DNA from: Geobacter sp.
Lineage (GTDB): Bacteria; Desulfobacterota; Desulfuromonadia; Geobacterales; Geobacteraceae
DNA length: 64,000 bases
Assembly: GCA_003574885.1 (NCBI GenBank)
Contig: PJFC01000001.1
Span: forward strand, 682,001 to 746,000
Reading direction: 5' to 3'
Position 1 is the first letter of the stretch; every line of letters begins with the position of its first letter. This document shows, in pieces, positions 1 through 64,000 of this stretch. Both the position numbers and the translations under genes were made by a program. The notes beneath the pieces are model-generated. The model was not told the origin of the DNA. It searched no databases and saw only the letters and a list, made by a program, of their open reading frames with translations.

Positions 1-1
1 G

Positions 2-889
2 CTCGTCGTCTGTTTCGGTGCCGGTATCTTTCTTCAGAAGACCGGCCGCTTCCCGGCGAGCACCCCCGCGGTCCTGAACGGATTCATCATCCACATCTCC
101 CTCCCCGCCTTGGCACTCCTCCATATTCACCGGCTCCATCTGGACAGCTCCCTCCTCTTTACCGCCGTCATGGCCTGGTGTCTGTTCGGCGCGGGAGTTC
201 TCTTCTTCCGTGCCGTGGGGCGTCTGGCGGGGCTTTCTCGGGGCACCACCGGTGCCCTCATGCTCGTGGGGGGGTTAGGGAACACCTCCTTCGTCGGGCT
301 TCCCATGATCGAGGCCTATTACGGCAAGGAGTTCCTGGGGATAGGGCTCATTGCCGACCAGCTGGGATCGTTTCTCGTCCTGTCCACTCTCGGTATTGTG
401 GTGGCGACGGTTTACTCCTCCGGTGACCTGTCACCCCGCCTGATGGTGCGGAAGGTCCTCCTCTTCCCTCCGTTCCAGGCCCTTGTGCTCGCCTTTCTCC
501 TCATCCCCGTCCCCTTTCCCGACTGGCTTCCTACCATCCTGCAGAAACTGGGGGATACCCTGACCCCTCTCGCCCTTGCATCCGTCGGTTTCCAGCTCCG
601 CCTGAGCCATATCCGGGGGGAGATCAAACCCCTCTCTTTCGGCCTCCTCTACAAGCTCGTCCTCGGACCGGCGCTCCTTACCCTCCTGTTCGTCGGCCTT
701 CTGGGGGGGAGCGGCAAGGTGATGCAGGTAACCCTCTTCGAGGCGGCCATGGCCCCCATGATTACCGCAGGGATCATTGCCGTGGACCACGATCTCAACC
801 CTCCCCTCGTCACCCTCATGCTCGGGATCGGCATACCCCTCTCCTTCCTGACACTGCCGGTCTGGTGGTGGCTGTTGCAGGGAGTGTAA
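2..889 (+). CDS. AEC-family (auxin efflux carrier type) transporter, 5' partial
   Basis: The reading frame is already open at base 2, so the N-terminus lies outside the window; 295 residues are visible. The protein is very hydrophobic, with about eight to nine membrane segments alternating with short charged loops. A Gly/Asn-rich stretch (GGLGNTSFVGLP, at about residue 96 of the visible part) is typical of the AEC permease family, whose members export small carboxylates or auxin-like acids across the inner membrane. The substrate cannot be read from sequence. The gene is followed within 12 bases by a strong hairpin at 901-927. The family assignment is firm; the substrate is unknown. Confidence 0.85.
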   Translation, partial: LVVCFGAGIFLQKTGRFPASTPAVLNGFIIHISLPALALLHIHRLHLDSSLLFTAVMAWCLFGAGVLFFRAVGRLAGLSRGTTGALMLVGGLGNTSFVGLPMIEAYYGKEFLGIGLIADQLGSFLVLSTLGIVVATVYSSGDLSPRLMVRKVLLFPPFQALVLAFLLIPVPFPDWLPTILQKLGDTLTPLALASVGFQLRLSHIRGEIKPLSFGLLYKLVLGPALLTLLFVGLLGGSGKVMQVTLFEAAMAPMITAGIIAVDHDLNPPLVTLMLGIGIPLSFLTLPVWWWLLQGV

Positions 890-900
890 CGGGATACAAG

Positions 901-927
901 AAAAGCCCTCCGGGGATGGAGGGCTTT
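901..927 (+). terminator. Hairpin terminator after the AEC transporter
   Basis: AAAGCCCTCC and GGAGGGCTTT form a perfect 10 bp stem around a 6-base loop, followed by a T-rich stretch (GGTTTCTT). It sits 12 bases after the transporter stop codon. Confidence 0.8.
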
Positions 928-942
928 GGTTTCTTACGGCAC

Positions 943-1047
943 AGGAAAAAGCTCCAGATGCAAGGCGCGCAAGGTCTGAGGAGTGAGGCGTACATCAGGT
1001 ACGCCGCAGGGACGAAGAGCTTGTGTAACGCCGCAGATGGACTTTTG
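943..1047 (+). repeat. Dispersed intergenic repeat, family 1, copy 1
   Basis: This non-coding block lies between the AEC terminator and the prfC stop codon. It matches, in the opposite orientation, the block at 62034-62150. Shared words include CCAGATGCAAGGCG at one end, GTACGCC/CATACATCA-type words in the middle, GACGAA, and AACGCCGCAGATGG at the other end. Copy 2 is bounded by near-perfect inverted ends; the ends of this copy are weaker (CGGCA..AAAAAG and CTTTTGCCG). It has no coding capacity. It is probably a non-autonomous repeat. Confidence 0.7.
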
Positions 1048-1057
1048 CCGAAGCCGT

Positions 1058-2641
1058 TTAGCTGCGTTCTCTTGTCGAGTGGAACTGCAGCTCCTTCCAG
1101 TTGTCCATGGTGTTGTCCAGGCGCCACTGGCTCCCCGCCAGGTAGGCAAGATTCCCTTCCCCATCCCAATAGAGGTGCATAGCTTCTTTCTTTTCGAACT
1201 CCTCAAGCTTCTTCTTCTCGCCGGTGACCCAGCGGGCGGTGACGTAACTGACCGGTTCGTAGGTCGCCTTGACGTTGTATTCATGCTCCAGACGGTGCAT
1301 GACCACGTCGAACTGGAGGAGCCCGACGGCTCCCACGATCCAGTCGCTTCCCATGAGGGGGCGGAAAACCTGGGTGGTCCCCTCCTCGGCCAGCTGTACA
1401 AGCCCTTTTTCCAGTGCCTTTGACTTCATCGGGTCAAGAAGCCGCACCTTGCGGAAGTGTTCCGGGGCGAAGTTGGGGATGCCGGTGTATTTAAGCTCTT
1501 CACCCTGGGTAAAGGTATCGCCGATCTTGATGGTGCCGTGGTTGTGGATGCCGATGATGTCGCCGGGGTAGGCTTCGTCCACGTTTGTCCGGTCCTGGGC
1601 CATGAAGATGGTGGCGTTGGCAATCTGCACCTCCCGGCCGAGACGGTTGTGCCGGACCTTCATGCCGCGGGTGAATTTTCCTGAGCAGATTCGGAAGAAG
1701 GCGATCCTGTCCCGGTGGGCCGGGTCCATGTTAGCCTGGATTTTGAAGGTGAACCCTGAGAACAGCTCCTCGTAGGGGGATACGATCCGGCTCTCGGTCT
1801 CACGGGGGAGCGGGGACGGGGCGTGTTCGATGAAGGTGTCGAGGAGCTGCTGGATGCCGAAGGTGTTGATGGCGCTGCCGAAGAAAACGGGGGTTTGCCG
1901 TCCTGCCAGGTACGCCTCTTGTTCGAAGGGGTGGGCCGCTCCCTCCAGGAGCTCGACGTCGTTGCGGAGTTCCTCTACCTGGGAGCCCAGGAGTTCGTCG
2001 AGGCGGGGGTCGTCAAGTCCCTTCACCGTCTCAACCTGGCCGGTTCCGCGGTCCGCTGCCGGATCGAAGAAGGTCAGTTCCTTGCTGTAGAGGTGATAGG
2101 TGCCGCGAAACCTTTTCCCCATACCCACAGGCCAGGTCATGGGGGCGCACTGTATGTTGAGGGAGCTCTCGATGTCGTCCAGGAGGTCAAGGGGTTCCCG
2201 CCCTTCCCGGTCGAGCTTGTTGATGAAGGTCATGATCGGGGTGTGGCGGAGCCGGCAGACCTCAAGCAGTTTCCTGGTCTGGCTTTCCACCCCTTTTACC
2301 GAGTCGATGACCATGAGGACAGAGTCGACGGCGGTGAGAGTGCGGTAGGTGTCTTCGGAGAAGTCGTTATGGCCGGGGGTGTCCAGGAGGTTGATCTCGT
2401 AGTCCCGGTAGGTGAACTTCATGACCGACGAGGTGACGGAGATGCCGCGCTGCTTTTCCATCTCCATCCAGTCCGACGTCGCGTGACGGGCCGCCTTGCG
2501 GGCCCGGACTTCGCCGGCCTGTTGGATGGCGCCGCCGAACAGGAGGAGCTTTTCGGTTATGGTAGTCTTCCCTGCGTCCGGGTGGCTGATGATGGCAAAG
2601 GTGCGGCGCCGGTCGATTTCCTGCTGGTTGTGTTTGATCAC
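1058..2641 (-). CDS. prfC: Peptide chain release factor 3 (RF3)
   Basis: This is a translational GTPase that recycles RF1/RF2 from terminated ribosomes. I place the start at the GTG at 2641, preceded by GGAG at good spacing, giving 527 residues, the usual RF3 length. The open frame continues upstream to 2896, but that stretch (basic, Cys/Pro-rich) has no RF3 counterpart. The G1 loop HPDAGKTT is near residues 20-27, followed by the G3 motif DTPGHNDF and the G4 motif NKLDRE, then EF-Tu-like domain II and the RF3 C-terminal domain. The gene stands alone, divergent from tatD. Its stop codon abuts a dispersed repeat rather than an obvious terminator. Confidence 0.97.
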
Positions 2642-2988
2642 TGCCGTGCTCCAATGTTTTTGTTTACGTGCTTCAGTGAGGGGTGAGCACCCCACTCCGC
2701 TCAATGTCCCCTCGACTGCCGCTGTACGGCTCATTTCGCGCAGGACGTTCGGCCGACTCTGCTCAATTTCGCCTACATCGGCTGGGTCTCGGGAACATTC
2801 GCTCCATGGGACGTTCACCCCCCCCACGGCGAATATGCTGCGCAAAACACAAGAACGGCGAAGAGGAGGTCTTCGCCGTAAGGGGAATAATGACACGGAG
2901 GGGGCGAAAGCGCAACAGAAAACTGTCCAGTGTAACCACTGGAGAAACCCCTTTCATTTTTTCACCGTGAAGTGATACATTTTCTGTC
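2642..2988. other. Divergent intergenic region between prfC and tatD
   Basis: These 347 bases contain no convincing gene. The long frames crossing it are uninterrupted only because the region is GC-rich; none has a ribosome-binding site or a recognisable product. It should hold promoters for both flanking genes, but I see no -35/-10 pair good enough to name. An A/T-richer stretch with GTGATACATT lies just before tatD. Confidence 0.5.
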
Positions 2989-3750
2989 ATGTTTATCGAT
3001 ACCCACTGCCATCTCGACGACCCCTCCCTCCGTGACCGGCTCCCGGATGCCCTTGCCGCCGCTGCAAAGGCGGGGGTGAAGCGTTTTATCGTGCCGGGTG
3101 TGGGACCGGAGGGGTGGGGTGATGTCATGGCGCTTGCCGCTGGAAATAACCGCATCCATGCGGCACCCGGCATCCACCCCATGCATGCTGACCGATGCAG
3201 TGACGATGCGTTGCTCCGGCTGGCGGCGTTGTGTGGAGAAGCGGTGGCCATCGGCGAGATCGGCCTCGACTACGTTGTTGAACATGTGCCCAGGGAGGTC
3301 CAGCAGGCAGCTTTGCGTAGGCAACTCCGGCTGGCAGTGAGCAAGGGGCTGCCGGTGCTGATTCATTGCCGTCGGGCGTTCCAGGACCTGCTTCGCATTC
3401 TTCAGGAAGAGGGGGCGGAACAGGTCGGCGGGGTGATGCATGCATTTTCCGGCAGTGGGGAGATCGCCAGGGACTGTGTCACTATGGGTTTCCTCATCTC
3501 CATTGCTGGGACGGTCACCTATACCAATGCCGTCCGGCCTCTGGAAGTGGTGCGCCGGGTTCCCCTCGCCCATCTCGTTCTTGAGACCGATGCCCCGGAC
3601 ATGACACCAGAACCGTACCGAGGTCGATCCAATGAACCGGCCTTTCTCCTGGAAACCGCGAAAAAGGTGGCGGAGATCAAGGGGGCAACCCTTGAAGAGG
3701 TGGCGGCAGTGACCACTGCCAATGCGGAGAGGGTGTTTAAGCTGCAATAG
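2989..3750 (+). CDS. tatD: TatD-family metal-dependent hydrolase
   Basis: 253 residues, the normal length for the TatD family of TIM-barrel metal-dependent hydrolases, which act as 3'-5' exonucleases or D-aminoacyl-tRNA hydrolases in the cytoplasm. Metal-ligand motifs are in the expected order: DTHCHLD at residues 4-10, EIGLDY in the middle, HCRRAF, HAFSGS, and ETDAPD near residue 200 followed by the RGRSNEP signature. The start at 2989 places the His-x-His motif at the extreme N-terminus, as in homologues. It lies 66 bases upstream of tcdA in the same orientation. Confidence 0.93.
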   Translation: MFIDTHCHLDDPSLRDRLPDALAAAAKAGVKRFIVPGVGPEGWGDVMALAAGNNRIHAAPGIHPMHADRCSDDALLRLAALCGEAVAIGEIGLDYVVEHVPREVQQAALRRQLRLAVSKGLPVLIHCRRAFQDLLRILQEEGAEQVGGVMHAFSGSGEIARDCVTMGFLISIAGTVTYTNAVRPLEVVRRVPLAHLVLETDAPDMTPEPYRGRSNEPAFLLETAKKVAEIKGATLEEVAAVTTANAERVFKLQ

Positions 3751-3779
3751 TACGGCGATCATTATATATTTCAACGTAA

Positions 3780-3798
3780 GGGCGCTGCAGCAGCGCCC
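3780..3798 (+). repeat. Perfect GC-rich hairpin in the tatD-tcdA gap
   Basis: GGGCGCTGC and GCAGCGCCC form a perfect 9 bp stem around a single A. No T-run follows, so a simple intrinsic terminator is unlikely. It lies 18 bases before the tcdA start and could affect translation or RNA stability. Confidence 0.5.
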
Positions 3799-3816
3799 CG
3801 GCAAAAGGTTTCGACC

Positions 3817-4596
3817 ATGTCCAATCTGCACCGCTTTTCCCGTACGGAAATACTGATCGGCCCGGACGGGCTGGAAAAACTGAAGAGTTCGACCGTTGCC
3901 CTCTTCGGCCTGGGGGGGGTGGGGAGTTATGCCGCCGAGGCCCTCTGTCGGGCCGGGATCGGCCGTCTCGTTCTCGTCGATTTCGACGACATCTGCCTTA
4001 CCAACGTGAATCGTCAGTTGCATGCCATGGATGGCACCGTCGGGCAGCCCAAGGTTCAGGTCATGGCGGAACGGTTGCGGCGCATCAATCCGGCTGCCGA
4101 GATTATCCCCCACCGGGAGTTCTACAGTGCGGAGAACAGTGACTTTCTCCTGGCCGACCACTACGACTACGTCCTCGATGCCATTGATCACTTCACCAGC
4201 AAGATACACCTTATCACGAGTTGCCGAAGGCGTGAGATATCAATCGTCTCCAGCATGGGGGCGGCCATGAAGCTTGATCCTGAGCTGGTGCGGGTGGGAG
4301 ATATCGCCGAAACGACCAAATGCCGGATGGCCCGGTCGGTGCGGAAACTTCTGCGCAAGGAAGGGGTCGAGCGGGGGGTGAAGGTGGTCTATTCACTCGA
4401 GGAGTTCCGGCCGCCGGCGGTTCAGGATGCCGGCTGCAAGGGGGAGTGCATCTGTCCCAACAAGGGCGATCAGCAATTTTCCTGCGAGCACCGGAGGGTC
4501 ATCCTCGGGAGCATCTCCTTTATTCCCTCCATCTTCGGCCTTACCATGGCCGGAGTGGCAGTCAACGACCTTCTGGAGGAGGTCAAAAATAAATAA
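3817..4596 (+). CDS. tcdA: ThiF/HesA-type E1-like enzyme, probable tRNA threonylcarbamoyladenosine dehydratase
   Basis: 259 residues with an N-terminal Rossmann nucleotide-binding loop GLGGVGS (residues 31-37), the VNRQ motif that follows it, and the Asp-rich FDDICLTNVNRQ segment of E1-like adenylating enzymes. The C-terminal half carries AGCKGECICP and a hydrophobic tail, as in the TcdA/CsdL/YgdL subgroup. TcdA cyclises t6A37 of ANN-decoding tRNAs to ct6A in an ATP-dependent reaction. MoeB and ThiF are the alternatives, but no molybdopterin or thiamine genes are nearby and the length favours TcdA. Confidence 0.85.
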   Translation: MSNLHRFSRTEILIGPDGLEKLKSSTVALFGLGGVGSYAAEALCRAGIGRLVLVDFDDICLTNVNRQLHAMDGTVGQPKVQVMAERLRRINPAAEIIPHREFYSAENSDFLLADHYDYVLDAIDHFTSKIHLITSCRRREISIVSSMGAAMKLDPELVRVGDIAETTKCRMARSVRKLLRKEGVERGVKVVYSLEEFRPPAVQDAGCKGECICPNKGDQQFSCEHRRVILGSISFIPSIFGLTMAGVAVNDLLEEVKNK

Positions 4597-4604
4597 TACC
4601 GCCG

Positions 4605-4632
4605 TTGACCCTGTTTTATTTACCGCTATACT
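4605..4632 (+). promoter_or_regulatory. Sigma-70-type promoter of the ferritin-like gene
   Basis: TTGACC and TATACT are separated by 16 bases, and a strong GGGGAGGA ribosome-binding site follows before the ATG at 4679. The promoter begins a few bases after the tcdA stop, so the ferritin-like/cytochrome pair is probably its own transcription unit. Confidence 0.7.
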
Positions 4633-4678
4633 TTGTACAAAATCGAATTGTAATTAATTAAGCGGGGAGGAACGGATC

Positions 4679-5176
4679 ATGGGAAAAGAATACACTATGC
4701 AGGAAGCGCTGAAGCTTGCCATCCAGGGGGAGAAGGACAGCATGGACTTTTACCGCCGGGCAGGGGCTGCCACCCGGAATGAGCGGGCGAAGAAGGTCTT
4801 CGACCTTCTGGCCAACGAAGAGGTCGGCCATCTTAAAGCTTTCTTCGACCATTACCGGGGGAGCGAGTTCGGAGACCTGAAGAGCTACCTGGAGTCCCCA
4901 CCCGATAAGAAGTCGGCCACGTACCTGGCGCTTGAGAAAGCGATCGACGAGAATGTGCACGAGCAGAAGGCTCTGGAAATTGCCCTCAAGGAAGAGAAGG
5001 CGTGCATCGATCAGTATACCCACCTGGTAAAGGACATTATTGACCCTCTGGTCCGCAAGGTGTTCGAGCAGGTGATCAGGGAGACCCAGAACCACTATGA
5101 CATGATCGAAGACGAATACATGCACGTGATGAAGATGGTGGACAAGTCTGATCAGGACACCTATGTGAGGGAATAA
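4679..5176 (+). CDS. Ferritin-like (rubrerythrin-type) diiron protein
   Basis: 165 residues, nearly all helical, with the four carboxylate/histidine clusters of a ferritin-like diiron four-helix bundle: E in GEKDSMDFY near residue 18, EEVGH near 52, EEKACIDQY in helix 3, and ETQNHYDMIEDE in helix 4. The C-terminal CxxC rubredoxin module of classical rubrerythrin is absent, so this is the erythrin/ferritin-like core only. Such proteins reduce peroxide or handle iron. It overlaps the next gene by one base (TAATG), which implies translational coupling to a c-type cytochrome. The physiological reaction is unproven. Confidence 0.85.
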   Translation: MGKEYTMQEALKLAIQGEKDSMDFYRRAGAATRNERAKKVFDLLANEEVGHLKAFFDHYRGSEFGDLKSYLESPPDKKSATYLALEKAIDENVHEQKALEIALKEEKACIDQYTHLVKDIIDPLVRKVFEQVIRETQNHYDMIEDEYMHVMKMVDKSDQDTYVRE

Positions 5177-5499
5177 TGGAGCGCATCGGTCGTGCCATAG
5201 GTCCCGCGGTACTGCTGCTTGCGGTCTTTGCCGGAACGGTCGTTGCCGAAGAGGACGTGCGGGGAGTCAAGCTGCACCAGCAGGAGTTGAAGGTTATCGA
5301 GGAGAAGTGTCTCGTCTGTCATAACCGGCAGCGGATCGATGCGGCTGCCGCCGAGAAACGGAATATGGACAGGATCCTGCGCCGGATGGAGCAGAAGGGG
5401 GTTGTCCTTACCGAGCAGGAGCGGCAGGTAATGGGTCATTTCAGGGGACAGAAGGTATTCAAATCCCCCGCCGGCGGGGACAAACCAGTCGTCAAGTAA
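5176..5499 (+). CDS. Small exported monohaem c-type cytochrome
   Basis: 107 residues with a signal peptide at residues 1-24 (hydrophobic core AVLLLAVFAGTVV, cleavage probably after VVA). One haem-attachment motif, CLVCH, lies near residue 45 in a Lys/Arg/Glu-rich background. Periplasmic location is expected. The start overlaps the stop of the ferritin-like gene, so the pair is likely co-expressed and may share an electron-transfer function; that link is inference. A bidirectional terminator follows at 5531-5563. No closer family is recognised. Confidence 0.8.
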   Translation: MERIGRAIGPAVLLLAVFAGTVVAEEDVRGVKLHQQELKVIEEKCLVCHNRQRIDAAAAEKRNMDRILRRMEQKGVVLTEQERQVMGHFRGQKVFKSPAGGDKPVVK

Positions 5500-5530
5500 G
5501 TGCTGTCCATGGATTGGCCGGAAGAACATT

Positions 5531-5563
5531 CAGGGGCGGTCGGGAATTTCCCAGCCGCCCCTG
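5531..5563. terminator. Bidirectional hairpin terminator
   Basis: CAGGGGCGG and CCGCCCCTG form a perfect 9 bp stem with a 15-base loop that can itself pair partly (GGGAA/TTCCC). It lies between the convergent cytochrome gene and the leftward hypothetical gene. The T-run is short. Confidence 0.6.
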
Positions 5564-5587
5564 TCGTTTGTGTGTATATGTGCAGGC

Positions 5588-5917
5588 CTAACGTGAGGCG
5601 GTCAGCAGGAGTCCCTCCCCGTCGGCAGTGACACGACAGGCAGAGAACCCCAGCCGCTTCAGGCGGAAGAGGAGAAACGGCGCAGTCAGCGGGAGTGCAC
5701 CGGGGAAAAACAGGGAAAGATTACCGGCGTCGTCGAGGGCGCTCTGGAGGTTTGCAAACAGCCATGCCAGTTCGGTCGCAGTCACCTGCCGAGGGACCAG
5801 GCACGGGTCCTCCCCCCGGCCATGGGATGGCAGTTGCCTGCCGGCAAGAGAACCGACGGGAACCAGGGCATGGCGGACGATGAGCAGGGAGAAATGGAGC
5901 CGGGCAGGAAGTGACAT
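5588..5917 (-). CDS. Hypothetical protein, divergent from the methyltransferase gene
   Basis: 109 residues from the ATG at 5917; a TTG at 5953 would add 12. The product has hydrophobic patches and a C-terminal segment (FRLKRLGFSACRV.. near residues 80-95) that looks like folded protein rather than random shadow. There is no clear signal peptide, and the ribosome-binding site is weak (ACGGGAC). It is not recognised as a named family. It is called because the region is otherwise empty, is bounded by a terminator, and lies head-to-head with the methyltransferase gene. It could still be spurious. Confidence 0.4.
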   Translation of the reverse strand: MSLPARLHFSLLIVRHALVPVGSLAGRQLPSHGRGEDPCLVPRQVTATELAWLFANLQSALDDAGNLSLFFPGALPLTAPFLLFRLKRLGFSACRVTADGEGLLLTASR

Positions 5918-5988
5918 GTCCCGTACTCTATCATGCCTGGAAGGAAGGCTCAAGCTGTCAGGCGAGGAATGTTTTCCCCTTCCAACGG

Positions 5989-6014
5989 CCGCTGATTGTG
6001 GCTACAATCAGCGG
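5989..6014 (+). promoter_or_regulatory. Perfect 11 bp hairpin abutting a start codon
   Basis: CCGCTGATTGT and ACAATCAGCGG form a perfect stem with a GGCT loop. The stem ends at the base before the ATG at 6015. A ribosome-binding site for that ATG would have to lie inside the stem, and none is obvious. There is no T-run, so it is not a terminator. Confidence 0.55.
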
Positions 6015-7088
6015 ATGAATCGGATTCAGCTTCGATATGCCCCCTCGTTCGATGAATATACTGTTTGTTCGCGTTTACAGCGGTTACTGATCTTCGGACC
6101 AATCAGCGATGATGACCTTGAGCGGCGTTGTACCCGTCTGACTGAACGGTTCCGCGTGTATGCTGCCTGCTCACCCCACGGGATGTGGGCTCCGGGGCTC
6201 ATCCTGACCCACGATATGCGGAGTTTTGCGGAGCAGTACCTCCCTGTTGCGGAAATAGCCCGTGCCCTGGAACGGCTGATTGTCCGGTCTTTGCGGGTAG
6301 AACCGGTGCTGGAGGGATCCGCTGTCCGCACTGCGGCCACCTGGCCGGATCTCCTCGGCCAGATGCAGCCGGTAACTCGTCACTCCAATCCGGGCCGGTT
6401 CCTGCGGGAACTTCTCGTCGATAGTGAGGAGCGTCGCCGTTTTCTCTGGCGGGTTTTCCTGCCACCTCGTTACGGGTGCGACTTCGACCGGTATCCTGAA
6501 CAGGGGCTGTTTCTCCGCCACTGGCTGTCTCAGGCACAGATCCCGTCCAATGGGGTGGTGCGTTGCCTGGATGCGGCCTGCGGTACCGGCGAGGGGACCT
6601 ACGAACTTGCCCGGCTTGTACACGAATCGTTGGCCGGGCGGAGCGACTGGCTGATCGATGGCGTGACACTGGAGCCGCTGGAGCTGTTTTCCGGTGCCCA
6701 TGGCTACTTTCCCCATGATCCGGCCCGTCAGGCGGCATTTCGTTGCCGGGTGACGTCTCTCCTGGAGGCGTTTCCCGCGAAACACCTCTTTTTCGAGCGG
6801 GGTGACCTGGCCGTCGGCTGCAGTGATGCCGGCCCTGGCTATGGGGTCATCGTCTGCAATGGTCTGTTGGGTGGGCCGTTTCTCCATGAGAAGCGCCAGT
6901 TGTCTGTAGTGGTGGCCAACCTTGCGGCGCGGCTTGAACTCGGCGGCATCCTGCTGGCTGACGACCGGTTCCACGGTGGATGGAAAAAACGGATTTGTCG
7001 TGATGATCTGCGAGGGCTTCTGGCTGGATGCGGCCTGCGTCTTCTCCCTGCGGAGGAAGGAATCGCAGGGGTCAAAGTTCAGGCATAA
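6015..7088 (+). CDS. SAM-dependent methyltransferase (class I fold), CheR-like
   Basis: 357 residues if the ATG at 6015 is used. The open frame extends to 5628, but the upstream part overlaps the divergent gene and contains no folded motif. The C-terminal half has a SAM-binding motif I, CLDAACGTGEGTYELA (near residue 190), then the acidic motif II, a YGVIVCNGLLGG motif IV segment and the post-motif GGILLADDRF. The order recalls CheR-type or small-molecule methyltransferases. The N-terminal half is unassigned. A strong bidirectional terminator follows at once. Substrate unknown; the start is uncertain because of the hairpin abutting it. Confidence 0.7.
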   Translation: MNRIQLRYAPSFDEYTVCSRLQRLLIFGPISDDDLERRCTRLTERFRVYAACSPHGMWAPGLILTHDMRSFAEQYLPVAEIARALERLIVRSLRVEPVLEGSAVRTAATWPDLLGQMQPVTRHSNPGRFLRELLVDSEERRRFLWRVFLPPRYGCDFDRYPEQGLFLRHWLSQAQIPSNGVVRCLDAACGTGEGTYELARLVHESLAGRSDWLIDGVTLEPLELFSGAHGYFPHDPARQAAFRCRVTSLLEAFPAKHLFFERGDLAVGCSDAGPGYGVIVCNGLLGGPFLHEKRQLSVVVANLAARLELGGILLADDRFHGGWKKRICRDDLRGLLAGCGLRLLPAEEGIAGVKVQA

Positions 7089-7093
7089 AACTG

Positions 7094-7130
7094 AAAAAGC
7101 GCAGCCGGCATAGTGCCGTTTGCGCTTTTT
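7094..7130. terminator. Bidirectional terminator between the methyltransferase gene and fabH
   Basis: AAAAAGCGCA..TGCCGTTTGCGCTTTTT folds into a long stem with A-run and T-run flanks on both strands. It serves the convergent methyltransferase gene and fabH. Confidence 0.85.
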
Positions 7131-7154
7131 CGTGAAATCGCACTGGTGTCGGAG

Positions 7155-8135
7155 TCAGAACTGGAGAAGCATTCCTCCCCAGGAAAGCCCTCCCCCGAAC
7201 CCCATCATGAGGACAAGCTGGCCCGGCTTGATGGTGCCGTTCTGCAGGTTCTCGTCGAGGGCGAGTCCCACGGACGCAGCAGCGGTGTTCCCATAGCGGT
7301 CCAGGTTGAGGAGGAAGCGCTCCTTCGGGATGCCCGTCTTCTTTGAGATGAAATCGATGATCCTGAGGTTTGCCTGATGGGGGATGATGTGGTCCAGCTG
7401 GTCGGGGGTTATGCCGGCCCGTTGGGTAAGCTCCTCAATGATCTTGGGTATGATGTCGGTGGCAAAGACGAACACGCTTTTGCCCGCCATCTTGAATGTA
7501 TTCTCCCGTGCGGCAATGGTCTCGGCGGTTACCGGCTTGCGGGAGCCGGAGGAGGGAACCTGGATCAGTTCCCATCCGTTGCCGTCGCTCATGACGAGGC
7601 TTTGAAGAATGCCTTTCTTCTCCGGCGAGGCTCCCAGGATCATGGCCCCGGCACCGTCGCCGAACAGGGGAGAGGTGGTCTTGTCCTGAAAGTCGAGGAT
7701 CTTGGAATAGGTATCGGCACCGATGACGAGAACTTTCTTGTACTTGCCTGACCGGATAAAGCTGTCTGCAGTCTCCACGGCAAAAACGAAGCTGCTGCAG
7801 ACGGCGTTCATGTCGAAGGCGAAAGCGTTCTTTGCACCGATGTTCTTCTGCACCATGCAGGCGGAGGAGGGGAGGATCATGTCGGCGGTGGAGGTGCCGA
7901 CGATGATGCAGTCGATTTCTTTCGCCGAAAGGGAGGCACGTTGCAGTGCCTGTCGGGCTGCTGCGGTGGCGAGGTCGGACGTTGCCTCATGTTCGCCGGC
8001 AAAGCGGCGCTCCCTTATCCCGGTGCGGGAGAGTATCCAGTTCTCTGCATCTTCGACAAGGTAGTCGAAGTGGCTGTTGGGAACAATCCTTTCGGGGACT
8101 GCCCCCCCGGTTGATAGAATGTGAGAATATATCAT
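7155..8135 (-). CDS. fabH: Beta-ketoacyl-ACP synthase III
   Basis: 326 residues from the ATG at 8135, which has GAGGTAG upstream; the longer frame to 8174 is unlikely. The catalytic triad of KASIII is present: Cys in DMNAVCSSF (near residue 113), His in IIPHQANLRI (near 245) and Asn in DRYGNTAAAS (near 280), with a C-terminal GFGGGLSWGG. The enzyme condenses acetyl- or acyl-CoA with malonyl-ACP to start fatty acid synthesis. No fabD, fabG, acpP or plsX is adjacent, so this is a detached copy and may prime a particular acyl chain. It ends next to a shared terminator. Confidence 0.93.
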   Translation of the reverse strand: MIYSHILSTGGAVPERIVPNSHFDYLVEDAENWILSRTGIRERRFAGEHEATSDLATAAARQALQRASLSAKEIDCIIVGTSTADMILPSSACMVQKNIGAKNAFAFDMNAVCSSFVFAVETADSFIRSGKYKKVLVIGADTYSKILDFQDKTTSPLFGDGAGAMILGASPEKKGILQSLVMSDGNGWELIQVPSSGSRKPVTAETIAARENTFKMAGKSVFVFATDIIPKIIEELTQRAGITPDQLDHIIPHQANLRIIDFISKKTGIPKERFLLNLDRYGNTAAASVGLALDENLQNGTIKPGQLVLMMGFGGGLSWGGMLLQF

Positions 8136-8381
8136 GTAACTACCTCGATTTCCGGCGAATGCTCGTCTGTGCAATCTTCCGTGGATCTATCTTTAAGGGT
8201 GTTTTGGAAATAACGTTTTGCTGAATACGGTTTGCGCTGGTCCGCCGGTGGAATCGACTGGTGACAGCCACGGGGAAGCTGTTTCATTGCCGTTGCGATA
8301 CACCGTTTCAGTCAACTCTGAATGGACTTTTATTGCACAGATGAAACTGATTTGTCAAAATAATATTCCGCAGGGTCGAAT
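8136..8381. other. Intergenic stretch upstream of fabH
   Basis: 246 bases with no gene. It separates the fabH start from the 3' end of the small membrane-protein gene. I see no terminator or clear promoter box, although the stretch near 8335-8375 is AT-richer than its surroundings. Confidence 0.4.
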
Positions 8382-8714
8382 TCATCGCGGTTCGCAGCCA
8401 CCGTTGCATTTTGCCAGTGCTGCATCGACGACGGCGTAGATCCAGAGGCAGAAAAAACCCGCTAGCAGCAGTCGCGCTAAAGGCGAATGTTGTTGGAGTT
8501 GCTCCATCACGTGGCCCGCATCGATTCCGCCGTGGTTACCGGTCGCCAGAACCAGCTGTCCGACCCCCTGCATGACAAGCCAAAGGGCGGCGAGCAGGAA
8601 GAAGTTTACCAGGATGACAAGAATGATCCCTTTTCGTCGATCACCCTTGTATATTTGCCCCAGTCCGGGCAAAACGAAGGCTGACATGAGGGCTGCCTTG
8701 ATGTTTAGCCGCAT
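8382..8714 (-). CDS. Small membrane protein with PGLGQIYKGDRRKG motif
   Basis: 110 residues with two to three hydrophobic segments. The N-terminal motif (residues 15-28: LPGLGQIYKGDRRKG) is the pattern seen in TM2/DUF5683-like small inner-membrane proteins, where a first helix ends in G-x-Q-x-Y-x-G-x-x-x-x-G. A second segment follows at about residues 30-50 and a third near 80-100. Function is unknown for the family. It stands alone in the leftward direction, with no obvious operon partner. Confidence 0.7.
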   Translation of the reverse strand: MRLNIKAALMSAFVLPGLGQIYKGDRRKGIILVILVNFFLLAALWLVMQGVGQLVLATGNHGGIDAGHVMEQLQQHSPLARLLLAGFFCLWIYAVVDAALAKCNGGCEPR

Positions 8715-8818
8715 GATTAAAAATCCTTTTTCCCGTGCCAGGCCGTCATCCGTGACGGTCTACGGTCTGGAGCGGGGGGAACGGAACTATGGTTGTGCGC
8801 AGAATAAAAATATAAATG

Positions 8819-8847
8819 TTGTTGTCGGAGCTATTTTTTTGTAATAA
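8819..8847 (+). promoter_or_regulatory. Possible promoter very close to the HEAT-repeat gene start
   Basis: TTGTTG and TAATAA are separated by 17 bases. The -10 box ends only 11 bases before the ATG at 8859, so a transcript from here would have almost no leader. No ribosome-binding site is visible before that ATG. Confidence 0.4.
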
Positions 8848-8858
8848 TAGCCCTTGCT

Positions 8859-9440
8859 ATGGAAACGATGACAACGGCAAAACGGCGAGCCGCACTGACA
8901 GCACTGCTGAAGGACACCGATGAAGATGTCCGTCTTGCAGCAGCCAACGCTCTGGAGCGGCTGGAAGGAATCGGCAGTCTGGATGAGGTGCTTGAGCTTC
9001 TGAAAAAAGGAGATCATGCCACCAGGGTCAAGGCCATCTACGCACTGGGGCAGGTCGGGGGAGAGAGGGTGCTGTCGCCGCTCCTGTACTGTATTGCCCG
9101 CCCCGAAGAGGATATCAGGTCTGCTGCCATAGAGGTGCTCGGCCGGCTCGGCTATCCCGGAGCAAAGGGGCCTCTGGTGGAGAAGCTCAAGGACTCGAAT
9201 CCGGCCATTCAGTCCCACGTCATTGCTGCTCTTGGCAATTTCCGGGATCCTTCACTCATCCCGCTGCTGGTTCCCTTTCTCGATGCCGGCGATGGTCTGC
9301 TGGATGCAGAGGCGGTACGGTCACTCGGTAAAATCGGCGCAGCTGAGTGCGAAGAAAAGTTCATCTCCCTGCTCCAGTCTCCCCACACGGTCACCCGGCA
9401 GGCAGCCGCCCTTGCCTTGGGGGAACTGCCGGTCATTTGA
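8859..9440 (+). CDS. HEAT-repeat protein, 193 aa
   Basis: Built almost entirely of about six 31-residue HEAT/PBS-lyase-type repeats (pattern D-x-D-x-x-V-R-x-A-A-x-x-A-L-x-x-L, seen near residues 20, 50, 85, 115, 150 and 180). Such solenoids act as protein-binding scaffolds, often in signalling. There is no signal peptide. The start lacks a good ribosome-binding site and the predicted promoter would give a nearly leaderless mRNA; a second Met lies three codons downstream. It converges with, and overlaps by eight bases, the 3' end of the HD-GYP gene, whose upstream partner is also a HEAT protein. Confidence 0.85.
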   Translation: METMTTAKRRAALTALLKDTDEDVRLAAANALERLEGIGSLDEVLELLKKGDHATRVKAIYALGQVGGERVLSPLLYCIARPEEDIRSAAIEVLGRLGYPGAKGPLVEKLKDSNPAIQSHVIAALGNFRDPSLIPLLVPFLDAGDGLLDAEAVRSLGKIGAAECEEKFISLLQSPHTVTRQAAALALGELPVI

Positions 9441-10770
9441 GATAGCGTGCCACATCGATGTTCTTCAGGAGCGGGTCAACCACTGCCACGATGTTGGCGT
9501 ACCGGTTGCCCGCTTCGTCAGCCAGCCGCAGCATTGGCGGTTCGGCCACCATTTCCCCCCCCGCTTTAATCACCACTTTTACGATAGGAGCATCGTGGTT
9601 GGCAGGATTCGGCCTGACGACGAGGGCAATCTCGTTGTTGTCGAGCCGGACCAGGGTTCCTACCGGATATTTCCCCATCATTTCCACGAACCGTTGCACC
9701 ATGTTGCTGTCAAGGTAGCTGCCTGCGAGCGTTTTTATCTGGTCGAGGGCTGCCTTTGGGTTCATGGGGTTCTGGTAGACCCTGAGGGTGGTGATGGCAT
9801 CGTAGCAATCAGACACCGCTATAATTTCACTCAGTGAGTCAAAGGGAAGCTTCCTTGCCCATTCCGGGTAGCCGAGCCGGTTGCAACGTATGTGATGGCC
9901 CAGAACGGCCTGAGCTACCTGGGGGCTGACTCCCTCCATTTCGCTGATGATCTTTGCCCCGTATTCGGGGTGCTTCTTCATTTCGTCAAATTCGGCAGCG
10001 GAAAGCTTTCCCGGTTTATTGAGTATCTGTTTGTCGACCTGGGTTTTGCCGACGTCGTGGAGAAAACCGGCGATACCGGCTTCCTCGATGCCTGTCTGGT
10101 CGAACCCGAGTGAGGCGGTAAGGGACATGGAGAGAACCCCTACATTGACACTGTGATTGAAGGTGTAGTTGTCGTAGTCCTTGATCATGGACAGGCCGAT
10201 CATGGTTGATGGATCCTTCATGGTGAGAGTGACGAGCTTCTTCACCACGCCGATCACCTTGCCGCCGCTCGGGATTCTCCCTTCCTCGATGTCCTTTAAG
10301 ACGTCGCGGATTACGCCGAGGGCCTCCCCATAGGTTTCGGCAGCCTCGTTCGTCTCTTCGTTGACGGTCAGCTTGATGCTTGCGATCTGCAACTCTTCCA
10401 GTTTTCTGGCTATCTCGGCACCAGTCACACCTTTCTGGGCCAGCAGGGAAATGAAGGTGCTCAGATTTTCCTGCGAGACTCCCCTGCAGATGGTGATGCC
10501 GTTGATCTGCTTTTCTTCGAGGCGAATTGCCAGTTCAGTCACTGCCGGCGTGGGGGTGACGAAGAGGTGTTCCTCTACGAACAGGATACCGTCGACGATT
10601 CCCATATGAATTTCATTGCATGTTGAAAGTATCCCCTGGCAGCCGGCATAAATCTGCTGTAATGGCTGTACTACTGCCGGATGCCCCTCCGGGTAGAGAT
10701 GCAACCCTTTGGTTGCGCCGGATATGAGCGTGGTCAGTCGCTGTGCGTTCTGTAGGCTGATAGATCCCAT
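9433..10770 (-). CDS. HD-GYP domain protein, probable cyclic-di-GMP phosphodiesterase
   Basis: 445 residues. The N-terminal part (about 1-140) is unassigned, with helical character. The HD-GYP domain spans about 190-370: HD in FLHDVGKTQVD, then KKHPEYGA, HHIRCNRLGYPEW in place of the canonical HHERWDGKGYP, and SDCYDAIT with the later VGT. The GYP signature reads GYP within RLGYPEW, so metal and GYP residues are mostly kept. Such domains hydrolyse cyclic di-GMP or related dinucleotides. It lies six bases after a HEAT-repeat gene, clearly one operon. The ribosome-binding site AGGAGA decides the start. Confidence 0.9.
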   Translation of the reverse strand: MGSISLQNAQRLTTLISGATKGLHLYPEGHPAVVQPLQQIYAGCQGILSTCNEIHMGIVDGILFVEEHLFVTPTPAVTELAIRLEEKQINGITICRGVSQENLSTFISLLAQKGVTGAEIARKLEELQIASIKLTVNEETNEAAETYGEALGVIRDVLKDIEEGRIPSGGKVIGVVKKLVTLTMKDPSTMIGLSMIKDYDNYTFNHSVNVGVLSMSLTASLGFDQTGIEEAGIAGFLHDVGKTQVDKQILNKPGKLSAAEFDEMKKHPEYGAKIISEMEGVSPQVAQAVLGHHIRCNRLGYPEWARKLPFDSLSEIIAVSDCYDAITTLRVYQNPMNPKAALDQIKTLAGSYLDSNMVQRFVEMMGKYPVGTLVRLDNNEIALVVRPNPANHDAPIVKVVIKAGGEMVAEPPMLRLADEAGNRYANIVAVVDPLLKNIDVARYLK

Positions 10771-10776
10771 TTTCTC

Positions 10777-12360
10777 CTATCCTGCCAATCGTTCGATATT
10801 GTCGAGCGCTTCACTGCAGGCCCTGCCGAGACCAGCTCCGGCGGACATCCTTGATTTCAGAGCCGGAATCGCGGTTTCATCGCCAATCTGGCCCAGTGCT
10901 GAGGCTGCGGCAGTTTTGAGTTCCTGCCATCGGCGCCAGGCAAACCAGTGCCAGCTCTGAATAAGTCCTGTAAGATGGGAAGTGGCTTTCCGGTCACCGA
11001 TTCGCCCGAGGGCCTGGATGGCTTCCTTTTTCAGGGACAACGATTTCAGGAACAGGTCGCGCTGGGCGACAATCCCGATGAGTGGTTGTAACGCCATCTG
11101 GCTTTTCATGATGCCGAGGGAAAGGATTGCCTGTTTGACGATGGTTATGTCCCGATCATCAAGCATGCCGATGATGGTGGATTCCGCTTCTTTGCCACCG
11201 ATGTTCAGGAGTGCCCGGATAGTTTCCTTCCTGACCCGGGGATCAGGATGACTGACGGCATTTTGCAGCTCTCCCACGCATTCCTGACTGCATATTTCCC
11301 CCAGGATGGTTACCATGTTCCTCACCACATACCAGCGCTCATCCCGCAGTGTCGCGACCAGCGGTGGGATCGCTGCCGGCCCGATCCTGACGATGGCGGT
11401 TGCCAGGGCCTTCCTGTCAAGCAGGTCGTTGGCAATGCAGAGACGCTGGACAAGAACGTACACGACCTTTGTCCCCAACTGCCTCATGATCCGGTAAATC
11501 ATCTCGCAGCTGGATGGGTCACGTTGTTCCAGCTGTTGCAGAAGGAAGTCGGTGGTTGGTCCTGCCGCGACCTGCTCAAGGGAGAAGACGGCATATTCGC
11601 GCTGGATGGTGCTTCTTGCCCCGTCGTCAATCTGCTCCAGGAGTCCCTGCATTACAGGCAGGAGAGGATTCATATCTCCATTGACCTTACAGTTTTCTGC
11701 TTTGCCGAGAAGAGTTCGGGCTAGCAGGAGATAACGGTTGTCGTCCGTTTCGTTTTTCATCAGGGACAACAGCTCGTTGAGGGAATACTCCCTTTCCTCC
11801 TGTGCTTCGGGGGGAGCGATCTCTTCCTCCTGGGGCTCAATATCGTCTTCTTCATCAGCTTCTTCAATTTCCTGCCGTTTCTGCCAGATTACGGAGAGGT
11901 CGATCTCGTTGGGCCATATGGTGGTGATACCGCGCTGAGACATGAGTTTTTCCATGCCGCCGGAGGCATGCACCTGCTGATGGTCAAGGGTAAGAAGCAG
12001 GAGAAAGGCCTGCAGGTCGGTTTCACTCAGATCGGCCAGGAACGTGAGGTGCTGGATGCGGCGGATGAAGAGTTCCCGCGCTACTGATTGGGCCATGGGG
12101 CTGATGTCAGGGAGGACATCGCCGGCATTGTTGACGAACCCCTTGCGGGAGATGTGTAATGTCAGTTCCTGCCCCGCCAGCAGGCGCATCAGGGAACTGT
12201 GGGCGTTGCCCAGGTTTTCCGCGCGGAGAGGGTGCCCCTCCGGATAGAAACTGAGGGCCTTGAGAGCCTTGTGAAGATCGATGAGGGCTGTCCCCAGCAG
12301 TTGTGAGGCATCGTCGGTCGGTTTTACCAGTCTGAGCGGGGTTTCTTTGGTTGTGGTCAT
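10777..12360 (-). CDS. Large HEAT-repeat protein upstream of the HD-GYP gene
   Basis: 527 residues. The N-terminal third (1-180) contains LHKALKALSFYPEGHPLR, a segment echoed in the HD-GYP protein (LISGATKGLHLYPEGHPAV), so the two proteins share an N-terminal module. An acidic linker near residues 165-190 (EEADEEDDIEPQEEEIAPPE-type) follows. The C-terminal half is a run of HEAT repeats (VRKETIRALLNIGG, IVKQAILSLG, KKEAIQALGRIG, KTAAASALGQIG). It is likely a scaffold or sensor working with the HD-GYP enzyme. Divergent from radA, with its own promoter at 12417-12444. Confidence 0.85.
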   Translation of the reverse strand: MTTTKETPLRLVKPTDDASQLLGTALIDLHKALKALSFYPEGHPLRAENLGNAHSSLMRLLAGQELTLHISRKGFVNNAGDVLPDISPMAQSVARELFIRRIQHLTFLADLSETDLQAFLLLLTLDHQQVHASGGMEKLMSQRGITTIWPNEIDLSVIWQKRQEIEEADEEDDIEPQEEEIAPPEAQEEREYSLNELLSLMKNETDDNRYLLLARTLLGKAENCKVNGDMNPLLPVMQGLLEQIDDGARSTIQREYAVFSLEQVAAGPTTDFLLQQLEQRDPSSCEMIYRIMRQLGTKVVYVLVQRLCIANDLLDRKALATAIVRIGPAAIPPLVATLRDERWYVVRNMVTILGEICSQECVGELQNAVSHPDPRVRKETIRALLNIGGKEAESTIIGMLDDRDITIVKQAILSLGIMKSQMALQPLIGIVAQRDLFLKSLSLKKEAIQALGRIGDRKATSHLTGLIQSWHWFAWRRWQELKTAAASALGQIGDETAIPALKSRMSAGAGLGRACSEALDNIERLAG

Positions 12361-12416
12361 AAGTGATCCTTGGCTGTTCTCAGCCGACAGGTGCTCAACA
12401 GGGCAATAGTACGAAT

Positions 12417-12444
12417 TTTATCTTAGTAATGAAAACTTTGTCAA
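12417..12444 (-). promoter_or_regulatory. Promoter for the HEAT/HD-GYP operon
   Basis: Read on the minus strand: TTGACA (12444-12439), 16-base spacer, GATAAA (12422-12417). The perfect -35 box and position about 57 bases before the start codon support it. Confidence 0.65.
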
Positions 12445-12486
12445 ACTTTATACACCCTGCCGGGGATTTTCTTCACCTGGCCTTTG

Positions 12487-12515
12487 TTGACAGCCCGTGG
12501 CAAAGGTACTACTAT
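12487..12515 (+). promoter_or_regulatory. Sigma-70-type promoter of radA
   Basis: TTGACA, 17-base spacer, TACTAT, located 28 bases before the GTG start of radA. Confidence 0.75.
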
Positions 12516-12543
12516 CCTGAAAATCTCCTTAAATGAGGCTCAC

Positions 12544-13893
12544 GTGAAGACCAAAACCCTCTATACCTGTCAAAAATGCGGCTACCAGTCACCCAAGTGG
12601 CTTGGCAAGTGCCCGGACTGTGGTGCCTGGAACAGTCTGGCGGAAGAGATCGTCGGCCCGGGCGGAAGTAAAACGGCCGATGGCGGCTCCGCCTCACCCG
12701 TTTCCATCAACCGGGTGGGGGACGAATCCGAGCACCGCCACACCTGCGGCATTGCGGAACTTGACCGGGTTCTCGGCGGCGGGCTGGTGGAAGGTTCACT
12801 GGTCCTGGTAGGCGGGGATCCGGGGATCGGAAAGTCTACCCTCCTTCTTCAGGCTGCCGACCACCTGGCAAGGTCTGTCGGCAGCGTCCTCTATGTTTCC
12901 GGCGAGGAATCCCCCCAACAGATACGCATGCGCGGTGCCCGTATGAAGGTAAATGCTCCGGAGCTGCTCATTCTGGCGGAGACAATGCTGGAAAAGATCC
13001 TGACCCAGGTCCATCGCCTCAAGCCGGGAGTGCTGGTGGTCGATTCCATCCAGACGGTATTCACTTCTGCCCTGGAATCGGCGCCGGGGAGCGTGAGCCA
13101 GGTTCGTGAAGTGGCGGGACGCCTGATGATGCTGGCCAAGGGGAGCGGCATCCCTGTTTTCATCGTCGGACATGTAACCAAGGATGGTTCCATTGCCGGT
13201 CCCCGGGTGCTTGAGCACATGGTTGACACCGTTCTCTATTTCGAGGGGGATGCAGGTCATCCCTTCCGTATTCTGCGGGCCGTCAAGAACCGGTTCGGCT
13301 CAACCAATGAGATCGGCGTGTTCGAGATGAAAGAGGGAGGGCTGAGCGAAGTGCAGAACCCGTCAGAACTCTTCCTCGCCGAGCGGCCACTGGGTGTTTC
13401 CGGATCGGTCGTAGTCGCGACCCTTGAGGGGAGTCGCCCCCTGCTCGTCGAACTGCAGGCCCTGGTAACCACGTCGTCCTTCGGTGTCCCCCGTCGTACC
13501 ACCATCGGTGTGGATCACAACCGGCTGGCGCTTCTCGTCGCTGTGCTGGAGAAGAAAGTGGGGTTGAGCCTGGCGGGACAGGACATCTTCCTCAATGTTG
13601 CCGGCGGGGTGCGGCTGAACGAACCGGCCGCCGACCTGGGAATGGTGGTGGCGGTGGCGTCAAGCCATCTGGACAAGACCGTGGAGCCTAAAACTATCCT
13701 GCTCGGCGAAGTGGGGCTTGCGGGAGAGGTCAGGGGGATCACCCAGCCGGAGCTGCGGGCCAGGGAGGCCGCCAAGCTCGGTTTCAGCCGCTGTCTCATG
13801 CCTGCGGGCAACATCAAGCAGGTAAAAGGAATAAAGGGTTTGGAGCTGGTCGGGGTGAAATCGGTAGAGGAGACGATGGAAAAGCTCTTCTGA
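12544..13893 (+). CDS. radA: DNA repair protein RadA (Sms)
   Basis: 449 residues from the GTG at 12544, which has a GAGG upstream; the longer frame from 12484 begins inside the promoter. The N-terminal zinc finger is C-x2-C-x10-C-x2-C (CQKCGYQSPKWLGKCPDCG, residues 9-27). The RecA-like ATPase has Walker A GGDPGIGKST near residue 95 and the RadA-specific KNRFG motif near 250. The C-terminal third is the Lon-protease-like domain. RadA is a branch-migration helicase in recombination repair. The dksA gene follows after a 95-base gap. Confidence 0.97.
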   Translation: MKTKTLYTCQKCGYQSPKWLGKCPDCGAWNSLAEEIVGPGGSKTADGGSASPVSINRVGDESEHRHTCGIAELDRVLGGGLVEGSLVLVGGDPGIGKSTLLLQAADHLARSVGSVLYVSGEESPQQIRMRGARMKVNAPELLILAETMLEKILTQVHRLKPGVLVVDSIQTVFTSALESAPGSVSQVREVAGRLMMLAKGSGIPVFIVGHVTKDGSIAGPRVLEHMVDTVLYFEGDAGHPFRILRAVKNRFGSTNEIGVFEMKEGGLSEVQNPSELFLAERPLGVSGSVVVATLEGSRPLLVELQALVTTSSFGVPRRTTIGVDHNRLALLVAVLEKKVGLSLAGQDIFLNVAGGVRLNEPAADLGMVVAVASSHLDKTVEPKTILLGEVGLAGEVRGITQPELRAREAAKLGFSRCLMPAGNIKQVKGIKGLELVGVKSVEETMEKLF

Positions 13894-13988
13894 ACATGGT
13901 TGTTCCATCCACATTGGAAAATTTTCCTTTACTTGACGCGGAAATTTTCTTAATATTAAAAGGATTTATACGCCGACGGAGAGTATAT

Positions 13989-14345
13989 ATGGACGCAGAA
14001 AAACTGGAATATTTTCGAGGTATGTTGTTGGAGGAGATGCACACTCTTCTGGGTGAAGCCGGCAAGACAGTCTCTGAAATGACGGCGGACAACACCAATT
14101 TCCCCGACCCGAATGACCGGGCAACCCAGGAATCGGACCGCAATTTCGAATTGCGCATCAGGGACAGGGAACGGAAGCTGATCAACAAGATCAGGGAGGC
14201 CCTGGAGCGGATCGATGAAGGTTCATTCGGTACCTGCGAGATGTGTGGCGAGGACATCAGCGAGGGGAGGCTCAAGGCCCGGCCGGTGACGACCCTCTGC
14301 ATCGATTGCAAGATCGAAGAAGAAAAGCGCGAAAAAATCCCCTGA
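13989..14345 (+). CDS. dksA: DksA/TraR-family zinc-finger regulator
   Basis: 118 residues from the ATG at 13989; the in-frame extension to 13896 is rejected because it begins at once after radA. A coiled coil (residues 1-75) carries the NDRATQESDRNFELRIRDRE stretch with the acidic tip of DksA. The C-terminal zinc finger is C-x2-C-x17-C-x2-C (CEMCG..CIDC). DksA binds the RNA polymerase secondary channel and, with ppGpp, adjusts rRNA and amino-acid promoters. The preceding gap is AT-rich and has TTGACG at 13934, a candidate -35, but the -10 is ambiguous. Confidence 0.93.
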   Translation: MDAEKLEYFRGMLLEEMHTLLGEAGKTVSEMTADNTNFPDPNDRATQESDRNFELRIRDRERKLINKIREALERIDEGSFGTCEMCGEDISEGRLKARPVTTLCIDCKIEEEKREKIP

Positions 14346-14403
14346 AACGCTGACTTCCCCTCACGGTTTCCCCTTCCCCCAGCGGGGCGCTTCCGGAGCA
14401 CAC

Positions 14404-16749
14404 ATGGCCGACCTGGACCGATATAGCCTGCTGAGTCATGCGGTAAGGATAGCCAACTCCGCCAATCTTTCCTATCCGACACGATTGAAAACCCTTGCCC
14501 AAACGGTAGAACAGACCCTCCTCCCTTTTTCCTGCGCCATTTACAGTTTTGACGAAGAACAGCACAGCCTTACCCTCCTGGCGACAGGAAGTGGTGCAGG
14601 CCGTTCCTTGCCCAGCTCCGTTCCGCTCGGGGAAGGGGTGGTTGGGCGTTGTGCCACGCTGAAATCAGTCGTGCATGATGCGGGCACTCAACGTCTTAAC
14701 GCTGAAGCGTTGCAGGGGGGAGGCGAACATGTCATTGCTCTGCCGATACAGGCTTCCGGCCGGCTGTATGGTGTAATGACCCTTGTCGGAATGCCTGACG
14801 GCCCCTTTTCGCCCGCTGAAGCAATGGCGGCGATGGAGGATGTGCCGGTGGTTGTTGCCGGCATCATGCAAGGGTTCAGACTTGCAAACGGTTCTACCCG
14901 GCGTGTCAAGAACCTGACTATTCTGAGCGATCTGGGACAGATGCTGAACAAGTCAGCCCCTCCCCGTTCCCTCATCCCCCAGATCCTTACTACCAGCCAT
15001 GCCTATGCCGGAGCGTGCTGCACCCTGCTCCGCCTGAATGGGAGGGGGGGGATACCAGGTGGACTCTATCGGAAGTGCCGCTCCCGCTTTCGCCCCGTAC
15101 TGCCGACACTCCTCGATATCGAGCAGGACTGCTCGGCCAGGGCACTGGCAAGCGGGGTGCCTATCCTGACACGGGATCTGGTCAGTGCGGAGGATATCCC
15201 CCTTTCGTACATCTGTGTACCCCTCAGTTTTGAATCCAAAATCATGGGTAGTATCACCTTTTTCGGCAAACAGGAGCTGAATGGTCCCCGCCAGAATCTG
15301 GACGAGGAGGATCGGGAGCTGTTCGAGAGCATGGCCATACTCATCTCCAATGCCCTTGCCGGTGCAGCCAATTACCAGCAGATGCTTACCCTGAGCATTG
15401 AAAACGACAAGAAGCTGAAAGAGCTCTCCTTTCTCTACCGGATCAGCAACACCATGCTTTCCACAATCCGTCTCAACAAGCTGATCCATCTCATCCTTAC
15501 CGCCCTTACCGCAGGTGAGAATCCATTCTTCGACCGGGCCATGCTGTTCCTCATCAACAAGCGCTCCGGCGTTATGCAGGGGATGCTCGGTGTGACCCGG
15601 GAGACGTCGGCAGGTCTCCCTGAGCCAATGACTGACCTTGAGGATCTGCTGACCAGCCGCTGGGACATTACCGAAGAAGATATTGCCCGCCAACTTGACT
15701 CAGAATTCAGCCGCCAGGTCAGGTCGAGCCGCCTTGGGCTTAACAGGTTCCAAAACATATCGACACGGGCGGTACACGAAAAACGCCTCGTTTTTGTGCC
15801 GAATGTGACCGCAGAGAAGCGAGGGGACCGGGAATTCATTCGACGTTTCGGGATCACATCCTTTGCCTCGGCTCCCCTCATTGCCCGGGAAGAAGTTGTC
15901 GGGGTGATGTTGATCGATAATGGTATAAGCAACCGTCCCATCAGTAAGGAGGACCTTGGGTTCCTGCAGCTTTTCAGCAATCAGGCGGGGATGGCCATTG
16001 AAAACTCGATCCTCTACAACCGGATCGAGGATGCCAATCGCAGCCTGAGGGAAGCCCAGGAGAGACTTATCCAGGGGGAGCGCCTGGCAACCATCGGTGA
16101 GATGGCGGCGGGCATCGCCCATGAACTGAAAGGCCCGCTGGTGTCGATCGGCGGTTTTGCCCGGCGCCTGGAGCGGAAGCTATCTGAGCAGAGCGCCGAA
16201 TGGGAATATGCCGACACCATCGTTCGGGAAGTCTTGCGACTGGAAAAGATGCTCACCGACATCCTCTCGTTTACCAAGAAAACCACAATCTGTTACAGCT
16301 GCTGCTACATCACCGATATCATCGAGGATGCCCTTTCAGTAGTGGCGCTGGCTTTCCAGGAGAGCCACATTCGGATCGTCAGGCGATTCCCCCGCAACTC
16401 AATTTCATTGATGGCCGATGGCAAACAGTTGGAACAGGTTTTCCTTAATATTCTTTTCAACGCCCAGGAAGTCATGAAAGAAGGGGGCGAACTGGTGATC
16501 ACGGTTGGTTCTGCCAGGGTGGCCGGAAAGAAGGGGGTGGTGGTGAAGATTGCAGATACCGGCGGGGGGATACCCCTGAAGGTACTCAACAATATCTTCA
16601 ACCCGTTTTACACCACCAAGGAAACCGGGACTGGTCTGGGACTGCCCATTTCCAACCGGATCGTCACGAACCACGGGGGCAAAATCCAGATTGAAAACCG
16701 GCCGGGAGAGGGAGCGACCTTTTCAGTGCTTCTGCCGCTGAACTTATGA
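14404..16749 (+). CDS. Soluble GAF-domain sensor histidine kinase
   Basis: 781 residues with no transmembrane segment. At least two, probably three GAF domains occupy residues 20-545 (GVMTLVGMPDGPF, LSFESKIMGSITFFGKQ and LIAREEVVGVMLIDNG are typical GAF strands). A HisKA domain follows with the phospho-acceptor His in AAGIAHELKGPL near residue 573. The HATPase domain carries the N-box (FLNILFNAQEVM), G1 (DTGGGI), the F-box (FNPFYTTK) and G2 (GTGLGLPI). It likely senses a soluble ligand or redox state in the cytoplasm. No response regulator is adjacent. It starts 58 bases after dksA and may be in the same transcription unit. Confidence 0.92.
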   Translation: MADLDRYSLLSHAVRIANSANLSYPTRLKTLAQTVEQTLLPFSCAIYSFDEEQHSLTLLATGSGAGRSLPSSVPLGEGVVGRCATLKSVVHDAGTQRLNAEALQGGGEHVIALPIQASGRLYGVMTLVGMPDGPFSPAEAMAAMEDVPVVVAGIMQGFRLANGSTRRVKNLTILSDLGQMLNKSAPPRSLIPQILTTSHAYAGACCTLLRLNGRGGIPGGLYRKCRSRFRPVLPTLLDIEQDCSARALASGVPILTRDLVSAEDIPLSYICVPLSFESKIMGSITFFGKQELNGPRQNLDEEDRELFESMAILISNALAGAANYQQMLTLSIENDKKLKELSFLYRISNTMLSTIRLNKLIHLILTALTAGENPFFDRAMLFLINKRSGVMQGMLGVTRETSAGLPEPMTDLEDLLTSRWDITEEDIARQLDSEFSRQVRSSRLGLNRFQNISTRAVHEKRLVFVPNVTAEKRGDREFIRRFGITSFASAPLIAREEVVGVMLIDNGISNRPISKEDLGFLQLFSNQAGMAIENSILYNRIEDANRSLREAQERLIQGERLATIGEMAAGIAHELKGPLVSIGGFARRLERKLSEQSAEWEYADTIVREVLRLEKMLTDILSFTKKTTICYSCCYITDIIEDALSVVALAFQESHIRIVRRFPRNSISLMADGKQLEQVFLNILFNAQEVMKEGGELVITVGSARVAGKKGVVVKIADTGGGIPLKVLNNIFNPFYTTKETGTGLGLPISNRIVTNHGGKIQIENRPGEGATFSVLLPLNL

Positions 16750-16760
16750 CAAATTTTGCT

Positions 16761-16788
16761 TTGCTTGCGGAACGGTTTGAGGTATAAA
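16761..16788 (+). promoter_or_regulatory. Promoter of the tRNA-Ala gene
   Basis: TTGCTT, 16-base spacer, TATAAA, followed after 44 bases by the mature tRNA 5' end. A G/C-rich discriminator-like stretch (ACGAAC..CGAGG) follows the -10. Confidence 0.55.
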
Positions 16789-16832
16789 ATACGAACACTC
16801 GAGGGGAATTGAACCGCGGGTAACTGGTTCAA

Positions 16833-16908
16833 GGGGATGTAGCTCAGCTGGGAGAGCGATGCGTTCGCAACGCATAGGTCGACGGTTCGATCCCGTTCAT
16901 CTCCACCA
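16833..16908 (+). tRNA. tRNA-Ala (anticodon CGC)
   Basis: The 76-base cloverleaf folds fully. The acceptor stem GGGGATG/CATCTCC includes the G3:U70 wobble pair that identifies alanine tRNAs. The D arm is GCTC..GAGC, the anticodon arm ATGCG-TTCGCAA-CGCAT with anticodon CGC (reads GCG), and the T arm GACGG-TTCGATC-CCGTT. The CCA end is encoded. It is the integration target of the adjacent island: the integrase gene starts 200 bases downstream and a degenerate copy of its 3' end lies at 23241-23255. Confidence 0.95.
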
Positions 16909-16910
16909 AT
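16895..16910 (+). other. Left attachment site (attL core) within the tRNA 3' end
   Basis: GTTCATCTCCACCAAT at the tRNA-Ala 3' end matches GTTCATCCCACCAAT at 23241-23255 with a single missing base. The tRNA remains intact because the element supplies the 3' end. Confidence 0.6.
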
Positions 16911-16943
16911 TAGAAGTCCAACTTAATATAAAGTAGTACAAGA

Positions 16944-16968
16944 AGCCTTGAGAAATCAGGGCTTTTTT
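16944..16968 (+). terminator. Terminator after tRNA-Ala
   Basis: AGCCTTGA-GAAA-TCAGGGCT hairpin (one G-T pair) followed by TTTTTTG. Confidence 0.8.
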
Positions 16969-17016
16969 GTTTTTAATGTCCAGATGTATCCATAGTGGTA
17001 TACTTAAATCCAGAGA

Positions 17017-17095
17017 TTTTTGGGGTATATTTTATATAGAAATACCCCGAACGGAAAACTGCTACCCCAAAAAAGAAGGGACAGATACCCCAAAA
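17017..17095. repeat. Cluster of four ATACCCCAAAA-type sites at the left end of the island
   Basis: TTTTTGGGGTAT (17017-17028, inverted), ATACCCCGAA (17042-17051), CTACCCCAAAAAA (17062-17074) and ATACCCCAAAA (17085-17095) lie between attL and the integrase gene. A fifth copy, TTTTTTGGGGTAT, is at 23165-23177 near the right end. The pattern fits integrase arm-type or excisionase binding sites. Confidence 0.6.
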
Positions 17096-17108
17096 GGAGG
17101 AAGCTGCC

Positions 17109-18368
17109 ATGCCTAAACGGATCGTACCCCTTTCAGTTTTTCAAGTGAATAACGCGAAACAGAGAGAGAAGGAATACAAGCTAGCTGATGGCGGCGGTCT
17201 TTACCTTCTTGTTACTCCCACCGGTGGTAAATTGTGGCGACTGAAGTACAGCTGGGATGGGAAGGAGAGGCTGCTTTCCTTTGGTGCATACCCTGCGGTC
17301 AACATTTCGGATGCACGGCAATGTCGAGATGATGCAAAAAAGTTGCTGGCAAACGGCGTTGACCCCAGTAAAGCGAGGAAAGCACAAAAGATGGCAAGAG
17401 CAGAGTCAGCAGCGAACAGCTTTGAAGTGTTGGCACTAGAGTGGCACGGAAAGCAAATTCAATGGTCAGATTCTCATCGTGAAAAGGTTCTGCAAGCTCT
17501 TAAGCGGGATGTTTTTCCTTGGATTGGTTCCAGCCCAATATCCGAGCTCAAAGCGCCGGACATTTTGACTGTCTTGCGCCGGATAGAATCACGGGGGGCA
17601 CTGGATACGGCTCATAGAGTGAGGACATATTGCGGCCAAATTTTTAGGTATGCCATTGCTACTTCCCGTGCTGAACGTAATCCTGCAGCCGACCTTGTTG
17701 GGGCTTTGCCCCAGCCAGAGAAACGCCACTTTGCTTCAATTGTTGAACCAACCGAAATTGCGCCACTTATGAGGATGATCGACGGATACCAAGGGACTTT
17801 CGTAGTGAAGTGCGCATTGCGTTTGGCGCCACTCCTGTTCGTGCGGCCCGGAGAACTACGACAAACGGAATGGAGTGAGGTTGATTTAGAGCGTGGGGAA
17901 ATCAGAATACCTATTGCCCGCATGAAAGTGTCCAAGAGCGAGAAGATATTGCACAGAAAGCAATTTCATTATGTGCCGTTGCCCCGGCAGGCGGTAGAAA
18001 TTTTAACCGAATTGAAAGCCTTGACGGGCAACAGCCGTTATGTGTTTCCGGGCGGTCGCTCATTTCACAGATGCATGAGCGGAAATGCCGTAAATGCAGC
18101 TCTTCGTCGGATGGGTATCGATACCAAGGAAGAGATTTGCGGGCATGGTTTCAGGGCAATGGCTCGAACAGTCCTTGAGGAACAGCTAGGATGGGACGAA
18201 AAATTCATGGAATTGCAGCTAGCCCATGCAGTCAAAGGACCGCTTGGCCGTGCCTACAACAGAGCTTCTCACCTTGCAGAACGTAGGAAAATGTTACAAG
18301 TTTGGGCAGATTACTTGGATGGGTTGCGGAGTGGGGCGATGGTGATTCCCTTTCGGAAGGCGGATTAA
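17109..18368 (+). CDS. int: P4-type tyrosine recombinase (integrase) of the tRNA-Ala island
   Basis: 419 residues. The N-terminal DUF4102-type arm-binding domain (ADGGGLYLLVTPTGGKLWRLKY, residues 25-48) is followed by a SAM-like core-binding domain (about 95-190) and the catalytic domain. Catalytic residues are visible: Arg in LFVRPGELR, His-x-x-Arg in HGFRAMART, a His in LQLAHAVKG, and the nucleophile Tyr in GRAYNRASH. Such integrases insert elements into tRNA 3' ends, which matches its place next to tRNA-Ala. The start has AGGAGG at 17095-17100. The stop overlaps the next start by one base. Confidence 0.95.
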   Translation: MPKRIVPLSVFQVNNAKQREKEYKLADGGGLYLLVTPTGGKLWRLKYSWDGKERLLSFGAYPAVNISDARQCRDDAKKLLANGVDPSKARKAQKMARAESAANSFEVLALEWHGKQIQWSDSHREKVLQALKRDVFPWIGSSPISELKAPDILTVLRRIESRGALDTAHRVRTYCGQIFRYAIATSRAERNPAADLVGALPQPEKRHFASIVEPTEIAPLMRMIDGYQGTFVVKCALRLAPLLFVRPGELRQTEWSEVDLERGEIRIPIARMKVSKSEKILHRKQFHYVPLPRQAVEILTELKALTGNSRYVFPGGRSFHRCMSGNAVNAALRRMGIDTKEEICGHGFRAMARTVLEEQLGWDEKFMELQLAHAVKGPLGRAYNRASHLAERRKMLQVWADYLDGLRSGAMVIPFRKAD

Positions 18369-19018
18369 TGACTAAAACTAACTCCAAAGCTGTACTGTCA
18401 CCGCCCGATGGTCTGTCCATGCGAGAGCAGGCGCGATGGTGGACGTGTAACCCAGAGAGCCTTCTTGCTGCCCTTAAAAATGGCACGATTTCCGGTGAAC
18501 TTTTCAATGCTATTGAACGAGCTGCCAAAGATACAGACCTTGCCATGAAGATTGCTGATCGCGAGCAGGTTAACGGGCTCACACAAGAAGAAAGAGGGCG
18601 GTTATTCTCATTGCTCACCGATGGGGGAGAACTGGGGGGACCTAAGAAAGGAGCCCCATCAAGGGCTCTATCAGACCTCTGCATGGCACATGCAATCAAG
18701 CACATTACTGACCCACACAAAAGAAAGCAAGAACTTCGTAAGGCTATTGTTGCTGAATTGGGAGGAACGGCAGAAGAAGACCGCATCCGAAAGCGAATAA
18801 AACGGATAGAAGACCTTTGGCGATTGGCAAGCCAGTTCAATCCTAATTCAATTGAAATGCTACTGGTTGGACTCGAAAGCAATAAAGTCCACGACCCAGA
18901 TAACCCGGTGATTTTGGACCAATCTCAAATTTTATGGTTGCTGGAGGTTTATTCGATGTTTTTCGAAGAGGGCTCAACCGAGAAAGAATTACCGGAAATA
19001 AATACCCCCCCTCTTTAG
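18368..19018 (+). CDS. Unknown island protein coupled to the integrase gene
   Basis: 216 residues, largely helical and highly charged, with no signal peptide or membrane segment. Its ATG overlaps the TAA of the integrase gene by one base, so translation is probably coupled. A mid-region (DPHKRKQELRKAIVAELGG) is basic and could bind nucleic acid, but no known domain is recognised. Base composition is lower in GC than the flanking chromosome, as for the rest of the island. A role in element maintenance or excision is only a guess from position. Confidence 0.75.
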   Translation: MTKTNSKAVLSPPDGLSMREQARWWTCNPESLLAALKNGTISGELFNAIERAAKDTDLAMKIADREQVNGLTQEERGRLFSLLTDGGELGGPKKGAPSRALSDLCMAHAIKHITDPHKRKQELRKAIVAELGGTAEEDRIRKRIKRIEDLWRLASQFNPNSIEMLLVGLESNKVHDPDNPVILDQSQILWLLEVYSMFFEEGSTEKELPEINTPPL

Positions 19019-19100
19019 TTCCCTAGCACCACATCACACCATATTGTAACGTGGGGACCATCCTTGGCCAAGGTAATCAAAGGATGGAGGTACACGCGTT

Positions 19101-19328
19101 ATGACAAAGCATTCTCTCCCCGAAACCGGCTTTGTACGGCTTACCCAAATTATCGGCAATCCCAAAGCAACACCGCCTATCCCCGCAATAATTCCTGTGT
19201 CGAAAAGCTCGTGGTGGGCTGGCGTTAAAACTGGCCGTTTCCCGACACCAATCAAGCTTGGTCCGCGCACAACATGTTGGGACGTTCGGGCTATTCGTGA
19301 CTTTATACAAAACCCTTCCACTATCTAA
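19101..19328 (+). CDS. AlpA/MerR-like small DNA-binding regulator
   Basis: 75 residues. The sequence FVRLTQIIG..IPVSKSSWWAGVKTGRFPTPIKLGPRTTCWDVRAIRDFI follows the AlpA-type winged-helix pattern: a recognition helix with S-x-x-x-W/Y, then FP-x-x-x-x-L-G-x-R-x-x-x-W-x-x-x-x-I-x-x-F. In P4-like elements AlpA proteins activate or assist integrase-driven excision. It lies just after the integrase operon, as expected. Confidence 0.85.
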   Translation: MTKHSLPETGFVRLTQIIGNPKATPPIPAIIPVSKSSWWAGVKTGRFPTPIKLGPRTTCWDVRAIRDFIQNPSTI

Positions 19329-19442
19329 ACACAATTTGCCGGGATAGGTTGCCGGATAGCTACCGGCTCCGACAAGGCGGGACTGCTCCACCCGTCTTCC
19401 CGGTTCATTCACAATCGAGGAGCACTCATAGGAGCAGGGATA

Positions 19443-19904
19443 ATGGGTAAAAAGAACAAAACACGCGGTTTGTCAGTAGGTGGGATGTTCACACCACTAC
19501 GACATGAAGAACATGACTCCAAGGCATACATGGAGTTGACCGGCAACGCGGCCAAACTGTACGGCTACATGGTTCGGGTTGCACGTACCGTTGCGATAAA
19601 GCTGGGGGCAACTTGTGAGTACACAGTAATTTTTGACTATACGTACACTGAAGCCAAAAACCGGGGGTTTTCAACCAGCACATTCAAACGAGTCATAAAA
19701 GAACTGTGGCAATGTGGCTTCATCAACGTTGTGGAGATTGGGGGGCGCACTGCAAGTAAGGCTCGTGGGCGGATGCCGTCGAAATACCAGCTATGTAAAC
19801 TATGGAGGACATACGGTTCAGAATGGAGAGAAAGGACGCGTTTCGAGGCCGACCCTTGGGAGCATAGGGCAGAGCCGAAGAAGACTGAACAAGCAAGATG
19901 GTAA
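19443..19904 (+). CDS. Island protein with winged-helix-like segment, possible replication or regulatory function
   Basis: 153 residues. The N-terminal half contains LTGNAAKLYGYMVRVA, then FDYTYTEAKNRGFSTSTFKRVIKELWQCGFINVVEIGG (residues 60-100), which reads as a winged-helix DNA-binding fold of the kind found in plasmid/phage replication initiators and Rep-adjacent proteins. The tail is charged. Ribosome-binding site AGGAGCA lies somewhat far upstream. Not recognised beyond this fold; the assignment is inference. Confidence 0.65.
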   Translation: MGKKNKTRGLSVGGMFTPLRHEEHDSKAYMELTGNAAKLYGYMVRVARTVAIKLGATCEYTVIFDYTYTEAKNRGFSTSTFKRVIKELWQCGFINVVEIGGRTASKARGRMPSKYQLCKLWRTYGSEWRERTRFEADPWEHRAEPKKTEQARW

Positions 19905-20102
19905 TGGATATGGCTTATATATGTACTCGTTAATTATGGACGGGATCCAAAGGCAAAAAAGAGGCAACCCGCATTGAAAATGGACGTGATCAATCATGTA
20001 ATCATGTCCAAAAGTGGTGCGGATCATGTAACAACCCCCGGTCAAAATTGATGCCTGAAAACTTATGCCTCTCAGAATAAACGCTATGGAGGAACAAACC
20101 GA
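19905..20102. other. Short intergenic stretch in the island
   Basis: 198 bases without a supported gene. A repeated word ATCATGTAA (around 19996 and 20028) and overlapping CATGT/GATCA words are present; their meaning is unknown. Confidence 0.35.
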
Positions 20103-20339
20103 ATGGACAGAAAAGATCAAACCATCAAGAGCGTGGAAAGGTGGCCGAAAAAGGTTGGTAAAGCTGAATACCTTCGCCACCTCAAGGGAGCACGGCTCAC
20201 AAGGGGAGCAGCAATAAAGGCAAAGTGTTACGAGTGCGTGGGGGGAGAGGATACCCGGCCGTGCAACATTGCCATATGTGCACTGAAACCGTACTGCCCG
20301 TGGAACAGAAAAGACTGTGGGGAAACCGGGAAGGAATAG
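20103..20339 (+). CDS. Small Cys-rich island protein, probable zinc ribbon-like
   Basis: 78 residues with six Cys: CYEC at about 42-45, then PCNIAIC, a C in KPYCPW and a C in KDCGE. Four well-spaced Cys suggest a metal-binding knuckle. The N-terminal half is Lys-rich (KSVERWPKKVGKAEYLRHLKGARLTRGAAIKAKC). A GGAGG site lies 10 bases before the ATG. Similar short proteins occur in prophages and islands, with no known function. It is followed by a strong hairpin. Confidence 0.7.
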   Translation: MDRKDQTIKSVERWPKKVGKAEYLRHLKGARLTRGAAIKAKCYECVGGEDTRPCNIAICALKPYCPWNRKDCGETGKE

Positions 20340-20349
20340 GAAGACAAGG

Positions 20350-20388
20350 GGGCCGTGCAGAAAATTCTTGTGAGAGGCTGCACGGCCC
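20350..20388 (+). terminator. Strong hairpin after the small Cys-rich gene
   Basis: GGGCCGTGCAG and CTGCACGGCCC form a perfect 11 bp stem around a 17-base loop. The T-run is absent, so termination is probable rather than certain. Confidence 0.55.
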
Positions 20389-20550
20389 GTCCCAGAGGCA
20401 AAATTTTCAAATTGGGGGATAGCTCTGAAGGGAACTTAGCTGACAGTTCCAAATTCTTTTGCCGCCCCCCCATTTAACATCTTCGGCATGATGAACGAGC
20501 AATTCACGCCGCACTGCTTTTTGCACAGTCGAACGCTTCACTCCAAACGT

Positions 20551-21357
20551 TCACCACTGTCCCCTACGGAGCAAATCATCTTTGAGACGCATATTTTCTT
20601 GTTGTGTAGCCGAATTTCTGATGCGGCTCATGTCAGCGTCAATACTGCCAGTGCCAGCATATTTTCCCGCGATGCTTCGTCGAAAGCTTTTTCTTTCGGC
20701 TTCTGCAGCAATTTTTGCAGATTCTATCTGAGCTTTGCGATTTGCTTCAGCTTCCCTTTGCTGTATTTCTATTTCTTGTCTCCTACTGTAACTCATCTGA
20801 CATTTGTTAACGTAAGTGTTAAATTCTTCTCCGGGAGGACACTGAGTGGGACTATAAGTATTTCCTTCACTTATTACGGTTTCGCCAACAAAAATATAAT
20901 TTGGGGTTGACTTTTGAGTAGGAGTGTAATTTTTTATTCTATCTGCCAACAAATATTCTGCTCTATATGGATCTGTTGTTTTAAATTTGTTATATTCTTT
21001 TTTTGCAGATTCAATATCATCTAAAGCTAGGTATGACAGTATCAAATAGTATCGAGTGTCTGATTCATCATGAATAGCCAATGAATCTTTTAGCGATTCA
21101 ACAGCGTTCGTATAGGTTTGAGGATTATCCAAAACACCATTACCGCCAAGACCGTAATAGGCTACCCCTAAGCCACGATACGCCACAGCGCTTTTGGAAT
21201 TAATTTGCAAAGCTCTTTTAAACGCTTTTATGGCTCTATCGTATGATCCTCCTGAAATATACCTTTCCCCTTGAACGATATATTCGTTTTCCGTGGCTGC
21301 ATAAGCAGTGGATGTAATAAATATTAATATGATCAAGCCTAGAATTTTTTGGCTCAT
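20551..21357 (-). CDS. Secreted TPR-repeat protein of the island
   Basis: 268 residues from the ATG at 21357, which has a perfect GGAGGTGC site; the longer frame to 21426 is rejected. A signal peptide covers residues 1-20 (ILGLIILIFITSTAYA). Two to three tetratricopeptide repeats follow (YIVQGERYISGGSYDRAIKAFKRAL, AVAYRGLGVAYYGLGG, ESLKDSLAIHDES), then a C-terminal helical Gln/Arg/Glu-rich region (REAEANRKAQIESAKIAAEAER) that may be coiled coil. It is the only leftward gene in the island and is AT-rich, which suggests separate acquisition. No specific function is recognised. Confidence 0.75.
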   Translation of the reverse strand: MSQKILGLIILIFITSTAYAATENEYIVQGERYISGGSYDRAIKAFKRALQINSKSAVAYRGLGVAYYGLGGNGVLDNPQTYTNAVESLKDSLAIHDESDTRYYLILSYLALDDIESAKKEYNKFKTTDPYRAEYLLADRIKNYTPTQKSTPNYIFVGETVISEGNTYSPTQCPPGEEFNTYVNKCQMSYSRRQEIEIQQREAEANRKAQIESAKIAAEAERKSFRRSIAGKYAGTGSIDADMSRIRNSATQQENMRLKDDLLRRGQW

Positions 21358-21620
21358 TTTGCACCTCCGGGAATATATTTCATTCAATAATACCACGCGA
21401 TTAAAAAATGCAAATAAAACTATCACCCCTTAACGGCCGTACACAGTAACTGAGCAAAGCGGATGTCTCTCTCTTGCTGCTCTTCTCCTCTCTTCACGCC
21501 TGCTAAACTCAAAAAAATGGCTTTCTTGTGAATTCTTAAAATGCTATTAATGGGCATGAAAGACATGCCAATACGCCAGTCCGCTTCACGTCTGATGAGA
21601 GGCTGGGGCAGGAGGTAGAT

Positions 21621-22910
21621 ATGAATAAAATTTTCGTGCTCGACACCAACGTTCTTCTGTCCGATCCAAAGGTGCTCGATATGTTTCGTGAAAATACTGT
21701 TCTCATCCCAATGACTGTCATTGAGGAGATAGACCGATTTAAGAATGACGTGAACCAAACGGGCAATAACGCTAGGGAGGTAGCACGTCGCATAGACGCC
21801 TTGCGCAGGGTCGGCTCACTTGCCGATGGTGTGCAACTAGAGAACGGCGGCAGTCTGCGGGTTGCGATCTATGAAGAGCGGGCAATGAAGCTCCTTCCGC
21901 CCGAGCTTCGGGAAGAGCGGGGTGACAACCGCATTCTTGCGCTAGCGGTTGATGCCAAGGAGCGTAACCCTGATCTGCCGGTCATTTTTGTCACCAAGGA
22001 CACTAATCTGCGGATCAAGGCCGATGCGCTGGGCCTTGTTGTTGAAGACTACGAGTCCGATGAGGTGGAGTACACTGCATATTCGAATATCTTTGGACCT
22101 GACAGTGGAGGATACATTGTAGTTGATCTCGCAGACGAGAAGCGCCCTTTTTTCCACGATCTTTTGCGTGGGTTTGAGGAGTACGCTACTTTGAAGGGGT
22201 ATGCTATTTCGTTCTCTATTGACTCGTCGTTACCTAACAAAATAGCTTTCAAGTTTACCTTAAGGGACACCACGAACACAGAACGGTTAGGAAAAGACTT
22301 TCAGGAATATGTTGAAAAGATAGTGAAAGGCGACGATTTCTCGGATATGCCAGTAATAACCTCACCTGAAGAGCATTTAATGCTGTTTAGGGTTTTAAAA
22401 AATAGAATCAGTTTTTTACAACATAGCTATGATATGTCGAAAAATGCAGCTGAATTTTATGAAAACCTAGCAAAAAAAGCTGTGACTATGATGCCCATGA
22501 CTCCAGCGCTGCCATCTCAAAATATTGTCCTTCAAACAGGAGGGGTTGTGGATTCAAGAAGTTACAATGCGAATAATTCGTCAAGGGTAATACAAGGTGA
22601 CAGCAGTATGATAATTGAAAAATCTACAATAAAGATTGGATGCACGTTCAGTGAAAAAAAGGCGCAACTCGATAAAATACTGACAGCAATTCAATTACTA
22701 AAAAATGATACTGATGAAACAGATCTAAAAGTACAGGCTGTGACAAATTTAGAAAAAGTGAAAGATGAACTTGAAAATGAGTCACACCCAGATGAATCAC
22801 GAATCAGTAAGTGGCTTGAACGAACAAAACAAGCAATTCAACTGGGAAGTTTCGCACATGAAACAGTTTCGGCCTGCAAGGAGTTACTTGAGGCGTTTGG
22901 GATTGGTTGA
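21621..22910 (+). CDS. Chimeric PIN-domain protein: PhoH-like PIN N-terminus with an unrelated C-terminal region
   Basis: 429 residues with an excellent CAGGAGG ribosome-binding site. Residues 1-150 match the PIN domain of PhoH2/YlaK-type proteins: LDTNVLLSDP with D8, VIEEIDRFK (E35/E36, D38), RGDNRILALA and VTKDTNLRIKADALGL, giving the acidic RNase site. Where those proteins continue into a PhoH ATPase, no Walker A motif exists here. Instead there is an unrelated segment (160-300), a Ser/Asn-rich stretch (SYNANNSSRVIQGDSSMIIEKSTI) and a C-terminal helical bundle (about 345-429). Composition changes too: 37 of 60 bases are G/C at 21901-21960 but 21 of 60 at 22621-22680. It is possibly a toxin or defence nuclease; that is inference. 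Confidence 0.8.
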   Translation: MNKIFVLDTNVLLSDPKVLDMFRENTVLIPMTVIEEIDRFKNDVNQTGNNAREVARRIDALRRVGSLADGVQLENGGSLRVAIYEERAMKLLPPELREERGDNRILALAVDAKERNPDLPVIFVTKDTNLRIKADALGLVVEDYESDEVEYTAYSNIFGPDSGGYIVVDLADEKRPFFHDLLRGFEEYATLKGYAISFSIDSSLPNKIAFKFTLRDTTNTERLGKDFQEYVEKIVKGDDFSDMPVITSPEEHLMLFRVLKNRISFLQHSYDMSKNAAEFYENLAKKAVTMMPMTPALPSQNIVLQTGGVVDSRSYNANNSSRVIQGDSSMIIEKSTIKIGCTFSEKKAQLDKILTAIQLLKNDTDETDLKVQAVTNLEKVKDELENESHPDESRISKWLERTKQAIQLGSFAHETVSACKELLEAFGIG

Positions 22911-23240
22911 AAGATTTGCTTAGCGCCTCGGGAATTGTTGTTTACTTTGCTACACAGCAAACAAGAGCGATGGGACCCAATAATAACGAACCCCACCCCC
23001 CTCAAAGAGGGGTATGGGGGTGAGGGGGGCGTGCTATCCAGACAACTTCGGGCTCTGTTAGCTCAGTCGCGCGGGCGCGAGATAGTGACATCGTTTGTTA
23101 GCATATAAATATTATATATATAAATTTATCTGCAGTTTTTTCGAGGAACACGGTTAAGGGGGTGTTTTTTGGGGTATTGTAAATGGTTCGCATCTGAAAG
23201 TAGCTAAAAAAACGGTTAGTTATATAAATTGTTCTATTGT
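22911..23240. other. AT-rich non-coding right end of the island
   Basis: No gene is supported. It contains a C/G-tract hairpin (CCCCTC-AAA-GAGGGG with flanking runs, about 22993-23007), a fragment resembling a tRNA D-arm (GTTAGCTCAGTC near 23058) and a strongly AT-rich stretch with TATATATAAAT near 23110. A TTTTTTGGGGTAT site lies at 23165-23177. This fits the end of an integrated element. Confidence 0.55.
23165..23177 (-). other. Right-end copy of the integrase arm-type site
   Basis: TTTTTTGGGGTAT is the inverse of the ATACCCCAAAA sites clustered at 17042-17095. It is 64 bases from the proposed attR core. Confidence 0.55.
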
Positions 23241-23255
23241 GTTCATCCCACCAAT
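23241..23255 (+). other. Proposed right attachment site (attR core)
   Basis: GTTCATCCCACCAAT matches the tRNA-Ala 3' end GTTCATCTCCACCAAT (16895-16910) with one base missing. It lies at the abrupt change from AT-rich island DNA to the terminator of a chromosomal gene. Confidence 0.55.
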
Positions 23256-23260
23256 AAAAT

Positions 23261-23295
23261 AAAGGGGTTATGCCTTATGGCATGACCCCTTTTTG
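23261..23295 (-). terminator. Terminator of the FKBP gene
   Basis: AAAGGGGTTATGCC-TTAT-GGCATGACCCCTTT forms a long stem with one mismatch, T-flanked on both strands. It lies 20 bases past the FKBP stop codon. Confidence 0.8.
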
Positions 23296-23314
23296 CCACA
23301 CCATGCCGTATTTT

Positions 23315-24058
23315 TCAGTTGACCGTTTCAGCCGGTTTCTGTTCGGTTTCCTTGGGATCGGCAGCCTTTTCGATGGAGATGAGTTCCACTTCGAAGATCA
23401 GGGTACTGTTGGGAGGAATGCGACCGAACTGCCGCTGACCGTAGGCAAGCTCGGCAGGGACAACGAGTTGCCATTTCGCACCCGTTTTCATGAGTTGGAG
23501 CGCTTCAGTCCACCCCTTGATGACGTCATTAACCCTGACTATCGCCGGTCCGGCCGGGCCGAAAGAATTGTCGAATTCGGTGCCGTTTACCAGCGTTCCA
23601 CGGTAATTGACCTTTACCCTGTCCATCAGTTTCGGGCGGGGACCGTCCCCCTCTTTCAGCACCGTATACTGCAGACCGCTTGGGAGGGTAACGACACCTG
23701 CCTTCAACTTGTTGGCGGCCAGAAACTTCGTTCCTTCCTCCATGTTTTTCGTGGCCTGACTGTTAATGCGCAGGTTGTAGCGGATCAGTACCTCTTTGCG
23801 CAGTTGTTTCAGGTTGTCCCGCATCTCATCGATTTTCATCGCTGGCGCCTTACCTTCGAGTGCCTCACGGATGGCGGCAATAAGGATGTTCACATCCAGG
23901 TCGACTTCCTGTGTCCGGAGGTTGTTACCGAAATCATAGCCGAGGCTGTAGCTGTCCTTTGCCTTCTTGTTGTCCAAGGGAGATAGCTCTTCCGCCCGGC
24001 AGACAGAAACCATTAAAACCAAAATCGCTAGAAACGTAATCGGTCTTATCATCTGCAT
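23315..24058 (-). CDS. Exported FKBP-type peptidyl-prolyl cis-trans isomerase
   Basis: 247 residues with a signal peptide (IRPITFLAILVLMVSVCRA, residues 4-22). An N-terminal helical dimerisation domain of the FkpA/Mip type (about 25-125: KDSYSLGYDFGNNL..) precedes an FKBP catalytic domain (about 125-235) with VKVNYRGTLVNGTEFDNSF, VIKGWTEAL and PAELAYGQRQFGRIPPNSTLIFEVEL. Such proteins fold periplasmic or outer-membrane proteins. The tail is Lys/Glu-rich. A second in-frame ATG lies two codons in. It is the first chromosomal gene to the right of the island. Confidence 0.93.
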   Translation of the reverse strand: MQMIRPITFLAILVLMVSVCRAEELSPLDNKKAKDSYSLGYDFGNNLRTQEVDLDVNILIAAIREALEGKAPAMKIDEMRDNLKQLRKEVLIRYNLRINSQATKNMEEGTKFLAANKLKAGVVTLPSGLQYTVLKEGDGPRPKLMDRVKVNYRGTLVNGTEFDNSFGPAGPAIVRVNDVIKGWTEALQLMKTGAKWQLVVPAELAYGQRQFGRIPPNSTLIFEVELISIEKAADPKETEQKPAETVN

Positions 24059-24099
24059 TCTCCGTCAGGATTTGATTTGAAGTATTGTCAGCCGGTTAT

Positions 24100-24128
24100 A
24101 AAGAGGGCCGCTTTATGCGGCCCTCTTT
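24100..24128. terminator. Terminator downstream of the multicopper oxidase gene
   Basis: AAAGAGGGCCGC-TTTAT-GCGGCCCTCTTT is a perfect 12 bp stem, 22 bases after the oxidase stop on the minus strand, with T/A flanks. Confidence 0.85.
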
Positions 24129-24150
24129 CTTTCGTAATGCATTTCGTGAA

Positions 24151-26502
24151 TTATTTGCTGACCTTGTATGGCCGCATCATATCCTGGTCCTCGTGATCCA
24201 CGATGTGGCAGTGCCAAACGTAACCGGGGCCTGCAGTAGGATCGAAGGGATACAGGTTTTGCCCCGCCGTCGATTTGGTTGTCTCGGGGACGGACGTGGG
24301 GGTGAACCTGATCAGGAATCTCAAAACCTGGCCCGGATACGCTTTTGCCGTGTCCTTCCAGCCGGATTCTTCAGGAGCTGGCTGCGTGGCTGCGCCGATC
24401 AGGAAAGGACTTACGGCAGGGTTGCCGCCCAGGGCGCCGTCGGCGTTGGGAACCTGGTAGGGAAGCGGCGGGCCGTAGCCGGGGCAGAACTGGCCGACTG
24501 TGCAACCGGGGAAAAGCGGTGCCATCGTCGAGTCGGTGCCAAACGCCGCGTTCCAGGCGCCCAAATATCCGCCCGGTATCCCGGACCCCATGGTTCCGTC
24601 AAGATCGTACGATTGCCGATCCAGGATCTGGAACTGTGCCAGGTGGGTATGCATCGGGTGAGCATCCATCGTCAGGTTGATGATCTCCCACTCCTCGACT
24701 GAACCCTGCTGCGGCACTTCAGTGACGCCGTCTGGGAAGACGCTTGCATCGATACCAGGGGACATGGTGCCCATGAACTGGCTATTGTTGACGAACACCA
24801 TGAGCGGCCCGCCAGGGCCTTCGAATTCCTTCAGAATGAGTTGGCGTTTCTTGTCGATTACGACATTGGGGGCTACCTTCCCCTTACCATCGGTCAGCCT
24901 GACCATCGGGATGGGACGTCGGCAGTCAATGCGGGGATCGCAACTCCTGTCCTTGGAAGAGAGAGGTTGGTCAACCACGATCTGCATGATATTCGCCATC
25001 TGCGGCTGGTCGGCCGGGCAGACATGGGTAACCGGATCGCAGGCCGGGTTCAGAGGGTCGACATATGGCACGGGAGAAAGCCCGGACGGGAACGGAACCG
25101 GTGCATCGTTGGTGACCGTGATGGTCTGGCCGGCCAGTCTCGTGAAGTCGACGATCACGTCGGCACGCTCGCCGGGGGCGAGGAATATCGTGCCGTTCGA
25201 GGGTCTGACAGGCTTGTTGAAATAGCTGTCGTCAGCACCGGCCACGTATACCGTAGCAGGACCGAAATTGAGATTGTAAAAGCGGGCATTGGAGCCGTCA
25301 AGGAGGTGGAAACGATAACGTCGCGGCTCCACGCTGAGCTTCGGCCAGGGTGCGCCGTTCACAATTGCCACGTCACCGGCGAATTCAGGAATCCAGAACG
25401 GGTGGTTCAATGGGTTGGGTGGGCCGCCGTTCAGGCAGGGATCGCCCGCCAGACCGGATCCGCAATTGGCGCCGCTGCCGTCGGGGAAGAACAGCTGGGC
25501 GTTGGTGTCAAACTGCCGGTCCTGGATGGCCATCTCGATTTCGTAGGGGCCATCCGGAAGCCTCATGGGCTCGCTCGATGGGTCGCGCAGGAAGTAGAAT
25601 GCCGCCATGCCGCTGTAGACGTTGGTCCGGGTCTGCCCCATGACATGATCGTGGAACCAGAGGGTGCCTGGCTCCTGGGCATTGTCATAGGTGAAGACGG
25701 AAGTGCCGGTCCCGGCGTTGAATTGGCTATAGTAGTTTGCTCCCTTATGGCCGTCAGGGGTAAACCATTGCAGTGGGCCGCCATCAACGTACGATGAGCT
25801 TTCGCCGCCATGCAGGTGGGCAATCGCCGGAGGAGAACCTTGATACGGCGTGTTGCAGTAAGGGTTTAGATTGGCATTGGTGGTAAAAACGTCGTTAGGA
25901 TCCTGGGGGAACATGGTACAGCCGTTTAATGCCGCGTCACCAAGCGGGTCTGCCCAGTCGATGGTCTGGTCAACCGTGACCAGTCCCTGGACAAGACCAG
26001 TGGTTTCGACGCCGTTGATGGTAACCGGATCGCCGAACTTGGGGAGCATGTTCTTGTAGGTAAGTGTCGTCGGGGTTCTGCGCTTCGCTTCCACTGTCAC
26101 CGCCGGCCAGTTGGCCGGTGCGAGGGTTTTGCCGGTACGGGTGTCCGAGATTCCATAGGCCCAGACCCGGGTCTGCTGGATGTTGAGATCTGCCGGAGCC
26201 GGGCAGTTGAGGAACCCGCCGGCGAACGGATCGTAGTACTGTGCATTGTAGAGTGCCGTGTCGGTCGGCAGAACCGACTGCGCGGTCTCCTCCATGGTCA
26301 CGGTGATGTCCTTGTTTTTCAAGGCATCTACCCGTGGGATGGGGCCGGCCGGGCCGAATACCGGCATGTTTACGGCAAACTGCGGGATGCATCCTCCCGG
26401 CAGGGCTGTTTGCGGCACGAGGGTACTGGCACCGGCAGTACCGGCAAATGCCGCAAGAAGAAGCAGGCAGGTGACGGACGCTAACTTCGATCGCTTTTGC
26501 AT
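24151..26502 (-). CDS. Exported multicopper oxidase
   Basis: 783 residues with a signal peptide (CLLLLAAFAGTAGAS, about 11-26). All four copper-ligand motifs of a three-domain multicopper oxidase are present in order: HLHGG (about residue 230), WFHDH (about 285), HPMHTHL (about 645) and HCHIVDHEDQDMM near the C-terminus, supplying the type 1 and trinuclear copper sites. Long inserts between motifs resemble the bilirubin-oxidase/CotA-like branch. Likely substrates include metal ions or phenolics; a role in Mn, Fe or Cu oxidation cannot be decided. The start has GGGAGG just upstream. It is unlinked to the copper-type uptake cluster 9 kb away. Confidence 0.93.
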   Translation of the reverse strand: MQKRSKLASVTCLLLLAAFAGTAGASTLVPQTALPGGCIPQFAVNMPVFGPAGPIPRVDALKNKDITVTMEETAQSVLPTDTALYNAQYYDPFAGGFLNCPAPADLNIQQTRVWAYGISDTRTGKTLAPANWPAVTVEAKRRTPTTLTYKNMLPKFGDPVTINGVETTGLVQGLVTVDQTIDWADPLGDAALNGCTMFPQDPNDVFTTNANLNPYCNTPYQGSPPAIAHLHGGESSSYVDGGPLQWFTPDGHKGANYYSQFNAGTGTSVFTYDNAQEPGTLWFHDHVMGQTRTNVYSGMAAFYFLRDPSSEPMRLPDGPYEIEMAIQDRQFDTNAQLFFPDGSGANCGSGLAGDPCLNGGPPNPLNHPFWIPEFAGDVAIVNGAPWPKLSVEPRRYRFHLLDGSNARFYNLNFGPATVYVAGADDSYFNKPVRPSNGTIFLAPGERADVIVDFTRLAGQTITVTNDAPVPFPSGLSPVPYVDPLNPACDPVTHVCPADQPQMANIMQIVVDQPLSSKDRSCDPRIDCRRPIPMVRLTDGKGKVAPNVVIDKKRQLILKEFEGPGGPLMVFVNNSQFMGTMSPGIDASVFPDGVTEVPQQGSVEEWEIINLTMDAHPMHTHLAQFQILDRQSYDLDGTMGSGIPGGYLGAWNAAFGTDSTMAPLFPGCTVGQFCPGYGPPLPYQVPNADGALGGNPAVSPFLIGAATQPAPEESGWKDTAKAYPGQVLRFLIRFTPTSVPETTKSTAGQNLYPFDPTAGPGYVWHCHIVDHEDQDMMRPYKVSK

Positions 26503-26878
26503 TGTTTCCTCCCTTCATAAATTTCCTGCCCTTACCAACGGACAGGGTTGTCGTTAACTACGTGCCGGTTTCGGAGGGGTTCTCGGGCCATTCGACGGTG
26601 CATCTCGTCTAAGTGTTTGATTGTTAATGATTTACATATGTAGTCTAGCAACCTGTTTTGAGAAACAAAGTGGTGTAATGTCTGTTTTTGCCCTAAGACA
26701 CTTGAATTAAATCGTAGGTGTATTTGAGTGAATTGACTAATCCTTGGTCTTACAAGGGGTAGGAATAGACCTACAAAGACGAGAAAGCGAATAGGCAGGA
26801 GGGGGTAGGGGCGCGTTTGGCCAGCGGGGAAGTCCTGGAAGGTTTATGGAGTACCAGGCATTTTCAAGAAGGGAAATC
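26503..26878. other. Intergenic region upstream of the multicopper oxidase
   Basis: 376 bases without a supported gene. It must hold the oxidase promoter. It contains a 10-base palindrome TACATATGTA (26633-26642) and AT-rich flanks, and paired GTAGG/CCTAC words around 26720 and 26772. These are candidate regulatory sites only. Confidence 0.4.
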
Positions 26879-26916
26879 AAAAAAAAAGGGGGGTGCCGTA
26901 ACGGCACCCCCCTTTT
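26879..26916 (-). terminator. Strong terminator of the cbcL gene
   Basis: On the minus strand GGGGGGTGCCGT-TACGGCACCCCCC is followed by an eight-to-ten base T-run. The stem lies 23 bases past the cbcL stop codon. Confidence 0.9.
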
Positions 26917-26934
26917 GTCTTGCAGAATCGGATG

Positions 26935-28791
26935 TTAGTGGGAACCACCCGCTATGAAGGCATAAATCATGAGGAACATAAGGGTGAGGCCGGTGAAGAG
27001 TGCCAGGAAGCCGAATCCCTTGACGATGAAGTCATACATGATGCCACTGGAGTGCTTGGCACGGAACTTCTCGGTAATCCCCTCTTCTTCATAGCGCTTC
27101 CATTGATCGCCACGCTCTTCGATCAACTCTTCTTTGGATATCTGTCCGTTGAAGATGACGAAGTCCATGGGGAACTTCTCAGGGCGGCCATGGGTGTTGA
27201 AGAAGTGGACCGAGAAGATGAAGCCGGTAGCCAGAAGTGCCTCGTCGGAGTGGACGATAGTTGCCACGTTGAACATCCAGCCCGGCAGGAACATCCCGAA
27301 TATCTCGGGGAACCAGAGCATCAGTCCGGAGCCGCCGATGGCGAACATACCCCAGAAGACGGCGAGGAAGTCGAATTTTTCCCAGTATGTCCAGCGTTCG
27401 AATGTCGGCTTGGGCCCCCGGAAGAGGAACCAGCGGACCATGCCGGTCACGTCCCTGATGTCACGCAGGTTCGGGCAGAGGGATTCGGGGCCGAACAGTC
27501 GCTGGAGGAAATTGCCCTTGACGTCCTTACGAATGAAGAGGAAGTGAATGCTCATGGCGATAGCAGAACCGAAGTAGACAAAGGTTATGCCGGCGCAGAT
27601 GCGGTGGATAAGTCCTGCATGGCTGGAGCCGCCATAGAGGTCCATGAGTATCTTTGCCCACTGCTGGTCGCTGAATTTCAACGGCAGACCGGTCAAAGAG
27701 AGGCCGAGGAAGCTGGTGATCACCAGGATGTGCAGGAAGATATGGAGGCGGTTGAAGCGGCGGTACTGGGCATGGGCCTCGGGAACATGGTGGGGGATAT
27801 GCCCTTCCATGAGAGCACGGGCCTTCTCGCGGTTTTCCACGAATCCGCGGAACATCCAGAGGAGGGTATGGATCCAGAAGACGGCGAAGGTTGAGACCAG
27901 CAGGCCGGTCATGGCAATGAAGGTGTAGAAGAGGATCGGGTATTTCTCACGGTCGTTGTGCTCGCCGTGGGCGTAGAATTTAGTGAAAAGCCCTGTCGCC
28001 TTTGGATGGCACTGGTCGCAGGTCTTGGTCAGGTTTTTCGGATTGACGCTGGAGTTGGGGTCCTTGGCAGGGAGAACGCTGTGGGCGGTATGGCAGTCGG
28101 CGCAACCGGCTACCTTTTCCGGGAACCCGAGGCGGTAGTTCTTGCCGTGGTAGCTTGCCATGTAGGATTCAACGGCAACGGTCGTGACGTTGTTGCGTTT
28201 CATCATCTCTTCATTTGCGTGGCACTTGAGACAAACCTTTGTGTGGAATTCCCGGGTGTCATGGGAGGTCTTGTCTTTCAGTGACTTTATTCTGTGGAGG
28301 TTATGGCAGTCGTTGCACGCAGCGGAATCCTGGTTGCCCGCAGCAACCGCCTTGCCGTGTACTGACTGACGGAAAACCGATTCCTTGTCATGGCACTGGA
28401 TACATTTGGCTATGACTTTGCGTTTGTCACCTTTCCAGTAGGTATGGGTATGGATGTCGGTGTGGCAGTCAGCACAGCGGACGTCGTTCTGGGCGTGGAC
28501 ACTGTCGTAGTGTTCGGAGTTCTCCTTCTTGTGGCAACGCTCGCAGGCGACCTTTCCGACCTTCACCTGACCCATCATATGCTTGGTGAGGTCGGTGATT
28601 TCGATGTGGCAGCTGGTACAGGCGTTTTTGCCATGCACCGAGGCAGCGAAGGCAGCAGCGGATATCTTGTTGCTGTGGCAGCCAAGGCAGGTGGCCGGGT
28701 CGATAGCCATTCCCTGTTCTGCCGACGCGAGCCCGGAAAGGCCGACGATGATCAGCAGGGCAGGAAGTAAACGGAAAATGTTCTGCAGCAT
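26935..28791 (-). CDS. cbcL: CbcL-type inner-membrane quinone oxidoreductase: multihaem c-type cytochrome fused to a b-type cytochrome
   Basis: 618 residues. A signal peptide (LLPALLIIVGLSGLASA, residues 8-24) leads to a periplasmic domain with nine CxxCH haem motifs (CLGCH, CTSCH, CERCH, CADCH, CIQCH, CNDCH, CLKCH, CADCH, CDQCH; residues 35-265). A membrane domain follows, with about six helices and conserved His in HIFLHIL, HRICAG, HFLFIRK and HSDEALL, typical of a HydC/FdnI-like b-type cytochrome. This layout is that of CbcL, the Geobacter menaquinol oxidase needed for extracellular electron transfer at low redox potential. Ribosome-binding site TAGGAGGAG precedes the ATG. It appears monocistronic. 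Confidence 0.92.
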   Translation of the reverse strand: MLQNIFRLLPALLIIVGLSGLASAEQGMAIDPATCLGCHSNKISAAAFAASVHGKNACTSCHIEITDLTKHMMGQVKVGKVACERCHKKENSEHYDSVHAQNDVRCADCHTDIHTHTYWKGDKRKVIAKCIQCHDKESVFRQSVHGKAVAAGNQDSAACNDCHNLHRIKSLKDKTSHDTREFHTKVCLKCHANEEMMKRNNVTTVAVESYMASYHGKNYRLGFPEKVAGCADCHTAHSVLPAKDPNSSVNPKNLTKTCDQCHPKATGLFTKFYAHGEHNDREKYPILFYTFIAMTGLLVSTFAVFWIHTLLWMFRGFVENREKARALMEGHIPHHVPEAHAQYRRFNRLHIFLHILVITSFLGLSLTGLPLKFSDQQWAKILMDLYGGSSHAGLIHRICAGITFVYFGSAIAMSIHFLFIRKDVKGNFLQRLFGPESLCPNLRDIRDVTGMVRWFLFRGPKPTFERWTYWEKFDFLAVFWGMFAIGGSGLMLWFPEIFGMFLPGWMFNVATIVHSDEALLATGFIFSVHFFNTHGRPEKFPMDFVIFNGQISKEELIEERGDQWKRYEEEGITEKFRAKHSSGIMYDFIVKGFGFLALFTGLTLMFLMIYAFIAGGSH

Positions 28792-29096
28792 GCAAACTCC
28801 TCCTAACGTTGTTAATAAGTTCCTTTGTGGTGTTTTAAAACGGTATATTATAATTTAAGTATAGTGTTGGTGTTGCTTGCCGGGACGGAAGTTTTGAGGA
28901 GTAATTAGTTGTTTGTTTATGGGCGGTTAAGCGGTTTTCCGCAAATTTAGTTTTTCAAACAGGGGTATATAGATTAAAAAATGGCACATGAGCAGAAGTC
29001 AATCCGTGAAATAGTAATACATGGCGGGCCGAAAAAGCAACAAAAATGTATAGTTTTTTTATACGGTTTCAGTAGTTGGTAGAGTGGGGAGAGTGT
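28792..29096. other. AT-rich region upstream of cbcL
   Basis: 305 bases between cbcL and the 3' end of the radical SAM gene. On the minus strand TATAAT (28852-28847) lies about 56 bases before the cbcL start, a plausible -10 with no clear -35. A weak hairpin GTATAG-TTTTTT-TATAC near 29050 could end the radical SAM transcript. I see no small gene. Confidence 0.45.
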
Positions 29097-30974
29097 CTAC
29101 GGAGTGCAACCGCATGTCGCTATTCCTTCGGCGGCGGCAAATTCCATGAATTCCCTGGCTTCTGCTGCGGATATGCCGAGGCTTGCGGCTATCTTCCCGA
29201 CCGGTGTCCGCCCGTCCAGGCTCTCCAGCAGGCGGAAGTAGGGGGCGATGAGGGATTCGGTGAAGACCTCGTCCCCCCGGGGGTAGATGACGGCCCATGA
29301 ACCTGCCGGCTCGAAACAGGAGATGAACTCACGAAGGTCGATTTCACCCGTTTCCAGAAGGTCATATATTTCATAGTTGAAGGTGGCCAGGCGGGCAGAG
29401 GGGGCGAGCTGAAAGGGCTCGTTCAGGAGTTCCTGCCGTTCCAGGCTCCTGTCGGTGGGGAGAGCGGGAGGGGGTGACATAAGGGCGGCGGCGTAATGGT
29501 AATGGTAGTCAACCAGGTCGAGAGCGGCGGGCAGGAGACGCCCCTGCCTTTTTTCTTCATACAGGTGGCGAAGGAAAGCCCGTTGCAGCTCCCAGATGGT
29601 GGCGTCGGAGAAATGTTCCTCGCTCTCAGCTTCGGCAGCATTTCCCGCCATCCAGTGGGCGAATGAACGGAGAAATCTGGCAGGTTTCAGCTTGACCCCT
29701 CTGCAGACGGCGGTGAACCATGCCACTGCTTTTCCCCTGCTGTAGAAGATGTCGCAGGCGGTGGCCAGGGCCGCTGCATCTTTCATGGCCTGTGCCGGAA
29801 AAGTCGGCGATGCGAGTACGGTATAAGGGGGGGCTGGCAGGTAATCAAGCCCCAGCGTCCGGGCGCGGGTAGCCAGGGGGGTGCCGGGGAGGACCGCGAG
29901 GGGGAAAATATCCAGGTGGTTCGGATAGAGGCCAAGGGCGAAATCGAGACTCTTTTCGAAGCCTGCAAGGGTATCCCCCGGGAGGCCGTACATGAGGTCG
30001 AAACCGAAGATGGCTCCCGACTGGTTTAGCAGTTCTGCCCGGTTGCGGAAATCGGCCGGGTCCAGTACCCGTCGGAGGTCCTTGAGGATAGCAGGGTGAG
30101 CGCTCTGCAGCCCTATCTGGAGCGAGCAGGTGATGGAGCTGAAAAGGCGCGCCAGCTCGGCGTCGATGAATTCGCTCCGGACCTCGAAATGGAAATGGAT
30201 GTGGGGCGCCACCTTCCGTATCAGGCGAAGAACGGCCTTGGCGACGGGAAGGTCGCGGTTGAAGGTGGAATCGAGGACAAATATCTGGGCTACCCGGTGT
30301 TGTACGAACCAGTCGAGCTCCTTGCTGATACGGTCCATGCCGAAGCGCCGTACCCCCTCCGTCCCCTGGTAGTCGAAGCAGAAGTCGCAGCCGAAGCTGC
30401 ACCCCCTTGACAGCTGCCAGAGGGCACCTCCCCCCTTTTCTATATTGAGCTGACCAGTCAGGTAGGGGGAGGGAAGGGTATCGAGAAAGGGGATGGGGGG
30501 TCGCGGGTGCCGCAGTACCTGCCCGTCTTCGAGAACTGCAATCCCCTTGATCCCCCGGACCGGCTCACCGGTGGACAGTCTTCCCATCGCTTCGACGAAA
30601 GTATGTTCACCTTCGCCCATGATCAGGAAGTCAAAGGGAAAATCAGCCAACACCCCTTCCGGGGTGGCGGTCGGTTCGGGGCCACCGGCGAAGATCGTCA
30701 GGTCGGGGCGTGCATTCTTCAACAGGCGGGCCAGTTCCGTGCACGCCCGGCGGTTCCAGAGGTAGAGCGAGAATCCGACGGCGTCCGGTTTGGCAGCAAG
30801 AATCGTGTCCGCACAAATGGACGCCTGATCACCGACGTAAAAGTCATGCAGTGCGACACTTAACCGGTCTGCCAAGTCTTCGTCGGCTGCCAGGCTGGCC
30901 TTGAGGTATCCGTTGGCGAGGGGGATCGCCTGAGGCGAGGGATAGGGATGAATGGCGGTGAGAATTATGTTCAC
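29097..30974 (-). CDS. B12-binding-domain radical SAM protein with DUF4080-like C-terminus
   Basis: 625 residues from a GTG at 30974 (AAGG upstream). Residues 1-135 form a cobalamin-binding-like Rossmann domain (PDAVGFSLYLWNRRACTELA, TIFAGGPEPTATPEGVL). The radical SAM core has CSFGCDFCF (C-x3-C-x2-C) near residue 195, the GGE-like region and a long TIM-barrel part to about 390. The C-terminal region (about 430-625) is helical and resembles DUF4080, ending in CGC. Members methylate or rearrange unknown substrates. No partner gene is adjacent, so no pathway can be assigned. Confidence 0.88.
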   Translation of the reverse strand: MNIILTAIHPYPSPQAIPLANGYLKASLAADEDLADRLSVALHDFYVGDQASICADTILAAKPDAVGFSLYLWNRRACTELARLLKNARPDLTIFAGGPEPTATPEGVLADFPFDFLIMGEGEHTFVEAMGRLSTGEPVRGIKGIAVLEDGQVLRHPRPPIPFLDTLPSPYLTGQLNIEKGGGALWQLSRGCSFGCDFCFDYQGTEGVRRFGMDRISKELDWFVQHRVAQIFVLDSTFNRDLPVAKAVLRLIRKVAPHIHFHFEVRSEFIDAELARLFSSITCSLQIGLQSAHPAILKDLRRVLDPADFRNRAELLNQSGAIFGFDLMYGLPGDTLAGFEKSLDFALGLYPNHLDIFPLAVLPGTPLATRARTLGLDYLPAPPYTVLASPTFPAQAMKDAAALATACDIFYSRGKAVAWFTAVCRGVKLKPARFLRSFAHWMAGNAAEAESEEHFSDATIWELQRAFLRHLYEEKRQGRLLPAALDLVDYHYHYAAALMSPPPALPTDRSLERQELLNEPFQLAPSARLATFNYEIYDLLETGEIDLREFISCFEPAGSWAVIYPRGDEVFTESLIAPYFRLLESLDGRTPVGKIAASLGISAAEAREFMEFAAAEGIATCGCTP

Positions 30975-31044
30975 GATGTGCCTTGTGTCAATGGCTTCAG
31001 TCAGATGTGCATTCTTGCCGTAGGGGAAGGTTTCGTGCGGTCGG

Positions 31045-31593
31045 TTATTTTTTCGGCCGGGCCTTTATCTTCGGTGCGCCGTTCTCGATCACGACCTTGA
31101 ACTCAACCTGTTCGCAGCGGTATTTCTCGGTAAGGAGCGGTTTCTGTTTGGCGATGGTGGAGGAAATGAGGTCGATGGAAATGTTGCCGGTCGGGAGGTT
31201 GCAGGCCTTGCGGGCCTCGATGTACTGCTGGAAAAGCCGTTCGGCTTCCGGGGCTCCCTGAGGGGTTTTTTGCTGTTTGATGCCGTCGCCCCCCCCATTC
31301 TGGTGCAGTTTCATCTTGAACTGGTCACGGGAGTACTTCCCCTCTTCCATGAGGCGGAGGATACGGTTCCACTGCTGTCGGTAGCTGTTGAACCGGGCAA
31401 TCAGGGTGTTATACTTGAACTTCTGCATTGTATTGACGATATTGGCGGGGGTATACATCCGGGAGGCCTTTTCAACAGCCTGTAACAGCTTGAGCGGCTC
31501 CCGCTTTTCAACGCCGATAAAATACTGCTCGTATTTTATGATCAGCTCCCCCAGGTCGTGTTCGAACCGGACGATATCTTCCGGGATTCCCAT
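31045..31593 (-). CDS. Conserved hypothetical protein (possible MXAN_5187_C-type domain)
   Basis: 182 residues from the ATG at 31593 (AGGAGA upstream); the longer frame to 31860 overlaps the glmU start region and is rejected. The first 90 residues are helical with a conserved YFIGVEKREPLKLLQAVEKASRMYTPANIVNTMQKFKYNTLIARFNSYRQQWNRI block (describable as Y-x-x-G-x-x-x-R-x-P..F-R/K-x-N). The C-terminal half has another short folded segment ending in basic KARPKK. From memory it resembles the MXAN_5187 C-terminal domain of delta-proteobacteria, whose function is unknown. Confidence 0.75.
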   Translation of the reverse strand: MGIPEDIVRFEHDLGELIIKYEQYFIGVEKREPLKLLQAVEKASRMYTPANIVNTMQKFKYNTLIARFNSYRQQWNRILRLMEEGKYSRDQFKMKLHQNGGGDGIKQQKTPQGAPEAERLFQQYIEARKACNLPTGNISIDLISSTIAKQKPLLTEKYRCEQVEFKVVIENGAPKIKARPKK

Positions 31594-31695
31594 GCTGTTT
31601 CTCCTGGCAGGACTATAGCAGAACGCCCCGGCATGGTAAAGGGTAAAAAAAGTTCGCTGTACAGGGTAGTTGGCGTGTAAAAGGCCCGGATTCCC

Positions 31696-31725
31696 TTGAC
31701 TTGGCAGCGACCATTCGTTTAAAGT
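31696..31725 (+). promoter_or_regulatory. Promoter of glmU
   Basis: TTGACT, 18-base spacer, TAAAGT, 38 bases before the glmU ATG. AGGAGG and AAGGAG sites lie between. Confidence 0.6.
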
Positions 31726-31762
31726 AGACCGATTTTTCGCAGGAGGCAAAGGAGCGATTCCC

Positions 31763-33136
31763 ATGGCAGATATAGCGGCACTGGTTCTGGCGGCAGGCAA
31801 AGGGACACGGATGAAATCGGACTTGGTCAAGGTCATGCACCCTCTAGCCGGCTTCCCCATGGTCGATTATCCGGTGGCGGCGGCACGTGTCGCCGGTGCG
31901 GGGAGGCTCGTGCTGGTGGTCGGGCACCAGTCGGAGAAGGTGAGGGACCATTTTGCCGGCGCGGCGGATGTGGCCTTCGCGGTACAGGAGGAGCAGCTTG
32001 GCACCGGCCATGCGGTCGCCTGTGCCTCCGGCGCACTGTCGGGGTTCGGCGGCCGGGTTCTCATCCTCTGCGGCGATGTGCCGCTCATCCGGGAGCAGAC
32101 CCTGATCGACCTGCTTGCCCGGCACGACGAGCGGCAGGCAGTGGTGACGGTACTGACCGCCCATCTCGACGAGCCGACCGGCTACGGCCGGGTGGTAAAG
32201 CGGGAAGGGGGGCGAATCCTCCGCATCGTTGAGGAGAAGGATGCCACCCAGGAAGAGCGGAGCATCAGTGAGATCAATTCGGGTATCTACTGCGTGAACG
32301 GAGACTTCCTTTTCGAAGCGGTTGCCGGGCTTTCCAATGACAACGCCCAGGGGGAATACTACCTGACCGATATCATCAGAATGGCCGCCGACCGTGGCTT
32401 CCATTGCTATTCTCTGCCGGTGGGCGACCCAGCGGAGGTGATGGGGGTGAACGACCGGGTGCAGCTGGCCGCGGCCGCCAAGGTCCTCCAGTCGAGGATT
32501 AACGAGGCGCTGATGCTGGAAGGGGTGACCATCGTTGATCCCGCTGCCACCTATATCGAGCCGGGGGTCCGGATCGGCCGGGATACGGTCATCTATCCCG
32601 GTGCCCAGATCGGCGGTGCGACGGAAGTCGGTAGCGGCTGCACTATCGAGTCGAACGCGGTGATCCGGGGGTGCCGGCTCGGCAACGGCGTCCACGTCAA
32701 GACGGGTTCCATCATGACCGACGCTGTCCTCCACGACGCGGTAGCGGTCGGGCCCATGGCCCACCTCCGCCCCGGTACCGAGCTCATGGCTCACGTCAAG
32801 ATCGGCAACTTCGTGGAGACCAAGAAAATCGTCATGGGGGAGGGGTCCAAGGCATCCCACCTCACCTACCTGGGGGACGCCACCATCGGGAGCAACGTCA
32901 ACGTCGGCTGCGGAACCATCACCTGCAACTACGACGGGGTAAACAAGCACCAGACGGTGATCGGGGACGACGTCTTCGTCGGGAGCGACGTCCAGTTCGT
33001 GGCGCCGGTCACCATCGGCCGCAACTCCCTCATCGCCGCCGGCACCACCGTTACCCAGGACGTCCCCCCCGACTCCCTGGCCATCGCCCGGACTCCCCAG
33101 GTTAATAAAGAGGGATGGAAGTTGAAGAAAAAATAA
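31763..33136 (+). CDS. glmU: Bifunctional UDP-GlcNAc pyrophosphorylase / glucosamine-1-phosphate N-acetyltransferase
   Basis: 457 residues. The N-terminal nucleotidyltransferase domain has [16 protein letters not shown] (residues 8-23) and the LCGDVPL motif; the C-terminal half is a left-handed beta-helix of hexapeptide repeats (from about residue 250), with the acetyl-CoA site signature near [10 protein letters not shown]. The enzyme makes UDP-GlcNAc from GlcN-1-P for peptidoglycan and LPS. Length is normal. glmS follows after a short repeat-filled spacer in the same direction, so the two steps flanking GlcN-6-P/GlcN-1-P are co-located. A promoter lies at 31696-31725. Confidence 0.97.
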
Positions 33137-33140
33137 ATCT

Positions 33141-33213
33141 GTTCATCGTTCAACGGTCAACGTTCAACGGCATATAACCTTGAACCTCGAACCTCGAACC
33201 TTGAACTTCGAAC
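33141..33213 (+). repeat. Inverted short-unit repeat element A (7 bp units) between glmU and glmS
   Basis: Left arm: GTTCATC, GTTCAAC, GGTCAAC, GTTCAAC at exact 7-base steps (33141-33168). Right arm: five units ending in GAAC at 33185, 33192, 33199, 33206 and 33213. The arms are inverted relative to each other and separated by a short AT-rich spacer. The ribosome-binding site of glmS begins right after. Architecture matches elements B-G. Confidence 0.85.
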
Positions 33214-33224
33214 GGAGTTTGAGC

Positions 33225-35054
33225 ATGTGCGGAATCGTCGGCTACATAGGGGCGCAGGAAGCGACCCCGATCATACTGGAAGGGCTCAAGAAGCTGGAGT
33301 ACCGTGGGTACGACTCGGCGGGGATATGTATCCTCACGGCCGATCAGGCCGATATCCGGCGCAGCGAAGGGAAGCTCGTCAACCTGGAGCGGCTGATCAT
33401 GGCGAAACCCCTGGCCGGTTCAATCGGTATCGGCCATACCCGCTGGGCCACCCACGGCCGTCCGTCCGAGATCAATGCCCACCCTCACCAGGCCGGCTCC
33501 ATCATCGTCGTCCACAATGGTATCATCGAGAACTACCTGCAGCTGAAAGAAATGCTCAAGGGGCTCGGGCACGAATTCCGAAGCGAGACCGATACGGAGG
33601 TGATCTCACACCTCATCGACGAGCGGCTGAAGGAGAGCGGCAACTTCGAGATGGCGGCCCGCCGGGCTCTCCAGGAACTGAGGGGGGCCTATGCAGTCTG
33701 CATCCTCTGCGAGCAGGAGCCGGGGACGCTCATCGCCGCCAAGCAGGGCTCGCCCATGGTGGTCGGGCTCGGTGAGGGGGAGTACTTCGTTGCCTCGGAC
33801 ATCCCGGCCATCCTTGCCCATACCCGAGAAATGGTCTTCATGGAAGATGGTGAAATGGCCATCTTCCGTGACGGCATCCCCTCCTTCTCCACCGTGGCGG
33901 GGGAACCGCTCGTCAAGAAGCCGCGCCACATCGACTGGTCCCCCCTCATGGCGGAAAAGGGTGGCTACAAGCACTTCATGCTCAAGGAGATCTTCGAGCA
34001 GCCCCGGGCGGTGCAGGACACCATAACCGGCCGACTCCTCGGGGAAGAGGGGGATGTGCTGCTGGAGGAGATGAAACTCTCCGCCGCCGAGCTGAAGGAG
34101 GTCACCAGGGTCTGCATCGTCGCCTGCGGCACCTCGTGGCATTCGGCTCTGGTCGGCAAGTTCCTCATCGAGGAGCACTGCCGCATTCCCGTGGAAGTTG
34201 ATATTGCCTCGGAATTCCGCTACCGCAAGCCGGTCATCGACGGGAAGACCCTCCTTCTCGTCATCTCCCAGTCGGGGGAGACCGCCGACACCCTGGCAGC
34301 ACTCCGCGAGGCCAAGAACCTGGGGGCTAAAACCGCCGCTATCTGCAATGTGGTCGATTCCTCCATTGCCCGCGAGGCCCACGGTGTCCTCTACACCCAT
34401 GCCGGGCCGGAAATCGGTGTGGCATCGACCAAGGCATTCGTAACCCAGCTCGTCGCCCTCTACCTCTTCACCATAAAATTCGGACGCTCCATCGGCCGGA
34501 TCGACAAGGAAAAGGGGCGGTCGATGATCGACGCGCTGGTCAAGGTTCCCGGCCTGCTGGAAAAGTCGCTGGAACTGAACCCGGAAGTTGAGAGGGTTGC
34601 AAAACGCTACATGAACGCCCGCGACTTCCTCTATCTCGGCCGGGGCAACAACTATCCCATCGCCCTGGAAGGGGCGCTCAAGCTCAAGGAAATCTCCTAC
34701 ATCCACGCCGAGGGATACCCAGCCGGGGAGATGAAGCACGGACCCATTGCCCTCATCGACGAGGAGATGCCGGTGGTGATTCTGGTTCCGAAGAACAGCA
34801 CCTACGAAAAGGTGGTATCCAACATGGAAGAGGTCATCGCCCGGGGAGGCCGCGTGATTGCCATCTGTTCCGAAGGTGACGCGGAGGTCCGGGCAAAGGC
34901 CGAAGAGGTCCTGGAAGTCCCCTCCGCCGGTGAGGACCTGACTCCCATCCTCATGTCCATTCCGCTCCAGCTCCTCGCCTACCATGTTGCGGTCCTCAAG
35001 GGAACCGACGTGGATCAGCCGCGTAACCTGGCCAAATCGGTCACGGTGGAGTAG
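33225..35054 (+). CDS. glmS: Glutamine-fructose-6-phosphate aminotransferase (isomerising)
   Basis: 609 residues from ATG 33225, which places the catalytic Cys at position 2 after Met (MCGIVGYIG). The glutaminase domain covers about 1-240 ([17 protein letters not shown]); two SIS isomerase domains follow ([11 protein letters not shown] near residue 305, SQSGETADT near 350, and [29 protein letters not shown]). The C-terminus ends NLAKSVTVE as in the family. It makes glucosamine-6-phosphate. GGAG lies seven bases before the start. The leader is only the repeat element, with no room for a glmS ribozyme. Confidence 0.97.
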
Positions 35055-35106
35055 GAGCCCGGGAAGCACCGACGGATTTGTAGGTCGAAAATAAAGTTGA
35101 ATACTG

Positions 35107-35136
35107 AAATGGCTGCCAGAACATCGGCAGCCATTT
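35107..35136. terminator. Terminator after glmS
   Basis: AAATGGCTGCC-AGAACATC-GGCAGCCATTT is a perfect 11 bp stem followed by AATTTG. It can also act on the leftward transcript of tonB. Confidence 0.75.
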
Positions 35137-35325
35137 AATTTGTGCTCCGTCATCAAAACGTAATTAACTTCCTCCCGTCCGGTGCGATCAAGTCTACAGA
35201 CGACACAAAAGCAGATATGTTCGTGTGTGGGGTATCCACATAATATCGAATGGCGGTCAACTTGGGCTGATTGACAAATACCTCTTCGCCGGTGCTCAGA
35301 CGTGCCTTATGGTGTGTGCGGCACG
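35137..35325. other. Intergenic stretch between glmS and tonB
   Basis: 189 bases with no supported gene or further hairpin; the transcripts of glmS and tonB converge here. Confidence 0.4.
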
Positions 35326-36114
35326 TTACCTCTCGGTAAGGCGGAAAGAAACGGGGACCTCAAACGAGACGTCGGGGCAAGTTCCCTCATGGGGTGGGGG
35401 GGGAAATCTGCCGACATTGTTGACCGCCCTCAGCCCTGCTTTGTCAAGAGTGCCATATCCGGAAGAAGATATCACCTCGACAGATTTGACGGTCCCGTCG
35501 CACATCATGGTGCAGCGTACGTTGCAGGTACCCTGTTGGCCGGCCTTGCGGGCAAAGAGCGGATACTCCTTGTTCCGGTCGATGAGGGAGGCGATCAGCG
35601 TTCGGTAGGACGCCCTCGCTTTGGCCAGCTTATTCTCGTCGATTGTCTTCACGTTTGTCACAGGGGTGACAGTCGTTGCCACGGGCTTCCCGTCAGCAGG
35701 ACGGCGGGTTGGGATATTCCTCTCCGCACGTGGCATTGAATGCCCGGTGCTCTCCCCAATGGCGGAGGCAGGGACGGGGGGAGCGGCGGGTTGAACGGAT
35801 TCCTGCCGGGTAACCACGGATGGTAACGACGGTGCCTGAGCCCTCGCCGGGAGAGTCGGCTTGACGATTCTTGCCGAAGGTGGAGGGTCGGCCACCGTCT
35901 TCGTTTCGTGGAGTTGCGTCAGCGTCAGGTCGACCATGAACAGCCGGGGAGGAGTGCTTGTCTGCCGCTGGTTGTGGTACATACTGAGGGCAAAAACCGC
36001 ACTATGGAGCAGGAGCGAGGCAATGAAGACCTTCCCGAACAGGCGGCCGTGATGAGCGTGCCTTGCTTGCTCCCGATATCCCTCTACGTGGATTTTGAGT
36101 GCCTGCTGTGCCAT
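35326..36114 (-). CDS. tonB: TonB-type energy transducer
   Basis: 262 residues from the ATG at 36114 (AAGGA upstream); the frame continues to 36174 but this start fits better. One N-terminal membrane anchor (FIASLLLHSAVFALSMY, about 30-47) follows a short basic cytoplasmic segment. A Pro/Ala/Thr-rich periplasmic linker runs to about 175. The C-terminal TonB domain has YPLFARKAGQQGTCNVRCTMMCDG..VEVISSSGYGTLDKAGLRAV and FEVPVSFRL. It lies 92 bases downstream of the TonB-dependent receptor in the same leftward cluster, so it is probably the dedicated transducer of that receptor. The Cys in this TonB domain are unusual. Confidence 0.9.
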   Translation of the reverse strand: MAQQALKIHVEGYREQARHAHHGRLFGKVFIASLLLHSAVFALSMYHNQRQTSTPPRLFMVDLTLTQLHETKTVADPPPSARIVKPTLPARAQAPSLPSVVTRQESVQPAAPPVPASAIGESTGHSMPRAERNIPTRRPADGKPVATTVTPVTNVKTIDENKLAKARASYRTLIASLIDRNKEYPLFARKAGQQGTCNVRCTMMCDGTVKSVEVISSSGYGTLDKAGLRAVNNVGRFPPPPHEGTCPDVSFEVPVSFRLTER

Positions 36115-36206
36115 AAGTCCTTCATGCGCATCCGGCAGGCTGTGCCGACCGGTGGGACGCGTGCCGGGACACACATGTCCCGGCCCGCGTCAAGGATACA
36201 TTTCCG

Positions 36207-38249
36207 TCAGAACGTGTACTGTGCCGTTATGTAGTAGTTGCGACCGTTTTCCGGAACCTTGGCTCCGCTGGCGAAGGGATCGCGCAGGTACGAGAGGTAG
36301 TTGTAGTACTGCTTGTCGAGAAGATTGTTGACCCCGGCAAAGACCGACAGTGCTTTGAACCGAAATCCTCCCTTGATGTCGGTGGTCGCGTAGCCGGCGG
36401 TGGATTGCTCCTGGAGGTTCCGGTCGACCCGTTCCTGGCGTGACGAGAGGTTTTCCGCGACTTCCACGAAGTATAAGTTGTCGTCGTAGCGCACACCGAC
36501 GGTCCCCCGCAGCGGCGGAATTTCGGAAAGAGGGGCGTGGGTGTCGTCGTTATCCCCCCAGGTGTAGGAGAGGGAGCCCTTCAGGAAAAAGTCACGGGGG
36601 AGCGCTACCTGGGAGCCCACCTCGTAACCCCACATGGTTGCATCGATGTTCCGGTAGCTCTTGAGCGTGGGACTCGCCTGGTAATAGTTCACGTAGTCGG
36701 ACAGGTCGCTGTAGAAGAACGAACCGTTGATGAAGAAGGTTTCGGTATTGTATTTAAGGCCGAGATCGAACTGATGGTTGACGGTTGCCTTGAGATCGGT
36801 GTTTCCCCGTTGACCGGGATTAACCACTCCCGGCATCACGATGGCCGGCAGGTCGATGTACAGTTCCTGGGGATCGGGGGTCCGGGAGCCCCTGCCGAAA
36901 CCGACGTAGGTTTCCAGCCCCTTCAGCGGGGTATAGGTGAGTTGGACGTTTGCGTTCACCGTCTTGAAATCCGTGCTGTTGTTCTGGGGGGTTACATATG
37001 AGTTGGAACTGTCGGCCTCTGCCCAGGCCAGGTCGCCGCGGACCCCGGCGGTCAGCTTCACCGTCTCGCCCAGGGGGATCGTGTATTCGCCGAACAGGCC
37101 GAGGTTGCCGATGGAAACGTCGGGGATCATGCGTACCGGGAGATAGTTCATGTACATTTTCCGGACATTCGTTGCGTTCCAGTTCCGGTTGTAGTAGTCG
37201 ATGCCGGTCTTGAGGTCTCCCGACCCCACGGCCAGGGTGCCGTTGATCTTGGCGCCGTACACCATGGTGTCGGCATTGGTCTGCATGGAGTAGCCGTGGG
37301 GGATGTCCAGGGAACTCACCCGGTACTTGTCGCTCATCAGGTGCGTAATGTGATTCCAGTACCCCTGGAGTCTGATTTCCTTCAGCAGCGGGGAGACCTT
37401 GGCTGCCGTGTAGCTCCAGTTCACCCGGTTGGTCGTGTCGTCAGTCCCATCCATGAGGAGAAAGGGATACAGAACGTGCAGCGCTTCCTGGAGGGAGTAG
37501 CCGACTTCCATCCGGGAGTTTTCGCTGGGGGTGAACCCGAGCCTGGTCCAGGCGGAATTGATGGAATAGGCGGTGGAATCCTTGTCGTTGTCGCGATAGC
37601 GGTTTTTGCTGGTGGCAGGATAGATATCGGTTATGAGCTTTCCGTCGCCGGATGTGGGGACGCGGGAAAATTTGTAGGCGTAGCCGAGCAGGCCGTCAAA
37701 CTTCTCGCCGCCGTATGATCCGACTGCGGAGGCATTGACGCTGTCATAGGAGCCGCCGGTGACGGAAACGTCGGCGCCGAAACCTTTCTTCGGCTTCTTG
37801 CTCCGGGCCTCCACTACCCCACCCAGCCCGCCGGGATTGGCGAGGTCATAGGGCCCCTTGATCACCTTGATCTGCTCGACTTCGGCAAAGTCGTAATGAA
37901 AGGCGGGGGGGTCCATCCGGGAGGGGCATGCACCGTGAATACGCTCCCCGTCGAGAAAAACATTGATGTTGTCCTTCTGGAAGCCGCGAATCACCACATC
38001 GTTCGCGATGGCCCCCTTGTGGACGATGGAGACACCTTCTACGGTCTTCAGCGCCTCGCCGATATCGCGGGCAGGGCTTTCCCGTACTTCCCGGATGGTC
38101 AGGCTCTCTTCCCGGGGGGATTCCTTCTCCCCCCTCACTACAATTTCGTCAAGGATGAGATTGTTGTCAGTATTGTCAGACCCGAAGGCCGGAACTCCTG
38201 TCATCGTGCCGGCGAGCAGTACGCCGGCCAGGAGTTGACGTGATTTCAT
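36207..38249 (-). CDS. TonB-dependent outer-membrane receptor, OprC/NosA-like (copper-type)
   Basis: 680 residues with a signal peptide (residues 1-23) and a TonB-box region (ILDEIVVRG). The plug domain carries VVIRGF and VIKGPYDLANPGGLGGVV; a 22-strand-type barrel follows and ends in Phe (YYITAQYTF). Copper-receptor features are visible: C108-x3-M112 within GACPSRMDPP and H303-L-M305, i.e. a CxxxM plus HxM pair like the copper site described for Pseudomonas OprC. I therefore infer copper uptake. It is preceded by a Cys-rich exported protein gene and followed by its own tonB. A GAGGAGG site decides the start. Confidence 0.88.
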   Translation of the reverse strand: MKSRQLLAGVLLAGTMTGVPAFGSDNTDNNLILDEIVVRGEKESPREESLTIREVRESPARDIGEALKTVEGVSIVHKGAIANDVVIRGFQKDNINVFLDGERIHGACPSRMDPPAFHYDFAEVEQIKVIKGPYDLANPGGLGGVVEARSKKPKKGFGADVSVTGGSYDSVNASAVGSYGGEKFDGLLGYAYKFSRVPTSGDGKLITDIYPATSKNRYRDNDKDSTAYSINSAWTRLGFTPSENSRMEVGYSLQEALHVLYPFLLMDGTDDTTNRVNWSYTAAKVSPLLKEIRLQGYWNHITHLMSDKYRVSSLDIPHGYSMQTNADTMVYGAKINGTLAVGSGDLKTGIDYYNRNWNATNVRKMYMNYLPVRMIPDVSIGNLGLFGEYTIPLGETVKLTAGVRGDLAWAEADSSNSYVTPQNNSTDFKTVNANVQLTYTPLKGLETYVGFGRGSRTPDPQELYIDLPAIVMPGVVNPGQRGNTDLKATVNHQFDLGLKYNTETFFINGSFFYSDLSDYVNYYQASPTLKSYRNIDATMWGYEVGSQVALPRDFFLKGSLSYTWGDNDDTHAPLSEIPPLRGTVGVRYDDNLYFVEVAENLSSRQERVDRNLQEQSTAGYATTDIKGGFRFKALSVFAGVNNLLDKQYYNYLSYLRDPFASGAKVPENGRNYYITAQYTF

Positions 38250-38330
38250 GGTACCTCCTCAAATATTCACTATTCATGTTGAGATGTGGTCAGTGTTGCA
38301 TTCTAATGCCCTTGTGTCTTCGTATCGCCA

Positions 38331-38384
38331 GCAACAGATGGTGCTGGTAGTCCCTGTCCAGACGGGAACACACGCATCTGTTGC
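38331..38384 (-). promoter_or_regulatory. Long-range hairpin in the receptor leader
   Basis: GCAACAGATG (38331-38340) and CATCTGTTGC (38375-38384) are perfect 10 bp inverted copies. The 34-base loop contains a smaller pair TCCC..GGGA. It lies 80-135 bases before the receptor start. No cobalamin-riboswitch box was found. Confidence 0.5.
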
Positions 38385-38473
38385 ACAGAAAGCAGAGTAC
38401 CGCGCCACTCACCGGAGAGGCGTGGACATGGCAACTGTGGCTTGGATACAACTCGTCCGTTTCCACGTTACGG

Positions 38474-38485
38474 GTTTCCGGAAAC
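38474..38485. promoter_or_regulatory. 12 bp palindrome upstream of the receptor gene
   Basis: GTTTCCGGAAAC is a perfect palindrome. A nearby CGTTTCC (38457) repeats its left half. It lies between the 3' end of the Cys-rich gene and the receptor leader. A regulator site is possible; the protein is unknown. Confidence 0.4.
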
Positions 38486-38512
38486 GTGATTGATGCGGTG
38501 AGCAGGCAATTG

Positions 38513-38995
38513 TCAGGAGGCTATGACGGGTTTTTTTGGGGGGGGGTCAGGGGGGGCGCCGTGCCGGTCCATCTGGCGACTTCGCTCAAGGGAGGCAATC
38601 ATGCTCTCGTTGACGATGGGGAGACCACCGTTGAAGGTAAACGGCAACTGTTCGGATTCTCTATCTGAAAAAAGGAGCTGGTTTTCATTGCCGCAAGGGC
38701 AGGTGCAGGTCAGCGTGGGCGTGGTGTCGCGCTCCATTTGTCGGCAGCAGTCGGGCATCTGCTCCTGATCCTGGCCATGCTCGTCCTGCAGCTTCTTCTG
38801 CCAGCAACAGCAGGTGTGGCTTGCGCTCCGTTCGGGGGAGCAGTTGCAGGCGGAGCACTCCCCCGCGCATTCAGCCATAACGGTATGGGCGACGGCAGCC
38901 GACTGAAAGGCAAGCGGTTCCAGCGGACTCAGGGTGATCAGCGAATAGACCACTGCAAGGACCAGGGCCTTTATGTGCCGTGAAGATATTTTCAT
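38513..38995 (-). CDS. Cys-rich exported protein upstream of the copper-type receptor
   Basis: 160 residues from ATG 38995. An N-terminal hydrophobic segment (ALVLAVVYSLITLSPLEPLAF, about 9-30) reads as a signal peptide or anchor. Twelve Cys follow, in clusters: AECAGECSACNC, HTCCCW, PDCC and TCTCPC. The tail is Pro/Lys-rich. The spacing of Cys-x2-Cys and Cys-Cys pairs suggests soft-metal (Cu+, Zn2+) binding. It is the first gene of the leftward cluster with the OprC-like receptor and tonB, so it may bind or traffic the imported metal. No named family is recognised; ribosome-binding site is weak. Confidence 0.7.
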   Translation of the reverse strand: MKISSRHIKALVLAVVYSLITLSPLEPLAFQSAAVAHTVMAECAGECSACNCSPERSASHTCCCWQKKLQDEHGQDQEQMPDCCRQMERDTTPTLTCTCPCGNENQLLFSDRESEQLPFTFNGGLPIVNESMIASLERSRQMDRHGAPPDPPPKKPVIAS

Positions 38996-39265
38996 GGTAT
39001 GCCCGCGAACAAGGTTGTGCGCCGAGGCGCGATTGCAAGGATACACTATTTGTTTCAAAAATTAAACCGTTCAAACGGTAGATGGCGTGCGATTTTTGCC
39101 CGCAGAGAGGCGAATTGTCTGTTCCGGAAGCCGATTCGTTCCAAAACCTCCCGTGAGGTTTTCGGACAGAATTTTGCCTTGCCTTGCCGCCGCAAAAATC
39201 TTACAGTGATTCCCCGCTGCACGTTTCTCTGCCCACGAACCGATACCATCCCCGAAGGACGTTCC

Positions 39266-41536
39266 ATGAAGCTTCTCCATAATCTCAATCCTCCCCAGAA
39301 GGAGGCGGTCCTCCACGGTGAGGGTCCGCTCCTGATCCTGGCGGGGGCCGGCTCCGGCAAGACCCGGGTGATTGTTCACCGGATCGTCCACCTGATCACG
39401 GAACGCGGCGTTCCCCCCTGGCAGATCCTGGCGGTTACCTTCACCAACAAGGCGTCGGGGGAGATGCGGGAGCGGGTGGAACGGCTCCTCGGCGGTGGCG
39501 AACTCCCTCTCATCTCGACCTTCCACTCCGCCTGTGCCCGGATCCTGCGGCGGGATATCCACCATCTCGGCTACGACAGCAACTTCGCCATTTACGACGA
39601 CAGGGACAGCGAAAAGCTTCTCAAAGAGATCGTTGCCCAGATGGGGCTCGACGACAAGCGGTTTCCGGTCAAGGCACTCTCCGCAGCCATCGACGATTGC
39701 AAGAATGCCGGCCAGCTCCCCGAAGATGTTCCCTCCGGCGATCTCTATATGGAGAAGCTGGCCAAGGTCTACGCCGCCTACCAGGAACGGCTCCGGAAGT
39801 GCAACGCCCTCGACTTCGGCGACCTGGTGCTCCTGGCCGTGCGTCTTTTCGAGGAGCATCCGGAGGTGTTGGATCGTTACAGGGACCGGTACCGCTGGAT
39901 CCTCGTGGACGAGTACCAGGACACCAACCCGGTCCAGTACCGGCTCGTCCGCCTTCTGGCCGGTGAGCGTCGAAACCTCTGCGTGGTGGGGGACGACGAC
40001 CAGTCCATCTACCGCTGGCGGGGGGCCGACATCCGGAACATCCTCGATTTCGAAAAGGACTTTCCCGGTGTGAAGGTAGTGAAGCTGGAGCAGAACTACC
40101 GTTCCACCCGGACCATCCTCACCGCCGCCGGCAAGGTGGTGGCCCGGAACCGGGGACGCAAGCCCAAGACCCTCTGGACCGAGAACCCGGAGGGGGAGCG
40201 GATCGTCTATCGCCGGCTGGAGGACGAGCGGGGGGAGGCGCGCTTCGTCTGCCGAGAGATCGAGCGGTACGTTCGCCAGGGGGGCGATCTGCGGGGAGTG
40301 GCGGTCTTCTACAGGACCAACGCCCAGTCCCGGGTGGTTGAGGATGCCATGGTTGCCGACGGCATCCCCTACCACATGGTCGGGGGGATGCGGTTCTACG
40401 AGCGGCTGGAGATCAAGGACATCCTTGCCTACATGAAGGTGCTCGTCAATCCGGCGGACGAGATCGCTCTGAAGCGGATCATTAACACCCCGGCGCGGGG
40501 TATCGGCGCTGCTACCGTGGACAAAATATCGGAGATGGCCGTCCGCAAGGGGCTCATCTTCTTCGATGCCCTTCAGGAGGCAGCTACGGGCGGGCTCCTG
40601 GCCAGCGGTCCGCGGGGGAAGATCGCCGGATTCGTCGCGCTTCTGGAGCGGTTCCAGGGTCTTGTCGCCACCCTCTCCCTTGCTGATCTGGCAACGAGAA
40701 TCATCCAGGATACGGGGTATGCCACCAAGCTGCAGGCGGAGCGGAGCGACGAGGCGGAAGACCGGCTCGCCAACCTCCAGGAACTTGCGTCAGCCCTGGC
40801 GGAGTTCGAGCGGACGAGCGAGGAGAAGTCCCTGCCGGCCTTCCTGGAGCAGGTAGCACTCATCTCCGACCTGGAGCGGGGGGAGAAAGGGCAGGAGTCG
40901 GCGACCCTCATGACCCTCCATTCGGCCAAGGGGCTGGAGTTCCCGCTGGTCTTCATCATCGGCATGGAAGAGCGGCTCTTTCCCCACGTCCGAGCGCTGG
41001 ATGATCCGGAGCAGATGGAGGAGGAGCGCCGCCTCTGCTACGTGGGGATGACCCGGGCGCGGGAACGGCTCTTCCTTTCCAATGCCCGCCGCAGACGGAT
41101 CTTCGGCCAGGAGCAGTACAATTCCCCCTCCCGGTTTCTGGACGACATTCCCCGGGAGTTGCTGGAACTGGAGCAGGAGTACCAGCCCGCTTTTGCGGGA
41201 CTCGGGACTCGGACCCAAACTGCGGGCCTAAATGATCCAGCACCCGGAAACTACGAGAAGCGGAGCACGGTGAGCAGGGAACCTGCTGGTCACAACCTGG
41301 CTGCGGTGTTCGAGGCGGAACTGGAGCCGGAATTTGACAACGAGGTGCGGATGGTTCCCGACGACGAGCCGGAGGAAGGAGTCTGGCTCGGGATGAAGGT
41401 ACGCCACGGCAAATTCGGGGTCGGCGTCATCCGGAAGGTCGAAGGGCGTGGCGACGAACAGAAGGTGATCGTCTGGTTCAACTCCGTCGGCCCGAAGAAA
41501 CTTCTCGTCCGCTTCGCCGGGCTCGAACGCGTTTAA
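39266..41536 (+). CDS. uvrD: UvrD/PcrA-type superfamily 1 DNA helicase
   Basis: 756 residues from the ATG at 39266 (AAGGA upstream); the frame runs back to 38999 but that part overlaps the divergent Cys-rich gene. SF1 motifs are in order: Walker A AGAGSGKTRV (residues 26-35), TFTNKA (Ia), DEYQDTN (II), VGDDDQSIYRWRGA (III), EQNYRST (IV), TLHSAKGLEFP (V) and YVGMTRARE (VI). The C-terminal region has a Pro/Gly linker and a PcrA-like tail (VRHGKFGVGVI..). Function: repair and recombination unwinding. PcrA versus UvrD naming cannot be settled by sequence alone. Confidence 0.92.
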   Translation: MKLLHNLNPPQKEAVLHGEGPLLILAGAGSGKTRVIVHRIVHLITERGVPPWQILAVTFTNKASGEMRERVERLLGGGELPLISTFHSACARILRRDIHHLGYDSNFAIYDDRDSEKLLKEIVAQMGLDDKRFPVKALSAAIDDCKNAGQLPEDVPSGDLYMEKLAKVYAAYQERLRKCNALDFGDLVLLAVRLFEEHPEVLDRYRDRYRWILVDEYQDTNPVQYRLVRLLAGERRNLCVVGDDDQSIYRWRGADIRNILDFEKDFPGVKVVKLEQNYRSTRTILTAAGKVVARNRGRKPKTLWTENPEGERIVYRRLEDERGEARFVCREIERYVRQGGDLRGVAVFYRTNAQSRVVEDAMVADGIPYHMVGGMRFYERLEIKDILAYMKVLVNPADEIALKRIINTPARGIGAATVDKISEMAVRKGLIFFDALQEAATGGLLASGPRGKIAGFVALLERFQGLVATLSLADLATRIIQDTGYATKLQAERSDEAEDRLANLQELASALAEFERTSEEKSLPAFLEQVALISDLERGEKGQESATLMTLHSAKGLEFPLVFIIGMEERLFPHVRALDDPEQMEEERRLCYVGMTRARERLFLSNARRRRIFGQEQYNSPSRFLDDIPRELLELEQEYQPAFAGLGTRTQTAGLNDPAPGNYEKRSTVSREPAGHNLAAVFEAELEPEFDNEVRMVPDDEPEEGVWLGMKVRHGKFGVGVIRKVEGRGDEQKVIVWFNSVGPKKLLVRFAGLERV

Positions 41537-41541
41537 CGGCG

Positions 41542-41620
41542 GTTCAAGGTTCAACGTTCAATGTTCGAGGTTAAAAAAAACAACCTTGGCCCCTGAACCC
41601 CGACCTTGCTTTTGAACCGC
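41542..41620 (+). repeat. Inverted short-unit repeat element B (7 bp units) between uvrD and gatC
   Basis: Left arm: GTTCAAG, GTTCAAC, GTTCAAT, GTTCGAG at exact 7-base steps (41542-41569), then an A-run. Right arm (41581-41620) holds AACC words at about 7-base steps in the opposite sense. Unit sequence is close to element A. Confidence 0.75.
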
Positions 41621-41691
41621 GTTGCCTTTTCCCCCCTTTCATGTTAAAAATACACCTTTTCCGCAACGATTTTTTCCCATTGGAGACCCCC

Positions 41692-41979
41692 ATGAAAATA
41701 ACCCGCGCCGACGTGGAGCATGTGGCGAAACTGGCCCGCCTGGAGCTGACCGAGGAGGAAGCGGCCACCTTCACCGGCCAGATGGATGCCATCCTTGCCT
41801 ATGTGGAGAAGCTAAACGAGCTGGATACCGCCGGCATTGTTCCGACGGCCCATGCCGTCCCCATGGAAAACGCCTTCCGGGAGGATGTGGCGACCCCGTC
41901 CATCGGCATCGATAACGCCCTGGCCAATGCGCCATCGCGGGTCGATGGGTTTTTCCGGGTGCCGAAAGTTATCGAGTAA
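41692..41979 (+). CDS. gatC: Asp-tRNA(Asn)/Glu-tRNA(Gln) amidotransferase subunit C
   Basis: 95 residues from ATG 41692 (GGAGA upstream), the usual GatC length. Family pattern visible: V-x-x-V-A-x-L-A-R-L-x-L-T-E-E-E (residues 8-23), LDTAGIVPTAHAV and LREDVATPS. GatC stabilises GatA in the heterotrimer that amidates misacylated tRNA. gatA and gatB follow in the same direction, separated by repeat elements. Confidence 0.97.
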   Translation: MKITRADVEHVAKLARLELTEEEAATFTGQMDAILAYVEKLNELDTAGIVPTAHAVPMENAFREDVATPSIGIDNALANAPSRVDGFFRVPKVIE

Positions 41980-41981
41980 AT

Positions 41982-42052
41982 CAGGTATAGGTAAAGGTAG
42001 AGGTTGAGAAAGTTTTTTTTCGCCTTTACCTTTATCTCTACCTTTACCTGAA
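41982..42052 (+). repeat. Inverted short-unit repeat element C (6 bp units) between gatC and gatA
   Basis: Left arm: AGGTA/AGGTT at 41983, 41989, 41995 and 42001, i.e. exact 6-base steps. Right arm: TACC/TATC at 42027, 42033, 42039 and 42045, also 6-base steps and inverted. A T-run lies between the arms. Same design as A and B with a different unit length and sequence. Confidence 0.85.
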
Positions 42053-42066
42053 TCGGAGATTCATTG

Positions 42067-43524
42067 ATGGAACTTTATGAACTGACCATACACGAGCTGC
42101 ATGAAAAGCTGAAGCGGAAGGAGGTCTCCTCTGTGGAGGCGACGCAGGCGCTCCTTGCCCGGATCGAGGCCACCGAACCGAAGGTCGGCGCCTTCATCAC
42201 CGTGACGGCCGACGAGGCACTGGCGGCCGCCGGAGAGGCGGACAAACGGATCGCCGCTGGGACCATGGACGTTCTCACCGGCATTCCCGTAGCGCTGAAG
42301 GATATCTTCCTCACCAAAGGGGTGAAGACTACCTGCGGTTCGAAGATCCTCGCCAACTTCGTTCCCCCCTACGACGCAACGAGCTGGGAAAGGCTCCGGG
42401 AGCGAGGGGCCGTGCTCGTGGGGAAGCTGAACCAGGACGAGTTCGCCATGGGTTCCTCCTGCGAGTCGAGTGCCTATGGCTCCACCAAAAATCCGTGGGA
42501 CCTGGCCTGTATCCCCGGTGGCTCCTCCGGCGGTTCTGCCGCGGCCATCGCCGCCCGGCAGGCGACGGCGACGCTGGGTACCGACACGGGTGGCTCTATC
42601 CGCCAGCCGGCCTCCCACTGCGGCTGTGTCGGGTTGAAACCGACCTACGGCCGGGTCTCCCGCTACGGCGTCATCGCCTACGCCTCGTCCCTCGACCAGG
42701 TGGGGCCGGTGACCAGGGACGTGAGGGACGCCGCCATCATGCTCGGTGCGGTGGCGGGGCACGACCCTAAGGACTCCACCAGCGTCGACCGGCCGGTTCC
42801 CGATTACACGAAAGCTCTCGTTCCCGACGTGAAGGGGCTGACGGTGGGGCTCCCCCGGGAGTACCACATACCGGGGCTGGATGCCGACGTGAAGAAGGCC
42901 ATGGACGGCGCCATCGAGACCTACCGGCAGCTTGGCGCCGAGTTTGTCGATATCTCCCTCCCCCATACCGATTACGCCGTAGCGACCTATTACCTCATCG
43001 CCACCGCCGAGGCGAGCTCCAACCTAGCCCGCTACGACGGGGTCCGCTTCGGCCACCGCACCGCCGAGGCGGGAGGGCTCATGGAGATGTACGTGAAAAG
43101 CCGCTCCGAAGGGTTCGGTGCCGAGGTGAAGCGACGGGTCATGCTCGGCACCTACGCCCTGTCGTCGGGCTACTACGATGCCTATTACCTGAAAGCCCAG
43201 AAGGTCCGCACTCTCATCATGCACGACTTCCTCAAGGCGTTCGAGACGGTGGACGTCATCCTCACTCCCGTCGCGCCGACCCCCGCCTTCCGGATCGGTG
43301 AGAAGGTAAACGATCCGCTCCAGATGTACCTCTCGGACATCTTCACCATCCCGGTCAATCTGGCGGGGACCTGCGCCGTCTCCGTTCCGGCAGGACTCAG
43401 CAAGTCAGGGCTCCCCATCGGTCTCCAGCTCGTTGGCAAGCCCTTCGGTGAGGAGAGCATCATCAAGGCGGCGTACTCTTTTGAGCAGGCGACTGAGTGG
43501 CATAAGCAGAAAGCGGTACTGTGA
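42067..43524 (+). CDS. gatA: Asp-tRNA(Asn)/Glu-tRNA(Gln) amidotransferase subunit A
   Basis: 485 residues from ATG 42067; a TTG three bases earlier is an alternative. The amidase signature is complete: catalytic Lys in VALKDIF (near residue 77), the Ser cis-Ser in [10 protein letters not shown] (near 152-156) and the nucleophile Ser in [11 protein letters not shown] (near 176). GatA releases ammonia from glutamine (or asparagine) for GatB. GGAG lies nine bases before the ATG, directly after repeat element C. Confidence 0.97.
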
Positions 43525-43552
43525 TATTGAAGCATAATTAAGTAACCGGGTG

Positions 43553-43676
43553 CGGATTTTCCGATGATCTCTCCGCTTTCCGAGTCCTCCTACGGAGGCG
43601 TAGCGCCCAAACTTCGGGTGTAAACAGCGCTACGCCGCACACGGGGAGGGCGAAGGGGGGGGAGAGGGCGGAAAAG
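43553..43676 (+). repeat. Dispersed intergenic repeat, family 2, copy 1
   Basis: Matches 59821-59940 in the same orientation. The shared core has ACGGAGGCGTAG, CCCAAAC, TAAACAGCGCTACGCCGCACACG and AGGGC..GAAG words. GGCGTAGCG and CGCTACGCC form a perfect 9 bp internal stem. Outer ends TTTTCCG and CGGAAAA are inverted. No coding capacity. Confidence 0.75.
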
Positions 43677-43696
43677 CCACACTCGCCGGAGGATAG

Positions 43697-45136
43697 ATGA
43701 AATACCAAGCCGTCATCGGTCTCGAAGTCCACGTCCAGCTTCTCACCAACAGCAAGATCTTCTGCGGCTGCTCGACAAAATTCGGCGCTGCCCCCAACTC
43801 CCAGACCTGCCCGGTCTGCCTGGGGCTTCCCGGCGCGTTGCCGGTGCTTAACAAGCAGGTGGTGGAATACGCCATCCGGGCGGGGCTCGCCACGAACCAC
43901 TCCATAGCCCCCCGGAGCGTCTTCGCCCGGAAGAACTACTTCTACCCCGACCTTCCCAAGGGGTACCAGATCAGCCAGTACGAGCTCCCCATCTGCATCA
44001 ACGGCCACCTGGACATCGAGGTGGAGGGTGAGGCGAAACGGATCGGCATCACCCGCATCCACATGGAAGAGGACGCGGGGAAGCTGGTCCATGCGGACGT
44101 TCCCGGCGTGGGTGACGACTCCTGCGTGGACTTGAACCGGGCCTGCACGCCGCTCCTGGAGGTGGTCTCCGAGCCGGACCTGCGGAGCGCCGACGAGGCG
44201 GTGGCCTACCTGAAGAAGCTCCACCAGATCGTGGTCTATCTGGGTATCTGCGACGGCAACATGGAGGAGGGGAGCTTCCGCTGCGATGCCAACGTCTCCG
44301 TGATGCCGGTGGGGTCAGACACCTTCGGCACCCGGGCAGAGATCAAGAACGTCAACTCCTTCAAGTTCGTGAAGCAGGCGATCGAGTACGAGATCGAGCG
44401 CCAGATCGAACTGATCGAGGATGGGGGAAAGGTTGTGCAGGAGACGCGGCTGTTCGACCCGAACAGCGGCACCACCCGCTCCATGAGGGGGAAGGAGGAG
44501 GCCCACGACTACCGCTATTTCCCCGATCCGGACCTAGTGCCGCTGGTCATCTCCGACGACTGGGTGGAGGACGTCCGCCTCTCTCTCCCGGAGCTCCCCG
44601 CCTCCCGGCTTGCGCGCTACCAGACAGAGCTGGGACTCCCTTTTTACGACGCGGAGGTACTGACCGCAACCCGCGAGCTGGCCGACTACTTCGAGGCGTG
44701 TCTTGCCCTCTATCCCCAGGCGAAGCCGGTGGCTAACTGGGTGATGGGTGAGGTGACCCGCGGTCTGAACGACAGCGGCCTTGCCATCACCGCCTGCCCG
44801 GTGACGCCGGAGCTGCTGGCCGAACTCCTAAAGCTTATCGACGCGGGGACCATCTCCAACAAGATCGCCAAGACCGTCTTCGACGAGATGTGGCAGAGCG
44901 GCAAGGCGCCGGCAGTCATCGTGGAGGAGAAGGGGCTCGTTCAGGTCTCGGACACGGGAGAAATCGAAAAGATCATCGACGAAATCCTTGCCACCAACCA
45001 GGGACAGGTGGATGAGTTCCGGGGTGGGAAGGAGAAGGTCTTCGGCTTCTTCGTCGGTCAGGTGATGCGTGCTTCCAAGGGGAAGGCGAACCCGGCAGTG
45101 GTGAATGACTTGTTGCTGAAGAAGCTCAAAGGCTGA
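43697..45136 (+). CDS. gatB: Asp-tRNA(Asn)/Glu-tRNA(Gln) amidotransferase subunit B
   Basis: 479 residues, normal for GatB. The start [15 protein letters not shown] is followed by [24 protein letters not shown] (zinc-binding Cys, residues 28-50), and [14 protein letters not shown]. The cradle domain and C-terminal helical YqeY-like tail domain (about 330-479) are complete. GatB binds the misacylated tRNA and transfers ammonia. Its ribosome-binding site GGAGGA sits at the end of a family 2 repeat, so the gatA-gatB gap (172 bases) separates the operon physically, though not necessarily in transcription. Confidence 0.97.
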
Positions 45137-45145
45137 AGGGAAACC

Positions 45146-45300
45146 CCGCCACAGAGGCACAGAGATACGGAGAAAGGCACAATCTATTTTACAGGGATAT
45201 ACAGGTGAACAGGATTAAAACCTCTCTTCGAATGGTATCGAAGAATGATTTTCCTTGTTAATCCTGGTTTTTCTCGGTGTCTCCGTGGCTCTGTGGCAGA
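45146..45300 (+). repeat. Nested inverted repeat element D (8 bp CACAGAG units) between gatB and mtnA
   Basis: Left arm: CCACAGAG, GCACAGAG, ATACGGAG, at exact 8-base steps (45149-45172). Right arm: CTCGGTGT, CTCCGTGG, CTCTGTGG at 45273, 45281 and 45289. Inside are ACAGG words at 45191, 45201 and 45209 and an inverse TTAATCCTGG at 45259. Closely related to element F. Confidence 0.85.
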
Positions 45301-45315
45301 TTTTAAGAGGTTATT

Positions 45316-46356
45316 ATGTCCTTTAGAACGATCGAATGGCGCGACGACAAGGTGGTGATGATTGACCAGACCCGGCTTCCCGGTGAAGAGGTGTACAACG
45401 AGTACAGCGACTTCAAGGGGGTGGCGGAGGCGATCCGGGGGATGATTATCCGCGGCGCCCCTGCCATCGGCGTAGCGGCGGCAATGGGAGTCGCCCTGGG
45501 GAGCAGGGAGATCATCGCTGACACCCACGAGTCGTTCTACCAGCAGCTCAACAATGTCTGCAATGTCCTTGCCCGCACCCGCCCGACGGCGGTCAACCTA
45601 TTCTGGGCCATCGAGCGAATGAAGCGAGTAGCCGAGGCGCATCGCGACAAGGACCTGAACAGCATCCGTGCCATGCTCAAGGCCGAGGCGATCAGCATCG
45701 AGCAGGAAGACCTGCAGATCTGCCGGGCCATCGGCAGAAACGGTGCAGCGCTCATAAAAGAGGGGGCTACCATCCTTACCCACTGCAATGCCGGCGGTCT
45801 GGCCACGGCCGGCTACGGCACCGCCCTCGGGGTGGTCCGCGCCGCCCATGAGGCGGGGAAGAATATCCAGGTCTTTGCCGACGAGACTCGCCCCTGGCTC
45901 CAGGGGGCGCGCCTGACCGCATGGGAACTGATGAAGGACCGCATTCCCGTAACCCTCATTTCCGACAACATGGCCGGTTTTTTCATGAAGAAAGGTGAGA
46001 TTACCTGCTGCGTGGTGGGTGCCGACCGGATCGCTGCCAACGGCGATACCGCCAACAAGATCGGCACCTACAGCGTTGCGGTCCTGGCCAGGGAAAACGG
46101 AGTCCCCTTTTACGTGGCGGCCCCCATCTCAACCCTGGACCTGACCCTTGCCAACGGCGACGCCATACCCATCGAGGAGCGCAATGCATGTGAGGTGACC
46201 CATCTCCAGGGAGTCCCCGTGGCACCGGAGGGGGTGAGGGTCCGGAACCCCGCCTTCGACGTCACCCCCGCCAGATACATCACCGGCATCATCACCGAAA
46301 AGGGGGTCGTGCGGGGTGATTACGAGCGGGAACTGAAGCGGCTGGTGGGGCAATGA
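45316..46356 (+). CDS. mtnA: S-methyl-5-thioribose-1-phosphate isomerase
   Basis: 346 residues of the eIF-2B-like MtnA family. Motifs visible: [13 protein letters not shown] (near residue 50), the catalytic Cys in [18 protein letters not shown] (near 160) and the Asp in [20 protein letters not shown] (near 238). It converts methylthioribose-1-phosphate to methylthioribulose-1-phosphate in methionine salvage. Its stop overlaps the glnE start by four bases (ATGA), giving translational coupling to a nitrogen-regulation gene; no other salvage gene is adjacent. Confidence 0.95.
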
Positions 46357-49300
46357 CCCGGAGTGCCGAGTTCGCCGCGGCTCTGGAATCCTCGCTGTCG
46401 GGAGAGCAGACGGCGGAGAAGGACCGGCAGCTTGGCGCTTTCCTGGAAAGTCACGGATTTGCCTATGGCGTCCGTTCTGCAACCAATCTGCGGCTGCTGG
46501 CAGACGTTCTTCCCCTCGATACCCTGAAATTGGCAGCAATCGCCGCAGTTGCCACGGCACTCCCCGATATGGCCCTCAACGGCCTGGAGCGGATCAGTAC
46601 CGTCGTCCTCCGCGAAGAACTCCTGACCGTCTGCAACAAAAAACAGAGGCTGATCCAGCTGATCACGATCTGCGGAGCCTCACCCTTTCTGACCAACATC
46701 ATCGTCCGCGACCCCGTCTATTTCCATCAGCTTTTCAGTGAGCGGCAGATCGACCTCCGTCGCAGTGAAACCGAAACCCTCGCCGCGCTGCATGCCCTGG
46801 CAGGGGAGACAGACGATTATCCCGCCATCTTCAGGATCCTGCGCCGCTTCAAATTTGCCGAGATCCTCCGCATCGCCGCCCGCGACCTGAACGGACTGGC
46901 CCCCCTGGAAGAGGTGACCGGCGAGCTGACCTCCCTGGCAGCAGCATCTCTCCAGGTTGCCTACGAGGTGGCCCGGCGCCGGCTTGTCGCCGAGCATGGC
47001 GTGCCGCTCATGCAGACCCCCCAGGGGGAACGGGAGGCGGATTTGACCGTTATCGGCATGGGGAAATTCGGCGGCCGGGAGCTCAATTTTTCTTCGGACA
47101 TCGACATCATCTACTTCTATTCCTCCGACAAGGGGGAAACGGCCGGCGTTCCCGACGGCCAGGGGGGGGTGAAGGGGAAGATTTCGCTTCATGCCTTCTT
47201 CGTCAAGCTGGGGGAGATGGTTTCCAAGGCGGTTTCCCAGGTAACGGAGGACGGTTTCGTGTTCCGCGTGGACATGGGGCTGCGGCCGGAGGGGAAGAGC
47301 GGCGACATGGCCTGTTCGCTCCGCTCCGCCGAGGTGTACTACGAATCGTGGGGACAGTCATGGGAGCGGGCCGCCATGCTCAAGGCCCGGCCGGTCGCCG
47401 GCTCAATCGAGCTCGGCGAACAGCTGCTGCATGCCATCGAGCCTTTTGTCTACCGCAAGTACCTGGACTACAACCTGGTGGAAGACATGATGGGAATGAA
47501 AAAGAAGATCGACGCTTCTCTCGCCCGTTCCCAGGAGGGTGAGCAGAATATCAAGCTCGGCCGTGGCGGGATCCGGGAGATCGAATTTTTCATCCAGGCC
47601 CTGCAGCTGGTCTATGCCGGCAAGAATCCGGCACTGCGCCAGAAGAACTCGCTTCAGGCGCTGACCGGACTGATGGAGGCGCGCATCATCAATGAGGATG
47701 ATTGCAACGCCCTCCGTGAGGCCTATCGCTTCCTCCGTACCGTGGAGCACCGGATCCAGGTGGTTCAGGAGCGCCAGACCCACTCACTTCCCCAGAAAGA
47801 GGAGGAGATGAGGGCTCTCGCCCGACGGTGCGGGTATATGCGCGCCAATGGACTGGAGAAGTTCCGGCAGGTGCTGGAGGAGCATCGTACCGCAGTTTCC
47901 GTCATCTACGGCGGCCTGTTCCTTTCCCGGGACGAGAAGCTGCGGGAGGAAGTCAATCCGGAGATCTATTTTTTCTTCGACCGGAATGCCGATCCGGACC
48001 TGATCAAGGATATGCTGGCGGAACGGCGCTTCGAAAGGGTCGATGCCGCGTATGACCACCTGATCCTCCTGCGGGACGGCCCACCCCGGGCCAATCTCAC
48101 CGAGCGGGCGCGGCGGCTTCTGGAAAAGATCGCCCCGCTGCTTCTCCAGGAGATCTTTGCCTCCCCCGACCCGGACATGTCGCTGACCAACCTGGAGCGG
48201 TTTCTCTGCGCCGTCGGTTCCCGCTCATCCATTTATGCCCTGCTGGCGGAGAACCGGGAGATACTCAAGCTGCTCGTCTCCCTGTTCGGCATGTCGGAAT
48301 TTCTCGCAAAGATATTTTTCAGTCATCCGGAACTGCTGGACAGCATGGTGTCCCGCTCCTATGCCACCTTCACCAAGGAGAGGGAGGAGATGGAGACCGA
48401 GCTGGCGGCTCTTCTGGAACTGGCGGAGGACTTCGAGGAGCGCCTCGACGTGCTGCGCCGTTACCGCCACGAGGAATTCCTCCGGATCGGCATGAATGAC
48501 ACCTACGGCAAGCTCGGTCAGACCGAGATCGCCACCCAGCTCACCAATCTTGCCGATGTCTGCCTGGCCGCCGCCCACCGGATAGCGCAAGGGGAGCTGG
48601 CCCGATTCGGCCGGCCGACCTGGACCGATGCCGACGGGGTGGTGCGGGAAGCGGACTTCGCGGTGGTCGGCATGGGAAAGATGGGAGGATACGAGCTCAA
48701 TTACCACTCGGACCTGGACATCATCTACATCTACGACCACCAGGGGATTACCGACGGCCAAAAGCAGCTGACCAACCACGAGTACTTTGCCAAGCTCGCC
48801 CAGAAGATCATCTCCATCCTCACCACCCAGACCCGGGAAGGGTTCGTCTACAAGATCGACACCCGGCTGCGACCGTCGGGAAATGCCGGTCCGCTGGTCA
48901 CGTCACTCGGTTCGTTCCGGGATTACCACCGGGAGGAGTCCCAGCTCTGGGAACGCCAGGCCCTCACCAAGGCACGGGTGGTGCTGGGGGGGGGACAACT
49001 CCGGAACAGTATCGCGGAGATCGTCCGGCAAACGGTGTACGGCGTCTGCGTGACCGAGGATGCCCGCCAGGAGATCCATCGCCTCCGAATGCGGATGGAA
49101 AACGAGATTGCCCGGGAGAGCGAAGGAAGTTACAACATCAAGACCGGCCGGGGGGGGATGGTGGATGTGGAGTTCATCGTCCAGTTTCTGCAGTTGCGGT
49201 ACGGCTGCAATCATTCCGGAATCCGCAGTTCGAGCACGCTGACGGCACTGAAGGGGCTGAAAGGGGAAGGGCTGCTCAGCGAGGGGGCTTTTGCCGTTCT

Positions 49301-49544
49301 TTCCCACGGCTACAAGTTTCTCCGCCGGCTGGAGAACCGCCTGCGGATCATCCATGATCACTCCATGAACGATCTCGGCGGGTCGCGGGAGTACCTGGAC
49401 AAGCTGGCCCGTCGCCTGGGCTACGATCCGAAGCTGAAGCATCCCGGAGACGCCCTCATGCACGACTACGAAGGGGTTACGGAAGAGGTGCGGCGGGTCT
49501 ATGCGACCATACTTGGAGAGGATTCGGAAGAAGCCGGCCGTTAA
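46353..49544 (+). CDS. glnE: Bifunctional glutamine synthetase adenylyltransferase/adenylyl-removing enzyme
   Basis: 1063 residues, full length for GlnE. Two nucleotidyltransferase domains are visible: [22 protein letters not shown] (near residue 232, adenylyl-removing half) and [23 protein letters not shown] (near 773, adenylylating half), each with the G-x-G-x-x-G-G..S-D-x-D pattern. PII-binding/regulatory helical parts lie between. It tunes glutamine synthetase activity with nitrogen status. It is coupled by a four-base overlap to mtnA. Confidence 0.95.
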
Positions 49545-49762
49545 AGGCTATTGGTGGAATTTAATAGCTTAGAGGGCCGGGAGAGGGAGGGACAACCCCG
49601 GCATCTGCAACGAATATCATCTCTTCATTGTCCCGCAAGAAACTTCGCCTCAAGCGCCCCTGCTTCCCCACGTCTGTTCACCATTGCTCACCTTATACCG
49701 ACAGTTCTATTAACGAAGGCGCAGAATTGCTAAAAACGGGTCTCTTCGCTCCATCTTGCTTG

Positions 49763-50401
49763 CTATAGCCTTGGGTCGTGATCTTTTTTTGCGTCGTTGC
49801 GTATAAAGTTGCTGTTGCTAGGGAACCTGCGGGAACGGAGTCGGCCGGGAAAGACCAGGTCGAGGAACTGCTTCAAAATGGCGGCGGTGAGCCCCCAGAT
49901 TTCATCGTTGCCGAAGGTATAGAAATGGACCGGATGCTGGCGCCCTTTCCAGTTCCAATCCTCGGTCCGGAAGATATCCGGCCTGAGCAGGTGGGAGAGA
50001 GGGACTTCCAGTACCCTTTCGATCTCCCAGTCGTTGATCCTGAGGGGGTAATCGGCAGGGTAGATGCCGACGCAGGGGGTGACCAGGTAATTGTGGATGG
50101 AATAGAAATCGTCCAGCACCCCCAGTATCTCCACGTCGTCCGGTTCGATTCCCACCTCTTCCCAGGTTTCCCGCAGGGCGGTCTGGATGAGGTCCGTGTC
50201 GTCAGGTTCGGCTCTGCCGCCGGGAAAGGATATCTCTCCCCGGTGATGGTTGAGGTGTTCGGTCCGCTTGGTGAGGAGGATGTGGTATTCCCCCTGTTTG
50301 GGGAAGAGAGGGATGAGCACCGCCGCCGGCACCGGCCCAGGCTCCATAATAACCCGGACATGGGCAGCCAGGGCGGTCTTTATGCGTTCTTTCAAGTCCA
50401 T
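49763..50401 (-). CDS. NUDIX hydrolase, probable CoA pyrophosphatase
   Basis: 212 residues. The NUDIX box is complete: GGRAEPDDTDLIQTALRETWEEVG (near residues 62-85; pattern G-x5-E-x7-R-E-x2-E-E-x-G). The preceding HRGEISFPGG and following LGVLDDFYS/LVTPCVG are the UPF0035/CoAse signature seen in NudL-type CoA pyrophosphatases, which cleave CoA to adenosine-3',5'-bisphosphate and phosphopantetheine. The ribosome-binding site is weak. It is the last of a leftward group that starts upstream with htpX; about 70 bases of repeat element E separate it from rpe. Confidence 0.85.
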   Translation of the reverse strand: MDLKERIKTALAAHVRVIMEPGPVPAAVLIPLFPKQGEYHILLTKRTEHLNHHRGEISFPGGRAEPDDTDLIQTALRETWEEVGIEPDDVEILGVLDDFYSIHNYLVTPCVGIYPADYPLRINDWEIERVLEVPLSHLLRPDIFRTEDWNWKGRQHPVHFYTFGNDEIWGLTAAILKQFLDLVFPGRLRSRRFPSNSNFIRNDAKKDHDPRL

Positions 50402-50407
50402 AAGAAC

Positions 50408-50470
50408 TTCAATTCTGAATTTTGAGTTTTGGATTGTAATTCAACATTTATAACTCAGAACTCAAAACTG
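50408..50470 (+). repeat. Inverted short-unit repeat element E (7 bp units) between the NUDIX gene and rpe
   Basis: On the plus strand CTGA, TTGA, TTGG lie at 50415, 50422 and 50429 (7-base steps); the other arm has CTCAGAA (50454-50460) and CTCAAAA (50461-50467). The arms are inverted: both read AACTCAA/AACTCAG outward. The spacer is AT-rich. Confidence 0.75.
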
Positions 50471-50473
50471 CCT

Positions 50474-51139
50474 TTACAGTACCGGTTCTTTCGCCCGCCG
50501 CTTCAGTTCCGCGATGGTGGCTGCGTAGTCTGAGCTGCCGAAAACGGCGCTCCCCGCCACGAACACGTCGGCGCCGGCGTGGGAGATGTGGTCGATGTTG
50601 TCGGTCTTGACCCCTCCATCTACCTCCAGTTCCGTCTCCAACCCGCGCTTGTCGAGCATTCCCCGCAGGGCGTGGATCTTGGGGAGGCAGGCCTCGATGA
50701 ACGACTGGCCGCCAAACCCCGGGTTGACGGTCATGAGCAGAACCAGGTCGAGATCGTCCAGGATATACTCCAGGACGTTGAGGGGGGTTGCCGGGTTGAG
50801 GGAGACGCCGGCCTTCTTGCCGAACGACTTGATGAGCTGAACTGTCCGGTGAAGATGGTGGGTCGCTTCGGCATGGACCACGATGATGTCGGACCCGGCT
50901 TTGGCGAAGTCGGGGATGTAGCGGTCGGGGTTCTCGATCATCAGGTGGACGTCCAGAGGAAGGTCGGTCACCCGCCTCACTGCCTCCACCACTAGGGGGC
51001 CGATAGTTATGTTGGGGACGAAATGGCCATCCATGACATCCACGTGAATATAGTCGGCACCGGCTGCCGCCACGGCACGCACCTCATCGCCGAGGCGGGC
51101 GAAGTCGGCGGAAAGGATGGAAGGGGCGATCTTTTTCAT
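50474..51139 (-). CDS. rpe: Ribulose-phosphate 3-epimerase
   Basis: 221 residues from ATG 51139 (GGAGG upstream); the frame to 51172 is not used. TIM-barrel motifs match Rpe: [16 protein letters not shown] (residues 4-19), [16 protein letters not shown] (near 33-48), [11 protein letters not shown], and [13 protein letters not shown], with the Asp in [10 protein letters not shown]. It interconverts ribulose-5-P and xylulose-5-P in the pentose phosphate pathway. It follows rsmB across repeat element F. Confidence 0.97.
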
Positions 51140-51158
51140 GTACAACCTCCAGAATACT

Positions 51159-51327
51159 CGCCACAGAGGCACAGAGACAAGGAGAAAAAATCAGCAAAAA
51201 TATCCGTCCCGAGATTACCCATATTTTCACATAATGCAGTTATAAGATTTGCAGTCTGTAGTAATCGGTGGAACTTGCGGATTGATCCCCGCGGGTTTTC
51301 TCTGTGTCTCTGTGCCTCTGTGGCGGG
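51159..51327 (+). repeat. Inverted repeat element F (8 bp CACAGAG units) between rpe and rsmB
   Basis: Left arm: CCACAGAG, GCACAGAG, ACAAGGAG at exact 8-base steps (51161-51184). Right arm: CTCTGTGT, CTCTGTGC, CTCTGTGG at 51300, 51308 and 51316. The two arms are near-perfect inverted copies over about 27 bases with a 110-base spacer of unrelated sequence. Its arm words are shared with element D. Confidence 0.9.
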
Positions 51328-51330
51328 TTT

Positions 51331-52674
51331 TTATATTTTCCTGAGCCGGGCGGCGAAGAAGCCGTCCATGCCGTGCCGGTGGGGCCAGCTCCTGAAGTAC
51401 CCCTCTTCGGTGAACAGTTCCCGGTGGTCAGGGAAGAGTTCCCGCAAATCTTCTAGCACAAATCCGCTCTGTTCGGAAAGAAAATCCTCGATTACCGCTT
51501 CGTTTTCCTCCCGGTCGGTGGTGCAGACCCCGTAGAGGATGGTCCCACCTGCCGGGAGGATCCGGGCGGCATTGCGGAGGATCGTCCGCTGGGTCCGGGC
51601 GAGGGCGGTGATGTCGGCAGGGCTTTTCCACCACTTTCCCTCCGGATTGCGGCGGATGACGCCGAGGCCGGAGCAGGGGGCATCCACCAGGATGCGGTCG
51701 AACCGCTCCCCTGCCAGTGGGGTCGGGGGTTTGGTCGCATCGATAGAGCTTGTGGTAATGGTGTTTATGCCGAGGCGTCTGGCGGTTTCCTCGACCAGGC
51801 GGAGCTTGCGGGCGCCGATATCGCTGGCGAGCACTGTGCCACTGTTTCCCATGAGCTGGGCCAGATAGGTTGTCTTCCCCCCGGGGGCTGCACAGAGGTC
51901 AAGGATGCGCTCTCCCGGCGCCGGGCTCAGGAAAATGGCCGCCAGCTGGGACGATTCATCCTGAACGGTGAAGAGCCCCTCCCGAAAACCGGCCAGCCTC
52001 CCGATTGCTACCGGACTGACGATCCGCAGCCCGTCGGGTGAATAGCGGCAGGGGGTGGTGTCGGCGCCTTCGTCCGCGAGACGGGCTTGCAGCTCGTCTC
52101 GGGTTGCCCGGAGGGTGTTGACGCGGATGGTGAGGGGAGCCGGTTCGACCATGGTCCGGGCAAGGGATTCAGCTTCCTCCATCCCCAGCTGTTCCAGCCA
52201 GCGGGCGGTGAGCCACGCCGGTTCGGACCAGGCGGCTGCCAGGTAGGCAGCAGGTTTGTTCACGGGATCGGGAAAGCGGATATTCTGCCGTTCCCGATCG
52301 GTCTGGCGCAGGACGGCGTTGATGAAACCGCTGGCACGGGGTGCCAGGGTCTTGGCCAGTTCCACGGTGGCGTGGACTGCCGCGGCAGTCGGAACCCGGT
52401 CCAGGTAGAGGAGCTGGTAGATGCCGAGGCGGAGCAGGATGTGGACGGAACGCTCCAGACGGCCGGTCTTCTGGCTGGCGAACTGGTCGATGACATGATC
52501 GAGGGTCCCCTGTCGCCGGAGCACGCCGTAGACAAGTTCGGTCAGGAGCCCCCGGTCCGGACCCTGCAACGTACCGTGGGTCAGTTCATGGTCGAGGAGG
52601 ATGTCGGCGTAGGAACGCTCCTTTTCGATGCGAAGGAGGATTTCGAAGGCGGCGCTGCGCGAAGTGGTGGTCAA
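51331..52674 (-). CDS. rsmB: 16S rRNA m5C967 methyltransferase
   Basis: 447 residues from a TTG start at 52674 with GAGGAG five bases upstream. The N-terminal NusB-like domain (1-135) is followed by the Fmu/Sun methyltransferase domain: SAM motif I in ILDLCAAPGGKTTYLAQ (near residue 253), the two catalytic Cys in VDAPCSGLGVIRRNPEGKW (PC motif) and in the TILYGVCTTDREEN (TC-like) segment. It methylates C967 of 16S rRNA. It sits downstream of htpX in a leftward group. The reading frame ends beside repeat element F. Confidence 0.95.
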   Translation of the reverse strand: MTTTSRSAAFEILLRIEKERSYADILLDHELTHGTLQGPDRGLLTELVYGVLRRQGTLDHVIDQFASQKTGRLERSVHILLRLGIYQLLYLDRVPTAAAVHATVELAKTLAPRASGFINAVLRQTDRERQNIRFPDPVNKPAAYLAAAWSEPAWLTARWLEQLGMEEAESLARTMVEPAPLTIRVNTLRATRDELQARLADEGADTTPCRYSPDGLRIVSPVAIGRLAGFREGLFTVQDESSQLAAIFLSPAPGERILDLCAAPGGKTTYLAQLMGNSGTVLASDIGARKLRLVEETARRLGINTITTSSIDATKPPTPLAGERFDRILVDAPCSGLGVIRRNPEGKWWKSPADITALARTQRTILRNAARILPAGGTILYGVCTTDREENEAVIEDFLSEQSGFVLEDLRELFPDHRELFTEEGYFRSWPHRHGMDGFFAARLRKI

Positions 52675-52688
52675 GTTAACTCCTCAGT

Positions 52689-52780
52689 GCGGAAGATTGG
52701 AAGTAGGGAAGGTGGGAAGAAAAGAGCGCGGAGCGGAAAGGTGACAGGCAGACTTCCGCAGTTCCGCGCTTCGAACTTCT
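52689..52780 (+). repeat. Inverted short-unit repeat element G (8 bp units) between htpX and rsmB
   Basis: Left arm: GGAAG at 52691, 52699, 52707 and 52715 (exact 8-base steps). Right arm: TTCC/TTCG words at 52754, 52762, 52770 and about 52777, inverted. It is the only intergenic DNA between rsmB and htpX besides their start/stop sequences. Confidence 0.8.
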
Positions 52781-52791
52781 GGGGTAAGTTG

Positions 52792-53646
52792 TCAGCCTCT
52801 CGGCCCTGATGCCATTTCTTCCAGCCTTCGTACCCGTTCTTCCATGGGGGGATGGGTGGAGAAGAGGGACATGAGTCCGCCCCCCGTGAGGGGGTTGACA
52901 ATGAACATGTGGGCCGTGGCAGGTGTTGCTCCGCCCATCGGAATCTGCCGGTTGGCCATCTCCAGTTTGCGGAGCGCGTTGGCCAGGTAGAGGGGGTTGC
53001 CGCTGATCTCGGCGCCACCCCGGTCAGCACCAAACTCACGGGAGCGGGAGATCGCCATCTGGATGAGCATGGCGGCGATGGGGGCGACGATGGCCATAAT
53101 GATGAGGCCGAATCCTCCCCCTTCCTCGTCCCGGTCGCGGCCGCCGCCGAAGATCGCTGCCCACTGGGCCATCTGGGCCAGGTAGGTGATGGCGCCTGCT
53201 ATGGTGGCGGCTACGGAAGAGATGAGGATGTCGCGGTTCCTGACATGGGTCAGTTCATGGGCCATGACTCCCATCAGTTCCTCGCGGGTGAGAATCCGCA
53301 TGATGCCGCTGGTTGCAGCCACAGCAGCGTGCTCCGGATTACGCCCCGTGGCGAAAGCGTTGGGAGTTTCCGAAGGAATGACGTAGACCTTGGGCATGGG
53401 GAGGGATGCCTGCGCAGCCAGTTGGCGTACCAACCCGAAGAATTCGGGCTGCTCGGACTCGGTCACCTCTTTGGCGCCGTACATGGCGAGGACGATCTTG
53501 TCGGAGAACCAGTAGGAAACAAAGTTCATCACTCCCGCCATGACGAGGGCGAAGGTCATGCCATGCCTTCCGCCGATGGCGCCCCCTGCCAGGACAAGCA
53601 GCATGGTGAGCAGGGCCATGAGAAAAGTTGTTTTCAAGGTATTCAT
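52792..53646 (-). CDS. htpX: HtpX-type membrane zinc metalloprotease
   Basis: 284 residues from ATG 53646; an in-frame ATG at 53658 would add four. Two N-terminal membrane segments ([19 protein letters not shown] and [16 protein letters not shown]) precede the catalytic motif HELTH (HExxH, near residue 130). Two further membrane segments ([19 protein letters not shown] and [19 protein letters not shown]) and the glutamate ligand in [11 protein letters not shown] follow. HtpX degrades misfolded membrane proteins under envelope stress. It is the first gene of the leftward group htpX-rsmB-rpe-NUDIX. Confidence 0.95.
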
Positions 53647-53758
53647 TATTTTTCCCATCCTTTTTCTTGAGACAATTTTGAACATGTATCAACCAACTAA
53701 CCCAGTATAGTCATTGCTGTTTGAAACTGCAAGGGGGAGCTATGGCTGGTGGCTCTTC

Positions 53759-53786
53759 TTGACTCCCGTCGTGAGTGCGCTAGGAT
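53759..53786 (+). promoter_or_regulatory. Promoter of the selenoprotein candidate
   Basis: TTGACT, 16-base spacer, TAGGAT. An AGAGGAGG ribosome-binding site at 53830-53840 precedes the ATG at 53848. Confidence 0.6.
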
Positions 53787-53847
53787 TTACGCACAACCGG
53801 CAAGCCGGCAGGCATACCATTACCAAACAACAAGAGGAGGTAGTGAC

Positions 53848-54417
53848 ATGGCAAGTGTGATCAACTGGGAGACCGACTTGACCAGAGCCCTCGCCCGGGG
53901 TCAGGCCGAGCACAAGACCGTTCTGCTCGATTTTTTCAACCCTGGCTGAATTGGCTGCAAACAGATGGATGCGGTCACGTATCCCAACGTGAAGGTCTTC
54001 GATTTCATCACAGCGAATGTGGTGCCGATCCGGGTCCCGGCGGACAGCAAGCCGCTGCCTGATGAGTTCAAGCTTACCTGGACACCCACTCTCATCACCC
54101 TCGATTACTACGGGAAGGAACATCACCGGACCGTCGGCTTCCTCCCCGCCGATGATCTGATCGCTTCTCTGATGCTGGGGATGGGGAAAACCGATTTCGA
54201 CACGGGGGACTTCAATGATGCCATCATTCATTTTGACCGGGTGCTGGCCGACTTTCCCCTGAGCAGTTTTGCTCCCGAGGCGGTCTATCTTCGCGGAGTC
54301 AGCCGTTTCAAGGCAAGCCATGATGCCACAGCCCTGAAACAGGCCTACGAGAAGCTTACGGCTGACTACCCGGCCAGTGAGTGGGCGAAGCGGGCCGAGC
54401 CATACAATCTGCTTTAG
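53848..54417 (+). CDS. Thioredoxin-fold protein with an in-frame TGA (probable selenocysteine, U-x-x-C motif), TPR-like tail
   Basis: 189 codons if the TGA at 53947-53949 is read as selenocysteine (codon 34). The frame is open on both sides with no shift. Up to the TGA the sequence (TVLLDFFNPG) is the strand before a thioredoxin active site; after it come IGCKQMDAVTYPNVKVFDFI, giving U-I-G-C, where homologues would have C-x-x-C. The thioredoxin fold then continues (WTPTLITLDYYGKE has the cis-Pro). The tail from about residue 115 (DFNDAIIHFDRVLADFP..) resembles a TPR. Promoter, ribosome-binding site and terminator bracket the whole 570 bases. A nonsense mutation is the alternative. Confidence 0.75.
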
Positions 54418-54441
54418 ATGGAGTCTGTTGCGATCGTACGG

Positions 54442-54472
54442 ACGGGGGCCGCGGTGAGGCCCCCGTTTTTTG
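54442..54472 (+). terminator. Terminator after the selenoprotein candidate
   Basis: ACGGGGGCC-GCGGTGA-GGCCCCCGT followed by TTTTT; 24 bases past the stop codon. Confidence 0.9.
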
Positions 54473-54670
54473 TCTGCATTTTGCTTTAACTTATGGTATC
54501 TATTTAATTGACTTATATTCGGCAGTTGAACACTGCCTGCATTCGTACTAAAGGCCTATTTCTGTAATTCTAAGCTCATTGCGCTGCATCCGATCAACTC
54601 ACCCGGTGGGTTCAGACAGGATCGGCTGCGGACGCTTCATTTCGCCAAGAATTACGACGAAATAGCCCTC
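54473..54670. other. Intergenic stretch upstream of cls
   Basis: 198 bases without a supported gene. AT-rich at 54480-54520 and probably containing the cls promoter, but no pair of boxes is clear enough to call. Confidence 0.35.
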
Positions 54671-56173
54671 ATGTACTCCTTCTGGCAGTATTCAACTGCC
54701 GTTTTTAGGATTAACGAGTTGGCTGGCATGGGGGGGCGTTTGGATCATTTTCTGCTGGGGGTACTGGTCCTGGTTATCGTGGCGCTGTCGCTTACGTCGG
54801 CGCTCCATGCCCTCATCATGAAACGGGATCCCCGCTCGGCCCTTGGATGGATCGTCACCAGCATAACTCTGCCGGTAATCGGCCCGTTCTTTTACTGGAC
54901 CATGGGGGTCAACTGGATATCCCGGACGGCCCGTCAGTGGCTGGAAAGCGGGCGCCTTTTCGCCGGCTGGGACGACTTCCCCGCCCGTGTGGATTTGCGG
55001 GTGGCAGGAGATCTCCCCCCTGAAGCATCCAATCTGCGGGAACTGCGGGCGCTTTCGGACCGGCTGGTAAGTTCGGCGCTTTTGTCCGGCAACAGCATCC
55101 TGCCGCTGAAAAACGGCGAAACCGCCTATCCTGCCATGTTGGCAGCCATAGAAGGCGCAGCCAGTTCCATTCACCTGAGCACCTATATATTCGATTCTGA
55201 CATCACCGGCCGCAGGTTCGCTGACGCTTTGAAGCTGGCCGCCGACCGGGGAGTCGAGGTGAGGGTGATTATTGACAGCCTCGGTGAAAAGTATTCACGC
55301 CCCCCGATCCGCACTTTCCTCCGTGGGTCGCGGGTCAAGGTTGGCAAATTTCTCCCCCTGCGTCAGGGGGGATACGTAAACCTGCGTAACCATCGGAAGA
55401 TTCTTGTCGTAGACGGAAAGACCGCCTTCACCGGCGGGATGAATATCGGCGACCGCCATCTGGTTGAGCGGAACGGCAAGCCGCCGGCGGTCGCGGATAT
55501 GCATTTCCGGGTAGAAGGGCAGGTGGTGGCCGACCTGCAGCGGGTGTTCCTTGAGGACTGGTACTTCACCACCGGCGAGCTGCTGGCTGACCAAAGCTGC
55601 TTTCCGCTATTGGCGGAAACAGGGAGCGCCATGGCCCGGGTCGTCGGCGACGGTCCGGACAAAGAGTTCCGCAAGCTGCACTGGATCATCATGGGAGCGC
55701 TTGCCTGTGCCCGCAAGCGAGTCCTGATCATGACTCCTTATTTCGTCCCCGACCGTCCCCTTATATCCGCCCTTGCAACCACGGCACTGCGGGGGGTCGA
55801 CGTGACCCTCGTGCTTCCCTCCTGCAACAACCTTCCCTTCGTTCACTGGGCCAGTCGTGCCTATCTCTGGGAATTGTTGCAGATGGGGATCAATGTCTAC
55901 TATCAACCCGCCCCCTTTGTCCATACCAAGCTCTTTCTGGTGGACGGTGTATGGAGCCTCATCGGTTCTGCCAATATGGATTCCCGAAGCCTCCGGCTCA
56001 ATTTCGAGCTCGACCTGGAAGTCTACGATGCCCCTTTTGCCGGACTGCTGGAACAGGATTTCATGGATGCCGTCGCCCGTTCCCACCGGGTTACCCTGGA
56101 GGAGATGGACGCCCGCAGCCTCCCCGTCAAGCTCCGGGACGCCACAGCTAAGCTTTTTTCACCCTATCTCTAA
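54671..56173 (+). CDS. cls: Cardiolipin synthase, phospholipase-D type
   Basis: 500 residues from ATG 54671; an ATG at 54728 (MGGRLDHF) would remove 19 and neither start has a good ribosome-binding site. Two N-terminal membrane helices (FLLGVLVLVIVALSLTSALHAL; ALGWIVTSITLPVIGPFFYW) precede two phospholipase-D HKD motifs: HRKILVVDGKTAFTGG (near residue 240) and HTKLFLVDGVWSLIGSANMDSRS (near 418). It joins phosphatidylglycerols to make cardiolipin at the inner membrane. Fifteen bases separate it from the rbgA gene, so they are co-transcribed. Confidence 0.92.
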   Translation: MYSFWQYSTAVFRINELAGMGGRLDHFLLGVLVLVIVALSLTSALHALIMKRDPRSALGWIVTSITLPVIGPFFYWTMGVNWISRTARQWLESGRLFAGWDDFPARVDLRVAGDLPPEASNLRELRALSDRLVSSALLSGNSILPLKNGETAYPAMLAAIEGAASSIHLSTYIFDSDITGRRFADALKLAADRGVEVRVIIDSLGEKYSRPPIRTFLRGSRVKVGKFLPLRQGGYVNLRNHRKILVVDGKTAFTGGMNIGDRHLVERNGKPPAVADMHFRVEGQVVADLQRVFLEDWYFTTGELLADQSCFPLLAETGSAMARVVGDGPDKEFRKLHWIIMGALACARKRVLIMTPYFVPDRPLISALATTALRGVDVTLVLPSCNNLPFVHWASRAYLWELLQMGINVYYQPAPFVHTKLFLVDGVWSLIGSANMDSRSLRLNFELDLEVYDAPFAGLLEQDFMDAVARSHRVTLEEMDARSLPVKLRDATAKLFSPYL

Positions 56174-56188
56174 GGAAACAAGACAGTT

Positions 56189-57037
56189 ATGACGATACGA
56201 TGGTACCCCGGACATATGGGTAAGGCACTGGAGCAGATCGGCGATCTGATCAAGCGCATAGACGTTGTGATCGAGGTGCTCGACGCCCGCCTCCCCTTTT
56301 CCAGTTCCAACCACAAACTTGCGGTTCTGCGGCGGAACAAGCCCTGGATCAAGGTGCTGAACAAGTACGACCTGGCTGATCCGGTCATCACCAAGGCGTG
56401 GGTGCGGGATTTCGAACTGCAGTCGGGAGTGCGGGCACTTCCCCTGTCGGCAAAGAAGTATGCAGACACGAAGCCGCTGATCAGGCTCTGCCAGAAACTG
56501 GCGCCGAACCGGGGCCGTCCGGGGCTCCCCGTCCGTGCCATGGTGGTCGGGATTCCCAATGTGGGCAAATCCACCCTGATCAATACGCTGGCGGGGAAAA
56601 GCATGGCAAAGGTGGGCGACCGGCCGGCAGTGACTACCACCACCCAGCAGATCGATCTTCGCAACGGGGTTGTCTTGTCCGATACCCCCGGGGTTCTCTG
56701 GCCTGAGATGAGCGACCAGGAGGGGGCCTACCGACTTGCAGCCAGCGGGGCCATTGGGGACAATGCCCTGGATTACACTGCCGTAGGGCTCTTTGCCGGC
56801 GAATACCTGCTGCGCCGTTATCCCGAGCTGTTGAAGACCCGTTACGGTCTGCAGGAGCTTCCCGAATCACCCCATGACCTGATGGTTGCCGTCGGACGCC
56901 GACTGGGGCTTTTGGCAACCGGGGGGGTGGTGGATCTGCACCGGTCCTCGGAGGCGTTTTTGCGTGAGCTCCGGGCGGGCAAGATCGGCCGTATCAGCCT
57001 GGAGGAGCCCCCGTCAGACCGTTCCGTACCTGAATGA
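56189..57037 (+). CDS. rbgA: YlqF/RbgA-type ribosome biogenesis GTPase
   Basis: 282 residues. The GTPase motifs are circularly permuted, as in YlqF: G4 NKYD (near residue 58) precedes G1 GIPNVGKST (near 124) and G3 DTPG (near 168). The start MTIRWYPGHMGKA is the family hallmark. A C-terminal RNA-binding helical region follows. RbgA helps 50S subunit assembly. It lies 15 bases downstream of cls (AAGGA site). Confidence 0.95.
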   Translation: MTIRWYPGHMGKALEQIGDLIKRIDVVIEVLDARLPFSSSNHKLAVLRRNKPWIKVLNKYDLADPVITKAWVRDFELQSGVRALPLSAKKYADTKPLIRLCQKLAPNRGRPGLPVRAMVVGIPNVGKSTLINTLAGKSMAKVGDRPAVTTTTQQIDLRNGVVLSDTPGVLWPEMSDQEGAYRLAASGAIGDNALDYTAVGLFAGEYLLRRYPELLKTRYGLQELPESPHDLMVAVGRRLGLLATGGVVDLHRSSEAFLRELRAGKIGRISLEEPPSDRSVPE

Positions 57038-57094
57038 CAGCTGTACCGTGAGAAGCCGTGGCCCCAGCCGGTGGGTCACAATCCATAAAATCTG
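57038..57094. other. Gap between rbgA and the rho promoter
   Basis: 57 bases with no terminator-like hairpin. Confidence 0.3.
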
Positions 57095-57123
57095 TTGACA
57101 AAGCACGCAAGAGCGGTTAATAC
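57095..57123 (+). promoter_or_regulatory. Strong sigma-70-type promoter of rho
   Basis: TTGACA, 17-base spacer, TAATAC: a near-consensus promoter. It predicts a leader of about 220 bases before the ATG at 57350, in line with autoregulated rho leaders in other bacteria. Confidence 0.8.
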
Positions 57124-57349
57124 ATTATTATCCTCGCACAACCATGTCGGCTGTTTCTATTCAATTCATCATTATTCCGACCCAGTTAAACGGTACCCTT
57201 AGCCCATAAAATTCATGGCGCATACATTTCATTGACCACTCTGCCAGGATATATCCCCTCGGACGGCATGCCGTGCCCAGTCGAAAGCTGCCAACTCCCT
57301 CCCGTTCCCAGCATGTGATAAGCCCAAGATGTCTCAACCAGGAGAACCG

Positions 57350-58597
57350 ATGAATTTACAGGAACTGAAAAACAAGAAGATCAGCGAGCTTACCGCCATT
57401 GCCAAGGGGCTCAATATCGAAGGGGCGTCCAGCCTGCGCAAGCAGGACATGATCTTCGCCATCCTCAACGCCCAGACCGAGAAGAACGGGATGATCTTCG
57501 GCGAAGGGGTGCTGGAAACACTTCCCGATGGCTTCGGTTTTCTCCGGGCACCTGATTACAACTACCTTCCGGGCCCCGATGACATCTATGTATCACCCAG
57601 CCAGATTCGTCGCTTCAACCTCCATACCGGCGACACCGTTTCCGGCCAGATCCGCCCCCCCAAGGAGGGGGAGCGCTATTTTGCCCTCCTCAAGGTAGAG
57701 ACGGTCAACTTCGAACCCCCTGAGGTGGCCCGTGACAAGATCCTTTTCGACAACCTTACCCCTCTCTACCCCGATGAAAAGCTGAGGCTGGAGACTGCGC
57801 CGGATAACATGTCGATGCGGGTCATGGAGCTGATTTCCCCCATCGGCAAGGGGCAGCGCGGCCTTATCGTCGCCCCTCCCCGGACCGGCAAGACCATGCT
57901 GATCCAGAATATAGCCAACTCCATTGCCGAGAACCATCCTGAGGTCTACCTTATTGTCCTGCTTATCGACGAGCGACCGGAAGAGGTGACCGACATGCAG
58001 CGGTCGGTGAAAGGTGAGGTCGTCTCCTCCACCTTCGACGAACCGGCAACCCGCCACGTCCAAGTGGCGGAGATGGTCATCGAGAAGGCGAAACGGCTCG
58101 TGGAGCACAAGCGGGACGTGGTAATCCTCCTCGATTCCATCACCCGTCTGGCCCGGGCCTACAATACCGTTATTCCCCCTTCCGGCAAGATCCTCTCCGG
58201 CGGGGTCGATTCCAACGCCCTCCACAAGCCGAAGCGTTTTTTCGGTGCGGCCCGCAACATCGAGGAGGGGGGATCGCTCACCATCATCGCCACCGCCCTT
58301 ATCGATACGGGGAGCAAGATGGACGAGGTAATCTTCGAGGAGTTCAAGGGGACCGGCAACATGGAGGTTCATCTGGATCGGAAGCTTGTGGAAAAGCGGA
58401 CCTTTCCGGCCATCGATATCAACAAGTCCGGCACCCGCAAGGAGGAGCTCCTTATCGAGAAGAGTTCCCTCAACCGCATCTGGATACTCCGCAAGGTGCT
58501 CCACCCCATGAACGTGGTGGACAGCATGGAGTTCCTCCTCTCCAAGCTGGCGGAGAGCAAGGGGAACCAGGAGTTTCTCGACTCCATGAGCAAATAG
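57350..58597 (+). CDS. rho: Transcription termination factor Rho
   Basis: 415 residues from ATG 57350 (AGGAGA upstream); the frame to 57329 is not needed. N-terminal helical and cold-shock RNA-binding domains ([16 protein letters not shown] near 50-65; [12 protein letters not shown]). The RecA-like motor has Walker [13 protein letters not shown] (near 178), Walker [17 protein letters not shown] (near 260) and the R-loop. Rho releases untranslated RNA from polymerase. It has its own near-consensus promoter and a 226-base leader. The next gene, rpmE, has its own promoter. Confidence 0.97.
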
Positions 58598-58646
58598 CCC
58601 GTCGGTTGAGCTCTCCCCGCTGCTGTGGCAACGGGTGAAAAATGTC

Positions 58647-58675
58647 TTGAAAAAATAAGTCGATAGTGTTAATTT
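58647..58675 (+). promoter_or_regulatory. Promoter of rpmE
   Basis: TTGAAA, 17-base spacer, TAATTT, followed by GGAGG at 58728-58732 and ATG 58738. Confidence 0.65.
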
Positions 58676-58737
58676 TAGACCTTTCGGATGATCGAATAAT
58701 GATACCGTCGGCACTTACCCGGCGTAAGGAGGCAGAG

Positions 58738-58935
58738 ATGAAAGAAGGAATCCATCCCAAGTATGAGGAAGTTACGGTAAAGTGCCTGTGCGGCAATACC
58801 TTCCAGACCCGTTCCACTAAGCCGGAAATCAGCACCGAGATTTGCTCCGCCTGCCATCCGTTCTTTACCGGCAAGCAGAAGCTGATCGACACCGCCGGCC
58901 GCGTCGAGAGATTCAAGAAGCGCTACGGAATGTAA
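58738..58935 (+). CDS. rpmE: 50S ribosomal protein L31
   Basis: 65 residues from ATG 58738 with AAGGAGG upstream; the frame to 58666 has no ribosome-binding site. MKEGIHPKY, the Cys pair CLCG (about 16-19), CSACHPFF (about 37-40) and the ending RFKKRYGM are all typical of zinc-binding (C+ type) L31. It sits on the large subunit. A terminator at 58963-59001 ends the unit. Confidence 0.97.
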
Positions 58936-58962
58936 GAACCCCCGTGGGGTGACAGGTTTGGT

Positions 58963-59001
58963 AAGGGGATTTTGTCGCTGGCGAAATCCCCTTATTGTTT
59001 T
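58963..59001 (+). terminator. Terminator after rpmE
   Basis: AAGGGGATTT-TGTCGCTGGCG-AAATCCCCTT forms a perfect 10 bp stem followed by ATTGTTTTT. Confidence 0.85.
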
Positions 59002-59096
59002 TCTGCTCCCCGTTTCGGCCGGTGATGCTATTTGGCGGTTGTCTTGGAACCGCAAGATATGCGATAATCACCTATTAACCCTTCCGAGGAGCTGGT

Positions 59097-59786
59097 GTGA
59101 AAGTTGCCCTTCTTCAGCATACTCCCGAGCCGGAACTGACGGTAGCCCTGGCGGCACGACTCTGCTATTCCCCCGTAGATATCGGTGAACTGAAGGAGAA
59201 GCTGGGCAGTGCCGACATCGAGGCATTTCTCGACAAGATCATGTCCCTCGGCCACCAGTCGGTGCTGGAGCACGCGTCCTTTACCTTCGGCATCGAGGGG
59301 ATATCCCGGGTCACGTCTCACCAGCTGGTGCGTCACCGGGTCGCCTCCTACTCCCAGCAGTCCCAGCGTTACGTCTCCCACAAGGAGCGGTTCGGCGCAG
59401 TCATCCCCCCTACCATTGCCGAACGCCCCGACCTGCTGGGCCGGTTCGAAGCCCAGTTGCAGGCGCTGCACCAGACTTATGGCGAGATGGTGGAGGCGGG
59501 GATTCCGGCTGAAGACGCCCGTTATCTGCTTCCCAATGCCACGGAAACCAAGATACTGGTCACCATGAACAGTCGGGAGCTGCTCCATTTCTTTGCGATT
59601 CGCTGCTGTGAGCGTGCCCAGTGGGAGATCCGGGCCATGGCGGTGGAGATGCTGAAGCTGGTGAAGCCTGTGGCGCCGACCATCTTCCGGGCTGCCGGCC
59701 CGGGCTGCCTCAATGCCCCCTGCCCGGAGGGGACCATGACCTGCGGCAAGATCAAGGAAGTCCGAGATAAATTTCGCTCCCTTTGA
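59097..59786 (+). CDS. thyX: FAD-dependent thymidylate synthase
   Basis: 229 residues from a GTG at 59097 (GAGGAG upstream). The ThyX motif RHR-x7-S-x-R is seen as RHRVASYSQQSQRY (near residue 78). Upstream GHQSVLEHASFTF (near 45) and downstream NSRELLHFFAIRCCERAQWEIR are also conserved. ThyX methylates dUMP with methylenetetrahydrofolate and FAD, in place of ThyA. The gene stands alone. The enzyme's C-terminus contains a Cys-rich tail (GCLNAPCPEGTMTCG). Confidence 0.96.
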   Translation: MKVALLQHTPEPELTVALAARLCYSPVDIGELKEKLGSADIEAFLDKIMSLGHQSVLEHASFTFGIEGISRVTSHQLVRHRVASYSQQSQRYVSHKERFGAVIPPTIAERPDLLGRFEAQLQALHQTYGEMVEAGIPAEDARYLLPNATETKILVTMNSRELLHFFAIRCCERAQWEIRAMAVEMLKLVKPVAPTIFRAAGPGCLNAPCPEGTMTCGKIKEVRDKFRSL

Positions 59787-59820
59787 CGTGTAATCGCAGT
59801 GTATTAGAACGGAAACGTAG

Positions 59821-59940
59821 ATTTTTCGCAAGCTCGAGGCTGTCGAGGGCTTGCACGGAGGCGTAGTACCCAAACGGCGGGCATAAACAGCGCTACGCCG
59901 CACACGCAGGGCCGAAGACTTACGCAGAGATTGCGGAAAA
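59821..59940 (+). repeat. Dispersed intergenic repeat, family 2, copy 2
   Basis: Matches 43553-43676. Outer ends ATTTTTCGCAA and TTGCGGAAAA are inverted; the core reads ACGGAGGCGTAG, CCCAAAC, TAAACAGCGCTACGCCGCACACG, AGGGCCGAAG. An additional inverted pair, GCAAGC..CGAGG/CTGTCGAGGGCTTGC, lies in its left half. It ends 30 bases before the DUF1385 start. Confidence 0.75.
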
Positions 59941-59970
59941 GCTGCGTTTCCCGGTGCCCATGAGGAAGAC

Positions 59971-60888
59971 ATGTCCAAAATTAACATCGGCGGTCAGGCC
60001 GTCATCGAAGGGGTCCTGATGCGCGCTCCCCGCTCCCTGGCCATCGCCGTCCGTCGCCCTGGCGGCGACATCGTCGTCAAAAAGGAAGAAGTCATCCCCC
60101 TGTCGGAGCGTTTTCCCGTTGTGAAACTCCCCGTCGTGCGGGGGGCAGTGGCCCTCTTTTCGTCACTTATCACCGGGATCAAGGCGCTCAATTTCTCCGC
60201 CAACGAGGCGATGGTCGAAGAGGAGAAGGAGGGGGAAGACAAGCAGGAGCTTTCGTCCTGGGCCATGGCAGGGACCATGGCGGTGGCGTTCGGCTTCGGC
60301 ATCCTCCTCTTCTTCATACTTCCTCTCTACCTGACCAAACTTCTCACCCCCATCATCGGCACCTCTAACATTGTCTTCAACCTGGTGGACGGCGTCATCC
60401 GCGTGACGGTATTCCTCCTCTACATCTTTGCCATTTCCCGGATGAATGACATCCAGAGGGTTTTCCAGTATCACGGGGCGGAGCACAAATCGATTTTCGC
60501 CTTTGAGGCAGGGGATGAACTGACCGTGGAGAATGTACGCAAGTACAGCTGTCTCCACCCCCGCTGCGGGACGAGTTTCCTCCTCATCGTCATGCTGGTG
60601 AGCATCGTGGTATTCTCCCTGATTCCCAAGCTCTGGCCCTTCTACCTGAAGGCCGGCTCCCGGATCGTACTTCTTCCCCTTATCGCCGGACTCTCCTACG
60701 AACTGCTGAAATGGAGCGCCAAGAACGACCAGTCGCCAATCGTCAAGCTCCTGATTGCGCCGGGGCTGGGATTGCAAAGGCTCACCACCCGGGAGCCGGA
60801 CGACAGCCAGCTGGAAGTTGCAATCCGCTCCATGGAGGAGGCGTTGGAGATTAATAGCGGGTATAAGGACGACCGGTTGGTGATCTGA
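59971..60888 (+). CDS. DUF1385 family membrane protein
   Basis: 305 residues. The start MSKINIGGQAVIEGVLMRAPRSLAIAVRRPGGDI is the DUF1385 signature (G-G-Q-A-V-I-E-G-V-L-M-R). Four to five membrane segments follow (AVAFGFGILLFFILPLYLTKL, LVDGVIRVTVFLLYIFAI, FLLIVMLVSIVVFSLI, VLLPLIAGLSYEL). A conserved block QYHGAEHKSIFAFE and CLHPRCGTSFL is seen near 165-205. Function unknown; often found next to prfA in delta-proteobacteria, as here. GAGGAAG lies upstream. Confidence 0.92.
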   Translation: MSKINIGGQAVIEGVLMRAPRSLAIAVRRPGGDIVVKKEEVIPLSERFPVVKLPVVRGAVALFSSLITGIKALNFSANEAMVEEEKEGEDKQELSSWAMAGTMAVAFGFGILLFFILPLYLTKLLTPIIGTSNIVFNLVDGVIRVTVFLLYIFAISRMNDIQRVFQYHGAEHKSIFAFEAGDELTVENVRKYSCLHPRCGTSFLLIVMLVSIVVFSLIPKLWPFYLKAGSRIVLLPLIAGLSYELLKWSAKNDQSPIVKLLIAPGLGLQRLTTREPDDSQLEVAIRSMEEALEINSGYKDDRLVI

Positions 60889-60900
60889 AAATTTATGGGT

Positions 60901-60935
60901 CGTAGGGGACTCATTGGACCTGCAAGTTCCCTACG
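60901..60935 (+). repeat. Hairpin upstream of prfA
   Basis: CGTAGGGGACT and AGTTCCCTACG pair over 11 bases with one G-T, loop of 13. No T-run. It lies 28 bases before the prfA start. Confidence 0.5.
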
Positions 60936-60962
60936 TCCTTCACATTGCTAAGGACTTCATGA

Positions 60963-62030
60963 ATGTTTGACAAAATCGAAGAGCTTGAAAGGCGCTACCA
61001 GGAACTGGAAGCGCTCCTGTCTGACCCGGCGGTCATCGCCAACCAGCCGGAGTTTCGTAAATTTTCCCGGGAGCATGCCGACCTTAACGAGCTGGTGGCG
61101 GCCTATCGTCGCTATCGGAAGGTGCTGGCCGAAATGGATGAGAACCGCGAACTGCTGTCCGACCCGGACATGAAGGGAATGGCCGAGGACGAGATGGCGT
61201 CTCTCAATGAAGAACGGGAGCGGCTCGAAGGGGAAATCAAGCTGCTGCTCTTGCCCAAGGATCCCAACGACAGCAAGGGGGTAATCCTGGAGATTCGCGC
61301 CGGTACCGGCGGCGACGAGGCGGCCCTCTTCGCCGGCGACCTGTTCAGGATGTACAGCCGTTTTGCCGAAACGAACCGTTGGCGGGTCGAAATGATATCC
61401 GCCTCCGAGTCAGAGAAGGGGGGCTTCAAGGAGGTCATCGCTTCGGTGGAGGGGGACGGTGTCTTTTCCAAACTCAAATACGAATCGGGGACTCACCGGG
61501 TCCAGCGGGTGCCGGAAACCGAGGCCCAGGGGCGCATCCATACCAGCGCCTGCACGGTGGCTATCATGGCAGAGGCGGAAGACGTGGAGATCGATATCAA
61601 CCCCACCGACCTGAAGATCGACGTCTATCGCTCTTCCGGGGCGGGCGGCCAGCACGTCAATACCACCGACTCGGCTGTCCGTATTACCCACCTTCCCACC
61701 GGGACAGTTGTGGCCTGTCAGGAAGAGCGAAGCCAGATAAAGAACCGGGCCAAGGCGATGAAGGTCCTCAAATCCCGTATCCTTGACACCATGAACCAGG
61801 AGCAGAACGCCAAGCTGGCCGCGGACCGGAAGCAGCAGGTGGGGTCCGGTGACCGGAGCGAGCGGATTCGCACCTACAACTTCCCTCAGGGGAGGATGAC
61901 CGACCATCGCATCGGCCTGACTCTCTACCGGCTCGATGCAATCATGGCGGGGGATATCGGCGAAATCGTGGACGGGCTCAGGGCGTATTATCAGATGGAA
62001 GCTCTCAAGGCGCAGTCTGAAGCAGCTTGA
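60963..62030 (+). CDS. prfA: Peptide chain release factor 1
   Basis: 355 residues. The GGQ loop is in [18 protein letters not shown] (near residue 228), where Gln is the PrmC methylation target. The specificity loop region with [18 protein letters not shown] (near 180-197) is followed by the P-x-T-type tripeptide area. RF1 decodes UAA and UAG. The start has AAGGA eight bases upstream. prmC follows after a dispersed repeat, which fits the prfA-prmC functional pair. Confidence 0.97.
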
Positions 62031-62033
62031 TTC

Positions 62034-62150
62034 GCGCTGAAAAACGCCCATCTGCGGCGTTGCTTTCGTCGCTGCGCTGCTCACATACTGATGTATGCTC
62101 CGCTGCTCGCTCCTCAGCGCCTTGCATCTGGACATTTTTGAGCGCGAATT
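62034..62150 (-). repeat. Dispersed intergenic repeat, family 1, copy 2
   Basis: Bounded by TTCGCGCTGAAAAA and TTTTTGAGCGCGAA, inverted with one mismatch in 14. Internal words CCATCTGCGGCGTT and GCGCCTTGCATCTGG match copy 1 (943-1047) in the reverse orientation. It lies between prfA and prmC. Confidence 0.75.
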
Positions 62151-62170
62151 TATGAATCAAGCAAAAAACT

Positions 62171-63022
62171 ATGACAACTGAAACCTGGACAGTTCTGAAG
62201 GTTCTGACCTGGATGAAGGAGTACCTGGCCCAGAAAGGGGTGGAGAACGCCCGACTGGAGTCGGAGTGGCTTCTCTGCGGGGTGCTCGATCTCGACCGGG
62301 TCGGTCTCTATCTCAATTTCGACAAGCCGCTGACCGAGGCGGAATTGACCCGGTTACGGGGGATGGTGGCACGGCGAGCGCGGCGCGAACCACTGCAGTA
62401 CATCTTGGGGAGCCAGGAGTTCATGGGGTTGGAGTTCGTCGTGACACCGGCGGCACTGATCCCCCGGCACGATACTGAGGTATTGGTGACGGAAGCGGTG
62501 AAGCGGGCCGGGGAAGAGGACAGGATTCTTGATATCGGTGTGGGGAGCGGCTGTATCGCCGTTTCCCTGGCCAAGGCGCTTCCCAGGGCGGAAGTCATGG
62601 GGGTGGATGCATCGCCTGAGGCGCTGGCCCTGGCAGAAAAGAACATCGAGGCCAATGTTGTCCGGGTGACCCTTTTCGAGGGTTCGCTGTTCGAGCCGTT
62701 CAACGGGCAGCGGTTCGACCTGGTCGTCTCCAATCCCCCCTATATCCCGACCGCCGACCTGGAGACGCTGCAGGCGGAGGTGCGCGATTTCGAGCCCCGC
62801 CAGGCCCTGGACGGCGGTGCTGACGGGCTGGATTTCTACCGCCTCATCATCCCCGTTGCCCCCGATCATCTCAATCCCGGCGGCTGGCTCCTCTTCGAGG
62901 TGGGGATCGGCCAGTCGGAGCCGGTAACGGGGCTGTTGGAGAAAACCGGCAGATTCACCGATATCTTCACCGCCAAAGACCCGAATGACATTGAGCGGGT
63001 GGTTGGGGCACGGCTGGCGTAA
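62171..63022 (+). CDS. prmC: Release factor glutamine N5-methyltransferase
   Basis: 283 residues. The class I methyltransferase motif I ILDIGVGSGCIAVSLAK (near 120) and the diagnostic NPPYIPT (near 188), where the glutamine substrate is held, are present. The N-terminal helical bundle matches HemK/PrmC. It methylates the GGQ glutamine of RF1, the product of prfA just upstream. The ribosome-binding site is poor (start is 20 bases past a repeat). murA follows after a hairpin. Confidence 0.95.
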   Translation: MTTETWTVLKVLTWMKEYLAQKGVENARLESEWLLCGVLDLDRVGLYLNFDKPLTEAELTRLRGMVARRARREPLQYILGSQEFMGLEFVVTPAALIPRHDTEVLVTEAVKRAGEEDRILDIGVGSGCIAVSLAKALPRAEVMGVDASPEALALAEKNIEANVVRVTLFEGSLFEPFNGQRFDLVVSNPPYIPTADLETLQAEVRDFEPRQALDGGADGLDFYRLIIPVAPDHLNPGGWLLFEVGIGQSEPVTGLLEKTGRFTDIFTAKDPNDIERVVGARLA

Positions 63023-63043
63023 AGATCCTGCCATAACGTTCTT

Positions 63044-63062
63044 GGGCGGGGTAACCCCGCCC
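63044..63062 (+). repeat. Perfect hairpin between prmC and murA
   Basis: GGGCGGGG and CCCCGCCC form an 8 bp perfect stem around TAA. No T-run. It is 29 bases before the murA start. Confidence 0.5.
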
Positions 63063-63091
63063 CTGCATGAAATTTATACAGAGGTAATGCA

Positions 63092-64000
<909 letters not shown>

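Follow-up and report, generated by a model that had tools for sequence, protein, structure and literature searches.

An in-frame TGA very probably read as selenocysteine in a thioredoxin-fold protein with a putative TPR tail from Geobacter sp.

The "thiol:disulfide interchange protein" is a bacterial selenoprotein family assigned to PF13098, with a UxxC motif and WP_011366075.1 as an example, according to the accessible parts of PMC13188914, PMC9312934 and PMC1794560. The family was first listed in a 2005 paper (given as reference 12 in the accessible part of PMC13188914). The available portion of PMC1794560 reports it from Geobacter metallireducens, G. uraniireducens and Syntrophus, and the 2006 table of that paper gives three members. 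A marine survey, in its accessible text, has an entry "Trx-like 2" (cd02953) with the unlabelled numbers 22, 13 and 2,098 (PMC2398784). Neither TPR nor tetratricopeptide is mentioned in the main texts of two reviews. A combination of an N-terminal thioredoxin domain and a C-terminal TPR part in one protein is known from CnoX (YbbN). In the part of PMC8129009 available, the TPR part of the E. coli CnoX consists of two subdomains with five helices in each, and the Caulobacter CnoX has a CxxC motif.

The gene under study is located in a window of 64,000 nucleotides of the Geobacter sp. assembly GCA_003574885.1 (contig PJFC01000001.1), and all positions given below are those of the window. The features of the locus are as follows:

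52795 to 53685, minus strand: htpX (zinc metalloprotease), divergent neighbour, adjoining the gene in 6 of 9 relative regions (simple ORF calling)
53835 to 53840, plus strand: Shine-Dalgarno sequence AGGAGG, 7 nt 5′ of the ATG, read from the sequence
53848 to 54417, plus strand: selenoprotein gene with ATG at 53848, TGA at 53947-53949 and TAG at 54415-54417
53947 to 53949, plus strand: in-frame TGA, almost certainly the Sec codon of residue 34, from the TGA/Cys column in 129 family sequences
53956 to 53958, plus strand: TGC, putative resolving Cys37 of U-I-G-C, invariant in the 31-row alignment A1
53967 to 53984, plus strand: SECIS hairpin GGATGCG-GTCA-CGTATCC, seven pairs, loop at 53974-53977, 24 nt from TGA to loop
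54440 to 54468, plus strand: intrinsic-terminator-like hairpin, 11 pairs with a T-rich tail
54671 to 56173, plus strand: gene for cardiolipin synthase, next downstream, also seen in 8 of the 9 relative regions

The TGA at codon 34 is the sole interruption of the frame, and the original prediction of one frame open on both sides of it holds: codons 1-33 are open, as are the 155 codons 3′ of the TGA, a stretch that was equally open in 60 of 20,000 base shuffles. The read-through product has 189 residues, with U at 34, C at 37 and the motif FFNPG-U-IGC. In the part downstream of the TGA, dN/dS is 0.055-0.069 against three sequences of the same genus and 0.10 against one more distant sequence, and is saturated against a fifth; protein-level selection continues past the TGA. 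Were the TGA a true stop, the locus would hold a 33-residue peptide, a pseudogene or a separate gene, and the mechanical ORF list does offer a gene of 150 aa from ATG 53965 to 54417. That list starts 3′ of the active site, so the function is missed. A protein starting from M40 would be devoid of the redox motif, and the codons 5′ of the TGA specify the first thioredoxin helix and strand in the structure model, conserved in 31 rows. Given also the low downstream dN/dS, the retention of TGA in 105 of 129 homologues with Cys in the remainder, and the conserved SECIS described below, a true stop is very improbable, and the reading of the TGA as a Sec codon is preferred.

The signals flanking the gene were also predicted originally, with varying success. 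The ribosome-binding site was found, and aggaggt also stands 5′ of the ATG in three same-genus sequences (L011-L013). The terminator stood in part: an 11-pair hairpin does exist, but the scan gave one such hairpin against 0.8 expected by chance and is by itself no proof of termination. The promoter is not supported, with a single weak sigma-70-like match (9/12), one found versus 0.5 expected. A scan of positions 53700-54600 against Rfam yielded four hits with E values up to 10. None of them, the best being frnS (E 1.4), attained the gathering score, and all four were treated as chance matches.

Homologues were collected in several steps. The first search covered 58 genomes (the window's own and its relatives) and gave 32 rows at E ≤1.3e-37 in 31 genomes, 24 with one internal TGA and 8 without a stop. 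A profile was built from 31 family sequences (alignment A1) and then run on class and phylum genomes. At the class level 58 of 277 genomes had a match at E 1e-15, and at the phylum level 127 of 395 had one at E 1e-12, many of these being merely other thioredoxin proteins. Among the matches listed for the phylum sample, 74 genomes carry a TGA form versus 9 without TGA. For some genomes the status was taken from the listing rather than from fetched sequence, both for TGA forms (e.g., G524, G411, G624, G464 and G512) and for forms without a stop (G586, G621, G467, G639 and G549); Cys was read directly in four of the nine phylum genomes without TGA (G553, G291, G489 and G392).

A six-frame profile search of the fetched loci with a threshold of 1e-20 gave 158 hits. 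One hit with a gap at the column (in L075) was dropped, and L075's own family gene was counted. Copies that did not differ within 300 bases around the codon were merged into one, which reduced 157 sequences to 129. Weak thioredoxin hits with Cys-Ile-Pro-Cys (L050-L055, L057, L058 and L060) were below the threshold and were left out of the family set, as was L056, which gave no hit. Codon 34 of the 129 distinct sequences, the window's included, is TGA in 105, TGC in 17, TGT in 7 and any other codon in none. The site is therefore Sec or Cys in all 129 sequences, which agrees with the predicted position of the TGA in place of the first Cys of the motif, with C37 three residues further on. Almost certainly, the apparent stop at codon 34 is read as Sec.

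The next line of evidence is the RNA structure 3′ of the TGA. In bacterial SECIS elements the loop lies about 16-37 nt from the UGA. The hairpin at 53967-53984 is within this range, and the predicted folding energy of the 18-mer is -9.6 kcal/mol. Codons 34-64 of A1 are free of gaps, therefore the RNA could be stacked directly; the 18-base hairpin starts with the last base of codon 40. Pairs were counted out of six in two registers, one with the loop at bases 7-10 and one with it at 6-9, and the higher count was kept; synonymous resamples were scored alike. The 105 Sec sequences have a mean of 5.49 of 6 pairs versus 3.73 under synonymous resampling (0 of 1000 resamples reach the observed value), and at least 5 of 6 pairs are present in 102 of them. 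For the 24 Cys sequences, the mean is 4.12 pairs versus 4.13. Sec forms keep the SECIS far beyond the amino-acid requirement; Cys forms do not.

Among the 105 Sec sequences, 29 distinct hairpin strings occur, and 26 of these have at least 5 pairs. Compensatory changes were found at three positions. Pair 2-15 changes from A-U to G-C (Asp-Tyr GAT..TAT to Gly-Tyr GGT..TAC, the Tyr codon change being silent), pair 3-14 from U-A to A-U (GAT..TAT to Glu-Phe GAA..TTT) and pair 1-16 from G-C to A-U in the paralogue type with AAT..TATT. Loop base 7 is G in 105 of 105 sequences, and bases 7-8 are GU in 89 of 105, so the locus has a 3′ hairpin with G or GU in the apical loop, as is typical of a SECIS. 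In a scan with 22-base windows, the folding excess peaks at offset 18 (z -33), windows 3 bases to either side give z of -17 to -18, and where the scan ends there is a lesser excess, with z -4 at offset 42 and z -13 at offset 45. Three of the 105 TGA sequences (L163, L169 and L178) have no hairpin at the usual place; possibly their signal is located elsewhere, or the proteins themselves have changed.

The Cys sequences also show some folding excess. With pooled codon usage, their folding energy is -5.11 versus -3.35 (0 of 200), and with its own codon usage the Cys clade gives 4.25 versus 4.44 pairs and an energy of -5.59 versus -4.68 (4 of 300). For a possible SECIS remnant in this clade, then, there is no excess of pairs and a slight one of folding energy. 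The pooled-usage energy excess is taken as partly a composition effect.

The original prediction of a SECIS just downstream of the TGA was partly right: a conserved hairpin exists, and it is not the one put first. That first hairpin, CACGT-ATCCCA-ACGTG (53976-53991), forms on average 3.0 of its 5 pairs in the 105 Sec sequences and was rejected as the SECIS since it is not conserved. Its second candidate, the GGCTGCA..TGCGGTC stem (53953-53976), has a modest excess of pairs, 5.90 of 7 versus 4.55 by synonymous chance (0 of 500). With resampling confined to codons 1-5 after the TGA, the chance value is 5.54 (again 0 of 500). The folding energy of this stretch is -6.14 versus -4.84 with codons 1-5 resampled or -5.29 with all resampled. 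The excess is small, and the stem overlaps the better-supported hairpin at 53967-53984, so that the two cannot form together.

All four genes for Sec synthesis and insertion whose presence the original prediction had made a test were found in the window's genome: SelA (508.7 bits), SelB (369.2 bits), tRNA-Sec with the anticodon TCA (74.7 bits, cut-off 47) and SelD (369.9 bits; L065, C1 974792-975715). This SelD is a selenoprotein form as well, its gene having an in-frame TGA within KAAG-U-AAK. Translation of the UGA as Cys or Trp by a near-cognate tRNA or through a local code change, with no selenium involved, would fit the Cys found at the site in 24 of 129 homologues. The Sec machinery genes of the genome and the conservation of the SECIS in TGA forms only speak against it, and such a selenium-free reading is extremely improbable.

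Within 28 genomes checked, SelA was found in 26 and tRNA-Sec over the cut-off in 26. TGA carriers have SelA in 17 of 18 cases and tRNA-Sec in 16 of 18, and all eight Cys carriers have both. The misses among TGA carriers are G016, with SelA and no tRNA-Sec over the cut-off, and G013, which has the TGA form and SelB with neither a SelA hit nor a tRNA-Sec over the cut-off (L071, G013 C146). Two of the 28 genomes have no family member: G006, with SelA and tRNA-Sec, and G018, a sister of G013, with tRNA-Sec and no SelA. The tRNA-Sec gene of G018 starts 37 bases from a contig end (L185, G018 C2 1-1500); elsewhere selA lies beside the tRNA-Sec gene (G008) or about 1 kb from it (G051). This hints at an assembly gap over selA, which may explain its absence in both G013 and G018; contamination of the G013 genome is another candidate explanation.

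At the phylum level, among the matches listed, SelA was found in 70 of 74 TGA genomes versus 5 of 9 genomes without TGA (Fisher p 0.004). The phylum is rich in SelA (355 of 395 genomes), therefore the TGA carriers do not stand out from all other genomes (70/74 vs. 285/321, p 0.20). SelB was sought in ten exceptions and was over the cut-off in G013, G018, G424, G281 and G352. Three of the four TGA genomes without SelA have SelB over the cut-off, and the fourth, G317, which is 67% complete, gave none. Nor was SelB over the cut-off in the no-TGA carriers G553, G467, G639 and G549; SelA absence in G553, G549 and G639 means no entry among the matches listed.

Those named checks that were run, the alignment of homologues at position 34 (105 Sec and 24 Cys of 129) and the search for the sel genes among them, support the Sec reading, and the column, the genes and the conserved SECIS all agree with the claim that the UGA is recoded. 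From the TGA/Cys column, the SECIS, the machinery genes and the domain order we infer the actual insertion of Sec. With high confidence, SelB and tRNA-Sec would decode the UGA at 53947 as Sec, guided by the hairpin 24 nt downstream, and the product would be a U-I-G-C thioredoxin-TPR redox protein.

The predicted thioredoxin fold was confirmed by a Thioredoxin_2 match of 36.5 bits (cut-off 27), and all 31 A1 members match this domain. The thioredoxin-like part spans residues ~5-107 and the TPR part residues ~109-184. TPR Pfam matches are below their cut-offs in the window protein; TPR_6 is found in 22 of 31 A1 members at E 0.01. The five structure models disagree, with mean pLDDT from 83.6 to 47.7. 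The best model (83.6) opens with the strands and helices of a thioredoxin, has five further helices from residue 101 on, and is weak at the active site (pLDDT 57 for residues 31-40 and 67 for residues 41-50). Its C-terminal part aligns with BamD/YbgF TPR structures (best Z 13.4), and a Z near 13 for helical repeats may reflect only a common arrangement. The residues W78-T79-P80 are invariant in A1, and Thr79-Pro80 sits where thioredoxins carry the cis-proline. No signal peptide was seen by eye in the 189-residue product, and its site is probably cytosolic.

Like the published "thiol:disulfide interchange protein" family, the window protein has Thioredoxin_2 over the cut-off and a UxxC motif (U34-I-G-C37). 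In one relative, G021, TGA occurs in one PF00085 protein and in another protein, of PF13098, that belongs to the same family as the window protein; these are the same two kinds, "thioredoxin" and "thiol:disulfide interchange protein", that the accessible part of PMC1794560 lists as selenoproteins. The two families are very probably the same, matched by name, motif, distribution and the TGA proteins of G021 rather than by sequence. Compared with the three members of the 2006 table, as far as that source was accessible, the present set holds 105 Sec sequences and a nested Cys clade. What is added here to this known kind of selenoprotein is a phylum-wide distribution with prevailing TGA forms and the putative TPR tail, together with a second type of paralogue and one clade that probably changed from Sec to Cys with the Sec machinery kept.

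The best sequence relatives among solved structures are the C-terminal domain of DsbD and 2kuc, aligned over the thioredoxin domain. The DsbD model aligns only by its end (460-569 of 574) with the 189-aa window protein and gives 38 bits, below the cut-off of 330. The score against the thioredoxin equivalog TIGR01068 is 24.8 bits, with 96.8 needed. The window protein stays below the cut-off of every NCBIfam model, so genes of this kind may well carry wrong annotations. The same genome encodes a second selenoprotein, a thioredoxin with an in-frame TGA and the motif EFWAPW-U-PHC (L186 1000-1350; C1 about 478535-478831). This Sec thioredoxin (WUPHC, PF00085; G000:C1:478535), which also occurs in the related genomes, likewise has a UxxC thioredoxin fold, but it is a single-domain classical thioredoxin, whereas the window protein has a putative TPR tail.

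As for its function, the window protein is most likely a selenol-based reductase. The Sec34 selenolate would attack an oxidised sulfur group, such as a disulfide, on a putative partner held by the TPR domain, Cys37 would resolve the mixed selenenyl sulfide, and a reductase would then reset the Sec34/Cys37 pair. It is conceivable but unlikely that the protein is instead a scaffold or chaperone that acts through its TPR part, with a regulatory role for the Sec site. According to the accessible part of PMC8129009, the E. coli CnoX (YbbN), with its thioredoxin and TPR parts, has SxxC and does not reduce insulin. YbbN-type structures take Foldseek ranks 1 and 3 (E 4.5e-4 and 1.7e-3) with low TM-scores of 0.38/0.26 and 0.36/0.25, the values 0.38 and 0.36 being for the query length. 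All 129 sequences have Sec or Cys as residue 34, and Cys37 is invariant in 31 of 31 A1 rows, which points to thiol/selenol chemistry and speaks against the scaffold reading; one distant Cys sequence, L182, has no second Cys. By analogy the window protein may work like CnoX. From residue 101 on, its model shows a total of five helices against two five-helix subdomains in the E. coli CnoX, and YbbN is absent among the 50 VIA-align entries listed. The TPR part is about half the CnoX size and the fold scores are low, therefore the protein was not filed as CnoX.

A broader and quite tentative proposal, to which we give a low probability, is a phylum-wide, Sec-dominated cytosolic "selenium chaperedoxin" of anaerobes. 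Its UxxC site and TPR part would act jointly on oxidised or misfolded proteins, reducing and holding them, perhaps in concert with the neighbouring htpX, a gene of protein quality control, and one Geobacteraceae lineage would have converted it from Sec to Cys with the machinery kept.

The history of the Sec/Cys site was studied with a quick tree of the 129 sequences with residue 34 masked; it has no inferred root and some long branches. Four state changes suffice on this tree versus a shuffled mean of 22.4. One Cys clade of 20 (SH-aLRT 98), all from the window's taxonomic family, is nested among Sec sequences and comprises 19 members of the genus code g13, which include sequences matching the Geomonas records L046 and L047, and G009. 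The Cys sequence of G553, for which no SelA was found among the matches listed, is nested in the second paralogue type; the other three Cys rows are on long or doubtful branches. The tree reads as two putative changes from Sec to Cys, one in a lineage that retains the machinery (8 of 8 genomes checked) and one where SelA was not found; the direction rests on nesting. For the same-named family, the accessible part of PMC1794560 gives one Cys-to-Sec and no Sec-to-Cys event, and describes Sec-to-Cys change as a rare event, confined for the most part to formate dehydrogenase and SelD. Sec clades beside the 20-row Cys clade, with SelA and tRNA-Sec in the eight genomes checked, offer a natural experiment on the retention and loss of Sec.

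The order of genes upstream of the window gene, in the divergent direction, is rpe-rsmB-htpX. In eight relatives (G001, G002, G004, G005, G007, G010, G045 and G053), selA lies 3.6-7.4 kb downstream on the same strand, and in some of them a CbiR-like gene, a potassium-channel-like gene and a GntR-type regulator lie in between; the CbiR-like/channel/GntR/selA group of the window's genome is on another contig. This is a loose linkage of the selenoprotein gene with its machinery. The family gene is split in G028 C9 (L038, L059), with matches to 4-147 and 145-189 in separate stretches, owing to a frameshift or an assembly error.

The second paralogue type has the motif DFWFDG-U-LGC..MNTGPYS, and most of its members carry the hairpin AATACG-GGTC-CGTATT. 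Its Sec loci are L048, L049, L136-L140, L151, L156, L159, L161, L164, L171 and L174, and its Cys locus is L175. Both paralogue types are present in G005.
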